This document shows positions 1 through 64,000 of a DNA stretch of 64,000 nucleotides, in pieces. Numbering within the stretch: position 1 is the stretch's first letter; the number at the start of each line of letters is the position of its first letter. Source of the stretch: Aromatoleum toluolicum (lineage in GTDB: Bacteria > Pseudomonadota > Gammaproteobacteria > Burkholderiales > Rhodocyclaceae); contig NZ_WTVS01000019.1 in the NCBI RefSeq assembly GCF_012911005.2, positions 1-64,000 of the forward strand, given 5' to 3'. The position numbers and the translations under genes were made by a program. The notes below the pieces were generated by a model. The model was not told the DNA's origin and did not search any database. It saw nothing but the letters and a program-made list of their open reading frames with translations.

Positions 1-18
1 GTTGAGCGGCGTGCGTTG

Positions 19-786
19 TCAGTCTTGGCGTTCCATGAAGTGCTTGGCGTAACGTCCGTCGAGCCGGTTCATCGACAGCAGGATGGGCAGGTCGGCGGTG
101 TTGAAGTCGGGGTCCCACGCCGGTTCGCCGCAGATCCACGCGCCCGCGCGCAGGTAGCCCTTGACGAGCGGCGGGGCCTCGCCCGGCAGGTCCTTGCGCA
201 GGTGCCCGAGGGGCAGGGGGCAGCGCGGGAAGACGCGGTACTCGAGCGGGGCGCCGTGCTCGTCCTTCAGGCGATTGTACAGGCTCGCGGCAGTGTGTCC
301 GCCATCGGCCATGCTGACGGAGGCGCAGCCGATCAGGTAGTCGTAGCCGTTTTCCCGCATGTAGCGGGCGAGGCCGGCCCACAGCAGCGTGATGACGGCG
401 CCGCTGCGGTAGTCGGCGTCGATGCACGAGCGGCCGATTTCGACGATGCGGTTGCGTAGGTGCTGCAGGCGCGTGAGGTCGAATTCGTTTTCGGAGTAGT
501 AGCCACCGACCTTGCGCGCGGCAACGGGCGACAGGATGCGGTAGGTGCCGACGATGCGTCCGGCAGCCTCGTCGCGCACGATCAGGTGCTCGCAGTAGGG
601 GTCGTAGATGTCGCGGTCGACGCCCGGTGTGCGGCTTGGCAGGCGGGCGCCCATTTCGTCGGCGAATACGCGGTAGCGCAGCTTCTGCGCTTCGAGGATC
701 TCGGTTTCGCAGCCCGCGAGCCCTACGTGCAGGTTGCGGCTGCGGCGTTCCGCAGTGTGCTGCCGTTTCTGAAGCATGGCTTTCAT
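19..786 (-). CDS. olsB: OlsB-like L-ornithine N-alpha-acyltransferase (GNAT/hemolysin-like fold)
   Basis: A 255-residue protein of the GNAT-like family that transfers a 3-hydroxyacyl chain from acyl-ACP to ornithine, the first step of ornithine-lipid synthesis. The core is typical: an early LRYRVFADEMGA segment, then GRIVGTYRIL, then VEIGRSCIDADYRSG followed by a conserved tryptophan region. No signal peptide or membrane helix is seen, as expected for an enzyme acting at the inner face of the membrane. ATG at 786; a second in-frame ATG lies three codons in. The olsA partner often found next to it would be beyond the left edge. Family assignment is firm; the ornithine substrate is inferred. 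Confidence 0.8.
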   Translation of the reverse strand: MKAMLQKRQHTAERRSRNLHVGLAGCETEILEAQKLRYRVFADEMGARLPSRTPGVDRDIYDPYCEHLIVRDEAAGRIVGTYRILSPVAARKVGGYYSENEFDLTRLQHLRNRIVEIGRSCIDADYRSGAVITLLWAGLARYMRENGYDYLIGCASVSMADGGHTAASLYNRLKDEHGAPLEYRVFPRCPLPLGHLRKDLPGEAPPLVKGYLRAGAWICGEPAWDPDFNTADLPILLSMNRLDGRYAKHFMERQD

Positions 787-826
787 CCTTGCTTTGGCGT
801 GTGGCTTGCATTGTCGAAATGCTGCA

Positions 827-855
827 TTGCGGCGCCATGACGAGGGCGTTACGAT
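827..855 (+). promoter_or_regulatory. Predicted sigma-70 promoter of the HIT gene
   Basis: TTGCGG (827-832) and TACGAT (850-855) are separated by exactly 17 bases. They lie 40 bases upstream of the HIT protein ATG, in the divergent gap after the OlsB-like gene. Spacing is ideal and both hexamers are one or two bases from consensus. Confidence 0.55.
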
Positions 856-894
856 GGGATGACGTAATCGGGTCCGTCCGCTTGGGGAGAGTCA

Positions 895-1305
895 ATGGAA
901 AGCTGTGTGTTCTGCCGCATCGTGAAGGGGGAGCTGCCCGCCTCCAGGGTGTTCGAAGACGAGTCCACGCTGGTGTTCATGGACCTGCAGTCGGTGAATC
1001 CCGGACACATGCTGGTGGTGGTGAAGCCGCACCGCGCGAATATCTATGAGCTCGACGACGAGCTGGCCGCGGCCGCTTTCCGCACCGCGGCCCGCATGGC
1101 GCGTGCGGTGAAGGCCGTCTTCGGCTGCGAGGGGGTGACGCTGCTGCAGGCGAACGAGAAGGCCGGGGCCCAGACCGTCTTCCACTTCCACATCCACGTC
1201 GTGCCGCGCTGGGAGGGTGACGGCATGGGGCTGGCGTGGCCGGCGAAGAATCCTCCGCGTGAGGCGCTCGAGGAGATGGCGGCGAAGCTCCGCGCGGCGC
1301 TGTAA
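895..1305 (+). CDS. HIT family (histidine triad) nucleotide-binding protein
   Basis: A 136-residue cytosolic HIT-superfamily protein, probably a nucleoside phosphoramidase or dinucleotide hydrolase. The N-terminal CVFCRIVKGELPAS motif and the C-terminal active-site triad HFHIHVVPR (about residues 98-106) are both present. Length is normal for an HIT monomer that dimerises. ATG at 895 follows a GGGGAGA ribosome site at about 883. It is monocistronic, between a divergent lipid acyltransferase gene and a repeat element. The physiological substrate cannot be told from sequence. Confidence 0.92.
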   Translation: MESCVFCRIVKGELPASRVFEDESTLVFMDLQSVNPGHMLVVVKPHRANIYELDDELAAAAFRTAARMARAVKAVFGCEGVTLLQANEKAGAQTVFHFHIHVVPRWEGDGMGLAWPAKNPPREALEEMAAKLRAAL

Positions 1306-1319
1306 GGTCGGGGGCATCC

Positions 1320-1417
1320 GTAGGGCGGGAGGAGCGTAGCGCATCCCGCCAATCCATGCGTCGGAATCCTCCCGGCCGCCGTGTGGCGGGATACGCCTTC
1401 GGCTACTCCCGCCCTAC
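1320..1417. repeat. BIME/REP-like inverted repeat between the HIT and PfkB genes
   Basis: Two arms of about 31 bases (1321-1350 and 1385-1416) are near-perfect reverse complements of each other. Each arm is itself a small palindrome built on GGCGGGA...TCCCGCC. The two arms flank a 34-base centre. This is the architecture of paired REP units seen in intergenic regions of many proteobacteria. No other copy occurs in the window. Confidence 0.65.
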
Positions 1418-1480
1418 CCGAAGCCGTGAGATTGCCCCGGAGCCGCAAGCCGTTCGCGGGTGAATGGCGCCACCGCACCC

Positions 1481-1486
1481 TATAAT
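1481..1486 (+). promoter_or_regulatory. -10 element of the PfkB kinase gene
   Basis: A perfect TATAAT stands 29 bases upstream of the ATG at 1516. No good -35 hexamer is present at 17 bases. The short leader would begin near 1493. Confidence 0.5.
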
Positions 1487-1515
1487 GGGGGGATTTTTCC
1501 GACCCGGGTCCCCGA

Positions 1516-2451
1516 ATGTCCATCCTCGTCTGCGGCTCCATGGCTTACGACACGATCATGGTGTTCCATGATCGTTTCAAGCGCCACATCCTTCCCGAAC
1601 AGATCCACATCCTGAATGTGTCGTTTCTCGTGCCCGACATGCGGCGCGAATTCGGCGGGTGCGCAGGGAATATCGCCTACAACCTGAACCTGCTGGGCGC
1701 GGACCCACTGATCATGGCGACCGTGGGCGATGACGCGGAGCCCTACCGTCAGCGCCTGCAGCAGCTCGGGCTGCGCCAGGATCACGTGAAGCACGTGCCG
1801 GACAGCTTCACCGCGCAGGCCTTCATCACCACCGATCTCGACGACAACCAGATCACGGCCTTCCACCCCGGCGCGATGAACCACTCGCACCTCAACCGGG
1901 TGCAGGACGCGAACGGCGTGAAGCTCGGCATCGTGTCGCCGGACGGTCGCGACGGCATGCTGAATCATGTCGCGCAGTTCGCCGATGCGGGCGTCCCTTT
2001 CGTGTTCGATCCGGGCCAGGGGATGCCGCTGTTCTCGGGCGATGAGCTGCTGCATTGCCTGAACCAGGCTACCTATTGCACGGTCAATGATTACGAAGCG
2101 CGCCTGCTGTGCGACCGGACCGGGCGTACGGTCGAACAGTTGGCGGAAGGCGTCGAGGCGCTGGTCGTCACGCTGGGACCCGAGGGGTCGCGCATCTATG
2201 CGGACGGTCGGTGCATCGAGATTCCGTGCGCGCCGGCCGATGAAGTGGTCGATCCGACTGGATGTGGCGATGCCTACCGCGCGGGTCTGCTGTACGGGAT
2301 TGCAGAAGGTTATGACTGGACGCGGACCGGGCGCTTGGCGTCGCTGATGGGATCGATCAAGATCGCCAGTCGCGGCGGGCAGAATCACGCGCCGGATCGT
2401 GCGGAGATCGGCGCACGTTATGCGAAGGTATTTGGAGAGGCATTATGGTGA
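1516..2451 (+). CDS. PfkB/ribokinase-family carbohydrate or nucleoside kinase
   Basis: A 311-residue kinase of the PfkB fold. The N-terminal half has EFGGCAGNIAYNLNLLGA (about residues 50-67), the glycine-rich family signature 1. The C-terminal half has DPTGCGDAYRAGLLYG (about residues 249-264), signature 2 with the catalytic Asp of the GxGD motif. Overall pattern resembles adenosine-kinase-like members, so a nucleoside substrate is possible, but substrate cannot be fixed from sequence. Its stop overlaps the start of the next lipoprotein gene, so the two are probably co-translated. Confidence 0.85.
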   Translation: MSILVCGSMAYDTIMVFHDRFKRHILPEQIHILNVSFLVPDMRREFGGCAGNIAYNLNLLGADPLIMATVGDDAEPYRQRLQQLGLRQDHVKHVPDSFTAQAFITTDLDDNQITAFHPGAMNHSHLNRVQDANGVKLGIVSPDGRDGMLNHVAQFADAGVPFVFDPGQGMPLFSGDELLHCLNQATYCTVNDYEARLLCDRTGRTVEQLAEGVEALVVTLGPEGSRIYADGRCIEIPCAPADEVVDPTGCGDAYRAGLLYGIAEGYDWTRTGRLASLMGSIKIASRGGQNHAPDRAEIGARYAKVFGEALW

Positions 2452-2915
2452 TGGGTGCAAGGCAGCGTGCCGTTGCGGCGGCCTTTGCCGCGGCGGTGCT
2501 TGGGCTCGGTGGTTGCGCGACCGGATTGGGCGGGGAAACCTATTCGCGCGGCGAAGCGCGCCGGGCAATGACGGTGCAGTACGGTGTGGTGGAATCGGTT
2601 CGCTACGTGAAACTCGAGGGAACCAAGACCCCGATCGGCGCGCTCGGGGGGGCGGCGATCGGCGGCATTGCGGGCAGTGGCATCGGTGAAGGGCGTGGTG
2701 CGGCGATCGCGACGGTGATCGGCGCGGTCGCGGGCGGCCTTGCCGGTTCGGCGATCGAGGAAGGCGCGACGCGCTCCCAGGGTGTCGAGGTCACCGTCCG
2801 GCTCGATAACAATCAGCTCATGGCGGTCGTCCAGGACGACAAGGGCGAGGATTTCCGTTCCGGCGATTCGGTCCGCGTCGTGCGCGACGGATCGACGACG
2901 CGCGTGACGCGCTGA
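2445..2915 (+). CDS. Glycine-zipper 2TM-domain outer-membrane lipoprotein (SlyB/PcpY-like)
   Basis: A 156-residue lipoprotein. A short hydrophobic signal ends in the lipobox LGGC with the acylated Cys at about residue 24. A glycine-zipper hairpin follows: GALGGAAIGGIAGSGIG and AVAGGLAGSAIEEG (about residues 66-105), with small residues every fourth position, typical of SlyB-like proteins. The C-terminal part is a small beta-rich domain (VEVTVRLDNNQLMAVVQ). The ATG lies inside the end of the kinase gene, 5 bases after GAGAGG. Role is likely envelope integrity. Confidence 0.85.
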   Translation: MVMGARQRAVAAAFAAAVLGLGGCATGLGGETYSRGEARRAMTVQYGVVESVRYVKLEGTKTPIGALGGAAIGGIAGSGIGEGRGAAIATVIGAVAGGLAGSAIEEGATRSQGVEVTVRLDNNQLMAVVQDDKGEDFRSGDSVRVVRDGSTTRVTR

Positions 2916-2939
2916 GCCTGGGCCCGGCCAGGGTACAGT

Positions 2940-3332
2940 TCAGCCGAGCAGGACCAGTCCCCACACGCAGGCAAGATTGACGAGCGCAAGCAGGACGGCG
3001 GCGCTGCCGATGTCCTTCGCCCGCTTGGCGAGCAGGTGGCGTTCGAGGGAAACGCGGTCGACGGTCGCCTCGATCGCCGAATTGATCAGCTCCACGATCA
3101 TCACGAACAGCACGCTGCCTATGAGCAGGGCCTTACCTGCCCCGGTGACGGGCATGAACAGCGCGAGCGGGATGAGAATCGCTGCGAGGATGCACTCCTG
3201 GCGGAAGGCGTCCTCGTGCCGGAAGGCTGCGCTCAGCCCGTCGAACGAATAGCGCAGGGCGTTGAACAGGCGGGTGAGTCCGGTCTTGCCCTTGAACGGG
3301 CTTTCGTGATGCTCGTGCTGCGGCTGGGTCAT
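2940..3332 (-). CDS. dgkA: Diacylglycerol kinase (DgkA type)
   Basis: A 130-residue inner-membrane kinase that phosphorylates diacylglycerol left over from membrane-derived oligosaccharide and lipid turnover. Three hydrophobic helices (about residues 47-68, 70-90, 108-129) flank the signature ELINSAIEATVDR with its catalytic glutamate, and the basic segment RHLLAKRAKDIGSAAV follows. I chose the ATG at 3332, which gives the usual family length. The frame stays open upstream, but that part overlaps the next gene out of register and is low-complexity arginine-rich. Confidence 0.93.
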   Translation of the reverse strand: MTQPQHEHHESPFKGKTGLTRLFNALRYSFDGLSAAFRHEDAFRQECILAAILIPLALFMPVTGAGKALLIGSVLFVMIVELINSAIEATVDRVSLERHLLAKRAKDIGSAAVLLALVNLACVWGLVLLG

Positions 3333-3352
3333 GGGGCGGCGTCGCGTGAGTG

Positions 3353-4549
3353 TCAGGGGTAGAAGGCGTAGATCCGGTATCCGGTCGCGCCCAGTCCGTC
3401 CGCCGAAAAGGGCAAGGTCACGGCGATGTCGCGTCCGGCGGCAAATCCCTGTTCGAGATCTGCGCCCGGAAACCAGTCCTGTGGCGTGAGTACGCGCCGC
3501 ACGAGCGGACGATCCCGCGCGTCGGTCAGGGTCAGTTCGAGGTGCGGCCAGGCCAGCGGATGGGGGGCGCGATTGCGGATCGTCGCGTTCAGCACGAGGT
3601 TGGCCGTCTTGCCGGGCTCGGACTGCAAGTCCGAGGATTCGACGCTGATCAGCCCGGCGATGTGCGGCAGTTCGACCGTGCAGCCCAAGGCGTGGCATGC
3701 CGTGACCAGCGCTGGCCGCAAGGACGGCCACTCCCGTGCGAGGTCGGCGCGGAACAGATAGAGCAACTGTGCCGCGAGCATCCCGCTCAGCAGGCCGATG
3801 GCAAGGCCGGTGAGGCCGTGGCGGGCAGGCGGGGGCACCGGCGGTGCATAGTCCGCGAACTCGTCTTGGGTGTCTGTTGCCGGTTCGGTGGGTGCAGGCG
3901 CGGGTTCTTCGGCAAGGAAATCATCTTCGATGCGCGGCGGCGTCGCGAAACCCGGCTCGAGGCGGTCCGACGTCGCCGGGCCGTGCATCAGGGGGGCGGG
4001 CGCGTATTCCTCCGCAGGCTCCTGCCGCACCACATCATCCTCCCGCCATGACTGGCGCGCGAGGGTGTCGGTGTCTTCCTCTCCCCGGTACTCCGGCTCG
4101 GGCTTCCCGGTCGCTGTGTGCCGTTCGTCGGTTTCCGGTTCGAGGCTCTGCAGTGGCGCGGCTGGTTCAAGCGCTACGTGCCCCTCTGCTCCGACGGCAT
4201 CGAGCGGAAAGATCGGTGGCGCGGGCGTGCGTTCCTCGGGTTCCTGTCGCGCAACGTTAAGCTCGCGTTGCGCCGTGCGCTGCGGGACGAGCGCGTCGGG
4301 CAATTCGAAATCGAGCTCGCCGGAGAACGTGTCGTCTGCCTTCTCTTCCAGTACGAAGAAGCGATCGGAGCGGTCCGGTGCCGGTTCCGGCGCCCTGGGC
4401 GCTGCAGGCGGGGGGGCGTCTTCGATCAGATTGTCGAGCGCGTCGAACGGGAGCAGGCAGCTGCCGCAGCGCACCTGCCCATGGTGTGCGCGCAGCTGCT
4501 CGCTCCGAACCCGGAATACCGTGTGGCAGGCCGGGCAGCGGGCGAGCAT
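3353..4549 (-). CDS. Zinc-ribbon plus DUF3426 membrane protein
   Basis: A 398-residue protein. It opens with an MJ0042-type zinc ribbon (CPACHTVF...CGSC, residues 4-34) that continues into a long acidic, proline-rich, low-complexity stretch (about 45-230). One membrane helix (GLTGLAIGLLSGMLAAQLL, about 245-265) leads to a C-terminal DUF3426 beta domain, including LVLNATIRNRAPHPLAWPHL. Function unknown. The ATG overlaps the prmA stop (TGATG), so it is translationally coupled to prmA. The ribbon should be cytoplasmic and the DUF3426 domain periplasmic. Confidence 0.82.
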   Translation of the reverse strand: MLARCPACHTVFRVRSEQLRAHHGQVRCGSCLLPFDALDNLIEDAPPPAAPRAPEPAPDRSDRFFVLEEKADDTFSGELDFELPDALVPQRTAQRELNVARQEPEERTPAPPIFPLDAVGAEGHVALEPAAPLQSLEPETDERHTATGKPEPEYRGEEDTDTLARQSWREDDVVRQEPAEEYAPAPLMHGPATSDRLEPGFATPPRIEDDFLAEEPAPAPTEPATDTQDEFADYAPPVPPPARHGLTGLAIGLLSGMLAAQLLYLFRADLAREWPSLRPALVTACHALGCTVELPHIAGLISVESSDLQSEPGKTANLVLNATIRNRAPHPLAWPHLELTLTDARDRPLVRRVLTPQDWFPGADLEQGFAAGRDIAVTLPFSADGLGATGYRIYAFYP

Positions 4550-5457
4550 CAGTCGTTGCCGGCCCCGGTGGCGGGCCGGGTGCCTTCCAGTCGCGCCCAG
4601 CCCTCGTGGGTCGCGCCGACGCGCAGTGCGATGAAGGGCGCGTAGGCGGCGATGACCTGATCGGTCTGGGTGTCGAGTACGCCCGACAGCGCGATCCGTC
4701 CGCCGGGCGCCACGCGCGCGGCCAGCAGGGGCGCAAGCACGCACAGCGGGTTGGTGAGGATGTTTGCGACAACGATGTCGAACTGCACATCGAGCGTTTC
4801 GCGCGAATGCTGCAGGCGCATCGTCACGCCATTGCGCTGCGCATTGTCCTGCGCGGCTTCGAGTGCCTTGTCGTCGATGTCGATGCCCAGCACGTCGGCG
4901 GCGCCCAGTTTTGCCGCGGCGATGCCGAGGATGCCTGAGCCGCAGCCGTAATCGAGCACGGCGGCGCCGGGCGTGACCGCGTCACACAGCCACTCGAGGC
5001 ACAGGCGCGTGGTCGGGTGCGAGCCCGTGCCGAAGGCCATGCCAGGATCGAGTTCGATGTTGATGGCGGCCGGATCGGGGGCGGTATGCCAGGAAGGCAC
5101 GATCCACATCCGCTCGGTGATGCGGATCGGGTCGAATTGGCTTTGCGTGAGCTGCACCCAGTTCTGTTCCGCGACATCTTCCAGCGTGAAGGGCGGCACC
5201 GCGTCGAAGCCCGCGTCGGCGGCTGCCCGCGCGAGGGCGACCGTGAGGTCGGCGTCGGCGGCGAACAGCGCGATGACGCGGCTGTGGTCCCACAGGCCGA
5301 CCGGGTGATGGCCCGGCTCGCCGAATTGCGGCTTCTCCGCATCGGTGCCGGCGTCGGCGTCCTCGATGCTGATCGAGAGCGCGCCCGCCTCCATCAGCGC
5401 CTCGGACAGCGCCTCGGCCTTCTTCGCCTCGGCCTGCAGGGTCACGGAAATCCACAT
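4549..5457 (-). CDS. prmA: Ribosomal protein L11 methyltransferase
   Basis: A 302-residue SAM-dependent enzyme that trimethylates ribosomal protein L11. An N-terminal L11-recognition domain (about 1-110) is followed by EDVAEQNWVQ, typical of the family. The Rossmann SAM-binding motif LDYGCGSGILGIAAAKLGA lies at about 168-186, then the NILTNPL substrate loop. Length matches the family. It sits just downstream of accC and is followed, with overlap, by the zinc-ribbon gene. Confidence 0.95.
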   Translation of the reverse strand: MWISVTLQAEAKKAEALSEALMEAGALSISIEDADAGTDAEKPQFGEPGHHPVGLWDHSRVIALFAADADLTVALARAAADAGFDAVPPFTLEDVAEQNWVQLTQSQFDPIRITERMWIVPSWHTAPDPAAINIELDPGMAFGTGSHPTTRLCLEWLCDAVTPGAAVLDYGCGSGILGIAAAKLGAADVLGIDIDDKALEAAQDNAQRNGVTMRLQHSRETLDVQFDIVVANILTNPLCVLAPLLAARVAPGGRIALSGVLDTQTDQVIAAYAPFIALRVGATHEGWARLEGTRPATGAGND

Positions 5458-5476
5458 GAGCGGCGGCTCCGGCTCG

Positions 5477-6838
5477 TCAGCTCTTCTTGACTTCGTTGCG
5501 GTCGGCCAGCTTGTGTTCCAGGTAGTGGATGCTGGTGCCGCCTTCGATGAAGCGTGCGTCGAGCATCAGTTCCTGGTGCAGCGGCACGTTCGTCTTGATG
5601 CCTTCGACGACCATTTCCGACAGCGCGATACGCATGCGGCGGATCGCCTGCTCGCGCGTGTCGCCGTAGGCGATCAGCTTGCCGATCATCGAGTCATAGT
5701 GTTGCGGGATCGTGTAGCCGTTGTAGACGTGCGAATCGACGCGGATGCCCGGGCCGCCCGGGGTGTGCCAGTTGGTGATCTTGCCGGGGCAGGGGGTGAA
5801 CTTGAACGGGTCTTCGGCGTTGATCCGGCATTCGACCGCGTGACCGCGGAAGACGATGTCCTTCTGACCGAACCACAGCTTTTCGTTTGCCGCGATGCGG
5901 ATCTGGGCCTGCACGATGTCGATGCCGGTGATCAGTTCGGTGACCGGGTGCTCGACCTGCACGCGCGTGTTCATCTCGATGAAGAAGAACTCGCCTTTTT
6001 CGTACAGGAATTCGAAGGTGCCGGCGCCGCGATAGCCGATCTTGCGGCAGGCTTCGGCGCAACGCTCGCCAACCTTGGCGATGGCCTTGCGGTCGATGCC
6101 GGGCGCGGGCGCTTCCTCGATGACCTTCTGGTGGCGCCGCTGCATCGAGCAGTCGCGTTCGCCCAGATACACCGCATTGCCATGCTCGTCGGCGAGCACC
6201 TGGATCTCAACATGGCGCGGGTTCTCGAGGAACTTCTCCATGTACACGACCGGGTTGCCGAATGCCGCTTGCGCTTCGGCGCGGGTCGTCTGCACGGCGT
6301 TCAGCAGCGCAGCTTCCGTGTGCACCACGCGCATGCCGCGCCCGCCGCCGCCGCCGGCCGCCTTGATGATCACCGGATAGCCGACCGCGCGCGCGATCTT
6401 GACGATCTCCTTGGGGTCGTCCGGCAGGGCGCCGTCGGAACCCGGCACGCAGGGCACGCCCGCGGCCTTCATCGCATCCTTCGCGCTGACCTTGTCGCCC
6501 ATCAGGCGGATCGTTTCGGCGCGCGGGCCGATGAACGCGAAGCCGGACTGCTCGACGCGCTCGGCGAAGTCGGCGTTCTCCGACAGGAAGCCGTAGCCGG
6601 GATGGATCGCCTCGGCGTCGGTGACTTCCGCCGCCGAGATGATGGCCGGGACGTTGAGGTAGCTCTGCGCCGACGCGGCGGGGCCGATGCACACCGACTC
6701 GTCGGCGAGCTTCACGTACTTGGCCTCGGTGTCCGCGACCGAATGCACGGCGACGGTGCGGATGCCGAGCTCGCGGCAGGCGCGCAGCACCCTCAGCGCA
6801 ATCTCGCCGCGGTTCGCGATCAGGATCTTTTCAAACAT
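5477..6838 (-). CDS. accC: Biotin carboxylase subunit of acetyl-CoA carboxylase
   Basis: A 453-residue ATP-grasp enzyme that carboxylates the biotin on AccB, the first step of malonyl-CoA formation. Visible motifs are the N-terminal [17 protein letters not shown], the glycine loop [12 protein letters not shown] (about 159-170), and the catalytic region [14 protein letters not shown] (about 288-301). Length is standard. It follows accB after 10 bases, the classical accBC operon, with aroQ upstream. Confidence 0.97.
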
Positions 6839-6848
6839 GGCGTGCCGA

Positions 6849-7298
6849 TCAGGCGATGACGAACAGCGGCTGGCCGTACTCGACCGGCTGGCCGTTCTCG
6901 ACCAGGATTGCCTTGATCGTGCCGGTGAACTCCGACTCGATCTCGTTCATGAGCTTCATCGCTTCGATGATGCACAGACGGTCGCCCACGGAGACGCTCT
7001 GGCCGACGTCGGCCAGCGGCTTCGCGCCCGGCGCGCTTGCGCGGTAGAAGGTGCCGACCATCGGCGACTTGACGACGTTGCCCTCGGGCAGGGCGTTGGC
7101 CGCCGGCGCCACGACCACATCTGTCGCGGGGGCTGCAGCCGGAGCGGCCACGGGTGCGGCGGCCAGGTAAGCGGGAGCCGTGGGGGCGGCGATATGCTTG
7201 GCGATGCGTACCTTCTCTTCGCCCTCGGTAACCTCCAGTTCGGAAATGCCCGATTCCTGGACGAGGTCGATCAGTTTCTTCAGCTTGCGCAGATCCAT
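6849..7298 (-). CDS. accB: Biotin carboxyl carrier protein of acetyl-CoA carboxylase
   Basis: A 149-residue carrier protein. The N-terminal helical part ([17 protein letters not shown]) is followed by an Ala/Pro/Val-rich flexible linker (about 40-70) and a C-terminal biotinyl domain. The biotin-accepting lysine lies in EAMKLMNEI (about residue 115). Together with AccC it forms the biotin carboxylase half of acetyl-CoA carboxylase. aroQ, accB and accC have short gaps and read as one operon. Confidence 0.97.
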
Positions 7299-7351
7299 GC
7301 TGTTCTCCGGACAATGCGGCGCCTTGCTGGGCCGCCAGAGGGGTTTTGTGT

Positions 7352-7843
7352 TTAGCTTTCCCGCAGTTGCGTGAGGGCGAATTCGAGTGCGGCCATGTAG
7401 CCGTATGCGCCCAGCCCGCAGATGACACCGATGGCGCGATCGGAAAAATAGGAGTGATGGCGGAACGGTTCCCGCGCGTGGATGTTGGACAGGTGTACTT
7501 CCACGTAGGGAATCGCCACCGCGGCCAGCGCGTCGCGCAGGGCGACGCTCGTGTGGCTGTAGCCGGCCGGGTTGATGATGATGTAGTCGATCGCTTCCAC
7601 GGCTGCAGCCTGGATGCGGTCGATGAGCTGCCCTTCATGATTGCTCTGGAAGGACTCGACGATGACCCCGGCTGCACGGGCACGCGCATCCATTGCGGAA
7701 TGGATGTCGGCCAGCGTGGTGCGGCCATAGACATCGGGTTCGCGAGTGCCGAGCAGGTTCAGGTTGGGGCCGTGCAGAACCAGGATTCGAGTCTGCGGAG
7801 GCGGTGGGGCCTCGGTGGTTTTGCTGCGTTTTGAGCGCGTCAT
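7352..7843 (-). CDS. aroQ: 3-dehydroquinate dehydratase, type II
   Basis: A 163-residue shikimate-pathway enzyme of the small dodecameric type II class. The signature [20 protein letters not shown] spans about residues 22-41 and includes the catalytic tyrosine. HEGQLIDRI and [17 protein letters not shown] follow as in the family, and the [17 protein letters not shown] loop is intact. An N-terminal extension of about 20 residues rich in Lys, Thr and Pro precedes the usual start, so a shorter protein is possible, although no internal ATG favours it. Confidence 0.95.
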
Positions 7844-7900
7844 GACGGCAAGTTTGCCGCAGATCGCTGCACTTTGTCCAGTGAAAGCGTTCCGGGCACG

Positions 7901-8452
7901 TCAGCGCGAAGCGAGGAGTGCGCGAATTCTGCCTTCAAGTTCCGCTTCATTCAAGGTGCCCAGCTTCACGAAATCCAGTTCGCCGTGCCGGTCGAAGATT
8001 GCGGTGAACGGGAGTGCCTGGGACGTGTTTCCGAGTGCGCTCGTCACGGCCAGCGTCTGCAGCGGGGCGCTCAGCAGCGGGTAGGGGACCTTGTTGTCCT
8101 CGGCGAATCTGTGCACGTTGTCGGGTTGGTCGATGCCGATGCCGACGAATTGCACCGGCGCATCCGCGAAGCGCCGGCTCACCGCGGCGAATTCGGGAAT
8201 CTCGCGCAGGCAGGGCGGGCACCATGTCGCCCAGAAATTGACCACCAGCACTTTTCCTTGCCACTGCGAGAGCGCCTGGGGTTGGCCATTGCTGTCGGGC
8301 AGGTTCAGAGCGAGTATCGGTGCGCCCGCCTCGCGGGCGACCTGCGCCGGTGCAGGGTGGGCGGGCGACGAGGCGCGCTGGACGAGATAGCCGGCGAGCC
8401 CCGCTACGGCGGCGACGGCGAGGATCAAGGCATTGCGGACGAGTGGCTGCAT
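7901..8452 (-). CDS. TlpA/ResA-family periplasmic thioredoxin
   Basis: A 183-residue membrane-anchored thiol-disulfide protein. Residues 7-25 form an uncleaved signal anchor, so the catalytic part faces the periplasm. The thioredoxin fold carries WATWCPPCLREIP (about 74-86) with a CPPC active site typical of TlpA/ResA reductants, and LPFTAIF supplies the cis-proline. Such proteins reduce cytochrome c apoproteins or other envelope cysteines; the partner is not identifiable here. It follows the next upstream minus-strand gene by 12 bases and is probably co-transcribed with it. Confidence 0.9.
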   Translation of the reverse strand: MQPLVRNALILAVAAVAGLAGYLVQRASSPAHPAPAQVAREAGAPILALNLPDSNGQPQALSQWQGKVLVVNFWATWCPPCLREIPEFAAVSRRFADAPVQFVGIGIDQPDNVHRFAEDNKVPYPLLSAPLQTLAVTSALGNTSQALPFTAIFDRHGELDFVKLGTLNEAELEGRIRALLASR

Positions 8453-8464
8453 GGCGCGATCGAT

Positions 8465-9082
8465 TCAGCGTACCGGTTCGGGTTCGGCTTCGCTGCCGCC
8501 CGGAGCCAGCAGCGCCTCGACCGCAGGCAAGCGCGCCCTGTCCGCATGCCGCCGGTTGGAGCGTTCGGCGTCGGCCGGATAGATCGACAGGCGGATCGGC
8601 ACCTGCTCCCACTCGAAGCTCAGGATCGCTTCCGGCGCGTGCGGCGCGGGACGGCGCGGTTCGCGGTGTTCGTAGGCGATGTCCTGGTTGAGGAAGAAGA
8701 TCTCGACTTCCTTGGCGCTCTCCGCGAAGAGTTCGATATCGACCTCGGTGTAGCGACCCGCGGTGCCGTCGAGCGCGCCGCCGGTGAGGTAGGGGCGAAA
8801 CTCGTCGAGCAGGCGCATCACGCCGACGGCGGCGCGTCGCATCTCGAGCAGGCGTTCGGCCAGCTCCTCGTCCTGGTAAAGCGCCTGCCAGGCGCGCAGC
8901 TCGGCTTCGATCTCGGCGTTGTTGGGCAGGGAGTCCGTGTCGGACGCGCCGAGCTGGCGCGCGGCCTTGCGCTTGGCGAAGCCGAAATCGCTGATGCCGT
9001 CCTCGGCCATCATGCGGGCCGCCGTGGCGGCGATTTCACGCCTCAGGGTTCCGGAGCGGGAGGGGGGCGCGCGGAAAGTCAT
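8465..9082 (-). CDS. Conserved-looking protein of unknown function
   Basis: A 205-residue protein that I do not recognise. It is charged and soluble with no signal or membrane helix. The N-terminal half is helical (AATAARMMAEDG, then KRKAARQLGA, then a Glu/Leu/Arg-rich segment). The middle has a striking RYTEVDIELFAESAKEVEIF stretch, followed by EAILSFEWEQVPIRLSIYP. Codon use matches the neighbours. It faces away from mpl across a 97-base gap and runs into the TlpA gene with a 12-base gap. The ATG at 9082 was chosen because upstream sequence in this frame lies in the divergent promoter region. Confidence 0.7.
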   Translation of the reverse strand: MTFRAPPSRSGTLRREIAATAARMMAEDGISDFGFAKRKAARQLGASDTDSLPNNAEIEAELRAWQALYQDEELAERLLEMRRAAVGVMRLLDEFRPYLTGGALDGTAGRYTEVDIELFAESAKEVEIFFLNQDIAYEHREPRRPAPHAPEAILSFEWEQVPIRLSIYPADAERSNRRHADRARLPAVEALLAPGGSEAEPEPVR

Positions 9083-9107
9083 GGTCGCGAGTCCGGATGA
9101 GGGTCGA

Positions 9108-9130
9108 TGTAGAATGCGCACCATTCTACA
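9108..9130. promoter_or_regulatory. Palindrome with back-to-back -10 elements between the unknown gene and mpl
   Basis: TGTAGAATG (9108-9116) and CATTCTACA (9122-9130) are perfect inverted repeats with a 5-base centre. Each arm holds TAGAAT, one base from the -10 consensus, once on each strand. The site could therefore serve divergent promoters and bind a dimeric regulator. No clear -35 hexamers are seen. Confidence 0.45.
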
Positions 9131-9179
9131 CGGACCCGTTTCACGCACATTGCAGCGGTCCGTCAGTCCCGGAGTTTCG

Positions 9180-10544
9180 ATGCACATCCACATCCTTGGA
9201 ATTTGCGGCACCTTCATGGGCGGCGTGGCGCTGCTCGCGCGTTCGGCCGGGCACACCGTCACCGGCTGCGACGCAAACGTCTATCCGCCGATGAGCACCC
9301 AGCTCGAAGCGCAGGGCATCGGCCTGACGGAAGGCTACGATGCCGCGCAGATCGACCTCGCGCCCGACGTGTTCGTCGTCGGCAATGCCATCTCGCGCGG
9401 CAACCCGCTGCTGGAGGCGATCCTCGAGCGCGGACTTCCCTATGTGTCCGGCCCGCAGTGGCTGGCCGAGCATGTCCTGCAGGGGCGCTGGGTGCTGGCC
9501 GTCGCGGGCACGCACGGCAAGACCACGACCACCTCCATGCTCGCGTGGATGCTGGAGGACGCGGGGCTCAATCCCGGCTTCCTCGTCGGCGGCGTGCCGG
9601 GCAACTTCGGCGTGTCCGCGCGCCTCACCGATTCGCCCTTTTTCGTCATCGAGGCGGACGAGTACGACACGGCGTTCTGCGACAAGCGTTCGAAGTTCGT
9701 GCATTACCGTCCGCGCACGGCGATCCTCAACAATCTCGAGTTCGACCACGCGGACATCTTTGCGGACCTCGCGGCGATCGAGACGCAGTTCCATCACCTC
9801 GTGCGGACCATTCCGGCATCCGGCCGCATCGTCGCGAATGGCGGCGAAGAGAGCCTGAAGCGCGTGCTCGCGCGCGGCTGCTGGTCAGAGCTGGAGTGGT
9901 TCGGCGACGCCGCGCAGTGGTCGGTCGAACCGGGTGCGGCGGACGGCGAGGGCGAGGCCGTGTTCAGGCTGCGCGGTGAGGTACTGGGGCGCATCGCGAT
10001 GCCGATGTCGGGCAGTCACAATCGCAGCAATGCACTGGCGGCCATCGCCGCGGCCCGTCACGTCGGCGTGACGCCGGCGCAGGCGATCGCGAGTCTCGCG
10101 CGCTTCCAGGGGATCAAGCGTCGCATGGAGGTGCGTGGTCGCGTAGACGGGATCACCGTCTATGACGATTTCGCCCACCATCCGACGGCGATCGCGCTGA
10201 CGGTCGAGGGGCTGCGCAGACGCGAGCCGCAGGGGCGCATCCTCGCGGTGCTCGAGCCGCGCTCGAACACGATGAAGCTGGGGGTGATGAAGAGTCGCCT
10301 GCCCGACAGCCTGGCGCTGGCCGACCGCGTCTACTGCTACGCGAACGCTCTGGGCTGGGATGCGGGCGAAGCGCTCGCGTCGCTGGGAGGGCGGGCCGGT
10401 GCCTTCGATTCGCTGGACGAGCTGGTGGCGGCCGTCGTCGCCGAGGCCCGCCCCGGCGATCACGTGCTGGTGATGAGCAACGGCGGTTTCGGAGGCGTGC
10501 ACGACAAGCTGCTCGCCGCTTTGCGTTCCCGCACGGCGGGTTGA
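9180..10544 (+). CDS. mpl: UDP-N-acetylmuramate:L-alanyl-gamma-D-glutamyl-meso-diaminopimelate ligase
   Basis: A 454-residue Mur-ligase paralogue that attaches recycled murein tripeptide to UDP-MurNAc. The start MHIHILGICGTFMGG matches the family. The ATP loop [12 protein letters not shown] spans about 109-120, EADEYDTAFCDKRSKFVHY is the Mpl-specific region, and YDDFAHHPTAI is the C-terminal ligase motif. The frame is open far upstream, but the ATG at 9180 gives the standard N-terminus. Cytosolic; it works alongside the de novo MurC-F enzymes encoded in the dcw cluster. Confidence 0.95.
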   Translation: MHIHILGICGTFMGGVALLARSAGHTVTGCDANVYPPMSTQLEAQGIGLTEGYDAAQIDLAPDVFVVGNAISRGNPLLEAILERGLPYVSGPQWLAEHVLQGRWVLAVAGTHGKTTTTSMLAWMLEDAGLNPGFLVGGVPGNFGVSARLTDSPFFVIEADEYDTAFCDKRSKFVHYRPRTAILNNLEFDHADIFADLAAIETQFHHLVRTIPASGRIVANGGEESLKRVLARGCWSELEWFGDAAQWSVEPGAADGEGEAVFRLRGEVLGRIAMPMSGSHNRSNALAAIAAARHVGVTPAQAIASLARFQGIKRRMEVRGRVDGITVYDDFAHHPTAIALTVEGLRRREPQGRILAVLEPRSNTMKLGVMKSRLPDSLALADRVYCYANALGWDAGEALASLGGRAGAFDSLDELVAAVVAEARPGDHVLVMSNGGFGGVHDKLLAALRSRTAG

Positions 10545-10552
10545 GAAAGGTG

Positions 10553-10577
10553 GGAGCGGCTTAGCCGAAGCCGCTCC
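10553..10577. repeat. Perfect 10-bp-stem palindrome between convergent mpl and dolP
   Basis: GGAGCGGCTT (10553-10562) and AAGCCGCTCC (10568-10577) pair perfectly around a 5-base loop, AGCCG. It lies 8 bases after the mpl stop, in a 51-base gap between converging genes. No T-tract follows, so it may be a REP-type unit or a bidirectional transcription barrier. Confidence 0.55.
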
Positions 10578-10595
10578 AGCCGGTAATCCGGCGCT

Positions 10596-11227
10596 TCAGT
10601 CCTTCTTGCCTTCGAGCTGGCGGGCCTGCTGGTCGGTGATGTACTCGAACACCCTCACGACCTTGCGCACACCGTCCGTGCGGCGCGCCACCTCGGTTGC
10701 GGCATCCGCCTCGCGGCGCGTCACGATGCCGAGCAGGAACACGGTCCCCGCTTCGGTCACGACCTTGATGTGGTTGGCGCTGAACTGCGCCGAATCGACG
10801 AAGCGCGCCTTGACCTTCGACGTGATCAGCGAATCGTTGCCGCGTGAGGTCAGCGATGAGGTGCCGGCGACCTGGATCTCATTGACGATGCCCTTGACGT
10901 TGGCGATGCTGCCGGCCACGCGCTCGGCTTCGGCACGGTGCGCCTCGCTGGGGGCTTCCCCGGTGAGCAGCACGTTGCGGTTGAAGGACGTCACGTTGAC
11001 GTGCACGGCATCGCCGAGGCGATCGCGCAGCGCGCTCGAGGTGCGCCATTCGATGCCTTCGTCCTCGACATAGGCGCCCGAGGTGCGGCGGTCGGCAACC
11101 ATGGCCGCGCCCGCTCCGACCCCGCCCGCGACGAGCGGGAAGCAGCCCTGCAGCAGCGGCAGCGTCGCCGCTGCGCCCAGACCGAGAATCAGGGTGCGCC
11201 GGCTGGCTTGAAGGGTCTTGTTGTTCA

Positions 11228-11228
<1 letters not shown>
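10596..11228 (-). CDS. dolP: BON-domain outer-membrane lipoprotein DolP/YraP
   Basis: A 210-residue lipoprotein. The signal peptide includes SRRTLILGLG and ends in the lipobox LLQGC, with Cys at about residue 29. Two BON domains follow: about 62-125 (SSALRDRLGDAVHVNVTSFN...) and 140-205 (ITSKVKARFVDSAQFSANHIKV...). In enterobacteria DolP supports outer-membrane integrity and BAM function. Its ATG overlaps the diaA stop codon (TAATG), matching the conserved yraN-diaA-dolP arrangement. The twin arginine in the signal is unusual for a lipoprotein but not decisive for Tat export. Confidence 0.9.
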
Positions 11229-11833
<605 letters not shown>

Positions 11834-11853
11834 TCACTTCTGTCGGGGGCAAA

Positions 11854-11862
11854 AGTCTAGCA
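11854..11862 (-). promoter_or_regulatory. Extended -10 element upstream of diaA
   Basis: Read on the minus strand this is TGCTAGACT, an extended -10 (TGn plus TAGACT), 33 bases upstream of the diaA ATG. Nearly the same nonamer precedes lpxC and secA. No convincing -35 is present. Confidence 0.4.
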
Positions 11863-11949
11863 CGAGGCGGACGCCGGTCCCGCAGCGGCCGCCGTGCGGC
11901 GCAAGTGTGCCGTGCCGGGCATTGCAGCGGTGGGTTTCCTTACAGACCC

Positions 11950-12369
11950 TTACCATGCGTCGGCGTCGAACGCGCCGCGCAGCCATTCCACCGTTGCTTC
12001 GTCGAGTGAGCTCATGAGCACCGCGTCGAAGCGGCAGGGGCTTTGTGCGTAGCGACGACCCGCGCCCGCGAGCCACCAGCGTGCCGCCAGCACGACGCGC
12101 CGGCGCTTCGTCGCGGTGATGCTCGCCGCCGCGCCGCCGAAGCCCGGATTGCTGCGCAGACGGACCTCCACAAACACCACGGTGCCGCGGTCCAGGCACA
12201 CGAGATCGACTTCTCCGCCGCGGCAGCGCACGTTGCGTGCGAGAGCGGTGAGACCGCGGCGCGCGAGGAATCGCTCGGCGAGCTCCTCGCCGGCCTTGCC
12301 GCGTGCTTGCGTGAGAGGCGCCGGCCGCCGGACAATGCCTTCCCTCTTGCTGCGATCCCCGATGTCCAT
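11950..12369 (-). CDS. yraN: UPF0102 family protein YraN (endonuclease-like fold)
   Basis: A 139-residue protein of the UPF0102 family. GKAGEELAERFLARRGLTALARN is followed by CRGGEVDLVCLDRGTVVFVEVR, which keeps the nuclease-like E-x-D-...-E-V-[KR] pattern of the Holliday-junction-resolvase/restriction fold. The function of YraN is not established. The ATG at 12369 is preferred; a TTG three codons upstream is possible. This ATG and the rsmI ATG at 12368 on the other strand share the palindrome CATG. The gap of 128 bases to diaA contains only the diaA promoter. Confidence 0.88.
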   Translation of the reverse strand: MDIGDRSKREGIVRRPAPLTQARGKAGEELAERFLARRGLTALARNVRCRGGEVDLVCLDRGTVVFVEVRLRSNPGFGGAAASITATKRRRVVLAARWWLAGAGRRYAQSPCRFDAVLMSSLDEATVEWLRGAFDADAW

Positions 12370-13228
12370 GTCGAACAACCCGTCTCCGCTTTCAAGTACG
12401 CCGTCATTGTATGTGGTGGCGACCCCGCTCGGGAATCTTCAGGACGTCAGCATGCGTGCGCAGGGCGTACTGACGGAAGTCGGCGCCATCGCCGCCGAGG
12501 ATACGCGCCACAGTCAACGTCTGCTCGATGCGCTGGGCATCCGTACCCGGCTCTTTCCGCTGCATGAGCACAACGAGCAGGCCGCCGTCGGGCAGGTGAT
12601 CCGGATGCTGGAAGCGGGGCAGCACGTCGCGCTGATCAGCGACGCCGGCACTCCGGCAATCTCGGATCCCGGTGCGCGGGCGGTTGCGCGTGTGCGCGAG
12701 GCGGGCTTCCCGGTGGTGCCCGTTCCCGGTCCCTGTGCGGCCATCGCGGCACTGTCCGCGTCCGGATTCGTGGACGACGGTTTCCGCTTCGTCGGCTTCC
12801 TCCCGGCCAAGCAGGCGGCGCGGCGGGCGCGGATCGAGGAGTTGCGCGCGCAGGAGGTGCCGCTGGTGTTCTACGAATCGCCTCACCGCATCGTCGAATG
12901 TGTCGCAGATCTCGCGGCAGTGCTGGAGCCGTCGCGCGACATCGTGATCGCGCGCGAAATCACGAAGATCTACGAGCAGATCGCCCGCATGCCGCTGGGC
13001 GAGGCGCCGGCATGGCTGGCGGCCGATGCGAACCGCTGCCGCGGGGAGTTCGTGCTGGTCGTCGCCGCTGCGCCCGAAGTCGAAGGCCTCGGTGCGGATG
13101 CCGAACGTGCCCTTGCGCTGCTGCTCGAGGAGCTTCCGGTCAAGACCGCCGCGCGGCTCGCTGCCGACATCACCGGCGCGTCGCGCAAGCTGCTGTATGC
13201 GCGCGCGCTGGAGCTGAAGGGCAACTGA
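12362..13228 (+). CDS. rsmI: 16S rRNA (cytidine-1402 2'-O) methyltransferase
   Basis: A 288-residue SAM-dependent enzyme that methylates C1402 in the ribosomal P site. YVVATPLGNLQDVS (about 18-31) is the family N-terminus, and LISDAGTPAISDPG and VPVPGPCAAIAALSASG form the tetrapyrrole-methylase fold. FYESPHRI and EITKIYEQI are RsmI hallmarks. The open frame begins upstream inside yraN on the opposite strand. I chose ATG 12362; ATG 12368 is equally possible. It diverges from yraN, as in many proteobacteria. Confidence 0.94.
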   Translation: MSMSNNPSPLSSTPSLYVVATPLGNLQDVSMRAQGVLTEVGAIAAEDTRHSQRLLDALGIRTRLFPLHEHNEQAAVGQVIRMLEAGQHVALISDAGTPAISDPGARAVARVREAGFPVVPVPGPCAAIAALSASGFVDDGFRFVGFLPAKQAARRARIEELRAQEVPLVFYESPHRIVECVADLAAVLEPSRDIVIAREITKIYEQIARMPLGEAPAWLAADANRCRGEFVLVVAAAPEVEGLGADAERALALLLEELPVKTAARLAADITGASRKLLYARALELKGN

Positions 13229-13237
13229 ACCCGCATA

Positions 13238-13243
13238 TATAAT
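13238..13243 (+). promoter_or_regulatory. -10 element of pyrC
   Basis: A perfect TATAAT is centred in the only AT-rich patch between rsmI and pyrC, 42 bases upstream of the pyrC ATG. The candidate -35 (CTGAAG, 13214-13219) inside the end of rsmI is poor. Confidence 0.5.
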
Positions 13244-13284
13244 TGGCGCGACCAACGGCGCCCGCATCCTGATCCTGGAACGTC

Positions 13285-14319
13285 ATGCACAAAATCTCCC
13301 TTATCCGCCCCGACGACTGGCATCTGCACGTACGCGACGGCGCCGCGCTCGCGGCCGTCGTGCCGCACACCGCGCAGCGCTTCGGCCGTGCGCTCATCAT
13401 GCCCAACCTGCGGCCTCCCGTGACCACGACGGCGCTGGCTCTCGAATACCGCGACCGCATCCGCGCGGCGGTGCCGGCCGGCATCGAATTCGAACCGCTG
13501 ATGAGCTTGTACCTCACCGACAACATGGCGCCGGACGAAATCGACCGTGCCCGGGCGAGCGGTGCGGTGGTGGCGGCAAAGCTCTACCCGGCAGGCGCGA
13601 CGACCAATTCGGACGCGGGGGTGACGGCGATCGAGAAGGTCTATCCGGTGCTGGAGCGGATGGAGCGCGTCGGCATGGTGCTGTGCGTGCATGGTGAAGT
13701 GACGCAGGGCGATGTCGACGTCTTCGATCGCGAGCAGGTGTTCATCGAGCGCGTGCTTGCCCCGCTGACGCAGAAATTTCCGGGGCTGCGCGTCGTGTTC
13801 GAGCACATCACCACCGCCGATGCCGCCCAGTTCGTGAAGGCGGCGGGCGACAATGTCGGCGCGACGATCACCGCCCACCACCTGCTGCTCAATCGCAACG
13901 CGATCTTCGCCGGCGGCATTCGGCCGCATCATTACTGCCTGCCCGTACTCAAGCGCGAGACCCACCGGCGCGCGCTGGTCGAGGCGGCGACCTCCGGCAG
14001 TGCGAAATTTTTCCTCGGCACTGACTCGGCGCCGCACGCGCGCTCAACGAAGGAGGCGGGCTGCGGCTGTGCGGGCTGTTACACCGCGCACGCCGGGATC
14101 GAACTGTACGCCGAGGCCTTCGAGCAGGCCGGGGCGCTCGACAGGCTCGAGGCGTTCGCGAGTCTCAACGGACCGGCGTTCTATGGCCTGCCGCCCAATT
14201 CCGGGCGCATCACGCTGGCAAAGCAGGTGTGGGAGGTTCCGGCCGCCTACGACTATCTCGCCGGCGATCCGCTGGTGCCCCTGCGTGCCGGCGAGACCAT
14301 CGCCTGGCGTCTGCTCTGA
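13285..14319 (+). CDS. pyrC: Dihydroorotase (PyrC class)
   Basis: A 344-residue zinc amidohydrolase that closes carbamoyl-aspartate to dihydroorotate in pyrimidine synthesis. [10 protein letters not shown] holds metal ligands His13 and His15, [13 protein letters not shown] holds the carbamylated Lys99, and [11 protein letters not shown] and [13 protein letters not shown] provide further ligands and the catalytic Asp. The [19 protein letters not shown] segment is typical of the short PyrC class. Length and start are standard. Confidence 0.97.
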
Positions 14320-14331
14320 TCGGGAGGCCCT

Positions 14332-14751
14332 ATGCCGAGTGCCCGGACCAAAGCGATTGTCGCGCTGGGGATGTTGCCGATGCTCGCGGCATGCGAGAAC
14401 AGCGCGACCGCCTTCATGATCGAGGGAAGCCAGCACGCACTGATCCTGGTGCGCGAGAAGCCCTATTTCTGGCAGAGCACGGTCAATCAGGCGGTCATCG
14501 CGTCGCGTCTGCCGCACTGCCAGAGGCGAGTCCCGATTCATCCGGATGGCACCGAGCTGACGCCGATGGAAGTGTTCGAGGCGGGCGAACGACTGTGGGC
14601 GCTCCGCCAGGGGAACCGCTGGTACCTCGTCGGAACCGACAAGTGCCAGGTGCAGGACTGGGAAAACGCCGCAGGCTCCACTCCGGGGCCTTCGCTCGGC
14701 ACCTTCCGCTTCAAGGACGGCGTCGCGGCCTTCATCCCTGCGGGCAAGTGA
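14332..14751 (+). CDS. Small predicted lipoprotein of unknown function
   Basis: A 139-residue protein with a lipoprotein signal ending in LAAC (Cys at about residue 21). The mature part has no family I recognise: FMIEGSQHALILVREKPYFW, then RLPHCQRRVPIHP, then ERLWALRQGNRWYLVGTDKC and a closing FRFKDGVAAF. Two further cysteines (in PHCQRR and DKCQVQ) could form a disulfide. It lies 12 bases after pyrC, and just before the rnpB promoter, so co-transcription with pyrC is likely. Confidence 0.8.
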   Translation: MPSARTKAIVALGMLPMLAACENSATAFMIEGSQHALILVREKPYFWQSTVNQAVIASRLPHCQRRVPIHPDGTELTPMEVFEAGERLWALRQGNRWYLVGTDKCQVQDWENAAGSTPGPSLGTFRFKDGVAAFIPAGK

Positions 14752-14763
14752 GCGCGCGTCGCG

Positions 14764-14769
14764 TATAAT
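14764..14769 (+). promoter_or_regulatory. -10 element of rnpB
   Basis: A perfect TATAAT ends 7 bases before the predicted first base of the RNase P RNA, as expected for a stable RNA promoter. No good -35 is visible in the overlapping end of the lipoprotein gene. Confidence 0.7.
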
Positions 14770-14776
14770 CGGCAGC

Positions 14777-15159
14777 GGGAAGTTCGCCAGGCAGTCGCTG
14801 CGTACCTTGTGTGCGTGGAGGAAAGTCCGGGCCCCGCAGAGCAGGATGCCGGCTAACGGCCGGGCGCCGTGAGGCGACGGAAAGTGCAACAGAAAGCAAA
14901 CCGCCGATGGCCTGTTCGCAGGCACAGGTAAGGGTGAAATGGTGGGGTAAGAGCCCACCGCAGGACTGGCGACAGGACTGGCACGGTAAACCCCATCCGG
15001 GGCAAGGCCAAATAGGGGAGCAATGGCGTGGCTCGCGCTGCTCCCGGGTAGGCTGCTAGAGCGCCGTGGCAACACGGCCCCCAGAGGAATGACTGCCCGG
15101 CGGTTGCGGCCAACAGGTCGCGGCCGCTCGACAAAACCCGGCTTATCGGCGAACTTCCC
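14777..15159 (+). ncRNA. rnpB: RNase P RNA (class A, bacterial)
   Basis: The catalytic RNA of RNase P, which trims tRNA 5' ends. The 5' strand GGGAAGTTCGCC pairs with the 3' strand GGCGAACTTCCC (15148-15159) to close helix P1. Between them are the conserved GAGGAAAGTCCGGGC (near 14818), GGGTGAAATGG and GTAAGAGCCCACC segments, CGGTAAACCCCATCC, and the 3' conserved AATGACTGCC and GACAAAACCCGGCTTA elements. Length of 383 nt is normal. Ends are set by the P1 pairing and could be off by a few bases. Confidence 0.96.
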
Positions 15160-15180
15160 TTCCCTCGCCGAGCTGTTTTT
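15146..15180 (+). terminator. Rho-independent terminator of rnpB, overlapping its 3' end
   Basis: TCGGCGA (15146-15152) pairs perfectly with TCGCCGA (15165-15171) and is followed by five Ts (15176-15180). The left arm is part of the mature RNA's P1 strand, so terminator folding competes with P1. Confidence 0.6.
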
Positions 15181-15181
15181 C

Positions 15182-15216
15182 CCCACTTTCGTGTGCGTTT
15201 TCCCACGCTTCCCCAC
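15182..15216 (-). promoter_or_regulatory. Inverted set of MraZ-type GTGGG boxes
   Basis: On the minus strand GTGGG occurs at 15216-15212, 15206-15202 and 15186-15182. These lie on one 10-bp register, with the slot at 15196-15192 empty. The spacing and core match the operator in front of mraZ but the orientation is opposite. Binding by MraZ is inference. Confidence 0.4.
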
Positions 15217-15354
15217 TTAGGGCCCGTCCGGCGCCCGAATCTCTACGTTTTTCTCATGAAGTTGCGCTATCTGCCTTGATTTTTCAGGGTTTATGGCGGC
15301 GCTTTGCTCGTCCATAAGTCATTGTGTAGCAACGGAAAACTCCCTGGGCTCGGC

Positions 15355-15383
15355 TTGACCCTCCATTCCCTTTACTCTAAAGT
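15355..15383 (+). promoter_or_regulatory. Predicted promoter of mraZ and the dcw cluster
   Basis: TTGACC (15355-15360) and TAAAGT (15378-15383) are 17 bases apart. The -10 abuts the first MraZ box, so a bound MraZ oligomer would block RNA polymerase. The leader to the mraZ ATG at 15455 is about 65 bases. Confidence 0.6.
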
Positions 15384-15416
15384 GGGGTCTGGTGGTAAAA
15401 AGTGGGTCGACGTGGC
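15382..15416 (+). promoter_or_regulatory. MraZ operator: four GTGG boxes at 10-bp spacing
   Basis: GTGGG (15382), GTGGT (15392), GTGGG (15402) and GTGGC (15412) start exactly 10 bases apart. Direct TGGG-type repeats with 5-base spacers are the known binding sites through which MraZ represses its own cluster. Here they overlap the -10 and early transcribed region. Confidence 0.85.
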
Positions 15417-15454
15417 ATTTGCATGCCGCCTCGGCGAGAAAAACAGGGGGTGGA

Positions 15455-15898
15455 ATGTTCCAGGGAGCCGCTGCGCTCAGTCTCGATGCCAAGGGTCGCG
15501 TTGCGATCCCTGCGCGGCATCGTGACGCCCTCGTTCCCGACGGGGCGCCGCTGGTCGTCACTGCACATCCCCACAAGTGCCTGCTGGTCTATCCGCAGGC
15601 AGTCTGGGAGCCGATCCGCGCGCAGGTCGCGGCCATGCCCGGCCTCAATCCCGATGCTGCGGCACTCAAGCGTCTGCTGATCGGCTTTGCCCAGGAGGAA
15701 GAGCTCGATGGTGCGGGGCGTGTGCTGATCGCCCCGTCGTCGCGTCAGTGGGCCGGGCTGGACAAGCAGGTGTGGCTGGTCGGCCAGGGAACCCATTTCG
15801 AGTTGTGGTCGGATGCCGGCTGGCAGAAGCAGCAGGAGGCGATGCTGGCGCTGTCCGGTGCCGCCCTGCCGGCAGGGTTCGAGAGCCTCGCGCTGTGA
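15455..15898 (+). CDS. mraZ: Transcriptional regulator MraZ
   Basis: A 147-residue DNA-binding protein with two tandem AbrB-like SpoVT domains. It starts [26 protein letters not shown]; the second copy has [27 protein letters not shown], each with the D-x-[KA]-GR core. MraZ forms a ring that contacts GTGG-type repeats and represses the dcw promoter. The ATG at 15455, 5 bases after AGGGGGTGG, gives the standard start; longer frames include the operator. The stop overlaps the rsmH GTG start. Confidence 0.96.
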
Positions 15899-16833
15899 GC
15901 CTGCTGCCCAAGCACGTGACCGTGCTCCTTTCCGAAGCTGTCGATGCGCTGGCGATCCGGCCCGATGGCGTCTACGTCGACGGCACCTTCGGTCGCGGTG
16001 GTCACAGTCGGGCGATTCTTGCAGCGCTCGGGCCTGCGGGGCGGCTCATCGCTTTTGATCGCGATCCGTCGGCGATCGCGGTCGGTCGCGAAATCGCAGA
16101 TCCTCGCCTGACCCTCGTCCATGCGCCTTTCAGTTCGTTCGCCGACGAGCTCGACGCACTCGGCGTCAGCTGGGTCGACGGTGTGCTACTCGATCTTGGT
16201 GTGTCCTCTCCGCAGCTCGACGAGCCGGAGCGGGGTATGAGTTTTCGTTTCGATGCGCCGCTCGATATGCGCATGGACACGAGCCGCGGGCAGACCGTGG
16301 CGCAATGGCTGGCAGACGCGTCTGTCGCGCAAATCACGGAGGTGCTCAGGGATTATGGGGAAGAACGGTTTGCTCATGCGATTGCAAAGGCGATTGCAGC
16401 TGCTCGGACAGGGGGGGCTGTTGCAACCACTCGACAGCTTGCCGCGATCGTGGAAAAAGCGGTCCGTACACGCGAGCCGGGGCAGCACCCGGCGACTCGC
16501 AGTTTCCAGGCTCTACGGATTTTCATCAATCAGGAACTCGAAGAGCTGTCGCTGATCCTGCCCGATACCGTCGCGCGGCTGAAGCCGGGCGGACGGCTCG
16601 TCGTGATCAGCTTTCACTCGCTCGAAGACCGCATCGTCAAGCGTTTCATGCGCGACGAGTCGCGTCCGCCGCAATTGCCGTCGCGCCTGCCGGTGCGCGC
16701 CGCCGACCTGCCCAAGCCGCGTCTGGCGCTGGTCGGCAAGGCCGTGCGGCCCGGCGACGCGGAGGTGGCCACCAACCCGCGTGCGCGTAGCGCGGTGATG
16801 CGCGTGGCCGAGCGCACGGAGGCGCAGGGATGA
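15895..16833 (+). CDS. rsmH: 16S rRNA (cytosine-1402 N4) methyltransferase
   Basis: A 312-residue SAM-dependent enzyme (MraW) that acts on the same nucleotide as Rsm[30 protein letters not shown] (SAM loop), [14 protein letters not shown] and [17 protein letters not shown] are family landmarks, with [16 protein letters not shown] near the C-terminus. The start is the GTG at 15895 that overlaps the mraZ stop as GTGA; a longer open frame upstream is shadow sequence. It couples to ftsL through an ATGA overlap. Confidence 0.96.
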
Positions 16834-17096
16834 TCCGCGCCGACGCCTTCCTCGTGGCGGTGGCGGTGGCGAGCGCGCTGGGCGTGGTCGCATCGCAGCA
16901 TCAGGCCCGCAAGCTGTTCTCGGAACTCGAGCGCGAGCAGACGCGCGCTCATGGCCTCGAAGTGGAGTGGGACCAGTTGCAGCTCGAGCAGAGTACCTGG
17001 GCCGCGCATGCGCGCGTCGAGAAGATCGCCCGCGAGCGTATCGGGATGCGCGCGCCGGTACCGGGGCAGGTCTTTTCGATCGAGGGCGTCAAATGA
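16830..17096 (+). CDS. ftsL: Cell division protein FtsL
   Basis: An 88-residue bitopic septal protein. One membrane helix (about residues 5-24) is followed by a short periplasmic coiled coil ([31 protein letters not shown]) and a conserved tail, [18 protein letters not shown]. FtsL joins FtsQ and FtsB and activates FtsW-FtsI. It overlaps rsmH by 4 bases at its start and ftsI by 4 bases at its end. Sequence similarity in this family is low, so the call rests on position, topology and the tail. Confidence 0.93.
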
Positions 17097-18847
17097 GCAA
17101 ACAGCGGACGGTGACCTTCAATCACAACCCCTTGCTGCGGCACGGCCTGCCTGCCTGGCGTCCGCGCGCGGTGATGCTGGGCCTGATGGCGTGCTCGCTG
17201 GCGCTGATCGGGCGTGCGATGTACCTGCAGGGAGTCAATAACGAGTTCCTGCAGGCCAAGGGCGAGTCGCGCTACGCGCGGGTGCTCGAGGTGCCGGCGA
17301 CGCGCGGCCGCGTAACGGATCGCCACGGCGACATGCTGGCCGTGAGCACGCCGGTGCGTTCGATCTGGGCGATTCCCACCGACGTGAATCTCGCCCCGCC
17401 GGACACGCGCAAGCTTGCGGGCCTGCTGGAAATGGACGTGCAGGAACTCAATCGCCGTCTCGCCGCCGGGCGCGATTTCGTCTACCTGAAACGTCAGGTG
17501 TCGCCCGAGATTGCTGAACAGATCGCCGACCTGAAGCTCGCCGGCGTCCATCAGCAGCAGGAATATCGCCGTTACTACCCCGGCGGCGAGGTGATGGCCC
17601 ACGTGCTGGGCTTCACCGGTGTCGACGACAAGGGGCAGGAAGGCGTGGAGCTCGCCTTCGACGGCACCCTTGCCGGCAAGCCGGGCGCGCGGCGCGTGAT
17701 CCGCGATCGTCGCGGGCAGATCATCGAGGACGTGGAGGCCATCCGCGCGCCGCGCGACGGGCAGGATCTTGCGCTGTCGATCGACGCCAAGATCCAGTAC
17801 CTCGCGTATTCGGCGCTGCGGCAGGCGATGCAGACGCACAAGGCGAAGGCCGGTGCGTCGGTGGTGCTCGACGCGCGCACAGGCGAGGTGCTCGCGCTGG
17901 TCAATGCGCCGACCTACAACCCGAACAATCGCACGAACCTCAGCGGGGCGCAGCTGCGCAACCGCGTCCTCACCGACGTCTATGAACCGGGTTCGATCAT
18001 GAAACCCTTCATCGTCGGTCTCGCGCTGGATCGCGGGAAGGTGCAGCCCGGCACGATCATCGATACGTCACCGGGCCGCATGACGATCGGGCGGGCGACG
18101 ATTTCCGATTCGCACCGCAACGGCGCGCTGACCGTGGCGCAGGTGATCCAGAAGTCGTCCAACATCGGCACCGTCAAGGTTGCGATGCATTTCTCGCCCG
18201 ATGAGATGTGGCGTCTGTACGACGATCTCGGTTTCGGCAAGCCGCTGAATCTCGGTTTTCCCGGCGAGGCGGGCGGGCGCCTGCGTCCCGCCAAGACGTG
18301 GAAACCGATCGAACAGGCGACGATGTCCTACGGACATGGCGTTTCGGTGAGCCTTATCCAGATGGCGCACGCCTATCTAGTATTCGCGCGCGATGGCGAG
18401 CTGGTGCCCTTGTCGTTGACCCGTCTCGAAGCGCCGCCCGTCAGTGGCAAGCGCATCTTCTCGGCGGCGACGGCGCGCGAGATGCGCGGCATGCTCGAGC
18501 TTGCGTCCGGTCCCGGCGGTACGGCGCCCAAGGCGCAGGTCGCCGGGTACCGCGTGGCGGGCAAGACCGGCACGGCAATCAAGCTGGAAGGCGCGCACTA
18601 CACGAACAAATATGTTTCGTCCTATGTCGGACTGGCCCCCGCCTCGGATCCGCGGCTTATCGTTGCCGTGATGATCGACGAACCGTCTGCGGGACAGTAT
18701 TACGGCGGTGCTGTTGCAGCGCCCGTGTTTGCCCAGATTACCGAAGGAGCGCTGCGCGCGCTCGGTGTGGCGCCCGATGCTCCGTTGGTGCCGCTGCAGC
18801 TCGCGCAGAAGCAGGGGATTGCCGTGCCCGCCCGGGAGAGCATGTGA
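17093..18847 (+). CDS. ftsI: Septal peptidoglycan transpeptidase FtsI (PBP3)
   Basis: A 584-residue class B penicillin-binding protein that cross-links septal murein. A membrane anchor lies at about 25-46. The N-terminal non-catalytic module starts at RGRVTDRHGDMLA. The transpeptidase motifs are all intact: SxxK in EPGSIMKPF (Ser301, Lys304), SxN in KSSNIGT (355-357) and KTGT (491-494). The ATG at 17093 overlaps the ftsL stop (ATGA). Partner of FtsW, encoded downstream. Confidence 0.97.
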   Translation: MSKQRTVTFNHNPLLRHGLPAWRPRAVMLGLMACSLALIGRAMYLQGVNNEFLQAKGESRYARVLEVPATRGRVTDRHGDMLAVSTPVRSIWAIPTDVNLAPPDTRKLAGLLEMDVQELNRRLAAGRDFVYLKRQVSPEIAEQIADLKLAGVHQQQEYRRYYPGGEVMAHVLGFTGVDDKGQEGVELAFDGTLAGKPGARRVIRDRRGQIIEDVEAIRAPRDGQDLALSIDAKIQYLAYSALRQAMQTHKAKAGASVVLDARTGEVLALVNAPTYNPNNRTNLSGAQLRNRVLTDVYEPGSIMKPFIVGLALDRGKVQPGTIIDTSPGRMTIGRATISDSHRNGALTVAQVIQKSSNIGTVKVAMHFSPDEMWRLYDDLGFGKPLNLGFPGEAGGRLRPAKTWKPIEQATMSYGHGVSVSLIQMAHAYLVFARDGELVPLSLTRLEAPPVSGKRIFSAATAREMRGMLELASGPGGTAPKAQVAGYRVAGKTGTAIKLEGAHYTNKYVSSYVGLAPASDPRLIVAVMIDEPSAGQYYGGAVAAPVFAQITEGALRALGVAPDAPLVPLQLAQKQGIAVPARESM

Positions 18848-20352
18848 GCGTCGACCTCGCATCCGCGATCCTCGAACGGCTTAACAAGGCCGGTGTCGTG
18901 CCGGCCGGCATCACGGCCGATTCGCGCCGCGTAAGCGGGGGGGATGTGTTCGCCGCCTGGCCCGGGCTAGCCTCGGACGGACGCAGGTTCATCGGTGCCG
19001 CCGTCGAACGCGGCGCCGCTGCGGTGCTGTGGGACGACCGCGGCGGTTTTCGCGTGGACGGCTTGCCGGTCCCGTCAATTCCCGTCGCGGAACTGCGCCG
19101 CCTCGGGGGTTATCTCGCGCACCTGATCCATGGCCGCCCTTCCGACAGGCTGTGGACCGTCGGGGTGACCGGCACCAACGGCAAGACGACCGTTACTCAG
19201 TGGCTGGCTGCAGCCCTGGCCCGGCTCGGGGAAAAGTGCGGCGTGATCGGAACGCTGGGCAATGGCTTCCCCGGGCAGCTTGCCGATACGCTGAATACGA
19301 CGCCGGATGCGCTCGAAGTTCATCGCGTCCTGGGCGACTTCCTGTCTGCGGGCGGGAGCGCGGCGACGATGGAAGTGTCGTCGATCGGCCTCGACCAGGA
19401 GCGTGTCAACGCGGTCGCATTCGACGTCGCGGTGTTCACGAATCTGAGCCGCGACCACCTCGATTATCACGGCACGATGGAGGCCTACGGTGCAGCCAAG
19501 GCCCGGCTGTTCGCTCAACCCGGTCTGGGTTGTGCGGTGATCAATCTGGACGATGCCTTCGGCCTGGATCAGGCACATCGTCTTTCCGGCACGGGGTTGC
19601 CGGTGATCGGTTACACGCAGTCCGCCGCGGCGACGGCAGCGCACGGCGTGCGCCAGTTGAGCGCGCAGGATGTGCGCATGTCGGCGTCGGGCCTGCGCTT
19701 CGCGATCGTCTTTGAAGGCGTGCGGCGCGAACTGGACGTGCGCATGGTCGCGCCGTTCAACGTGTCCAACCTGCTTGCCGTTGCCGGGGCGCTCCTCGCG
19801 CGCGGCATGCCGCTGGACGAGATCGTGCATGCGATCGCGCATCTGACGCCGCCACAGGGGCGCATGCAGCTTGTGGGCGGCGTCGCCGAGCCGCTGATCG
19901 TCGTCGATTATGCGCATACGCCGGACGCCCTGGCGAAAGTGCTGGAGTCCGTGCGCGCAACGGTCGCGACGCGCGGCGGGCGTCTCGTGTGCGTCTTCGG
20001 TTGCGGCGGAGACCGCGATCCGGGCAAACGTCCGCTGATGGGCGAGGCTGCCCGCCAACTGGCCGATCGGGTGATCGTCACCAGCGACAATCCGCGCTCC
20101 GAGGATCCGGAGAAGATCATCGACGCCATCATGCAAGGTGCGGGTCCGCAGGCCGAGCGGGTGAACGACCGGGCGCAGGCGATCCGCATCGCGGTCGGAG
20201 AAGCCGGTACCGACGATGTCGTCGTGCTTGCCGGCAAGGGGCACGAACCTTATCAGGAGATCCTGGGCGTGCGTCTGCCCTTTTCGGATGTCGAGCAGGC
20301 GCAGATCGCCCTGCGCGAGTGGAGTCGAGTCCGGGGGGCGGGCGCGTGCTGA
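18844..20352 (+). CDS. murE: UDP-MurNAc-L-Ala-D-Glu:meso-diaminopimelate ligase
   Basis: A 502-residue Mur ligase that adds the third stem-peptide residue. [19 protein letters not shown] is the ATP loop (about 102-120) and VDYAHTPDAL the C-terminal motif. TSDNPRSEDP carries the DNPR signature of meso-diaminopimelate-specific enzymes, consistent with a Gram-negative wall. The start is a GTG overlapping the ftsI stop; the open frame upstream belongs to shadow sequence. The stop overlaps the murF start region by 7 bases. Confidence 0.96.
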   Translation: MSVDLASAILERLNKAGVVPAGITADSRRVSGGDVFAAWPGLASDGRRFIGAAVERGAAAVLWDDRGGFRVDGLPVPSIPVAELRRLGGYLAHLIHGRPSDRLWTVGVTGTNGKTTVTQWLAAALARLGEKCGVIGTLGNGFPGQLADTLNTTPDALEVHRVLGDFLSAGGSAATMEVSSIGLDQERVNAVAFDVAVFTNLSRDHLDYHGTMEAYGAAKARLFAQPGLGCAVINLDDAFGLDQAHRLSGTGLPVIGYTQSAAATAAHGVRQLSAQDVRMSASGLRFAIVFEGVRRELDVRMVAPFNVSNLLAVAGALLARGMPLDEIVHAIAHLTPPQGRMQLVGGVAEPLIVVDYAHTPDALAKVLESVRATVATRGGRLVCVFGCGGDRDPGKRPLMGEAARQLADRVIVTSDNPRSEDPEKIIDAIMQGAGPQAERVNDRAQAIRIAVGEAGTDDVVVLAGKGHEPYQEILGVRLPFSDVEQAQIALREWSRVRGAGAC

Positions 20353-21746
20353 GCCTCCAGGAAGCCGGGCAACTCGGCGGGTTCCGCGTGGTCGGCGACG
20401 CGACCTTTTCGTGCGTCGGCACCGACAGCCGGCGCGTGCGTCCCGGCCAGCTGTTCGTCGCGCTGCGTGGCGAGCATTTCGACGGGCATGACTTCGTCGA
20501 ACAGGCCGCTTCGCAGGGTGCCGTCGCCGCGCTGGTCGATGAGGCGTGGCAGCGCGAGCATGAGGACGTCGAGTTTCCGCGCCTCGTCGTGCGCGATACC
20601 CGCCTCGCGCTCGGCGCCCTTGCGGCGCACTGGCGCAGCCGCTTCGACATCCCGCTGATCGGAGTGACGGGCAGCAACGGCAAGACCACGGTCAAGGAAA
20701 TGTGCGCCGCGATCATGCGCGCCCAGGCCCGACGTGACGGGCATACGGCGGACTGTGTTCTCGCGACGACCGGCAACCTCAACAACGACATCGGTCTGCC
20801 GCTGACCTTGCTCGAGCTGCGCGATCACCACCGTGCGGCGGTGATCGAGATGGGCATGAACCATCCGGGCGAGATCGGTTACCTGACCGCCCTGGCCCGA
20901 CCGACCGTGGCGATCGTCACGAACGCGCAGCGTGCCCATCTGCAGGGCATGGGTTCGCTCGTGGAGATCGCGAAGGAGAAGGGGGCCATCTACGCCGGGT
21001 TGGGCGAGAACGGTGTCGCCGTCGTGAATGCCGACGATTCCCACTGCGCGTTGTGGCGGGAGCTGAACCGCGGACGCACCATCGTCACTTTCGCGACCGG
21101 CCAGGCTGCGGACGTGAAGGCGACGGCCGATCTGCATGGGCTCGGCGCCCGCCTCATGCTGACCACCGCGGCGGGCGGCGTGGAATTCGACCTGCCGGTG
21201 CCGGGCGAGCACAACGTGCGCAACGCGGCAGGTGCCGCTGCGGCATGCCTTGCCACCGGCGCATCGCTGGCTGCGGTCGTCGAGGGGCTGTCCGGCTTTA
21301 GCGGCGCGCCCGGGCGCCTGCAGCGGCGTGCCGGTCTCAACGGCGCGTTGGTCATCGACGACACGTACAACGCGAATCCCGATTCGGTGCGCGCTGCGAT
21401 CGACGTGCTGGCCTCGACGGCCGGGCATACGGTGCTAGTGCTCGGCGACATGGGTGAAGTCGGCACGACCAGCGCGCAACTGCATGACGAGGTCGGAGGC
21501 TACGCCAAGAGCAAGGGTGTCGACGAACTCTACGCCCTGGGGGAAATGAGCGCGGTCGCGGCACACAACTTCGGCGACGGGGGGCAGAAATTTGCCACCG
21601 CGGAGGCCCTGCTGGCCGCCTTGGCGCCGCGGCTCGATGCGAACACCGTGGTGCTGGTGAAGGGCTCCCGTTTCATGCGGATGGAGCGGGTGGCGAACGG
21701 GCTTGCGGCGGTGCACAATGGCGCCCCTTCACAGGAGTCTCATTAG
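20346..21746 (+). CDS. murF: UDP-MurNAc-tripeptide:D-Ala-D-Ala ligase
   Basis: A 466-residue Mur ligase that completes the cytoplasmic pentapeptide. DSRRVRPGQLFVAL is the N-terminal UDP-binding motif, IGVTGSNGKTTVKEM the ATP loop, and TYNANPDSVRAAIDVL and GDMGEVG are MurF landmarks. The GTG at 20346 gives MLSLQEAGQL and overlaps murE by 7 bases. Only 3 bases separate its stop from the mraY ATG. Confidence 0.96.
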   Translation: MLSLQEAGQLGGFRVVGDATFSCVGTDSRRVRPGQLFVALRGEHFDGHDFVEQAASQGAVAALVDEAWQREHEDVEFPRLVVRDTRLALGALAAHWRSRFDIPLIGVTGSNGKTTVKEMCAAIMRAQARRDGHTADCVLATTGNLNNDIGLPLTLLELRDHHRAAVIEMGMNHPGEIGYLTALARPTVAIVTNAQRAHLQGMGSLVEIAKEKGAIYAGLGENGVAVVNADDSHCALWRELNRGRTIVTFATGQAADVKATADLHGLGARLMLTTAAGGVEFDLPVPGEHNVRNAAGAAAACLATGASLAAVVEGLSGFSGAPGRLQRRAGLNGALVIDDTYNANPDSVRAAIDVLASTAGHTVLVLGDMGEVGTTSAQLHDEVGGYAKSKGVDELYALGEMSAVAAHNFGDGGQKFATAEALLAALAPRLDANTVVLVKGSRFMRMERVANGLAAVHNGAPSQESH

Positions 21747-21749
21747 TCC

Positions 21750-22838
21750 ATGCTGCTCGAACTCGCCCTCTGGCTGGGTCAGGATATCCGCACCTTCAAC
21801 GTGCTCGGCTACATCACGCTGCGCACGGTCCTTGCTGCGCTTACCGCGCTGATCATTTCCTTCGTCTTCGGCCCGTCGCTGATCCGCTGGCTGGCAGCGA
21901 AGAAGATCGGCCAGGCCGTGCGCGACGACGGCCCCAAGTCGCACCTCACCAAGGCCGGAACGCCCACGATGGGTGGCGCGCTGATCCTCATCGCGATCGC
22001 GGTCACGACCCTGCTGTGGGGCGATCTGCGCAACCAGTACGTGTGGGTGACGCTGCTCGTCACGCTGGGCTTCGGCGCGGTCGGCTGGGTCGATGACTGG
22101 CGCAAGGTCGTGCATCGCGACCCGAAGGGTCTGCCGAGCCGCTGGAAGTACCTGTGGACTTCGCTGATCGCGCTGGCCGCGGCGCTGTTCCTCGGCCTGA
22201 CGGCGCACGAGCCGGCGCAGACCGAACTGATCGTGCCCTTCTTCAAGGCCGTGTCTTACCCGCTGGGCATCTACGGGTTCATCGCGCTTTCGTATTTCGT
22301 CATCAACGGCACCAGCCACGCGGTCAACCTCACCGACGGGCTCGACGGCCTCGCGATCATGCCGACGGTGATGGTTGCGGGCGCGCTCGCGATCTTCGCC
22401 TACGTGGCCGGACATGCCGGTTTCTCGAAGTATCTCGGTGTGCCCTACATCAATGGCGCGGGCGAACTCGCGGTGTTCTGTGGCGCCCTGTGCGGCGCGG
22501 GCCTCGGCTTCCTGTGGTTCAACGCCTATCCGGCGGAAGTCTTCATGGGCGACGTCGGTGCGCTGGCGCTGGGGGCTGCGCTGGGAACGGTTGCGGTCGT
22601 CGTGCGCCAGGAGATCGTGCTTTTCATCATGGGCGGGCTCTTCGTCGCCGAGACGATGTCGGTGATGGCGCAGGTGCTGTACTTCAAGTACAGCGGCGGC
22701 AAGCGCATCTTCCGCATGGCGCCCCTGCATCACCACTATGAGCTGGGCGGCTGGAAGGAAACCCAGGTCGTGGTGCGCTTCTGGATCATCACGATCATGC
22801 TCGTGCTGTTCGGCCTTTCGACCCTGAAGCTGAGATGA
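21750..22838 (+). CDS. mraY: Phospho-MurNAc-pentapeptide transferase (lipid I synthase)
   Basis: A 362-residue polytopic inner-membrane enzyme that moves phospho-MurNAc-pentapeptide to undecaprenyl phosphate. About ten hydrophobic helices are visible. [23 protein letters not shown] (catalytic Asp pair region), [13 protein letters not shown] and [11 protein letters not shown] are the family motifs, and [14 protein letters not shown] is the HHH motif near the end. The ATG follows ACAGGAG. It overlaps murD by 4 bases. Confidence 0.97.
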
Positions 22839-24232
22839 GCGCCGCATCCGACAAGCTCGTACTGGTTCTCGGGCTCGGCGAGTCCGGTCTGGCGATGGCG
22901 CAATGGTGCGTACGCCAGGGCGCGCGCGTGCGCGTGGCCGACAGCCGCGGCGAGCCGCCGGGGCTCTCCGTGCTCAGGGCGAGCGTGCCGGTGGCCGAAG
23001 TCGTCCTCGGCGAGTTCGCGGACCGCCTCCTCGATGGCGTTGGGCGCATTGCGCTCAGTCCGGGGATAGACGCGCGCACCCCGCTGCTCGCCGAAGCGCG
23101 TCGCCGCGGCATCGCGATCGTCGGTGAGATGACGCTGCTTGCCGAAGCGCTCGCGGGGCAGGGGCGCGCCCGCACCCGAATCCTTGCGATCACGGGCACG
23201 AACGGCAAGACCACAACCACCGCGCTGACGGCGGCATTGTGTCGCGCGGCCGGACTGGATGCCGTCGCCGCAGGCAATATCAGCCCGGCTGCGTTGACGG
23301 TGCTCATGGAGCGGCTCGATCGTGGCGCAGCGCTCCCCGAATGCTGGGTGCTGGAGCTGTCGAGCTTCCAGCTCGAAACCACCGCCGGCCTGAACGCCGA
23401 AGGTGCGACGGTGCTGAACGTCACCGACGATCACCTCGACCGTCACGGCGACCTCGGCACCTACGCCGCGGTCAAGGCGCGCATCTTCGACGGTGACGGC
23501 GTGCAGGTGCTCAACCGCCAGGACGCGCGTGTAATGGTGATGGCGCAGGCCGGGCGGCGCGTCGTGTCCTTCGGAACGGACGTCCCGACGGGCCCCGACG
23601 ACTACGGCATCGTCACCGATGCGGACGGCGTCGCATGGCTCGCCTGCGGTGCGCAGCGCCTCGTGCGTATCGCCGATCTTTCGATCGCCGGTGCCCACAA
23701 TGCGGCGAACGCGATGGCGGCCCTGGCACTCGCCCGCGCGATCGACCTTCCCTATCCCGCGCTGATCGAGGGCCTGAAGGCCTTCCGCGGGCTCCCCCAC
23801 CGGGTCGAGCCCGTTGCGCGGCGTAACGACGGCGTGGTGTTCTACGACGATTCCAAGGGCACCAACGTGGGCGCGACGCTGGCCGCGCTCGAAGGCCTCG
23901 GCCGGGAGGTCGTCCTGATCGCCGGCGGCGATGGGAAGGGCCAGGATTTTTCGCCGCTGCGCGCGGCCGTTGCGCGTCACGCCCGCGCCGTGATGCTCAT
24001 CGGTCGCGATGCCGCGCTCATCGATGCGGCGCTGGCCGGTTCCGGTGTGCCGACCGAGCGTGCGCCCGACATGGATGCGGCCGTTGCCCGCGCCGCGGCG
24101 CTAGCGCAACCGGGCGATGTCGTGCTGCTGTCGCCCGCGTGCGCGAGTCTCGACATGTTCCGCAACTACGCTCATCGTGCCGAGGTGTTCGTCGCGGCGG
24201 TGCTTCGTCAGCCGGGAGTGAGCGCGACATGA
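22835..24232 (+). CDS. murD: UDP-N-acetylmuramoyl-L-alanine:D-glutamate ligase
   Basis: A 465-residue cytosolic Mur ligase adding D-glutamate. The N-terminal Rossmann [20 protein letters not shown] is typical of Mur[18 protein letters not shown] is the ATP loop, [10 protein letters not shown] the central motif and [19 protein letters not shown] the C-terminal lysine-bearing motif. [17 protein letters not shown] closes the family pattern. ATGA overlaps link it to mraY before and ftsW after. Confidence 0.96.
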
Positions 24233-25461
24233 AATTCGTGACGGCCCTGAGCGGCTGGATCGCCTCGCGCAACACTGGCGGCATCGGTTCGGACACAAGT
24301 CGCGCGGTCAATCGCCTGATGCGTCCGCAGACCCCCGCCCGCGACCTCGATCCGCTGCTGATCTGGTCCGCGGCCGCGCTGCTGCTGATCGGTCTCGTGA
24401 TGGTCTATTCCTCGTCCATCGCGATTGCCGAAGGCAGCAAGTTCACCGGCTACCAGCCTTACTACTTCGCGATCCGCCACGCGATCTTCCTCTCGATCGG
24501 CGTGGTCGCCGGACTGATGGCTTTTCAGGTGACGATGCGCCAGTGGCAGCAGTTTGCGCCGCTGCTGTTCCTCGCCGGCCTCGCACTGCTGGTCGTCGTG
24601 CTGATCCCCGGGGTCGGCCGGGAAGTCAACGGTGCGCAGCGCTGGTTGCCGCTCGGCCCCGTCAATCTGCAGCCGTCCGAGCTGATGAAGCTCTTCGCTG
24701 CGTTGTACGCTGCGGATTACACGGTGCGCAAGCTCCCCGACATGGGCAGCTTCCGCCGTGGTTTCCTGCCGATGGCGATCACCATCGTCCTCGTCGGCTT
24801 CCTGCTGCTGCGCGAGCCGGACTTCGGCGCCTTCGTCGTGGTCGCCGCGATCGCCTTCGGGGTGCTGTTCCTCGGCGGCATCAACGTACGCGTCTTTGTC
24901 CTGCTGGCGATCGTCGCAGTGATCGGGCTCGCGCTGCTGGTGTGGCTCTCGCCCTACCGCCGCGACCGCCTGTTCGGCTTCATGGATCCGTGGCAGGACG
25001 CCTTCGGCAAGGGCTACCAGCTTTCGCACGCTCTGATCGCATTCGGCCGCGGCGAGTGGTTCGGCGTCGGCCTCGGCGCGAGTGTCGAAAAGCTTTTCTA
25101 CCTGCCCGAAGCGCATACCGACTTCCTGCTCGCGGTGATCGCCGAGGAACTCGGCTTCGTCGGCGTGCTGACCATCGTCGTGCTGTTCGCGATCCTCGTG
25201 CATCGCGCGATGATGATCGGGCGCGAGGCGATCAAGCTCGAACGTTATTTCTCGGGCCTCGTCGCGATGGGTATCGGCCTGTGGATCGGCGTTCAGTCCT
25301 TCATCAACATGGGCGTGAACACGGGCCTCCTGCCCACCAAGGGGCTCACGCTCCCGCTCATGAGCTTCGGCGGCTCGGGCATCGTGGCGAACTGTATCGC
25401 GCTTGCGATCCTGCTGCGCGTCGACTGGGAGAACCGCCAAGTGATGCGGGGGCGCTCATGA
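24229..25461 (+). CDS. ftsW: Septal peptidoglycan glycosyltransferase FtsW
   Basis: A 410-residue SEDS-family glycan polymerase with about ten membrane helices from residue 42 on. Family motifs are [43 protein letters not shown] (with the SEDS catalytic Asp region), EELGFVGVL and the C-terminal [12 protein letters not shown] cytoplasmic N-terminal tail of about 40 residues is longer than the minimum. ATG 24229 overlaps the murD stop; the frame is open upstream but lies inside murD. Works with FtsI. Confidence 0.96.
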
Positions 25462-26524
25462 AGACGCTCCTCGTGATGGCCGGTGGCACGGGCGGTCACA
25501 TCTTCCCCGGCATCGCCGTGGCGGAACTGCTGCGCGCGCGTGGCTGGCGCATCGTGTGGATGGGCAACCCCGACGGCATGGAGGCGCGCATCGTCCCAGA
25601 GCGTGGCTACGAGACCGCATGGGTGCGCTTCACCGCGCTGCGCGGCAAGGGCATCGTGCGCAAGCTGCTGCTGCCGCTGAACCTGTTGCGCGGATTCTGG
25701 CAGGCCTTGCGCGAGCTGGGGCGCATCCGGCCCGACGTCGTGCTCGGCATGGGCGGCTACGTGACTTTCCCGGGCGGCATGATGGCCGCACTTACGGGGC
25801 GTCCGCTTGTCCTGCATGAACAGAACTCCGTCGCCGGGCTCGCGAACCGCGTGCTCGCCGGCGTCGCCGACCGCGTCCTCGCCGGATTCCCGAAGGTGCT
25901 CAAGAAGGCCCCCTGGGTCGGCAACCCTGTGCGTGCCGAAATTGCCGCCGTCGCGGCTCCTGCCGAGCGCTTTGCCGGCCGCAGCGGCGCCCTCAGGGTG
26001 CTCGTGGTCGGCGGCAGTCTGGGCGCGGCGGTGCTCAACGAAACGGTGCCGCAGGCGCTCGCGCGCATGCAGCCGGCCGAGCGTCCGCTCGTCACGCACC
26101 AGGCCGGCGCGAAGCAGATCGACGCGCTGCGCAGTGCCTACGCCGCTGCGGGTGTCGAAGGCGAGCTGCTGCCCTTCATCGACGACATGGCGACGAAATA
26201 CGCCGAGGCCGATCTCGTCATCTGCCGCGCCGGCGCGCTGACCGTCGCGGAGCTGGCGGCTGCGGGTGCCGCGAGCCTGCTGGTGCCGTTCCCGCATGCG
26301 GTGGACGACCACCAGACTGGCAACGCGCGATTCCTCGCCGATCAGGGAGCTGCGTACCTGCTCCCGCAAACCGAACTCAACGCCGAGCGGCTGGCCGGCA
26401 TCCTCGCGAGCCTCGATCGCACGCGCCTGCTCGACATGGCCACGAAGGCGCGCGCGCTGGCAAAGCCGAACGCCGCCGAGGCGGTCGCGAAAGTCTGCGA
26501 AGACCTCGCGGCAGGGAGAAAGCA

Positions 26525-26528
<4 letters not shown>
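25458..26528 (+). CDS. murG: Lipid II synthase (GlcNAc transferase) MurG
   Basis: A 356-residue peripheral membrane GT-B enzyme that adds GlcNAc to lipid [20 protein letters not shown] and [15 protein letters not shown] are the N-domain G loops, [14 protein letters not shown] is conserved, and the C-domain has [12 protein letters not shown] and [31 protein letters not shown] (nucleotide-sugar site). ATGA overlaps connect it to ftsW and murC. Confidence 0.97.
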
Positions 26529-27936
<1,408 letters not shown>

Positions 27937-27940
<4 letters not shown>

Positions 27941-28893
27941 GCGGCGACGTGATGGACAAGGCCGTGGTCGATCCGGCCATGCGTGAGAAATTCGGCAAGG
28001 TCGCAGTGTTGCTGGGCGGCACCTCGGCCGAAAGGGACGTCTCGCTGATGTCGGGCGGCGCCGTGCTCGAGGCCCTGCGTGCTGCAGGCGTCGACGCACA
28101 CGGCTTCGATCCGGCTGAGCTCGATCTGCACATCCTCAAGGAGCAGGGGTACGACCGCGCCTTCATCGCGCTGCACGGCCGCGGCGGCGAGGACGGCACC
28201 GTGCAGGGCATGCTCGAACTGCTGAAGATCCCCTACACGGGCAGCGGCGTGATGGCGTCGGCGCTGGCGATGGACAAGTGGCGCACGAAGATGGTGTGGG
28301 CGGCCTGCGGCCTGCCTACCCCGCGCTACGCGATCCTGAACGCCGACACCGATTGGGATGCGGTCGTCACCGAGCTCGGCCTGCCGATCTTCGTCAAGCC
28401 GGTGCATGAAGGTTCCAGCATGGGTGCGACCAAGGTTACCGAGCCCGATCAGCTGAAGGCAGCATGGGAGCTCGCGGCCCGCTTCGACGATCTCGTGATC
28501 GCCGAGGAGTTCATCTCCGGGGCCGAACTGACCGCGCCCTTCCTGCATGATCGGGCGCTGCCGCTGATCCGCATCGAGGCGCCCGGCGGCAACTACGACT
28601 ACCAGCACAAGTATTTTACCGACGACACCCGCTACCTGTGCCCCTGCGGGCTGCCCGCTGCGCAGGAGCAGGCCCTGCAGGCGCTGATCATGCAGAGCGC
28701 GCGCGTGCTCGGTTGCCGCGGGTGGGGCCGTGCCGACCTGATCCTGACGGAGGACGGGCGTCCCTATTTGCTGGAAATGAACACCAGTCCCGGCATGACC
28801 GGCCACTCCCTCGTGCCGATGGCGGCGCGGGTGGCCGGCATGGACTTCACCCAACTGTGTCTCGCGATCCTGGAGGATGCCCGCCTTGGCTGA
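27937..28893 (+). CDS. ddl: D-alanine:D-alanine ligase
   Basis: A 318-residue ATP-grasp ligase making D-Ala-D-Ala for Mur[56 protein letters not shown] and [22 protein letters not shown] are the family motifs. I used the GTG at 27937 that overlaps the murC stop. The in-frame ATG at 27952 would remove five residues and is also credible. The 3' end overlaps ftsQ by 17 bases. Confidence 0.95.
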
Positions 28894-29725
28894 ACTTCGC
28901 CTGCGTTCTCCGCTTGCCGCGCGCGGGCTTTCCGGCACCAGCCGGATGCCCGGTCGCGCGCATGAGCGCGAGGGCGTGTGGCATCGGCCGGCCGTGCTCA
29001 ACCTGTTCTCGGATGTCCTGATGCTGTTCGCGGCGGTTGCGTTCGGCTACGCGCTCGTTGCGTGGTTCCTGTCGCGTCCGCTGTTTCCGCTGCGCGAGGT
29101 AGTCGTGCTGACCCCTCCCGCGCAGGTGACCACCGAACAGCTCGAATACGTGGCGCGCAGTGCGATCCGTGGCAACTTCTTCTCGGTGGACCTCGAAACC
29201 GTGCGCGAAACCTTCGAGAAACTGCCCTGGGTCCGGCGCGCCGAAGTCCGCCGCCGCTGGCCCGACGTGCTGGAACTGCGCCTCGAGGAACACCAGGCCG
29301 CGGCCTACTGGACCGTGTCCGAAAGCGGCGACTCGCAACTCGTCAACCGCCAGGGCGAGGTCTTTGTCGCAGCGAGCAACGCCGAACTGCCGTCCTTCTC
29401 CGGGCCGCAGGGGTCGGCAGCCTACATCCAGGCGAAGCACCGCGAATTCGGCGCGATGCTCGAGCCGCTCGGCCGCAAGCTCGTCGGCCTCGCGCTCTCG
29501 GCGCGCGAGGCGTGGCAACTCAAGCTCGACGACGGCATGGTGATCATGCTCGGACGTGATCAGGAAAAGGCGCCGATCGGCGAGCGTCTGGAGCGCTTCG
29601 TGAGCGCCTGGCCGCAGGCGAAGGAAAAGGTTGGTGTACAGGTGGCGGTAGCGGATCTCCGCTACCCGAGCGGATTCGCCCTCACCCCGGTGGGGGACTT
29701 CAAGGCAGCGAAAGGCAAGCAATGA
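28877..29725 (+). CDS. ftsQ: Cell division protein FtsQ
   Basis: A 282-residue bitopic protein. A cytoplasmic tail of about 40 residues precedes one membrane helix (about 42-65). The periplasmic POTRA domain begins [22 protein letters not shown], and the beta domain has [30 protein letters not shown], the best conserved FtsQ block. It recruits FtsL and FtsB. Start ATG lies inside ddl; its stop overlaps the ftsA ATG. Confidence 0.95.
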
Positions 29726-30951
29726 GCAAGGAATACAAGGACCTGATCGTCGGGCTGGACATCGGTACCGCCAAGGTCACGTGCATGGTCGCGGAGGTTC
29801 GTCCCGACGGGCGGCTCAACGTCGTCGGCGTCGGCACGCAGCCGACCAGCGGCCTGAAGCGCGGCGTGGTCGTGAACATCGAGGCCACGGTCGATGCAAT
29901 CTCGCGCGTGATCCAGGAAGTCGAGCTGATGGCCGACTGCAAGATCCGCGACGTCTATACCGGGATCGCGGGCAGCCACATCAAGAGCTTCAACTCCAAC
30001 GGCATGGTCGCGATCAAGGACAAGGAGGTCACCCCGCTCGACGTCGAGCGCGTGATCGAGGTCGCCCGCGCGATGCCGGTGCCCGCGGAACAGCAGATCC
30101 TGCACACCCTCACCCAGGAATTCATCATCGACGGGCAGGGCGGCGTGCGCGAGCCGATCGGCATGAGCGGTGTCAAGCTCGAGGTTAAGGTTCATATCGT
30201 CACCGGCGCCGTGTCGGCGGCCCAGAACGTCATCAAGTGCGTGCGCCGCTGCGGACTCGAGGTCATGGATCTCATCCTGCAGCCGCTCGCCTCGAGCTAC
30301 GCGGTGCTGACCGAGGACGAGAAGGAACTCGGAGTGTGCCTCGTCGACATCGGCGGCGGCACGACCGACATCGCGGTCTTCACGCACGGCGCGATCCGCC
30401 ATACGGCGGTGCTGCCGGTAGCGGGCGACCAGATCACCAACGACATCGCGATGGCACTGCGCACGCCGACCTCCGAAGCCGAGGAGATCAAGATCCGCCA
30501 CGGCGTCGCGATGCACACCTTGGCCGATCCCGAGGAGATGATCGAGGTGCCCGGCGTCGGCGACCGCCCGCCGCGTCCGCTGTCGCGCCAGCGTCTCGCC
30601 GACGTCATCGAGCCGCGCGTGTCCGAACTGTTCGAACTCGTGCAGGCCGAGCTGCGCCGCAGCGGCTACGAAGAGCTGCTCTCCTCGGGCATCGTGCTCG
30701 CCGGGGGCTCGTCCGTGATGCTCGGCATGGTCGAACTCGGCGAGGAAGTGTTCCACATGCCGGTGCGCGTGGGCGCGCCGCAGTATTCGGGCGGCCTCGC
30801 GGATGTCGTGTGTCATCCGCGCTATGCCACTGCCATGGGTCTGGTCATGGAAGGCCATGCTCAGCGCCGCCGCGGCATGCTGGCGCGCGACACCCGCAGC
30901 GTTAAGCAGGTGTTCGGCCGCATGAAGGCGTGGTTCGAGAAGAATTTTTGA
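29722..30951 (+). CDS. ftsA: Cell division protein FtsA
   Basis: A 409-residue actin-like ATPase that tethers FtsZ to the membrane. VGLDIGTAKVTCMVAEV is the phosphate-1 motif, CLVDIGGGTTDIAVFTHG phosphate-2, and SSGIVLAGGSSVMLGMVELGEEVF the adenosine motif; the 1C subdomain lies between about 85 and 165. The C-terminal amphipathic membrane helix FGRMKAWFEKNF is intact. It overlaps ftsQ by 4 bases but is separated from ftsZ by 145 bases. Confidence 0.97.
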   Translation: MSKEYKDLIVGLDIGTAKVTCMVAEVRPDGRLNVVGVGTQPTSGLKRGVVVNIEATVDAISRVIQEVELMADCKIRDVYTGIAGSHIKSFNSNGMVAIKDKEVTPLDVERVIEVARAMPVPAEQQILHTLTQEFIIDGQGGVREPIGMSGVKLEVKVHIVTGAVSAAQNVIKCVRRCGLEVMDLILQPLASSYAVLTEDEKELGVCLVDIGGGTTDIAVFTHGAIRHTAVLPVAGDQITNDIAMALRTPTSEAEEIKIRHGVAMHTLADPEEMIEVPGVGDRPPRPLSRQRLADVIEPRVSELFELVQAELRRSGYEELLSSGIVLAGGSSVMLGMVELGEEVFHMPVRVGAPQYSGGLADVVCHPRYATAMGLVMEGHAQRRRGMLARDTRSVKQVFGRMKAWFEKNF

Positions 30952-31096
30952 CGGAACGGCGTGTTTTTTTTCAGCCAAATTGAATGAGTTGTTGTTCAGG
31001 TCCCCTTATTTAGTTGTAAACTTTTGATTTATTACTAGATGTAGACTCGGCGGCGGCTCGGTGCGTATCGGGGTTGTTTTTCAGGAGGCGAGGCAA
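30952..31096 (+). promoter_or_regulatory. AT-rich ftsA-ftsZ intergenic region, likely ftsZ promoter
   Basis: This 145-base gap is the only real break inside the otherwise overlapping cluster and is markedly AT-rich from 30960 to 31045. Several -35-like (TTGTTC, TTGTAA, TTGATT) and -10-like (TACTAG, TAGATG) hexamers occur, but none are ideally paired. AGGAGG at 31083-31088 is a strong ribosome site for ftsZ. An independent ftsZ promoter is inferred. Confidence 0.5.
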
Positions 31097-32236
31097 ATGT
31101 TTGAAATCGTTGAGAAGGAGCAGACCGGCACGATCATCAAGGTGATCGGTGTCGGTGGTGCCGGCGGCAATGCCGTCGATCACATGATCCGGGAAGGGGT
31201 GCAGGGCGTCGAATTCATCGTCGCCAACACCGATGCGCAGGCGCTCAATCGCTGCCTCGCCCCGAACAAGATCCAGCTGGGCAACTCGGGTCTGGGCGCG
31301 GGCTCGAAGCCCGAAGCCGGCCGTGCCGCGGCGCAGGATTCGCGCGAAGCGATCGCGGCGGCACTCGACGGCGCGCACATGTGCTTCATCACCGGCGGCA
31401 TGGGCGGCGGCACCGGCACGGGCGCGGCGCCCGTCGTGGCCGAGATCGCCAAGGAGATGGGCATCCTGACCGTCGCCGTGGTGACCAAACCCTTCGACTT
31501 CGAGAACCGCCTGCGCGTCGCGGAAAGCGGCGTCGAGGAGCTGACCCGCTACGTCGACTCGCTCATCATCGTCCTCAACGACAAGCTGCTCGAAGTGTAT
31601 GGTGACGACGCCGGCTTCGAAGACTGCTTCCGCTCCGCCGACAACGTGCTGCGCAGCGCCGTTGGCGGCATCGCCGAGATCATCAACGTGCCGGGCCTGG
31701 TGAACGTCGACTTCCAGGACGTGCGCACCGCGATGGGCGAGATGGGCCGCGCCATGATGGGTTCGGCCGAAGCCTCCGGCATGGACCGCGCACGCATCGC
31801 CGCCGAGCAGGCCGCAGTGAGCCCGCTGCTCGAAGGGACCGAACTGTCTGGCGCCCGCTGCGTGCTGATCAACATCACCGCCAGCCGCTCGCTGAAGATG
31901 TCCGAAGTGCGCGACGCCGTGAAGACCGTCCAGGCCTTCGCCGCGCCCGAAGCCTTCGTCAAGTACGGCACGGTGTTCGACGAATCGATGGAAGACTGCG
32001 TCCGCGTCACCGTCGTCGCGACCGGCCTCGGCGTGCCGCGCGCTGCGCGCCAGCCGGTGATGCAGGTGGTGCAGGGCACGGGCACCTACGGCCCGTCGGT
32101 CGGCGGCATCGACATGACCAACCTGGACGTTCCGGCGGTCATTCGCACCAACCGTCGCACGACGGTCGAGGCGATGAGCGCCAACGGAATGGGCACCTAC
32201 GACATTCCGGCCTTCCTGCGCAAGCAGGCCGACTGA
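31097..32236 (+). CDS. ftsZ: Cell division protein FtsZ
   Basis: A 379-residue tubulin-like GTPase that builds the Z ring. VIGVGGAGGNAVDHM is the N-terminal nucleotide loop and GGMGGGTGTGAAPVVAEIA the tubulin signature (about 100-118). The T7-loop region with NVDFQDVR is intact. After a short linker, the C-terminal peptide YDIPAFLRKQAD is the docking site for FtsA and other partners. ATG 31097 follows AGGAGG; an upstream non-ATG start in the same frame is unlikely. Confidence 0.98.
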   Translation: MFEIVEKEQTGTIIKVIGVGGAGGNAVDHMIREGVQGVEFIVANTDAQALNRCLAPNKIQLGNSGLGAGSKPEAGRAAAQDSREAIAAALDGAHMCFITGGMGGGTGTGAAPVVAEIAKEMGILTVAVVTKPFDFENRLRVAESGVEELTRYVDSLIIVLNDKLLEVYGDDAGFEDCFRSADNVLRSAVGGIAEIINVPGLVNVDFQDVRTAMGEMGRAMMGSAEASGMDRARIAAEQAAVSPLLEGTELSGARCVLINITASRSLKMSEVRDAVKTVQAFAAPEAFVKYGTVFDESMEDCVRVTVVATGLGVPRAARQPVMQVVQGTGTYGPSVGGIDMTNLDVPAVIRTNRRTTVEAMSANGMGTYDIPAFLRKQAD

Positions 32237-32257
32237 GCACCGCCGGCTTCGCCCTTT

Positions 32258-32306
32258 ACGGGCGCGTGCTGTGGACCGTCGCCTCCGGTCCGCGGCATGC
32301 GCCCGT
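32258..32306 (+). terminator. Long hairpin terminator after ftsZ
   Basis: Arms 32258-32278 and 32286-32306 form a 21-bp stem with a 7-base loop. Eighteen pairs are Watson-Crick; the remaining three are G-U wobbles in the plus-strand RNA. It lies 21 bases after the ftsZ stop and is followed by TTTCC rather than a long T run, so termination strength is uncertain. Confidence 0.65.
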
Positions 32307-32348
32307 TTCCGTTCCTGCCAGCGGGGCATGGGCTTGATGGCGATTCAC

Positions 32349-32377
32349 TGCAACGCTGTGTTGCATGTTGCGTTGCA
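32349..32377. promoter_or_regulatory. Inverted repeat upstream of lpxC
   Basis: TGCAACGC (32349-32356) and GCGTTGCA (32370-32377) are perfect inverted repeats 13 bases apart, in an AT-richer stretch with further TTGCA copies, 32 bases upstream of the likely lpxC -10. It could be an operator; no regulator is assigned. Confidence 0.35.
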
Positions 32378-32408
32378 ACCAAACTTGCCGTGTGATGCCG
32401 CGTGTGCG

Positions 32409-32417
32409 TGCTAAACT
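32409..32417 (+). promoter_or_regulatory. Extended -10 element of lpxC
   Basis: TGCTAAACT, an extended -10, lies 26 bases before the lpxC ATG. TTGCCG at 32385-32390 is too far away (21 bases) to be an ideal -35. The same nonamer precedes secA. Confidence 0.5.
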
Positions 32418-32442
32418 GCTGTCGTGTAACGGGAATTTAATA

Positions 32443-33360
32443 ATGATCAGGCAGCGCACCCTCAAATCGCTCATCAAGGCCACCGGCGTGGGGCTGCACG
32501 GCGGGCGCAAGGTCCAGCTGGTGCTGCGTCCGGCTGCGCCCGATACGGGCATTGTCTTCCACCGCGTCGATCTCGATCCGCCCGTGGATTTCCCGGCCGA
32601 CCCCTATTCGGTATGCGACACGCGCATGTGCTCGGGCCTCGAGCGCGATGGCGCCAAGGTCGGCACCGTCGAGCACCTGATGTCGGCCCTTGCCGGTCTC
32701 GGCATCGACAATCTGCACGTCGACGTCGACGCGCCGGAAATTCCCATTCTCGATGGCAGCGCCGGGCCCTTCGTGTTCCTGCTGCAGTCGGCGGGTATCG
32801 AGGAACAGGAGGCACCGAAGCGCTTCCTGCGCGTGAAGAAGGCCGTCGAGTACCGCGAGGACGATAAGTGGGTGCGCCTCGAACCGTACGACGGCTTCAG
32901 GCTGGATTTCTCCATCGTGTTCAACCACCCGGCGATCGACAAGACCTCGACGCAGGTGAGTATCGATTTCGCCGAACACTCCTACGTTCGCGACGTCGCC
33001 CGCGCACGTACCTTCGGTTTCATGCAGGACGTCGAGTTCATGCGTGCCAACGGCCTGGCGCTAGGCGGCAGTCTGGACAACGCGATCGTGATGGACGAGT
33101 ACCGCGTGCTCAATACGGAAGGTCTGCGCTACGTGGACGAGTTCGTCAAGCACAAGGTCCTGGATGCGATCGGCGACCTCTACCTGTGCGGCCATCCGCT
33201 CCTCGCCCGCTATTCCGCGCACAAGGCCGGCCATGCGCTGAACAACCAGGTGCTGCGCGTGCTGCTGGAAGACAGCAGCGCCTGGGAGATCGTGACGTTC
33301 GAACAGGACGCAGCGACCCCGGCGGCGGTCAGCCACCAGTTCGAACTCTCGCTCGCCTGA
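32443..33360 (+). CDS. lpxC: UDP-3-O-acyl-N-acetylglucosamine deacetylase
   Basis: A 305-residue zinc enzyme for the committed step of lipid A synthesis. [17 protein letters not shown] is the N-terminus, [21 protein letters not shown] holds the first zinc histidine, and [19 protein letters not shown] holds the HKxxDxxGD zinc motif. [29 protein letters not shown] is fully conserved in type. ATG 32443 sits in the TTTAATAATG context; longer frames upstream include the promoter. Confidence 0.97.
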
Positions 33361-33370
33361 GCGCCCGGCG

Positions 33371-33559
33371 ATGCTGGTGGTCCGCCTGTTCGCCATCCTT
33401 GCGGTGATCGGCGTCGGCGCGTCGTTGGTCGCGTGGATGCTCACCGGCAATCCCAAGTACCGCCTGTGGGCGTGGAACTGCTTTCGCGTCGGGATCGTCG
33501 TCCTGTTCGTGTTCCTCGCACTGTTCGCGCTCGAGCGCGTGTTCGTGCCGTTCATGTAG
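33371..33559 (+). CDS. Small two-helix membrane protein of unknown function
   Basis: A 62-residue protein made almost wholly of two membrane helices (about 3-24 and 38-58), joined by a short polar loop with NPKYRLWAWNCF. It starts 10 bases after the lpxC stop and is probably co-transcribed. I do not recognise a family. Hydrophobicity, good start position and normal codon use support a real gene. Confidence 0.65.
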   Translation: MLVVRLFAILAVIGVGASLVAWMLTGNPKYRLWAWNCFRVGIVVLFVFLALFALERVFVPFM

Positions 33560-33636
33560 CCTTCGCCGACTGCGCGATTCGGCTCCGGCCGCAAACGTCT
33601 AGGCGCGCGCGGACCTTCGGTACTCCAGATCGATAA

Positions 33637-34071
33637 TCAGTCGCGACGGCTGCGCCGCACCAGGCGCTCGAGTGATTCGCGCAGTGGCGAATCTGCCGGC
33701 AGCGTTGCCGAGAAATCCTCGATGCTGCGACTGCCGTCTTCGGAGATCGTGCGCTGCGGCGGAGGGCGTCGTTCCTCGCGCGTCTCGAGCACCTTCACCT
33801 TCACCTGCACGGTTTTGATCTGCAGCCCGGCAGTGGCGAACTGCTGGGCCAGCGACGGTGCGATCTGCTTCAGGCGTGCGGCGGCCGCGCCGCCGTTGGC
33901 GAGCAGCACCAGCGTGTCGCCCTTCAGGTTGGCGACCGAACAGGCCGACGCGAGCGCGGGCGGAAGGTGCTGCTGGAGCAGGGTCTGCAAGCGCATCAGG
34001 CGCGCTGCGTGGTCCTTCAGGCGTGCGAGAGCGTCGCCGGTGCCCAGGAAGCGCTGGATGAGCTGGGTCAT
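33637..34071 (-). CDS. DciA-like DUF721 protein
   Basis: A 144-residue protein with the DUF721 pattern: LARLKDHAARLMRLQTLLQQHLPPALASACSVANLKGDTLVLLANGG in the first half, followed by ARLKQIAPSLAQQF. DUF721 proteins include DciA, the ancestral loader of the replicative helicase in bacteria lacking DnaC. The C-terminal 50 residues are basic and probably disordered (ETREERRPPPQR, ending VRRSRRD). It lies convergent to lpxC and divergent from secA. Confidence 0.75.
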   Translation of the reverse strand: MTQLIQRFLGTGDALARLKDHAARLMRLQTLLQQHLPPALASACSVANLKGDTLVLLANGGAAAARLKQIAPSLAQQFATAGLQIKTVQVKVKVLETREERRPPPQRTISEDGSRSIEDFSATLPADSPLRESLERLVRRSRRD

Positions 34072-34195
34072 GAGGGGGCCGAAGTCTGGTTGCGTCCAGA
34101 TGGTAGGTCGGGGAGTCCGCTACCGCAAGCGCGGACCTTCCCGGCCGCGCCCCGTATTGCGTCGCCGCATCCGCTGCGGGGCCTTGCGGCCGGCA

Positions 34196-34204
34196 TGCTA
34201 AACT
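34196..34204 (+). promoter_or_regulatory. Extended -10 element of secA
   Basis: TGCTAAACT lies 37 bases upstream of the secA ATG and is identical to the element before lpxC. No good -35 is seen in the GC-rich flank. Confidence 0.5.
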
Positions 34205-34240
34205 TCCTGCTTTGCCGAATCGGTCCCACCAGATACCCAC

Positions 34241-36964
<2,724 letters not shown>

Positions 36965-37053
36965 GGCACGATGGGCGGCACGACGCTTCCCCGCCGCGTC
37001 CCCGAACGGCCCAGCGCGGACCGTTGTAGGCTTCACGCGCAGCGTTTCCGTCC

Positions 37054-38601
37054 ATGACCGGCCCGGCCGATCCCAAGGGCAGGCGCCCCGGCGAGCCCGC
37101 GCTGTTTCCGGAGCTGCAGCTCGGCGTTCCCGTGGATACCGCCGGGCAAGCGGAGCGCGAGCCGCGCGGCCTCGGTGAGTGGGTCGCCTTCATTCGCGAC
37201 CAGGAGATGCCTGCGCTCGGCGCGACGGTCGCGCTGATCCATTCCGTCACGGAGGATGAAAAATCCCCGACCGGCAAGCTCGCCCAAGCCATCCTGCAGG
37301 ACGCGGCAATGACCGCGAAGGTGCTCAAGCTCGCCAACAGCGTCCTGTACAACCCATCGCGTCAGGTCGTGAGTACGATCAGCCGCGCCATCGTGGTGCT
37401 CGGCTTCAACGCCGTTGCGGAGATCGCGGTGGCAATCCGGGTGATCGATGCACTGCTGGCGGGCGGTGTCCGCCAGCGTGTCGTGAACGAGATGGCGCGC
37501 GTGTTCCATGCGGCGGTCCAGGCGCGCGCACTGGCCGCGCTGCGACGCGACGGACGCAGCGAAGAGGTCTTCATTGCCGCGCTGCTGTCCCGCGTGGGCG
37601 AGATGGCGTTCTGGTGCTTCGGCGGCAAGCTCGCGCAGCGGCTGGACGAGGCCCTTGCCGCAGGCCAGTCCGACGACGAGGCGCAGATGAGCGTGCTCGG
37701 CTTTCGCCTGCGCCAGCTCTCGCAGGGGCTGGCGCGCGAGTGGAAGCTCGGGCCGCTGCTGCAGTCCGTGCTCGATGGCAGCAGTCGCGGAGGCGTGCCG
37801 GAGCAGGCCATCCACTTCGCCCACCGCTTCGCGGTCGAGGTCGAAAACGGCTGGGACAGCCCGGGCCTGGAAAAGATCGTTCGCGGCCTGGCGACCTTTG
37901 CCGGGCTTTCGTGCGAGGCGATGCGCGAGGAGCTCGCGGCCAACAGCGTCGAGGCGGCGCGCATTGCCGGATATTTCGGTGCCGCCGAAGCCGGGGAGCT
38001 GATTCCGCGGCCGACGCCCGCCGCGGGAACCCCGGAACCCGACGAGGCCGACGCGGCGGAGACGCTCACGATGGAGCCCGATCCGCATCTCCAGCTCAGG
38101 ATCCTGCGTGAGATTTCGGGCCGCATCGCGGCGGGGGCGAACCTCAATGAAATCCTGCAGCTCGTGCTCGAAGGCATCTATCGCGGCGTCGGCTTCGATC
38201 GCGTGTTGTTCGCGCTGATGTCGCAGAACCGGCTGCAACTGGTCGGCAAGACCTCGCTCGGCAGCGGCGCCGAGGCCTTGCGGCAGGCTTTCATCTTTTC
38301 TCTCGACGGCACGGCCGGGGATCTGTTCAACGAATTTTTTCGCAACCCGCGGGCGATGCGTTTCGGCCCCGGTCAGACGCCGCCGGGAATCCGCCTCGAC
38401 CGCCTGCTGCAGGTGACCGATGCCGCCTGCGCCTGCATTGCGCCCATTCTCGCGCAGGGACGCCCGATCGGCCTTTTTTACGCCGACCGCACCCATTCCG
38501 CGGAGGGTATCGACGACGAACGTTTCGAAGCCTTCCAGCTGTTTGCCCAGCAAGTCTCGCTCGCCGTCACGGCAGCCTCGTCCTCGCGCCAGAACGGCTG
38601 A
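37054..38601 (+). CDS. HDOD-domain signalling protein with C-terminal GAF domain
   Basis: A 515-residue soluble protein. The HDOD domain (about 45-250) shows QDAAMTAKVLKLANSVLYNPSRQVVSTISRAIVVLGFNAV, the typical start, but lacks the metal-binding HD pair, as HDOD proteins do. A proline-rich linker (about 320-335) leads to a GAF domain (about 345-512) with GVGFDRVLFALM and GRPIGLFYADR. HDOD proteins regulate motility, biofilm or stress responses; the GAF ligand and partner here are unknown. It lies 89 bases after secA, without an obvious promoter. Confidence 0.85.
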   Translation: MTGPADPKGRRPGEPALFPELQLGVPVDTAGQAEREPRGLGEWVAFIRDQEMPALGATVALIHSVTEDEKSPTGKLAQAILQDAAMTAKVLKLANSVLYNPSRQVVSTISRAIVVLGFNAVAEIAVAIRVIDALLAGGVRQRVVNEMARVFHAAVQARALAALRRDGRSEEVFIAALLSRVGEMAFWCFGGKLAQRLDEALAAGQSDDEAQMSVLGFRLRQLSQGLAREWKLGPLLQSVLDGSSRGGVPEQAIHFAHRFAVEVENGWDSPGLEKIVRGLATFAGLSCEAMREELAANSVEAARIAGYFGAAEAGELIPRPTPAAGTPEPDEADAAETLTMEPDPHLQLRILREISGRIAAGANLNEILQLVLEGIYRGVGFDRVLFALMSQNRLQLVGKTSLGSGAEALRQAFIFSLDGTAGDLFNEFFRNPRAMRFGPGQTPPGIRLDRLLQVTDAACACIAPILAQGRPIGLFYADRTHSAEGIDDERFEAFQLFAQQVSLAVTAASSSRQNG

Positions 38602-38685
38602 TGCGAGGCACTGCGGTGATGCCGTTGCCGGCATCCAATGAACCCGCGGCGGCACCTGCCGCCCTTTGTCCGATGGAGACCCGTC

Positions 38686-39924
38686 ATGCCCGTTAACCTC
38701 TCGACCCCGGTTGCCGCGGACCTGCGCCCGGTCGCAGGCGTTCGCCTTGGTGTTGCCGAAGCCGCGATCCGCAAGCTGAACCGTCGCGATCTGACCCTCA
38801 TCGAAGTTGCGTCCGGCAGCCGTGTGGCGGGCGTGTTTACGCTCAACCGGTTCTGCGCCGCGCCGGTCCAGGTGTGCAAGGATCACCTTCCCGGCGGCAA
38901 CGTCCGCGCGCTCGTGATCAATACCGGCGTCGCCAACGCGGGGACGGGCGAGGAAGGGCTGGCGAACGCCAACGCCACCTGTGCGGCCGTGGCCGGGCTG
39001 ATGGGCATTGCGCCCGAGCAGGTCCTGCCGTTTTCCACCGGCGTGATTCTCGAGCCCCTGCCCGTCGACCGCCTGGTGGCCGGACTCCCTGCTGCGCAGG
39101 CCAATCTGCGTGCCGACGGCTGGTTCGATGCGGCGCACGCGATCATGACGACCGATACCGTGGCCAAGGCCGTGTCGCGTCAGGTGACGATCGCGGGGCG
39201 CACGGTGACGCTGACCGGCATCAGCAAGGGCGCGGGCATGATTAAGCCCAACATGGCGACGATGCTCGGCTTCCTCGCGTGCGATGCGGCAATCTCGCAG
39301 TCCCTGCTGGACGCGCTCGCCCTCGAGGCGGCCGACCTGTCGTTCAACAGCATCACCGTCGACGGCGATACCTCGACCAATGACTCGTTCATCATCATCG
39401 CGACCGGCAAGGCCGGCAACGCCGAGATCAACGATCCGCTGGGCGAGGACTTCGGTGCGCTGCGCGATGCGATCATCGACGTCTCGATCAGCCTCGCCCA
39501 GGCGATCGTGCGCGACGGTGAAGGTGCCACCAAGTTCATGACGATTGCCGTCGAGGGCGGCAAGGACCGCGCCGAGTGCCGCAAGGTGGCCTATGCGATC
39601 GGCCAGTCGCCGCTGGTCAAGACCGCCTTCTTCGCCTCCGACCCCAACCTCGGGCGCATCCTCGCCGCGATCGGCTACGCGGGCATCGACGATCTCGACG
39701 TGAGCAGCCTGCGCGTGTGGCTGGGCAGCGCGCACGAAGAGGTGCTGGTTGCCGAGAACGGTGGCCGTGCGGCAACGTATCGCGAGGACGCCGGTGCGCG
39801 CGTCATGAAGGAATCCGAGATCACCGTGCGTGTCGATCTTGGCCGCGGCCTCGAGCGCGCCACGGTGTGGACCTGCGACTTTTCCTACGACTACGTGAAG
39901 ATCAACGCCGACTACCGCAGCTGA
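38686..39924 (+). CDS. argJ: Bifunctional ornithine acetyltransferase/N-acetylglutamate synthase
   Basis: A 412-residue arginine-pathway enzyme that recycles the acetyl group from acetylornithine to glutamate. The precursor cleaves itself before the threonine in [15 protein letters not shown] (near residue 190), giving alpha and beta chains. [19 protein letters not shown] and [10 protein letters not shown] are conserved, and the C-terminus NADYRS is the family ending. ATG 38686 gives the normal start. The last 23 bases overlap the 3' end of cheB on the other strand. Confidence 0.95.
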
Positions 39925-41002
39925 ATCTCACCAGCGCGGCGGGGATGTCGTCCAGCGGAAGGACGTTGCCCGCCGCGCCCCTCCGGATCGCCTCCCCGGG
40001 CATCCCGAAGACGACCGACGAGGCTGCGTCCTGCGCGATCGTTGTGGCGCCCGCGTCGCGCATTTCCAGCAGGCCGCGTGCCCCATCGTCTCCCATGCCC
40101 GTCATGATCACACCGAGTGCATTGCGACCGGCGAATCGGGCAACCGACCGGAAAAGCACATCGACCGAAGGTCTATGCCGGTTGACGAGGGGACCGTCAA
40201 CGACTTCGGCGTAATATTGCGCCCCCGCGCGCTTCACCATCAGGTGCCGACCGCCGGGAGCGATGAGGGCCTGTCCCGGCAAGACGCGGTCATGGTTGCG
40301 GGCTTCGCGGACGTGTATGGCGCTCACGGCGTCCAGACGCTCGGCGAACATCGCCGTGAAGCGTGCAGGCATGTGCTGGACAACGACGATTCCGGCGACT
40401 GTCGCGGGCAGACGGGTTAGGACGGCTTCCAGCGCCTGCGTGCCGCCGGTCGACGTGCCGAGCGCGATGATCCTTTCTGTCGTTGCATGCATTTCGCCCG
40501 CAGTGCGGGGGCCGATCAAGGCGTCGGCGCTGAGTTTCGGGGGCGGCGGCGGCAGCGTCGGCCGCGAGAGCGGGCGGAGATTGGCGACGGCGGCGGCGCG
40601 GATGGCTGCAATGATGTCGTCGGCGGCACCGGCGAGAAAGTCGCGGAGGTTCGCACGGGGTTTTGCGATGACGGTGAAGGCGCCCGCCGTCAGGGCGTCC
40701 AGGGCGGTCTTGCTGCCTTGCTCGGCGACCGACGAGCAGATGATCACCGGCGTCGGGCGCTCCGCCATCAGGTGGCGCAGGAAACTCAGGCCGTCCATGC
40801 GCGGCATTGCGATGTCCAGGATGATCACATCGGGCCATGCATCGCGCATGCGTCGCAGCGCGAGGATCGGGTCGGAGGCGGTTCCGCCAACCGCCAGGCC
40901 GGGGGCGTTTGTGATCGCGCAGGCGATCGCCTGGCGCGCCACGGCAGAGTCGTCCACGATCATCACCCGGATGGGTGCTGCGAAGCCCCTCCTCGTGTTC
41001 AC
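39902..41002 (-). CDS. cheB: Chemotaxis protein-glutamate methylesterase CheB
   Basis: A 366-residue two-domain enzyme. The receiver (about 10-130) has [14 protein letters not shown] and phospho-acceptor Asp63 in [15 protein letters not shown]. The linker is proline-rich (PPPPP, about 150-156). The esterase has Ser184 in [12 protein letters not shown], His210 in VVQHMPARF and Asp305 or Asp306 in [11 protein letters not shown]. It demethylates and deamidates receptor glutamates. The start appears to be GTG at 41002, 10 bases after the cheR stop. Last gene of the chemosensory operon. Confidence 0.95.
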
Positions 41003-41012
41003 CGCATCGACC

Positions 41013-41819
41013 CTATTGTGGTTTCTGGTAAACGGTTGGCCGCAGCGAGCGCAAACGGTCAGTGATGCCGTTCAGCGATTCGGAGTGGCCGACGATGAAG
41101 TAGCCGCCCGGCTTGAGGCTTGGCAACATGTTCTCGACCACCTTGGTTTTCGTCTCCGCATCGAAGTAGATCATGACATTGCGCAGGAAGATCACGTCGA
41201 ATTCGCCGATGCCTGTGATCGGTCCGGTGAGGTTCACCTGTCCGAAGCGTACCCGCTGGCGCAGGTCCGGGCGGACGAGGAGCTTGCCCTCCTGCGATCG
41301 AACACCCTTCATGCAGTAGCGCCGGAGATATTCCGGCGGGATGCCGTGCGCGCGTTCGAGCGGATAGATGCCGTCCTGGGCGCGGGCGAGCACCGCCAGG
41401 CTGATGTCCGACGCGAATATCTCCCATGACGTGTTCGGCAGGTTCGCGGCGAGTACCATTGCTATCGTATACGGTTCCTCGCCGCTGGAGCATGCTCCAC
41501 TCCATATGCGCAGCGGATTGCTGGTGCGGCGCGCAGGCAGGATGCTATCCCGCAGGTATTCGAAGTGCTGCGGCTCGCGGAAGAAATAGGTTTCGTTCGT
41601 GGTGAGGAGGTCGACAAAAGTCTGCAGTTCGTCGCCGGGGGCCCCCGAGGCGAGCAGGCGGTAATACTCCGAGAAGCTGGTGAAACCGTAATGCTTGAGG
41701 CGTTTCGATAGACGCCCCACCAGCAGGATCTTTTTTGCCGACGACATGCTGATGCCGGCGATGCGGTAGATGAGGCGCTGGAAGAGTGCGAATTCCTGAT
41801 CGGTGATCGTGGCGTCCAT
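41013..41819 (-). CDS. cheR: Chemotaxis protein methyltransferase CheR
   Basis: A 268-residue SAM-dependent enzyme methylating receptor glutamates. The N-terminal helical domain ([25 protein letters not shown]) and the catalytic domain with [19 protein letters not shown] (SAM site), FASDIS and [14 protein letters not shown] are intact, and the beta subdomain that binds receptor pentapeptides is included. I prefer ATG 41819; an in-frame ATG at 41852 would add 11 residues. The 4HB receptor in this operon has a matching DFERF tail. Confidence 0.95.
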
Positions 41820-41901
41820 GAGGCGACCGTCCGGGTTGGGCGGGAATGGCATTGTTGCGGGCTTGGCCCGTGCGCGGCGTGTCGGGGAGGCGCGCCGTGT
41901 G

Positions 41902-42465
41902 TCAGAACAGTTCGATGTTCGTCTGGCGGGGTTTTTGCAGCGTACGTTCGTAGCGCTGTTCGGCGTGGATCAGGGAACTCGTCACTTCCTCGCCACGGCG
42001 GCAGAACGCATCGCCCGTGCACGGGTCGAAAACGACCTTGCGCGACCATCGACCGAGGAGGTCAGACGCCACGAGCGGAATGTTCTCGCGCGTGAGCCAG
42101 TCGCGGGCGAAGGTCGCATTTTGCTCGCCGATGTGCACGTGCGTGAGGCCCGCGACGACGGCGCCCCCGCCGAAGACCTTCGCCTGCAGGCGACTGCGTC
42201 GTCCGCCGCGTCCGAGCATGCCGTTGAGCAGGGTTTCCATCGCAAAGTCGCCGCAAAGCAGGGTATCGATGTCCGGTCGCGCATGGCGGCCATCACTGCG
42301 TGGCAGCATGAAGTGGTTCATGCCGCCGATCCGCGACCCCGTGTCCCAAAGACATACCGCCACGCAGGAACCCAGCAGGGTTGCGATCGGGCGTTCGGAT
42401 TCGACTGCCCATCCGCCGGGCCCGATCGTGCGCGCGGTGCGTTCCAGTTCGCGTGGATCGGCCAT
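41902..42465 (-). CDS. cheD: Chemoreceptor glutamine deamidase CheD
   Basis: A 187-residue papain-like deamidase. LLGSCVAVCLWDTGSRIGGMNHFMLPR holds the catalytic Cys (LGSCV) and His (GGMNHF) of the family. VFGGGAVV and IGEQNATFARDWLTRENIPLVASDLLG follow as usual. The C-terminal tail ends in NIELF, almost the same as the NVELF end of the HAMP-less receptor in this operon. No CheC, the usual CheD partner, is encoded nearby. Confidence 0.93.
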   Translation of the reverse strand: MADPRELERTARTIGPGGWAVESERPIATLLGSCVAVCLWDTGSRIGGMNHFMLPRSDGRHARPDIDTLLCGDFAMETLLNGMLGRGGRRSRLQAKVFGGGAVVAGLTHVHIGEQNATFARDWLTRENIPLVASDLLGRWSRKVVFDPCTGDAFCRRGEEVTSSLIHAEQRYERTLQKPRQTNIELF

Positions 42466-42471
42466 GATGTT

Positions 42472-43044
42472 TCAGGCCGTGGTGCGGTAGGCGCCGTCAT
42501 CCGCACCGTTGGCGACATTGGCGAGGGCCCCGATCTCCTCGACCGAGAGGACGCGGTCGATGTTCAGAACGATCACGAACTTGCCTCCCACCTTGCCCAT
42601 GCCGAGGATGAAGTCGGTGCGGATCTTCGCGCCGAACGCCGGCGGCGGCTCGATTTCGCTGCCCGGAATCTCCAGCACCTCCGAAACGGCATCGACCATG
42701 ATGCCGATGTCGTGGGTGAACTCGCCTTCGCGCACCTCGACGATGACTATGCAGGTGCGCCGCCCGACTTCGCTGCGCCGCCCCTCGAAGCGTGCCGTCG
42801 GGTCGATGACCGGGACGACGGCTCCGCGCAGGTTGATCACTCCGCGAATGAAGGCCGGCATCATCGGAATCTCGGTCAGGTTGCCGTATTCGATGATTTC
42901 CTTCACATGCAGGATCCCGACTGCGAACATCTCGCCCGACAGCGAAAACGTGAGGTACTGCTGTGCGCCCTGTGCGGCATCGTGGACCGAAGCCGGGGCT
43001 GGCGTGGGCACCGAAGCCCTGGTGGAGGTCGTGAGCTGGGTCAT
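42472..43044 (-). CDS. cheW: Chemotaxis adaptor CheW
   Basis: A 190-residue coupling protein linking receptors to CheA. After a Ser/Thr/Ala/Pro-rich N-terminus of about 30 residues, the SH3-like CheW fold starts at QQYLTFSLSGEMFAVGILHVKEII and includes GVINLRGAVVPVIDPTARF and DFILGMGKVGGKFVIVLNIDRVLS. ATG 43044 is preferred: GGAG lies 7 bases upstream and the preceding receptor gene stops just before it. Upstream in-frame ATG 43056 would overlap that gene's end. Confidence 0.94.
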   Translation of the reverse strand: MTQLTTSTRASVPTPAPASVHDAAQGAQQYLTFSLSGEMFAVGILHVKEIIEYGNLTEIPMMPAFIRGVINLRGAVVPVIDPTARFEGRRSEVGRRTCIVIVEVREGEFTHDIGIMVDAVSEVLEIPGSEIEPPPAFGAKIRTDFILGMGKVGGKFVIVLNIDRVLSVEEIGALANVANGADDGAYRTTA

Positions 43045-43057
43045 CACTGGCTCCATG

Positions 43058-44698
43058 TCAGAAGCGCTCGAAGTCGCGCTCACCGACTGCGACGGCCTGA
43101 CGCATGGCCATCTGGCGGACGGGGGCCGGTGCGGCGGAAGCGGCGGGTGCCGCCGACGCCACGCGCAGGGCCGGGCGTGCGCTGCGTGCCGCGGACGAAC
43201 CCTGTTCGAGCTGAAAGAACGACATCAGCTGCTGCAATTGTTCGGCTTGTGCGCCCATTTCCTCGGCTGTCGCGGCGAGCTCCTCGGATGCCGAGGCGTT
43301 CTGTTGCGTAGCCTGGTTGAGCTGTCCCATGGCGCCGTTGATCTGGCCGACGCCGGCAGTCTGCTCCTGCGAGGCGGCGGCGATTTCCTGGACCAGATCG
43401 GAAGTCTTCTTGATCGACGGCACCATCTCATGGAGCAGCGAGCCAGCGCGTTCGGCGAGCTTGACGGACGAGCCCGCAAGGTTGCCGATTTCCTGCGCGG
43501 CGACCTGCGAGCGTTCGGCGAGCTTGCGCACTTCCGCGGCGACAACCGCGAAGCCCTTGCCGTGTTCGCCGGCGCGGGCCGCCTCGATTGCGGCGTTCAG
43601 CGCTAGCAGGTTGGTCTGGTAGGCGATGTCGTCGATGATGGAAATCTTCTCGGCGATGGACTTCATCGCTTCGACGGTTTCCGTGACGGCGGCGCCGCCT
43701 TCGCCGGCCTCGACGGCGGCCTTCGAGGCCATGCCGTCCGTGACCTTGGCGTTCTCGGTGTTCTGGGCGATCGACGCGGTCATCTGCTCCATGCTGGAAG
43801 TGGTTTCTTCGACCGAAGCCGCCTGCTCGGACGAGGATTGCGATAGTGACTGTGCGGTGGCGGATACCTGACCCGCCGCGTTAGAAAGATTGTCGGCGGC
43901 GGTGCGGACTTCGCTGATCGTTCCCGCGAGCTTGTTCACCATGTTCTGCATCGCAGCCATTAGCTGGCCGACTTCGTCCTTCGAATTCGCCTCGACCCGC
44001 ACGGTCAGGTCGCCATCCGCGAGGCGGTTGGCCGCACCGACCGCCTCGCCAACCGGGCGGGTGATCGAGATCGTGACCCACCATGCAAACGCGGCAGCGA
44101 GGACGAACGCCGCGATCGCGATCGCGACGATGATGTTCTGCGTCTGGGTGGCTACACCGACCGCCTCTTTGCCCGATTCGTGCATCAGCTCGGTCTGGCG
44201 TTCGATCAGTTTGTTGATCGCTTCGAGGTAATCGGCTTGGCTCTTGCGCATCGAGCCCATGAGAAGGTCAATCGCGTCCTGCTTCTTGCCGTCATTGATC
44301 AGGCCCGTGAGTTTCGCGAGATCGCTGCGGTAGTGCGTGCGCGTCTCGGTCATCGTGGCCAGCAGTTTCTTGCCGTCCGGGGTCGTAATCGTGCGCTCTA
44401 GATTTTCGATGCGTTCGGAAATGCGCTTGGAGGCGTCGGGGATGCGTGCGAGTTCCTTCTGCACGTCAGTGGCGCTGCTGACAAGCACGGCGTTGCGGGT
44501 CGCACGTGCGACGAGGTTAACTTGATCGATGATGTCGTTGGCCCAGACCGTCTCGGGGAATTTGTCGTTTGCCAAGTCATCGACCGCGCCGCTGATCTGC
44601 CCGACGCGCACGTAGGACACCATGGACAGGATAGCGAGCATTAGCAGGACGAAGCCGAAGCCCAGCCCGAGGCGGATCCCGATTCGAAGGTTCTTCAT
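43058..44698 (-). CDS. Methyl-accepting chemotaxis protein with 4HB sensor and HAMP
   Basis: A 546-residue classical receptor. Helix 1 (about 8-30), a periplasmic four-helix-bundle sensor (about 32-188), helix 2 (about 189-208), HAMP ([24 protein letters not shown]) and a signalling hairpin with tip [31 protein letters not shown] follow. An Ala/Pro-rich linker of about 35 residues ends in DFERF, a CheR-tethering pentapeptide of the x-F-x-x-F type. Start ATG 44698 has GGGAG 8 bases upstream. Ligand unknown. Confidence 0.93.
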
Positions 44699-44753
44699 GT
44701 TATTGACTCCCACGTGTTTGCGATGAGTGATTATTGCGGTCGATCCGTTCCGC

Positions 44754-46955
44754 TTAACGGACGGCGGAGGTGGTGAGACAGACGCTTCGCTCGCGCCGCG
44801 ACGCGATGTCGACCAAGGCCGGCACGTCGAGGATCAGTGCCACGTCGCCCGAGCCGAGGATGGTCGACCCCCCGATCCCGCGCAGGTGACGGAAGAGGGC
44901 GCCGAGCGGTTTGATGACGGTCTGGAACTCCCCGTGCAGCTTGTCGATGACGATGCCGACCTTGCTGCCGGCGTACTGCACCACGACTACGCTGCGGCGG
45001 GACGGGGGCTCGCCGTCGATTTCGAACAGTTCGCGCAGATTGACGAAGGGCAGCACTTCGCCGCGCAGGTTGAGGTAGTTGCGGTCCAGCCGCTCTGCGC
45101 CGAGTTCGATGCACTCGACGACGGAGTCGAGCGGGATCACGTAGGAGGATTTATCGACGCTGGTGAGGAAACCATCGATGATTGCCAGCGTCAGCGGCAG
45201 GCGGATCGTGAAGGTCGAGCCCTCGCCGTCGCGCGTTGAGACCGTGATCGTGCCACGCAGCGCCTGGATATTGCGGCGTACGACATCCATGCCGACGCCG
45301 CGTCCGGAAATGTTCGTGACCTTTTCGGCGGTCGAAAATCCGGCTTCGAAGATCAGGTTGATGAGTTCGTCGTCGCCAAGAGGCATCGACTCGTCGATCA
45401 GCCCTTTCTCGATCGCCTTGTGGCGAATGCGCTCGCGCGAGAGCCCGCTACCGTCGTCGCTTACCTCGATGACGATCGAACCCGAATCATGATAGGCATT
45501 CAGCCCCACCCTGCCTTTCTTGCTCTTGCCGCGAGCGAGTCGCACCGCCGCCGGTTCGATGCCGTGGTCGATCGCATTGCGCACGAGGTGCATGAGCGGA
45601 TCGCCCAGCTTTTCCACGACCGACTTGTCGAGTTCGGTCTCGGCCCCGGTCACCACCAGCGCGATGTCTTTGCCGAGCTCGCGCGAGGCGTCGCGCACGA
45701 CCCGGTTGAAGCGGTTGAAGGTTTCGCCGATCTGAACCATGCGCAGTTGCAGTGCCGCATCGCGGATGTTCTCGACAAGGCGGGACAGCACCGACGTGCT
45801 CTCCACGAGTTCGACCTGTCCGCTCTTCTGTGCGAGGAGGTTCGCACTCGCACCCGCGATCACGAGTTCGCCGACGAGGTCGATCAACTGGTCGAGCTTG
45901 TCGGCCTGCACGCGAACCATGCGCGACTCGATCGCCTTCTTCTCGCTTACGGCGGCCTGACGCGAGGCTGCGGCCTCGACGACCTCGCGATGCACGACCT
46001 GCTGTTCGACGAGCACTTCGCCGATGGGCGGAGCTGGCAGCGCCTGCGCATCGTCGAACTCTCCCTCGGCTGCGGGCAGAGCAGGGGGCTGCTGTGCGGC
46101 GAGGCCCGCATCGAGCTCCGCCGGTGTCAGGGCTCCGCAACGCAGCAGCATTTCGCCCAGGCGCATCGTGTCCTCGGGCAATTCGTTGATCAGCTGGATG
46201 TAGTCCTGCACCTTCGATCGGGGCGGCAGGATGCGCAGGCTGCAGTCGTCGCGCACGAATTCGAACACGTGTTCGATCTCGGCCTTGCTGGCGCGGGTCT
46301 GGAGACGGATCTCGAAGCCGAGATAGCACGATTCGGGGTCCATCTGCTCGGCAGGTGGGATTGCATCGCTGATCGTTTCGAGCGACAGGATTTCGCCCAG
46401 CGTGCCCAGGTAGCGCAGGAAGGACAGCGGATCCATGCCGCCACGCAATACGTTCTCGCCGAAGCGCACCGAGATGTGCCAGCCGTCGGTGGAAACCACG
46501 CCACCGCCGCAACTGCGGACTTCCGGCGGGCGTTCGGCCGGCACGCCACCTTCCTCCGTCGCTTCGTCGGGCGGCACACATCGCCGCAGCGCCGCGGTCA
46601 ATTCGTCACCGCGGGAGAGCACCTCTGCCAATGGTTCCGCCTGTCCGCTTGCAAGGGTGTCGAGGAGGGCACCGAGCTGATCGCAGCACGATAGCAGCAG
46701 CGTCGCCAGTTCGCCCGTGACGGGAATGCGGCCGTTGCGCAACAGATCGAGGAGGTTCTCCACCTGGTGCGTGAAGTTTTCGATGAAATGGCATTCGATG
46801 ACGCCCGAACCGCCCTTGATCGTGTGTGCGGCGCGGAATATGCCGTTGAGGTTGTCGCCGTCGTCGGGGGCTTGTTCCAGGCGCAGCAGGCCTGCCTCCA
46901 TCTCCGCGAGCATGTCGCGGCTTTCGGTGACAAAAGTGCTGGTGAGTTCGTCCAT
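44754..46955 (-). CDS. cheA: Chemotaxis histidine kinase CheA
   Basis: A 733-residue kinase. The Hpt domain has phospho-acceptor His44 in [12 protein letters not shown] second module (about 155-300) lies where the CheY/CheB-docking domain is usual. The dimerisation domain begins near 355. The ATPase has [15 protein letters not shown] (N box), [14 protein letters not shown] (G1) and GRGVGMDVV (G2). The CheW-like C-terminal domain starts about 600 ([16 protein letters not shown]) and includes [13 protein letters not shown]. No receiver is fused. It phosphorylates CheY and CheB. Confidence 0.95.
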
Positions 46956-46972
46956 GTCGTAAGTCCCCGCGC

Positions 46973-47293
46973 TCAGGCCGGAATCACCATCGGGTCGCCA
47001 AACGCGGCCGCGAGGTTGCAGAAATCGATCGCTTGCCGCACGGCAGCGCTGTGACCGCTGAGGGCCAGTTGTTTGCCGCTGGCGCGGGCTTCGCGTTTCA
47101 GCAGGATCAACAACTGCAGGCCGGCGGTGTCGATGTCGCCGACCGCGGACAGGTCGATCTCGAGGTTCTCGGTTTCGCCGAGGGCATGCAGCAGCGCGTC
47201 CTTGTGTTCGCTGGCGCGATAGATCGTCATGTCCGTATCGAGCATGATTCGTGAAGGCCGGCCGGGCATCGGTGTCGCTGTTTCGGTAGTCAT
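46973..47293 (-). CDS. STAS-domain protein (anti-anti-sigma type) in the chemosensory operon
   Basis: A 106-residue single STAS domain. MLDTDMTIYRASEHKDALLHAL is followed by the core LEIDLSAVGDIDTAGLQLLILLKREARASGKQLAL. At the position of the phosphorylated Ser in SpoIIAA proteins there is Thr in DTAG. ATG 47293 has GGAAG 6 bases upstream; longer frames run into the preceding gene. It lies between the HAMP-less receptor and cheA and probably acts as a small switch or scaffold. Its partner kinase or phosphatase is not in the window. Confidence 0.88.
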   Translation of the reverse strand: MTTETATPMPGRPSRIMLDTDMTIYRASEHKDALLHALGETENLEIDLSAVGDIDTAGLQLLILLKREARASGKQLALSGHSAAVRQAIDFCNLAAAFGDPMVIPA

Positions 47294-47303
47294 GGCGCTT
47301 CCG

Positions 47304-48602
47304 TCAGAAGAGTTCCACATTGCCAGCCGAGGCGCTCGCGACAGCTGCCGGCGCGTTCCCGCCCCGCATCGCGGCGTCGTGCGTGTGGCGCTGCTGGTTC
47401 ATCACGTAGCTGTCGAAGATCTCCGCGAGCTGCGTCGATAGCGGCACCACAGAGTCCTCGCTTGACGCATCCTCGCCACGCTCGAGCACGTCCGCGAGCG
47501 CTTCGGTGTGCGCGTCCAGACGTTGCAGTGCCTTGATCACATGCTCGATCTGCTGCCGCGTTACGTCCTGGAACTGGACGCTGGCCATCGCGTGGACGAA
47601 CATTTCGGACAGGCGGCTGCTGCTCGCGGTAATGGTGCCGAGGGTGCTCCGCTCCCGTTCGTTCAGGTGCGCATACGACTCGCCCAGCGAACTGAGTTGC
47701 TCGGCAAAGCGGTGCAGGCTGTCCTGTTCCTCGCCGATGTGGCTGTTGGCGGCCTTGTCGCGGTACTGGCCTTCGATCGATGCCGCGACCGAGATGATGC
47801 CGTCGTTGATCTTCCTGACCGCCGCCTCGGTTTCCTGCGAGAGCTTGCGCACCTCGTCCGCCACCACCGCAAAGCCGCGTCCCGATTCGCCCGCCCGCGC
47901 TGCCTCGATGGCGGCGTTCAAGGCGAGCAGATTGGTTTGCCCGGCGATGTGCTTGATCAGCTCCACCAGCGATTGCAGCGAGCGGGTCTCGCGCACCGCG
48001 GCCGCGGCGCGTTCCTCGTCCAGTCGCGCTTCCTCGATTCGGCTCTGAATGAACGCTTCGAGACGCGCGATCAGATCACGGTTCTCGTCGATCTGGTGTG
48101 CGGACTGTTCGGACATCGATTCCGACTCGGCGGCCTCGTTGGCTACGAAACGGTTGAGTTCGGAAACCACCTCGTCGATGGTCTGCAGGCGCATCGTCAG
48201 CTCGCAAGCAGCCGTCTCCGTCTGTTCGGTGACGCTGACCAGATGCCGTGACAGCACCTGCGTGTAGGTCGGAATTTCGCGCAGCTCCGGCACCGCAATG
48301 CGCCTGCATGCCCTGCTGGACGGGCAATGGAGGTTCTCGTCCTTCAGGTCTGGTTCCAAGCCGAAGCAGGTGTCCTGGTAAAGACCGGACGACAGTGCGC
48401 GCTGCATCGCAGTGAAGATGACGACGACAACGGCGACAGCCGCGGTGTCGAGAGTCCGGTCGGAGATGCCGAGGGCCTCGTGGTACCAGTCATGCATGAG
48501 GAAATGCAGCAGGGCGATCGTCACCACGGACGCGATCCCGGCGACCAGCGACCGCTTGCGATAGACCCGGTAACGTTCGCCGAGAGGGCTGTGCGCACTC
48601 AT
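47304..48602 (-). CDS. HAMP-less chemoreceptor-like protein with CheZ-like FQDVTRQ motif
   Basis: A 432-residue protein. Two membrane helices (about 18-36 and 52-69) enclose only about 15 periplasmic residues, so there is no extracytoplasmic sensor. A cysteine-containing stretch (Cys79, Cys93, Cys99) follows, and no HAMP. The signalling hairpin tip is intact ([22 protein letters not shown], about 219-240). In the descending helix, FQDVTRQ (344-350) matches the CheZ active-site pattern, with Asp346 and Gln350 spaced like CheZ Asp143 and Gln147. The C-terminus is a flexible Ala-rich tail ending NVELF. ATG 48602 follows AAGGAG. Phosphatase activity is inference. Confidence 0.85.
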
Positions 48603-48615
48603 GGCCGGCTCCTTC

Positions 48616-48984
48616 TTACTTGATCACGAGCTTGATCGTGTTGAGCAGTTCGTCGGCGGTCGCCGGCTTCACGATCCAGCCGGAAGCCCCTGCTGCCTTG
48701 GCTTCCATCTTGCGGCTCTGCTGTGATTCGGTGGTGAGGAACAGGATCGGCATGAATTTGTACGCGGGCAGCTTGCGCACCTCGCGGATCAGTTCGATGC
48801 CGTTCATCCCGGGCATGTTGAGGTCAGTGATGAGCAGGTCGGCACGCACCGAGGCGCCGAATTTCTTCAATGCCTCCTCCGCGCTGGCCGCCTTTTCGAC
48901 TGCAAAACCCGCCTTTGTCAGGATGCCCGAGATGCTCAGCAGGATCGTTGCCGAGTCGTCAACAAGAAAGACTGTCTTGGACAT
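48616..48984 (-). CDS. cheY: CheY-type single-domain response regulator
   Basis: A 122-residue receiver with no output domain. [18 protein letters not shown] has the acidic pair, Asp54 in [16 protein letters not shown] is the phosphorylation site, LFLTTES the Thr switch and [12 protein letters not shown] the conserved Lys. ATG 48984 follows GGGAAG; an ORF extension to 49014 is less likely. It is the first gene of the nine-gene operon, with 13 bases to the next gene. The output target is unknown and need not be the flagellar motor. Confidence 0.93.
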
Positions 48985-49041
48985 ATTTGCGCTTCCCATT
49001 TCCCTGCGCCGCATATGCGATTGGGCTCGCTGCGACGTGCA

Positions 49042-49099
49042 ATTGGCATCAGCTGGACTTACGGGGTTAACCGTATTCCGACGGGTTGCCTATGCCAAT
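49042..49099. promoter_or_regulatory. Nested inverted repeats upstream of the chemosensory operon
   Basis: ATTGGCAT (49042-49049) and ATGCCAAT (49092-49099) are perfect inverted arms 42 bases apart. The 8-bp palindrome GGTTAACC (49065-49072) lies almost at their centre. The block is in the 186-base gap between the divergently oriented upstream end of cheY and the 3' end of the response-regulator gene. It probably carries the operon's promoter or operator; I could not define a -35/-10 pair. Confidence 0.35.
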
Positions 49100-49170
49100 C
49101 GGGACTTCCCGTTGAGTTCGGTACAAGTACGCATCGGACTCGCCGGTGTATGCAGGACGGAAGCGTAGGT

Positions 49171-49785
49171 TCAGCGGGCGGCGGGACGGGCAAGCACGAT
49201 CGCAACGAGCTCGGCGACCGAATGTGCCCCCGACTTCTGCATGATATTGGCACGATGCGTTTCCACCGTGCGCTCGCTGATTCCGAGGTCGATGGCGATC
49301 GCCTTGTTGCGATGACCGGCAACGATGCCGTTCAGTATTTCGCGTTCGCGCGGGGTCAGCGTGTCCATCCAGGCAATGCCATGAGGACGCTCGGCCGGGT
49401 GCTGGCTGCTGTGGCGCAGCGCGTCCTGCGCGCGCTCGATCAGATGCTGGATGTTGAAGGGCTTCTCGATGAAGTCGAAGGCACCGAACCGCATTGCGCT
49501 GACGGCGGTCGGTACGTCGGCATTTCCCGTGACGAAGATCACCGGTACATGGGGGTGGCGTGTGCGAAGCACGTCGTGCACCTCGGTGCCACCCATGTGC
49601 GGCATGCGCAGATCGAGCAGCACGCAGGAGGGGGGGCTCGGGTGCCAATCGCGGAGAAAGGCCTCGCCCGTCGCATAAGCGAAAACCTGCATGCCAACGC
49701 TTCTGAACACCTCCTCGAGGAAGCGCCGTACCTGATCGTCATCGTCGACGATGTATATGGAAGCGTGGGGTATATTTGCGGGCAT
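49171..49785 (-). CDS. FixJ/NarL-family response regulator (receiver plus LuxR HTH)
   Basis: A 204-residue transcription regulator. The receiver (about 8-125) has IYIVDDDDQVRRFL, phospho-acceptor Asp58 in CVLLDLRMPHMGG, VIFVTGNAD and FIEKPFN. The LuxR-type helix-turn-helix starts at LTPREREILNGIVAGHRNKAIAIDLGISERTVETHRANIMQK. The receiver type (FixJ, TodT, StyR, TdiR-like) commonly pairs with soluble PAS kinases. Two such kinases lie divergently across a 151-base gap, so they are the probable partners. Its regulon is unknown. Confidence 0.9.
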   Translation of the reverse strand: MPANIPHASIYIVDDDDQVRRFLEEVFRSVGMQVFAYATGEAFLRDWHPSPPSCVLLDLRMPHMGGTEVHDVLRTRHPHVPVIFVTGNADVPTAVSAMRFGAFDFIEKPFNIQHLIERAQDALRHSSQHPAERPHGIAWMDTLTPREREILNGIVAGHRNKAIAIDLGISERTVETHRANIMQKSGAHSVAELVAIVLARPAAR

Positions 49786-49800
49786 GCATTTGACTGATTT

Positions 49801-49860
49801 GTAAAAGAATATTTTACCCGGTCTAAGTAGAAATCCGTAGATCCGGTGGCTTTTCCGTAT
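49801..49860. promoter_or_regulatory. AT-rich divergent control region with palindrome and CCGTA repeats
   Basis: GTAAAA-gaata-TTTTAC (49801-49817) is a perfect 6-bp inverted repeat 16 bases from the response-regulator ATG. CCGTA occurs twice more on the plus strand (49835-49839 and 49855-49859), spaced 20 bases, about two helix turns. This is a plausible autoregulatory site for the LuxR-type regulator and the kinase genes. Binding is inferred. Confidence 0.4.
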
Positions 49861-49936
49861 GGATTATTAGTAGCGAGGCCTTAAGCTCCAGTCATGCGGA
49901 CATCGGCCCGGACGTCGCCGTTAAGGATCGAGACGA

Positions 49937-51544
49937 ATGATTGAAGTGCTGCAGGCATTGGGCGACGGCAATCCTGCGATCAGCCTAGCGCCCCTGTTCG
50001 ACGCGATGCTCGAAGGAGTCGTCGTGCGAGATGCGCATGGTCGGGTCGTCGGCTGCAATCGCATGGCCCGCCGCATCCTCGGGTTGCCGTCGGGCGATCT
50101 TCTCGCCGGAGGCTTGCTGGCTCCGATGCCCGACTATCTCCGGGAGGATGATTCCATCCTTCGGCTCGATGAGCACCCGGCCAACCTGACCTTGTCCAGT
50201 GGCGAAGCCTTGCACGGAGTCGTGCTCGGTGTCGTGCGTGCCGCTGGGGAGATCTGCTGGATCAACCTGAACAGCCAGCCTCTGCGTGACACCGACGGAG
50301 CGCTCGTGGGCGTTGTCGAGACATTTGCGGATATCACGCCGATGAAGAGCGCGCAGGCGGCATTGCGCGCAGCCGAGGCGCACAATCGCACGCTCGCTGC
50401 GGCGATCGCGCAGGCGGGCTGCGCTGTTGTCGTAACCGATCGCCACGGTCGCATCGAATATGTCAATCCGGCGTGCTGCAGGGCGTACGGGTATGCGGAG
50501 GAGGAGCTGCTCGGCGCAAAGCCGAGCATCTTCAAGTCCGGTGAAACATCTGCCGAGGTCTATGCCGAACTGTGGCAGACGATACTGGCGGGAAGGGTGT
50601 GGTGCGGCGAATTGTCGAACCGCAGCCGTGACGGCTGCCTCATCCGCGAGTCTGTTTCCGTTGCGCCGCTCCGTGACGAGGCGGGCGTCGTGCGTCATTT
50701 TGTTGCCGTCAAGGAAGACATTACCCAAATGCGCGCCGAAGAGCGGCGGCGCCACGAGTTGTTCGAACGTGTCGCACGGCTCGAGCGCATGGAACTCGTC
50801 GCTACCTTGTCGAGTGGAATTGCCCACGATTTCAACAACGTCCTGGTTGCGATCCTCGGCTATTCGGAGCTGGCCGACGCGCATCTGAAGGTCGATGGCC
50901 GCCTGCCCCGCGTCGAGGGCTATATCGACGAAATCCGCATCGCAGGCAATCGCGCGCGTGGGCTCATCCAGCAACTTCTGGATTTCAGTCGCAGCGGTAC
51001 CGCACAGCCGAGACTGACGCAACTCGAGTCGGTCGGTCGCGAAGCGGTCGGCCTGCTGCGCGCGACATTGCCCGACTCCGTGGCGGTGATCGACGAGATC
51101 GAGCGCGACCTGCCCGCCCTGTCAGTGGATCCGGCGCACGTATACCAGATCATCATGAATCTCCTCGTCAATGCGCGCGATGCAGTCAATGGGCGCGGCA
51201 CGATCCGTGTCGGCGCGCGCAGGGTGCTCGCTGCCGATTGCCCGGTCTGTGCGTCGTGTCGCCGCGAGTTCGACGGCGAATTCATCGTTCTGTCTGTCTC
51301 TGACAACGGTTGCGGCATTCCCCTGTCGAACCGATCGCGCCTGTTCGAACCCTTTTTCACGACGAAGGAGCCGGGGCGTGGTACCGGAATGGGCCTGCCC
51401 GTCGTACATGGCATGACGCATCTCTACGACGGGCATGTCCGGATCGAGTCGGAGCCCGGGGGCGGTACTCGCGTGGAGGTGCTGCTGCCCGTCGTCCTGA
51501 CGCAGGTTCCCGGCATAGACAGTCCGACGGCCCTGGGCGCTTAG
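49937..51544 (+). CDS. Soluble PAS-PAS histidine kinase, copy 1
   Basis: A 535-residue cytosolic kinase without membrane helices. PAS1 (about 17-137), PAS2 (about 150-268), a short coiled region, then the H box SSGIAHDFNNVL with His297, and an HATPase domain with MNLLVNARDAV (N box), VSDNGCGI (G1) and GTGMGL (G2). Between N and G1 boxes lies CPVCASC (Cys435, 438, 441), an uncommon insertion. It aligns residue for residue with the next kinase. The divergent FixJ-type regulator is the likely target. Signal unknown; a cytosolic redox or aromatic-ligand signal is plausible. Confidence 0.9.
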   Translation: MIEVLQALGDGNPAISLAPLFDAMLEGVVVRDAHGRVVGCNRMARRILGLPSGDLLAGGLLAPMPDYLREDDSILRLDEHPANLTLSSGEALHGVVLGVVRAAGEICWINLNSQPLRDTDGALVGVVETFADITPMKSAQAALRAAEAHNRTLAAAIAQAGCAVVVTDRHGRIEYVNPACCRAYGYAEEELLGAKPSIFKSGETSAEVYAELWQTILAGRVWCGELSNRSRDGCLIRESVSVAPLRDEAGVVRHFVAVKEDITQMRAEERRRHELFERVARLERMELVATLSSGIAHDFNNVLVAILGYSELADAHLKVDGRLPRVEGYIDEIRIAGNRARGLIQQLLDFSRSGTAQPRLTQLESVGREAVGLLRATLPDSVAVIDEIERDLPALSVDPAHVYQIIMNLLVNARDAVNGRGTIRVGARRVLAADCPVCASCRREFDGEFIVLSVSDNGCGIPLSNRSRLFEPFFTTKEPGRGTGMGLPVVHGMTHLYDGHVRIESEPGGGTRVEVLLPVVLTQVPGIDSPTALGA

Positions 51545-51812
51545 GCTTCCTCGCAGGGCGCACGGAGTGTGGTCGTGCGCACGCGACGCGTTCTGGCTCC
51601 GAGGGGGCGGTAGTCGCGCCGCGTAGCAGTCGGGTGCCCGCACCGAACTGACCTCGTGCGGTGACGTTGCCTTCGCGATGTCGACCGTTGCCCGGATCTC
51701 CGGTCGTCTCTTGATAGAGGCCTGCCAAGGAAGCGATTCGGCGTGTCAGGCGCGTTGGGGCGGTGTGGATTGTGTCGCTGAAATTCGAGTGGATGTGATC
51801 GTATGCGGAACG

Positions 51813-51818
51813 TATAAT
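51813..51818 (+). promoter_or_regulatory. -10 element before the second PAS kinase
   Basis: A perfect TATAAT in the otherwise GC-rich 301-base gap after kinase 1. It lies 28 bases before the ATG at 51846. The -35 (TGGATG, 51790-51795) is poor. It shows that kinase 2 can be expressed separately and argues against the longer open frame starting at 51678. Confidence 0.5.
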
Positions 51819-51845
51819 CGAATTTCCAGACCGATAATGCGCGCG

Positions 51846-53432
51846 ATGGCCGACGAGTTGCGGTTCCTGCTACAGACGAGGGGGCAGGACGATCTGTCCC
51901 CCCTGTTTGATGTGATGCTCGAAGGTGTCGTCGTGCGCGACGGCGCCGGGCGAATCATCGCCTGCAACCGCACGGCGCAACAGATATACGGGCTTTCGGC
52001 CGGGGAGCTGGAAGGGCAGACTGCCGCGACACTCCCTGTCGCCTTTCTACACGAGGACGGCTCGCCGTGTCCGCCCGAGCGCCATCCGGCAATGGTCACG
52101 CTCCGTACCGGACAGCCCCAGCGCGGCGTTGTCATGGGCATTGCCCATTCCGGGCGCGAAGCGGTGTGGATCCAGGTTAACAGTCAGCCGATTGCCGATA
52201 CGACGGGCCGGATCACGTCCGTGATCACCAGTTTCGCGGACATCACGCCCATCAAGCGTGCGGAGGATGCGCTACGGGCGAGCGAGGTGCGCAACCGGAC
52301 CCTTGCCGAAGCGATCGCGCAGTCCGGCTGCTCGGTCCTTATTACGGATAAGGACGGGCGCATCGAATACGTGAATCCCGCCTGCTGCAAGGCCTACGGT
52401 TATACCGAGGACGAGCTGATCGGGGCGCGGCCGAGCATTTTCAAGTCCGGCGAAACGACGCACGAGGAGTACGCAAGCCTGTGGCGCACGATTCTCGCCG
52501 GAGAGACCTGGCGCGGCGAGATGTCGAATCGCAGCCGCGACGGTCGGTTGATCCGCGAGGCGGTATCCGTGTCGCCGGTGCGGGACGAGCGCGGCGAGGT
52601 CCGTCATTTCGTCGCGCTGAAGGAAGACATCACGCAGCTGCGCGAGGACGAACGCCGACGCCATGAGCTGTTCGAGCGCGTCGCGCGGCTCGAGCGCATG
52701 GAACTCGTTGCCACCCTGGCGGGCGGCATCGCGCACGATTTCAATAACGTCCTCGCTGCCATCCTCGGCTACTCGCAGCTCGCGGCCACGCAGCTCAAAC
52801 AGGACGGCGGGCAGGCGCGCGTGCTGAAGTACGTCGAGGAGATCCGCTCGGCCGGCCAGCGTGCGCGGGAACTGATCCAGCAACTCCTGAGTTTCCGCCG
52901 CGGCGGCGCGGTGCAGCCGGGGAGTTCCGAACTTGCCGTGATCGGCCGTGAGGCGGTGGGCCTGCTGCGCGCGACCCTGCCGGATACGCTTGCGGTGGTT
53001 GCCGAAATCGACCCCGACCTGCCGCGGCTCTCCGTCGATCCGGCGCATCTCCATCAGATCATGATGAACCTGCTGATCAATGCGCGCGACGCGATCGCCG
53101 GCATCGGCACGATTCGCCTGACGGCCCGCCGCGCGTCCTTCGAGGGCACGCAGCGTTGCGACTCCTGTGGTCACGAGTTCAGGGGGAGTTATGTGGCGAT
53201 CACGGTGACGGACGTAGGAGTAGGGATCGCGCCCGAGCACCGCGAGAAACTGTTCGAGCCGTTCTTCACGACCAAGGATGTCGGTCAGGGTACCGGCATG
53301 GGGTTGGCCGTCGTGCACACGATGACCCACCTGTACGACGGCCACGTCCGCGTTGAATCCGAGCCCGGCAAGGGCACCGCCGTGCAGGTCGTGCTGCCGG
53401 TGCGGCTGCTCCAGGAGGGGGCGACCGCGTAG
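51846..53432 (+). CDS. Soluble PAS-PAS histidine kinase, copy 2
   Basis: A 528-residue paralogue of the preceding kinase, colinear without gaps for about 518 residues and roughly 60-65% identical in blocks compared by eye. His297 lies in GGIAHDFNNVL, the N box in MNLLINARDAI, and the G2 box in GTGMGLAVV. The insertion keeps two of the cysteines as CDSC (Cys438, Cys441). ATG 51846 was chosen because it makes the two proteins start in register and lies after the TATAAT; ATG 51837 is possible. Probable partner is the divergent FixJ-type regulator. Confidence 0.9.
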   Translation: MADELRFLLQTRGQDDLSPLFDVMLEGVVVRDGAGRIIACNRTAQQIYGLSAGELEGQTAATLPVAFLHEDGSPCPPERHPAMVTLRTGQPQRGVVMGIAHSGREAVWIQVNSQPIADTTGRITSVITSFADITPIKRAEDALRASEVRNRTLAEAIAQSGCSVLITDKDGRIEYVNPACCKAYGYTEDELIGARPSIFKSGETTHEEYASLWRTILAGETWRGEMSNRSRDGRLIREAVSVSPVRDERGEVRHFVALKEDITQLREDERRRHELFERVARLERMELVATLAGGIAHDFNNVLAAILGYSQLAATQLKQDGGQARVLKYVEEIRSAGQRARELIQQLLSFRRGGAVQPGSSELAVIGREAVGLLRATLPDTLAVVAEIDPDLPRLSVDPAHLHQIMMNLLINARDAIAGIGTIRLTARRASFEGTQRCDSCGHEFRGSYVAITVTDVGVGIAPEHREKLFEPFFTTKDVGQGTGMGLAVVHTMTHLYDGHVRVESEPGKGTAVQVVLPVRLLQEGATA

Positions 53433-53441
53433 TGCCGGACC

Positions 53442-53825
53442 TCAGTGCAGCACGCGCGGCATCGCCAGCACGAAGGCCGGAATCTCGGCGTCGAAGCGGT
53501 GTCCGTCCGCTGCGACCATCTGGTAGCTGCCCTGCATCGTGCCGACCGGCGTTTCGAGCACCGAGCCGCTCGAATAGCTGAACTGCTCGCCGGGGGCGAG
53601 CGCCGGCTGTTCGCCGATCACCCCCTGGCCGCGCACCTCCTGCACTTTTCCAGCGCCATCCGTGATGATCCAGTGGCGGCTGAGGAGTTGTGCCCCGACG
53701 GTGCCGACGTTGCTGATCGTGATGTGGTAGGCGAACACGTAGCGGTCTTCCTCCGGCGCAGACTGGCCCGGTACGTATTCCGCCGCCGCGGTAACCTTGA
53801 TCCGGTATTTTTCCGATTCGCTCAT
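53442..53825 (-). CDS. apaG: ApaG/CorD family protein
   Basis: A 127-residue single-domain protein of immunoglobulin-like beta fold. RYVFAYHITISNVGTVGAQLLSRHWIITDGAGKVQEVRGQGVIGEQP and YSSGSVLETPVGTMQGSYQMV are the conserved ApaG blocks. The bacterial protein is linked genetically to metal and dinucleotide homeostasis, but its biochemical role is unsettled. It lies convergent to kinase 2 and divergent from purB, not in the ksgA-apaH operon known from enterobacteria. Confidence 0.94.
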   Translation of the reverse strand: MSESEKYRIKVTAAAEYVPGQSAPEEDRYVFAYHITISNVGTVGAQLLSRHWIITDGAGKVQEVRGQGVIGEQPALAPGEQFSYSSGSVLETPVGTMQGSYQMVAADGHRFDAEIPAFVLAMPRVLH

Positions 53826-53845
53826 TGACGGAGTCTCTCAGGTAG

Positions 53846-55300
<1,455 letters not shown>

Positions 55301-55390
55301 GCGTCGGCCGGCCGCGGCCGGCACGGTCCCTGACGACGAACCCCACCTGCGGGTGGCGTTTCCATTGCAATAACGGAAAGGAAGCCAGGA

Positions 55391-55708
55391 ATGGCGTTTG
55401 CCGACAATCTCAAGCAGTTGCCCAAGGTGTCGCACCTTGCGGCGCTCAACCTCCTCGACGCCGAAGGCGCGGTCGTCGCGACGATCGAGAACAAGCCCGG
55501 TCAGGCCGGTTCGCTGGCGGTGTACAACCACCTCGCGCAGCTCTACGGTTCGATCAGTGCCGAGGCGGCGAAGAAGGGGCTGGAACTGTACGCGGAGCAC
55601 ACCGAGGACGCGCGCCTGAATCCGGGCAGGCATCCGAACATCGACCGGCTGATCGGAATCATCGAGCGCGGCGAGGTGCTGCGCGTGAAGCAGGTGTTTG
55701 CGGTCTGA
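55391..55708 (+). CDS. DUF2322-type small protein
   Basis: A 105-residue soluble protein. FADNLKQLPKVSHLAALNLLDAEGAVVATIENKPGQAGSLAVYNHLAQLYG, then AAKKGLELYAEHTEDARLNPGRHPNIDRL. I assign it to the DUF2322 family with moderate confidence from this pattern; function unknown. ATG 55391 has GGAAAGGA upstream. It follows purB by 90 bases that include hairpin-forming sequence, so it may have its own transcript. Confidence 0.8.
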   Translation: MAFADNLKQLPKVSHLAALNLLDAEGAVVATIENKPGQAGSLAVYNHLAQLYGSISAEAAKKGLELYAEHTEDARLNPGRHPNIDRLIGIIERGEVLRVKQVFAV

Positions 55709-55762
55709 GCGGACTCCGGCAGACAGCGGCAAGCTGGAGCGCCTTGGGCGTGCCCGCGCGCT

Positions 55763-56383
55763 TCAGGCGCCGCCCAGACCGAAGAAGTCGCGAATGCCCA
55801 GCATGCCGATCTGGAAGCCAATGGCGACCAGGATCAGGCCCATGAAGCGGGTGAAGATGCGTTCGACGCGCGGCGTGGCGAGGCGCTGGCGCACGAGCGC
55901 GAGGCGCAGCGTCGCCCACAGCACCGCCGCGGTCGCAACCGACGCGAGCAGTGCGACGACCGGGAGGTAGAGGCGGGATGGGTAGGCGACCGACAGCGTG
56001 ATCGCGGTCGTGATCGCGCCCGGACCGGCAATCAGCGGCATCGCGAAGGGGACGACGATGCGGTCCTCGGCGTCCTCGGGCGAAGCCTCGTCGCGCTGGA
56101 TGCCGCTGGGACTGCCGCGCAGCATGTCGAGGCCGACGAGGATGATGACGAGGCCGCCGGCGGTGCGGAAGGCATCGAGCGAGATGCCGAAGAGTTCGAG
56201 GATGTAGCGTCCGCCGATCGCTGCGCCGGCGAGGATCGCCAGCACGGCCATCGCGGCCTGGCCGGCAGCGCGGCGCCGCGCCGCGGCGGGCATGCCGGCG
56301 ACGATGCCGAGGAACATCGGCGCGGCGATGATCGGGTTCGTGATCGCCAGAAGGCTGACGAAGGCCTGCAGGAACTCGTTCAT
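55763..56383 (-). CDS. MarC family inner-membrane protein
   Basis: A 206-residue polytopic protein with six hydrophobic helices. FVSLLAITNPIIAAPMFLGI is the typical start, FGISLDAFRTAGGLVIILVGLDML the middle, and VPFAMPLIAGPGAITTAITL the best-conserved block. MarC/YhgN proteins have no proven transport substrate. It is 19 bases upstream (in transcription order downstream) of secF, so it may be the last gene of the yajC-secD-secF transcript. Confidence 0.9.
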   Translation of the reverse strand: MNEFLQAFVSLLAITNPIIAAPMFLGIVAGMPAAARRRAAGQAAMAVLAILAGAAIGGRYILELFGISLDAFRTAGGLVIILVGLDMLRGSPSGIQRDEASPEDAEDRIVVPFAMPLIAGPGAITTAITLSVAYPSRLYLPVVALLASVATAAVLWATLRLALVRQRLATPRVERIFTRFMGLILVAIGFQIGMLGIRDFFGLGGA

Positions 56384-56402
56384 CGCCGCGGTGGAACGGG
56401 GG

Positions 56403-57332
56403 TCAGACGACCGCCTCTTCCTTTTCCTTCTTCGGCTTCATGAACTGTTCGCGCGAAACGCCCAGCCACATCACGAGCGGGCTCGCGACCAGCACCGAGG
56501 AGTAGATGCCGAAGAGGATGCCGATGGTCAGCGCCATCGCGAAGTAGTGCAGGGTCTCGCCGCCGAAGAGCAGCATCGCCAGCACCATCATCTGCGTGCT
56601 GCCGTGGGTGATGACGGTACGCGAGATCGTCGACGTGATCGCGTGGTCGAGCACTTCCGGCGTCGTCATGCCGCGCTTCTTCTTGAAGGTCTCGCGCACG
56701 CGGTCGAACACGACGACCGACTCGTTGACCGAGTAGCCGAGCACCGCGAGCACCGCTGCCAGCACCGGCAGGGAGAATTCCCACTGGAAGAAGGCGAAGA
56801 AGCCCAGGATGATCACGACGTCGTGCAGGTTGGCGATGATCGCGGACACCGCGAAGCGCCACTCGAAGCGCATCGCGAGGTACACGACGATGCCGAAGAT
56901 CACCAGCAGCAGCGCCATCGCGCCGTCCGAGGCGAGTTCCTTGCCGACCTGCGGGCCGACGAATTCGACGCGCCGCAGTTCCGGTGCGCCGCCCACGGAC
57001 TGCAGCGTCGCCATCGTGCGCTCGGACACCTTGGTGGTGTCGAGATCGTCGCGGTTCGGCAGGCGGATCAGCACGTCGCGCGCGCTGCCGAAGTTCTGCA
57101 CCTGGGCGTCCGGGTAGCCGCTGGTGGCGAGCGCTTTGCGGATCGGTTCCAGTTGCGGGGCCTCGGCGTAGGCGACCTCGACTAGCGTGCCGCCGGTGAA
57201 TTCCACCGACAGGTGCAGGCCGCGCGTTGCGAGGAAGAACACCGCCAGCACGAACGTGATCAACGAGATGATGTTGAACGTCAGCGCATGGCGCATGAAC
57301 GGGATGTCTTTCTTGATGCGGAAAAATTCCAT
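56403..57332 (-). CDS. secF: Protein translocase subunit SecF
   Basis: A 309-residue Sec accessory subunit. Helix 1 (about 15-35), a periplasmic domain beginning GLHLSVEFTGGTLVEVAY, then five helices (about 135-300) with VLGYSVNESVVVFDRVRE and TSTISRTVITHGSTQMMV. With SecD it uses the proton gradient to pull translocating chains out on the periplasmic side. It follows secD by 38 bases. Confidence 0.96.
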   Translation of the reverse strand: MEFFRIKKDIPFMRHALTFNIISLITFVLAVFFLATRGLHLSVEFTGGTLVEVAYAEAPQLEPIRKALATSGYPDAQVQNFGSARDVLIRLPNRDDLDTTKVSERTMATLQSVGGAPELRRVEFVGPQVGKELASDGAMALLLVIFGIVVYLAMRFEWRFAVSAIIANLHDVVIILGFFAFFQWEFSLPVLAAVLAVLGYSVNESVVVFDRVRETFKKKRGMTTPEVLDHAITSTISRTVITHGSTQMMVLAMLLFGGETLHYFAMALTIGILFGIYSSVLVASPLVMWLGVSREQFMKPKKEKEEAVV

Positions 57333-57370
57333 GATTCAGCCCTGTATTCAGCCTTGTGCGTGCGCGGCGT

Positions 57371-59230
57371 TCAGTTGCCCGGCTTCCAGATCTGCCCGAT
57401 CGACAGCGATTCGAGCTTGCGGCGGCGGCCGTAGATGAAGTTCACGAGCATGCGCGAGATCAGGATGGCACTGAACATCGAGGTCAGGATGCCCAGACAA
57501 TGCACGACCGCGAAACCACGCACCGGCCCGGAACCGAACACCAGCAGGGCGATGCCGGCGATCAGCGTCGTGACGTTGGAGTCGAGAATCGTGTCGAAAG
57601 CGCGCTCGTAGCCGGCATGGATCGCGGCCTGCGGCGAGACGCCATTGCGCAGTTCCTCGCGGATGCGCTCGTTGATCAGCACGTTCGCGTCGATCGCCAT
57701 GCCCAGCGTCAGCGCCATCGCCGCGATGCCGGGCAGCGTCAGCGTCGCCTGCAGCAGCGACAGCAAGGCGACGAGCAACAGCAGGTTGGCCGCGAGTGCG
57801 ATCACCGAGACCAGGCCGAACAGCGCGTAATAGACGCTCATGAAGATCGCAATCGCGACGAAGCCCCACAGCGTCGAGTGGAAGCCCTTCTCGATGTTTT
57901 CGGCGCCGAGGCTCGGGCCGACGGTGCGTTCCTCGATGATGTCCATCGGAGCGGCGAGGCTGCCGGCGCGCAGCAGCAGTGCGACGTCGTTCGCTTCCTG
58001 GGTCGTCATGCGGCCGGAGATCTGCACGCGTCCGCCACCGATCTCGGTGCGGATCACCGGCGCGGTCACGACCTCGCCCTTGCCCTTCTCGATCAGCAGG
58101 ATCGCCATGCGCTTGCCGACGTTCTCGCGCGTGACGTCGCGGAAGATGCGGCTGCCGGCGGCATCCAGCGTCAGATGCACCGCGGGTTCGTTGGTCTGGC
58201 CGTCGAAGCCCGGCTGCGCGTCGGTGAGACGGTCGCCGGTGAGCACGACCTGGTTGCGCACCAGGATGGGCGAGCCGCCGCGTTCGTTGTAGAGCTCCGT
58301 ACCCAGCGGCACGCTGCCCGCAAGGGCGCCTTCGAGCGCACCCGGCGTCTCGTCGACGAGGCGGACCTCGAGCGTCGCGGTGCGGCCGAGGATGTCCTTG
58401 GCCTTGGCGACGTCCTGCACGCCGGGCAGCTGCACGACGATGCGGTCGAGGCCTTGCTGCTGGATCACCGGTTCGGCGACACCGAGCTCGTTGATACGGT
58501 TGTGCAGCGTGGTGATGTTCTGCTTGATCGCGAAGTCGCGGATGTTCTTCTGTGCGTTCTGGCTCAGCGTCGCGACGAGCTTCAGGTCGTCGGCTGCATC
58601 TTCGCGGTCGGTGAGCTGCAGGTCCGCGGTGCTGGCGGAGATTGCCTTGCGCGCCGCGTCGCGCTGTGCGGCGTCACGGAAGCGCAGCAGCACGTTGTTG
58701 CCTTCACGCGTGATGCCGGCGTGGCGCACGTTCTTGTCGCGCATCAGGGTGCGCAGGTCGGCCGCGGTCGCGTCGAGGCGCTTGGTGATCGCGCCGGGCA
58801 TGTCCACCTGGAGCAGGAAATGGACTCCGCCGCGCAGGTCGAGGCCGAGGTACATCGGCAGCGCGTTGATCGCGGTGAGCCAGTTCGGCGAGGCGGACAG
58901 CAGGTTCAGCGCAACGACGTAGGACGGGTCGCGCGGGTCGGGGTTCAGGCGCTTCTCGATCGCGTCCTTCGCGCGCAGCTGCGCGTCGGTGCTGGGCACG
59001 CGCACGCGGATGCTGTTGGCGTCGATGAACAGCCCGGTGTACTCGATCCCGGCATCCCGCAGCGTCTGCTCGATCGTGCCGTTGAGGGAGGCGTCGAGCT
59101 TGAGCGTGGCTTTTCCGCTGGAGACCTGGACGGCGGGCACTTCGCCGTAGAAGTTGGGAAGGGTGTAGATCAGGCCGAGGAACAGGACCAGACCGATGAG
59201 GATGTTCTTCCAGAGCGGATAGCGGTTCAT
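57371..59230 (-). CDS. secD: Protein translocase subunit SecD
   Basis: A 619-residue subunit. MNRYPLWKNILIGLVLFLGLIYTLPNFYGE gives helix 1, then a large periplasmic region with LGLDLRGGVHFLLQVD and the P1 head, and five C-terminal helices (about 455-605) with LTLPGIAAMALTLGMAIDANVLINERIREEL carrying the conserved Asp of the proton path. Length is normal. Operon order yajC-secD-secF is conserved. Confidence 0.97.
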   Translation of the reverse strand: MNRYPLWKNILIGLVLFLGLIYTLPNFYGEVPAVQVSSGKATLKLDASLNGTIEQTLRDAGIEYTGLFIDANSIRVRVPSTDAQLRAKDAIEKRLNPDPRDPSYVVALNLLSASPNWLTAINALPMYLGLDLRGGVHFLLQVDMPGAITKRLDATAADLRTLMRDKNVRHAGITREGNNVLLRFRDAAQRDAARKAISASTADLQLTDREDAADDLKLVATLSQNAQKNIRDFAIKQNITTLHNRINELGVAEPVIQQQGLDRIVVQLPGVQDVAKAKDILGRTATLEVRLVDETPGALEGALAGSVPLGTELYNERGGSPILVRNQVVLTGDRLTDAQPGFDGQTNEPAVHLTLDAAGSRIFRDVTRENVGKRMAILLIEKGKGEVVTAPVIRTEIGGGRVQISGRMTTQEANDVALLLRAGSLAAPMDIIEERTVGPSLGAENIEKGFHSTLWGFVAIAIFMSVYYALFGLVSVIALAANLLLLVALLSLLQATLTLPGIAAMALTLGMAIDANVLINERIREELRNGVSPQAAIHAGYERAFDTILDSNVTTLIAGIALLVFGSGPVRGFAVVHCLGILTSMFSAILISRMLVNFIYGRRRKLESLSIGQIWKPGN

Positions 59231-59311
59231 GACTTGGATGGACTGGAAAGAGGAGGCGACGGAAAGTCGCGGTTGCGCAGCGCCGGCTCGGCCGGCGCAT
59301 GACGCGCGACC

Positions 59312-59638
59312 TTACAGGGTCTTCAGCGTGCCCTTCGGCAGCACGGTGGCGACGGCCTGGTTCTGCACGAGGATGTTGACGTTGTCCGCGATTTCGATGC
59401 GCAGGTAGCTGTCGCCGACCTGGGTCACGCGGCCGGCGATGCCGCCCTGAGTGACGACCTCGTCGCCCTTCGCGAGTGCGGAGACCATCGCCTTGTGTTC
59501 CTTCGCCCGCTTCATCTGCGGACGGATCATCAGGAACCACAGGACGATGAACATCAGGATCAGCGGCAGCATGCCCATCAGGCCGCCGGTGGGGTCGCCG
59601 CCGGCAGCAGCCTGGGCGTATGCGTTGGAAATGAACAC
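59312..59638 (-). CDS. yajC: Sec translocase accessory subunit YajC
   Basis: A 108-residue single-pass protein. The helix MGMLPLILMFIVLWFLMIRPQMKRAKEHK (about 21-49) and the cytoplasmic LAKGDEVVTQGGIAGRVTQVGDSYLRIEIADNVNILVQ domain are typical. The start is a GTG at 59638 with GGAG about 10 bases upstream; no better ATG exists. It heads the secD-secF transcript. Confidence 0.95.
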   Translation of the reverse strand: MFISNAYAQAAAGGDPTGGLMGMLPLILMFIVLWFLMIRPQMKRAKEHKAMVSALAKGDEVVTQGGIAGRVTQVGDSYLRIEIADNVNILVQNQAVATVLPKGTLKTL

Positions 59639-59671
59639 GGGTGAGACTCCGGTGGTTGCTTAAAGCGGCCG

Positions 59672-59680
59672 ATTATAGCA
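59672..59680 (-). promoter_or_regulatory. Extended -10 element of the yajC-secD-secF operon
   Basis: On the minus strand this reads TGCTATAAT, a perfect extended -10, 33 bases before the yajC GTG start. No good -35 is present, which extended -10 promoters can tolerate. Confidence 0.6.
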
Positions 59681-59754
59681 GCAGGCCTTGGCGCGCCTGT
59701 GGCAACCGGAAAGGGCGATCCGGTGCACTAGTTGCGATCCGCGGTCAAACAGGC

Positions 59755-59774
59755 GGCGCGGCAGGTGCCGCGCC
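59755..59774 (-). terminator. GC-rich hairpin after tgt
   Basis: GGCGCGGCA and TGCCGCGCC are adjacent perfect inverted arms (2-base centre, so about an 8-bp stem and 4-base loop). It lies 8 bases beyond the tgt stop on the minus strand. Only TGTTTG follows, so it is a weak intrinsic terminator at best. Confidence 0.45.
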
Positions 59775-59781
59775 CGGGCGC

Positions 59782-61921
<2,140 letters not shown>

Positions 61922-61969
61922 GCGCTTGCCGCTGGCTGGGGCTTTCATGGATAATGCGGCGCTTCCCGG

Positions 61970-62054
61970 GCCGGGATGGCGGAATCGGTAGACGCAGCGG
62001 ATTCAAAATCCGCCGCCGCAAGGTGTGTGGGTTCGAGTCCCACTCCCGGCACCA
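61970..62054 (+). tRNA. tRNA-Leu (anticodon CAA)
   Basis: An 85-base type II tRNA with encoded CCA. Acceptor arms GCCGGGA and TCCCGGC pair, and the anticodon arm GCGGA-TTCAAAA-TCCGC gives loop TTCAAAA and anticodon CAA. The variable arm CGCCGCAAGGTGTG and T arm GTGGGTTCGAGTCCCAC are as in leucine tRNAs. The discriminator base is A. It decodes UUG. Confidence 0.96.
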
Positions 62055-62372
62055 GTCTTTCTCCAGCGGAGAGCGCAGCAAGGTCGCGGATTCTAGCAGA
62101 GTTCGCGGGGGGCGATTGTCCGCTGCGCGGCTCCCTGCCTGTCCGATCCAGTCCGACATTCTCGCGGTGAGGCTGAGCCCGCCGAGGCGCAGCCGTGGAG
62201 TTATCCCGGGCCGCGCGGCGCTGCAACGCGCCGGAAGCAGCGAGGGCTGGCAATTTCAAGTTCTGAAAAAACTGAACGTCGTTCATTTTTGATCTTATTT
62301 TTTGGAAGTGTTCGTGCGCCCATACTTCTTCTGCGTGCCGGCGTGCCGGCTCATTACGAAGGAAATGGTGCA
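62055..62372. promoter_or_regulatory. 318-base region between tRNA-Leu and hpf
   Basis: No convincing gene is present. The first 210 bases are GC-rich with no clear signal. From 62250 the sequence turns AT-rich. TGAACG-T-CGTTCA (62273-62285) is a perfect 13-base palindrome, followed by runs of T (62285-62302) that hold TTGATC/TATTTT-like elements. The palindrome resembles a dimeric repressor operator and is 88 bases upstream of the hpf ATG. Confidence 0.45.
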
Positions 62373-62720
62373 ATGCGAATCGATCTGCAATGTAACGGTG
62401 TCGAACCCCCTGCCGGTCTGCGTGAATACGTCGCACGGCGGATGAAATTCGCAATCGGCCGCTTCCGCGATCAGATCAAATGGGCGCGGATCAAGGTGGC
62501 GGACGTGAATGGGCCGCGGGGCGGCGTGGACAAGCGTTGCGTGGTACAACTACGCCTGCGCAACCTGCCCGACGTGATCTTCGCGATCACCGAAGTCGAG
62601 GCACGTTCGGCGATCGACCGCGCGGCCGACCGCGTAGCGCAGGTACTGGCCCGCCGGCTCGAACGCCAGCGCCGCATCGTGCGCGAGTTCCTGCCGGAAG
62701 CAGTGCCGGCCGGGGCCTGA
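62373..62720 (+). CDS. HPF/RaiA-family ribosome hibernation protein
   Basis: A 115-residue short S30AE-domain protein that binds the decoding site of resting ribosomes. MRIDLQCNGVEPPAGLREYVARRMKFAIGRF, then IKVADVNGPRGGVDKRCVVQLRLRNLPDVIFAITEVEARSAIDRAADRVAQVLAR. No long C-terminal dimerisation domain, so it is of the short HPF or YfiA class. ATG 62373 has AAGGAAATGG upstream. It is not next to rpoN here, unlike in enterobacteria. Confidence 0.88.
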   Translation: MRIDLQCNGVEPPAGLREYVARRMKFAIGRFRDQIKWARIKVADVNGPRGGVDKRCVVQLRLRNLPDVIFAITEVEARSAIDRAADRVAQVLARRLERQRRIVREFLPEAVPAGA

Positions 62721-62761
62721 TGGATTTCACCCAAAATTCGAACAACGGAGGTAAACGCTCG

Positions 62762-63427
62762 ATGGAAAACCGCATCGCAACAATGACCCGCTCGGAGGCT
62801 TCGGTCCTCTCGACCAACCGGGTCATCCGCAACACCTACATGCTCCTGTCGATGACGCTGGCCTTCTCGGCGGCGACCGCGGGGCTTTCGATGGCGCTCG
62901 GCCTGCCGCATCCGGGGCTGATCATCACGCTGGTGGGCTACTTCGGCCTGCTGTTCCTGACCACCAAGTTCCGCGACAGCGGGCTGGGCGTGCTGTTCGT
63001 GTTCGCGCTGACCGGCTTCATGGGCTACACGCTGGGTCCGATCGTGTCGAAATACCTGGCGCTGCCCAACGGTCACCAGATCGTGATGCAGGCGATGGGC
63101 GGCACGGCGGCGATCTTCCTCGGTCTGTCGGCGTACGCGGTGACGACGCGCAAGGACTTCTCGTTCATGGGCGGTTTCCTGACCGTTGGCATCCTCGTCG
63201 CCTTCCTCGCCGGCCTCGGCGCGGTGTTTTTCGAGATGCCGGGCCTGTCGCTGGCGGTGTCGGCGATGTTCGTGCTGCTGATGTCGGGGCTGATCCTGTT
63301 CGAGACCAGCAACATCATCCACGGCGGCGAGACGAACTACGTGATGGCGACCGTGACGCTGTATGTGTCGATTTATAACCTCTTCACCAGCCTGCTGCAC
63401 CTGCTGGGGGTCATGAACGACGACTGA
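62762..63427 (+). CDS. Bax inhibitor-1/YccA family membrane protein
   Basis: A 221-residue protein with seven hydrophobic helices from about residue 22 to 215. NRVIRNTYMLLSMTLAFSAATAG, GLGVLFVFALTGFMGYTLGPIV and the ending SSIIHGG-type motif (ETSNIIHGGETNYVMATVTLYVSIYNLF) are the family blocks; the two acidic residues proposed for proton or calcium gating are in this end. ATG 62762 has GGAGGT 10 bases upstream. An in-frame ATG at 62720 that overlaps the hpf stop would add 14 residues. Confidence 0.93.
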   Translation: MENRIATMTRSEASVLSTNRVIRNTYMLLSMTLAFSAATAGLSMALGLPHPGLIITLVGYFGLLFLTTKFRDSGLGVLFVFALTGFMGYTLGPIVSKYLALPNGHQIVMQAMGGTAAIFLGLSAYAVTTRKDFSFMGGFLTVGILVAFLAGLGAVFFEMPGLSLAVSAMFVLLMSGLILFETSNIIHGGETNYVMATVTLYVSIYNLFTSLLHLLGVMNDD

Positions 63428-63461
63428 GGCCGTGGCGCCCGACGAGGGCGCCGGCAAGCGG

Positions 63462-63489
63462 AACGGGGCGGCCTGCGGGTCGCCCCGTT
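63462..63489. terminator. Hairpin between converging BI-1 and P-type ATPase genes
   Basis: AACGGGGCG (63462-63470) and CGCCCCGTT (63481-63489) pair perfectly around a 10-base loop. On the plus strand TGCGTTTGCG follows. It sits in the 78-base gap between convergent genes and could stop both. Confidence 0.55.
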
Positions 63490-63505
63490 TGCGTTTGCGA
63501 CCGGC

Positions 63506-64000
63506 TCATGCCGCAGGCGCCTTTTTCAGCATGCGCATCAGGAGCTTGCGGGCCTCGTCGAGGAGCAGCACGCTGGATGCGACGAGGGCCGAGCGCAGCC
63601 AGTCCGCCCCCGACAGCGCGACAGTGCCGAAGATGGTTTGCGCGGGCGGCCAGTTGACGACCACGGCCTGTAGCGCGAGGACGCCGCCGAGGGCGAGCCA
63701 CAGCTTGCCATTGCGCCAGAACTGGCGGTTGAAGGCGCTGCCGTATTCGCGACGGGCATTGAACACGTTGAAGAACTGGAACAGGACGAAGGTCGTGAAG
63801 GCCAGCGTGAGCGCGTATTGCTCGCCGTGCATGTCGAGCGCGGCGTGGAACAGCCACAGCGTGCCGACCATCATCGTGGCGCCATACAGGGCGAGGCGGC
63901 TGAGCCGGTGCAGGGTGAGTATGTGGGCTGCCTGGGGGCGCGGCGGGGCGCGCATGATGCCGGGGCGTGCGGGTTCGACGCCGAGTGTCATCGCCGGCGG
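63506..64000 (-). CDS. C-terminal part of a cation-transporting P-type ATPase (runs off the window)
   Basis: At least 164 residues of the membrane end of a P-type ATPase. The frame is still open at the right edge: Pro-Pro-Ala precede MTLGVEPARPGIMRAPPRP, which is the loop after helix 6 in calcium- and magnesium-type pumps. Four hydrophobic helices follow (Cation_ATPase_C type), including FTTFVLFQFFNVFNARREYGSAF, a strong family signature. The phosphorylation and nucleotide domains lie outside the window. The ion cannot be named. Confidence 0.85.
   Translation of the reverse strand, partial: PPAMTLGVEPARPGIMRAPPRPQAAHILTLHRLSRLALYGATMMVGTLWLFHAALDMHGEQYALTLAFTTFVLFQFFNVFNARREYGSAFNRQFWRNGKLWLALGGVLALQAVVVNWPPAQTIFGTVALSGADWLRSALVASSVLLLDEARKLLMRMLKKAPAA

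Follow-up and report, generated by a model that had tools for sequence, protein, structure and literature searches.

The window, a stretch of 64,000 nucleotides of Aromatoleum toluolicum DNA, encodes on its reverse strand (47304..48602) a receptor of the McpA-like kind, which belongs to an F7 chemosensory cluster and carries a CheZ-type motif. Judged from sequence, there is an even chance that this protein has turned into a receptor-scaffolded CheZ-type phosphatase of phosphorylated CheY (CheY-P). The motif is conserved, keeps its register in the receptor hairpin, and lies beside the gene of a CheY with an intact active site. That the motif site is functional in some way is near certain; we infer in addition CheY binding, catalysis, and the CheY next door as the cognate substrate. 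What is new is that McpA-like receptors, an orphan family already known, have a conserved and correctly placed CheZ-type site, next to cheY and where the cluster gives no cheZ match. If the reading is true, the receptor hairpin would itself contain an enzyme site and could show one way in which CheZ may have originated. The motif suggests that the off-switch missing from this signalling system may be the McpA-like “receptor”.

The protein comprises 432 residues, and its sole Pfam domain over the cut-off is MCPsignal (E 4.5e-25); HAMP, a periplasmic sensor domain and a CheC/CheX domain were not found in it by the Pfam scan. Two membrane helices with a short loop are predicted by sequence reading at about residues 17-36 and 52-74 (48381..48554; all features of the gene and its cluster are on the reverse strand), and the AlphaFold2 model places helices at 6-44 and 49-75. 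TExAA is situated on the N-helix (residues 128-132, 48207..48221), 110 residues ahead of the hairpin tip, which is formed by the invariant alignment columns Q222-F244 (residues 222-244, 47871..47939). The C-helix contains FQDVTRQ (residues 344-350, 47553..47573) with D346 and Q350 as the candidate catalytic pair, followed by YVMxxQRxxH (residues 399-408, 47379..47408), invariant or nearly so in the alignment, and by the C-terminal NVELF (residues 428-432, 47307..47321; C-terminus GNVELF). Sequence, Pfam and the AlphaFold2 model thus all describe a sensorless, HAMP-less hairpin with two transmembrane helices and a normal receptor tip. The model consists of long helices (pLDDT 81.2, pTM 0.45), and a Foldseek search with it matched receptors, with no CheZ among the best 50 of 466 matches. 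The ORF translation and Pfam agree with an earlier note, made on this DNA from the letters alone, which had placed FQDVTRQ at 344-350 in such a hairpin and had pointed to the D-x3-Q spacing in an FQDxTxQ context as in CheZ. The FQDxxxQ pattern occurs in one of the 16 MCP genes over the cut-off in the genome.

The gene order of the operon is cheY (48616..49014; Response_reg 7.1e-26, active-site residues matching E. coli CheY), the FQD receptor, a STAS-domain protein (46973..47320; STAS_2 1.4e-15) whose gene overlaps the receptor gene by 17 bp, cheA (44754..46955), an ordinary receptor with 4HB sensor and HAMP (43058..44713), cheW (42472..43083), cheD (41902..42465), cheR (41013..41852) and cheB (39902..41002), with cheA, the ordinary receptor, cheW, cheR and cheB identified by Pfam. 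The likely substrate gene, cheY, lies directly upstream, as the earlier note had it, and ends 13 bp from the receptor gene. CheZ, CheC and CheX were all below the Pfam cut-off among the nine che-cluster genes scanned (39902-49014). The translated ordinary receptor ends in DFERF, which fits the CheR pentapeptide pattern, unlike the NVELF of its FQD neighbour. Beside the cluster, the ORF list contains a response-regulator-like ORF (49171-49785, reverse strand) and two adjacent similar ORFs (49937-53432) that resemble PAS-domain histidine kinases by eye.

The window protein is assigned to the McpA-like receptors of F7 clusters by features and context rather than by alignment to a named McpA: the gene order by STAS and cheA, the membrane-anchored sensorless receptor, and V/I at tail position 2, where in NVELF it replaces the aromatic residue of the pentapeptide. 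The F7 class is likewise assigned from gene order, not from a class model. The McpA-like receptors CttP/PA0180 of P. aeruginosa, VCA1088 of V. cholerae and SO_2117 of S. oneidensis are also transmembrane receptors of F7 clusters, with genes for STAS proteins (anti-sigma antagonists) nearby (PMC7184735, PMC7534058, PMC9855816) and a conserved C-terminus other than the pentapeptide, having valine at position 2 in P. aeruginosa. An mcpA-like gene is present in nearly all stage 1 and 2 F7 clusters, stages in which cheZ occurs only in F6 systems, and in stages 3-4 the F7 cheY is retained after mcpA is lost (PMC7184735). McpA-like receptors are confined to genomes with F7, and for VCA1088 the excerpt states that there is no experimental report (PMC7534058). 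The available parts of PMC7184735, PMC7534058 and PMC9855816 make no mention of a CheZ-type site on these receptors. Likewise, no report of a receptor with a CheZ motif, nor of phosphatase activity of McpA-like receptors, was found in the literature within reach, of which most subscription journals are not part and several papers are in excerpt.

The conservation of the motif was assessed with a motif-blind profile, built from the N-terminal ~200 residues of seven homologues and run over 369 genomes of the class. Eight non-self ORFs were matched, and seven of them keep [FY]QDxxRQ, as FQDVIRQ (L179), FQDVVRQ (L180, L185), FQDITRQ (L181, L183) or YQDVVRQ (L182, L184); Asp346 and Gln350, which the earlier note expected homologues to conserve, are therefore retained in 7/8 sequences found without using the motif. 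The one lacking it (L186) is a weak match (4.7e-6) to a 294-aa paralogue ORF in the same genome as L180. A 13-row alignment came from a search with a C-terminal fragment containing the motif; off the tip, its invariant residues are Q343-F344-Q345-D346, Q350, L392, H408 and E430-L431-F432. A larger table of 110 receptors combines 80 from named loci, 13 from the first searches including the window protein, and 17 others (one G220 protein is entered twice, as L150 and L181). Position 350 is Q in 110/110 and the three residues between D and Q vary, in a table that required [FY]QDxxx[QE]. The 80 named loci were picked with QFQD[VI][TSV]RQ and, being motif-selected, are not used as proof of motif conservation. 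Candidatus Accumulibacter records are named among the best matches, and the rest are mostly Rhodocyclales-like. The motif was also considered as a target of methylation or of deamidation by CheD and rejected as such, since the methylation consensus overlaps the motif in 0/93 receptors and residue 351, the Q next to Q350, is R, M, L or I in 18/110 while Q350 is constant. Anywhere in the protein, the consensus is present in 5/93 McpA vs 7/14 other MCPs of the genome; McpA is not a typical adapting receptor, because this usual consensus is mostly absent.

CheZ dephosphorylates CheY using Asp143 and Gln147 in FQDLTGQ. In E. coli CheZ, T62-A66 and FQDLTGQ (141-147) lie about equidistant from the turn. 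The register of the receptor site is similar: the D of the motif is 108 residues past the tip in 80/80 named loci, and the T of T[ED]xA is 110 residues ahead of it in 75/80, two of the five misses being fragments. A smaller set of 11 listed rows, including the window protein, has the same register in 9/11, the other two being L013 and L014. Since these spacings to the tip are nearly equal (110 vs 108), TExA and FQDxxxQ face each other across the hairpin, as read from sequence. D and Q occupy non-core heptad phases in McpA and CheZ alike, so that the motif is predicted on the hairpin face away from the helix core. In FQDR[TV]SQ receptors the D is also 106 residues from the tip, as in a second receptor type (L013, L014; context L065, L066) having FQDxxTQ at 106, no TExA and a GD[VI]ELF end, which sits in other che clusters.

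Profile comparison further reveals how far the likeness to CheZ extends. Free alignment of the McpA N-helix profile (95 sequences) with 36 CheZ aligned a 19-residue stretch on RDRLSYVATMTEQAAERTL (P 0.016) and placed the McpA TExAA on TEQAA of CheZ, a weak match that was reached by 1 and 5 of 100 shuffles. For the C-helix profile the alignment extended through 68 columns and kept FQD in register (P 8e-4), whereas P was 0.55 and 0.23 for control profiles built from 14 of the other MCPs of the genome, L192 (no tip by pattern) being left out. The comparison with CheZ proposed in the earlier note thus bore out the motif in register, but the C-helix similarity vanished once the seven motif residues were masked, 40 and 47 of 100 shuffles of CheZ equalling it. 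Homology to CheZ over the whole helix thus finds no support; with the masked similarity null, the site and its register are claimed and common descent with CheZ is not. The hydrophobicity pattern around the motif, with the motif omitted, was compared between 108 receptors and 36 CheZ at 29 offsets, of which zero offset gave the highest correlation (r 0.62). Around TExAA the fit to the CheZ N-helix has r 0.54, best of 21 offsets; it covers 97 receptors, after prior removal of ten that did not have the 110 spacing or TExA, and the 28/36 CheZ fitting the pattern.

The CheZ matches of the window protein are below the cut-offs of Pfam (E 0.011, 16 of 30.7 bits, worse than three unrelated families) and NCBIfam (E 1.2e-4, 21.7 of 350 bits). 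Sub-threshold Pfam CheZ matches occur also on FQD receptors elsewhere (G129, 4.9e-5; G220, 4.3e-4; G424, 7.2e-4 twice). With the 36-sequence CheZ profile, the 80 named McpA score a median of 12.9 bits, falling to 1.7 with the motif masked and 0.5 when reversed; 15 other MCPs of the genome have a median of -1.8 bits (one at 9.2), and six N-terminally found homologues a median of 0.2 bits (best 17.9). The CheZ signature AxxF(Y)Q (PMC7750401) is kept in its F/Y and Q, and the Ala position is Ser in 87/110 and Ala in 3/110. The likeness to CheZ, by sequence, is one of site, facing partner and phase, not of the remaining sequence. CheZ (E. coli, PDB 1KMI) shares FQDxTxQ with D-x3-Q, T-x-x-A-A on the opposite helix, the two-helix hairpin and a gene adjoining cheY. 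In contrast to CheZ, the window protein has the complete receptor architecture, tip and membrane anchor included, and FQD receptors are without significant C-helix similarity outside the motif, mostly without the Ala of AxxFQ, and have another sequence as C-terminal tail. Among other phosphatases, HisKA_3 sensor kinases (NarX type) have a D-x3-Q phosphatase motif on a helix, yet differ in being built on a histidine kinase dimerisation domain with no receptor tip, and CheC, CheX and FliY use an ExxN motif on a different fold. The latter likewise dephosphorylate CheY-P, by inserting an acid and an amide (PMC3035606).

Adjacency to cheY is a general feature of the FQD proteins. Of the 59 FQD receptors whose named locus spans 9 kb or more, 55 have a cheY no further than 400 bp away (median gap 8 bp); the same is true of 16/20 FQD proteins from other loci, two of these proteins being short relatives, with two more at 401 and 431 bp. 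In total this gives 71/79 FQD proteins vs 3/95 other MCPs there (3/76 and 0/19). The named loci are closely related, and so their common gene order is not independent evidence. The same adjacency is observed in a second kind of cluster, with the order cheW-cheB-cheR-cheY-cheA-cheY-FQD receptor (L208, L210-L212, L229, L232, L235). Exceptions to cheY adjacency are L103, L113, L123, L145, L207 and L209, and L231 has no che gene nearby. A phmmer search of those loci with one CheZ query (E<=1e-4) gave no cheZ match, the only one being in a separate cheY-cheZ locus of the genome (L206). A plasmid-titled record of Aromatoleum buckelii (pU120, L082) contains cheD, cheR, cheB, cheY, the FQD receptor, STAS, cheA and cheW.

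The CheY proteins beside FQD proteins (these 71 and that of the window) keep D12, D13, D57, N59, T87, E89 and K109 in 72/72. They differ from 35 CheY of cheZ loci at positions 92, 95, 99, 111 and 119, the changes being K92Q in 69, I95 to R/K in 72, A99K in 69, F111A in 59 and K119T in 63 of the 72. We take this altered face to be the site for the CheZ tail and FliM. The altered face suggests that the CheZ of the genome is not suited to the CheY next to the FQD receptor.

That CheZ is encoded elsewhere in the genome by a full cheZ (contig C34, E 4e-76), beside another cheY; CheC was not found in the genome at E<=1. The receptor as the only CheY-P phosphatase of the genome is therefore rejected, and the absence of any other such phosphatase, which the earlier note stated for the cluster, holds there but not for the genome. 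CheZ was present in 12/12 FQD-receptor genomes checked in one set and over the cut-off in 13/18 of a second. CheZ, CheC and CheX were not detected in G782 (100% complete; receptor L184) or in G329 (91% complete; short protein L159); G368 and G396 are without CheZ and G300 has a sub-threshold CheZ match only, all three having CheC or CheX.

The C-terminus follows [IVL][EDTQ][LF]F in all 79 FQD proteins counted; L151, outside this count, ends in IILF. None of the 79 has the CheR pentapeptide [HFYW]xx[HFYW], vs 57/81 other MCPs. The McpA-like C-terminus is described as strikingly conserved, misfitting the CheR pentapeptide and of unclear role, and that of P. aeruginosa McpA binds none of its four CheR (PMC7184735). 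The cheD of the cluster ends in NIELF, similar to the receptor end NVELF, and 25/40 CheD matches, some of them in wrong frames, end in ELF or DLF. NVELF had been taken for a CheZ-like tail binding CheY, but a tail common to CheD is not specific evidence for this; it looks like a docking tag common to receptor and CheD. The second membrane helix ends near residue 74 and the tip is at 239, a span of 165 residues or ~25 nm of helix; arrays are 25 nm high for F6 and 38 nm for F7 (PMC7534058). The receptor length matches the F6 height and not that of F7, which fits the clustering of S. oneidensis McpA with the F6 kinase CheA3 although it is F7-encoded (PMC9855816). Swimming was unchanged when that McpA was deleted and increased when it was overproduced, as happens with other MCPs (PMC9855816); this is evidence against a strong phosphatase for F6 CheY. 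The proposal that the receptor both scaffolds the array and dephosphorylates CheY thus survives in part: the motif reading withstood the tests of conservation, register and cheY adjacency, and two genomes with an FQD protein yielded no CheZ, CheC or CheX. The tail is weak evidence for CheY binding, and scaffolding does not hold as proposed, as F7 arrays form without McpA (PMC7184735) and the S. oneidensis protein goes with the F6 kinase (PMC9855816).

In the proposed mechanism, the hairpin is presumably dimeric and would pack at its tip like any receptor. D346 and Q350 would form a CheZ-type site at a distance of ~108 residues (16 nm) from the tip, on a face off the helix core, and TExAA on the facing helix would back it. 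CheZ pairs its acid residue with the active-site lysine of CheY and positions the water through Gln147 (PMC3035606); by analogy, D346 would pair with that lysine and Q350 would place a water for attack on the phospho-aspartate of CheY.

Other readings of the site have to be weighed against this mechanism. An unlikely one is that the motif serves structure or signalling in the membrane-near hairpin, through helix packing or as a surface for CheD, CheR or CheB, and is CheZ-like in looks only. It draws on the distance of the motif from the tip, about that of the C-helix adaptation sites of ordinary receptors, on the tail that CheD also has, and on the null C-helix similarity outside the motif. 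The lack of overlap with the methylation consensus (0/93) and the non-core heptad phases of D and Q argue against such a role, as does the persistence of the motif where no CheD was found (L063, L064, L208-L212) and in tipless proteins. It is distinctly unlikely that the site docks or senses CheY-P without hydrolysis, as a receptor-borne sink or anchor linking the F7 CheY to the F6 array. Docking of this kind would account for cheY adjacency, for a conserved face, for the five altered positions of the neighbouring CheY and for an F7-encoded McpA residing with the F6 kinase in S. oneidensis (PMC9855816), but it needs no amide, and the retention of both D and Q while the intervening residues drift is what CheZ catalysis needs.

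That CheZ and McpA-like hairpins share an ancestor, the McpA site being a remnant inactive since CheZ took over, is quite improbable. CheZ co-occurs in 12/12 and 13/18 of the genomes checked and the facing TExAA and FQDxxxQ are common to both proteins, as this would have it; yet an idle site should decay, and the motif is kept in 7/8 motif-blind homologues, while G782 and G329 are without detected CheZ. An ordinary chemoreceptor with a chance FQDxxxQ is scarcely credible and was rejected: the tip is normal, as it would be in such a receptor, but the motif recurs in motif-blind homologues, is restricted to one of 16 MCPs of the genome, and has its conservation, register and gene neighbourhood against chance.

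On the phosphatase reading, a wider hypothesis can be put forward tentatively, with rather less than even confidence. McpA-like receptors would be the CheY-P phosphatases of the ancestral F7 and several other cheZ-less clusters, and the FQDxxxQ hairpin a portable module carried by a receptor scaffold or a short soluble protein; CheZ would have arisen by tip loss, either from this module or in parallel to it. Placed in the F6 array, the receptor would combine one end that couples to the kinase with another that acts as phosphatase, and one array would drain the signal of the other.

Two short proteins from genomes of another order (L158, 176 aa; L159, 157 aa) are soluble, lack a receptor tip and contain FQDxTRQ. 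They match the McpA N-helix with E 0.002 and 7e-4, respectively (best of 400 shuffles, 0.064), and the C-helix with 7e-8 and 5e-8, the latter matches being lost on motif masking. L158 ends in EVDLF and L159 in SIDLF, a McpA-like tail. Their genes (context L204, L205) sit downstream of cheA, between it and cheY and separated from the latter by 199 and 35 bp, in the place of a cheZ, but the proteins gave no match to the 36-sequence CheZ profile and none in Pfam at E<=0.1. By sequence, L158 and L159 are candidates for a new CheZ-like family, which is rare, being present in 2/78 genomes of their order. In other proteobacteria, L161 and L162 have xxDITRQR[IL]EHV mid-sequence, with the F and Q of FQD replaced. 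Three proteins of ~580-590 aa (L164, L167, L174) have no receptor tip; L164 and L174 contain MQYDDI[ST]xQR and a YTMxSERRxH...IELF tail, and L167 ends in EIELF.
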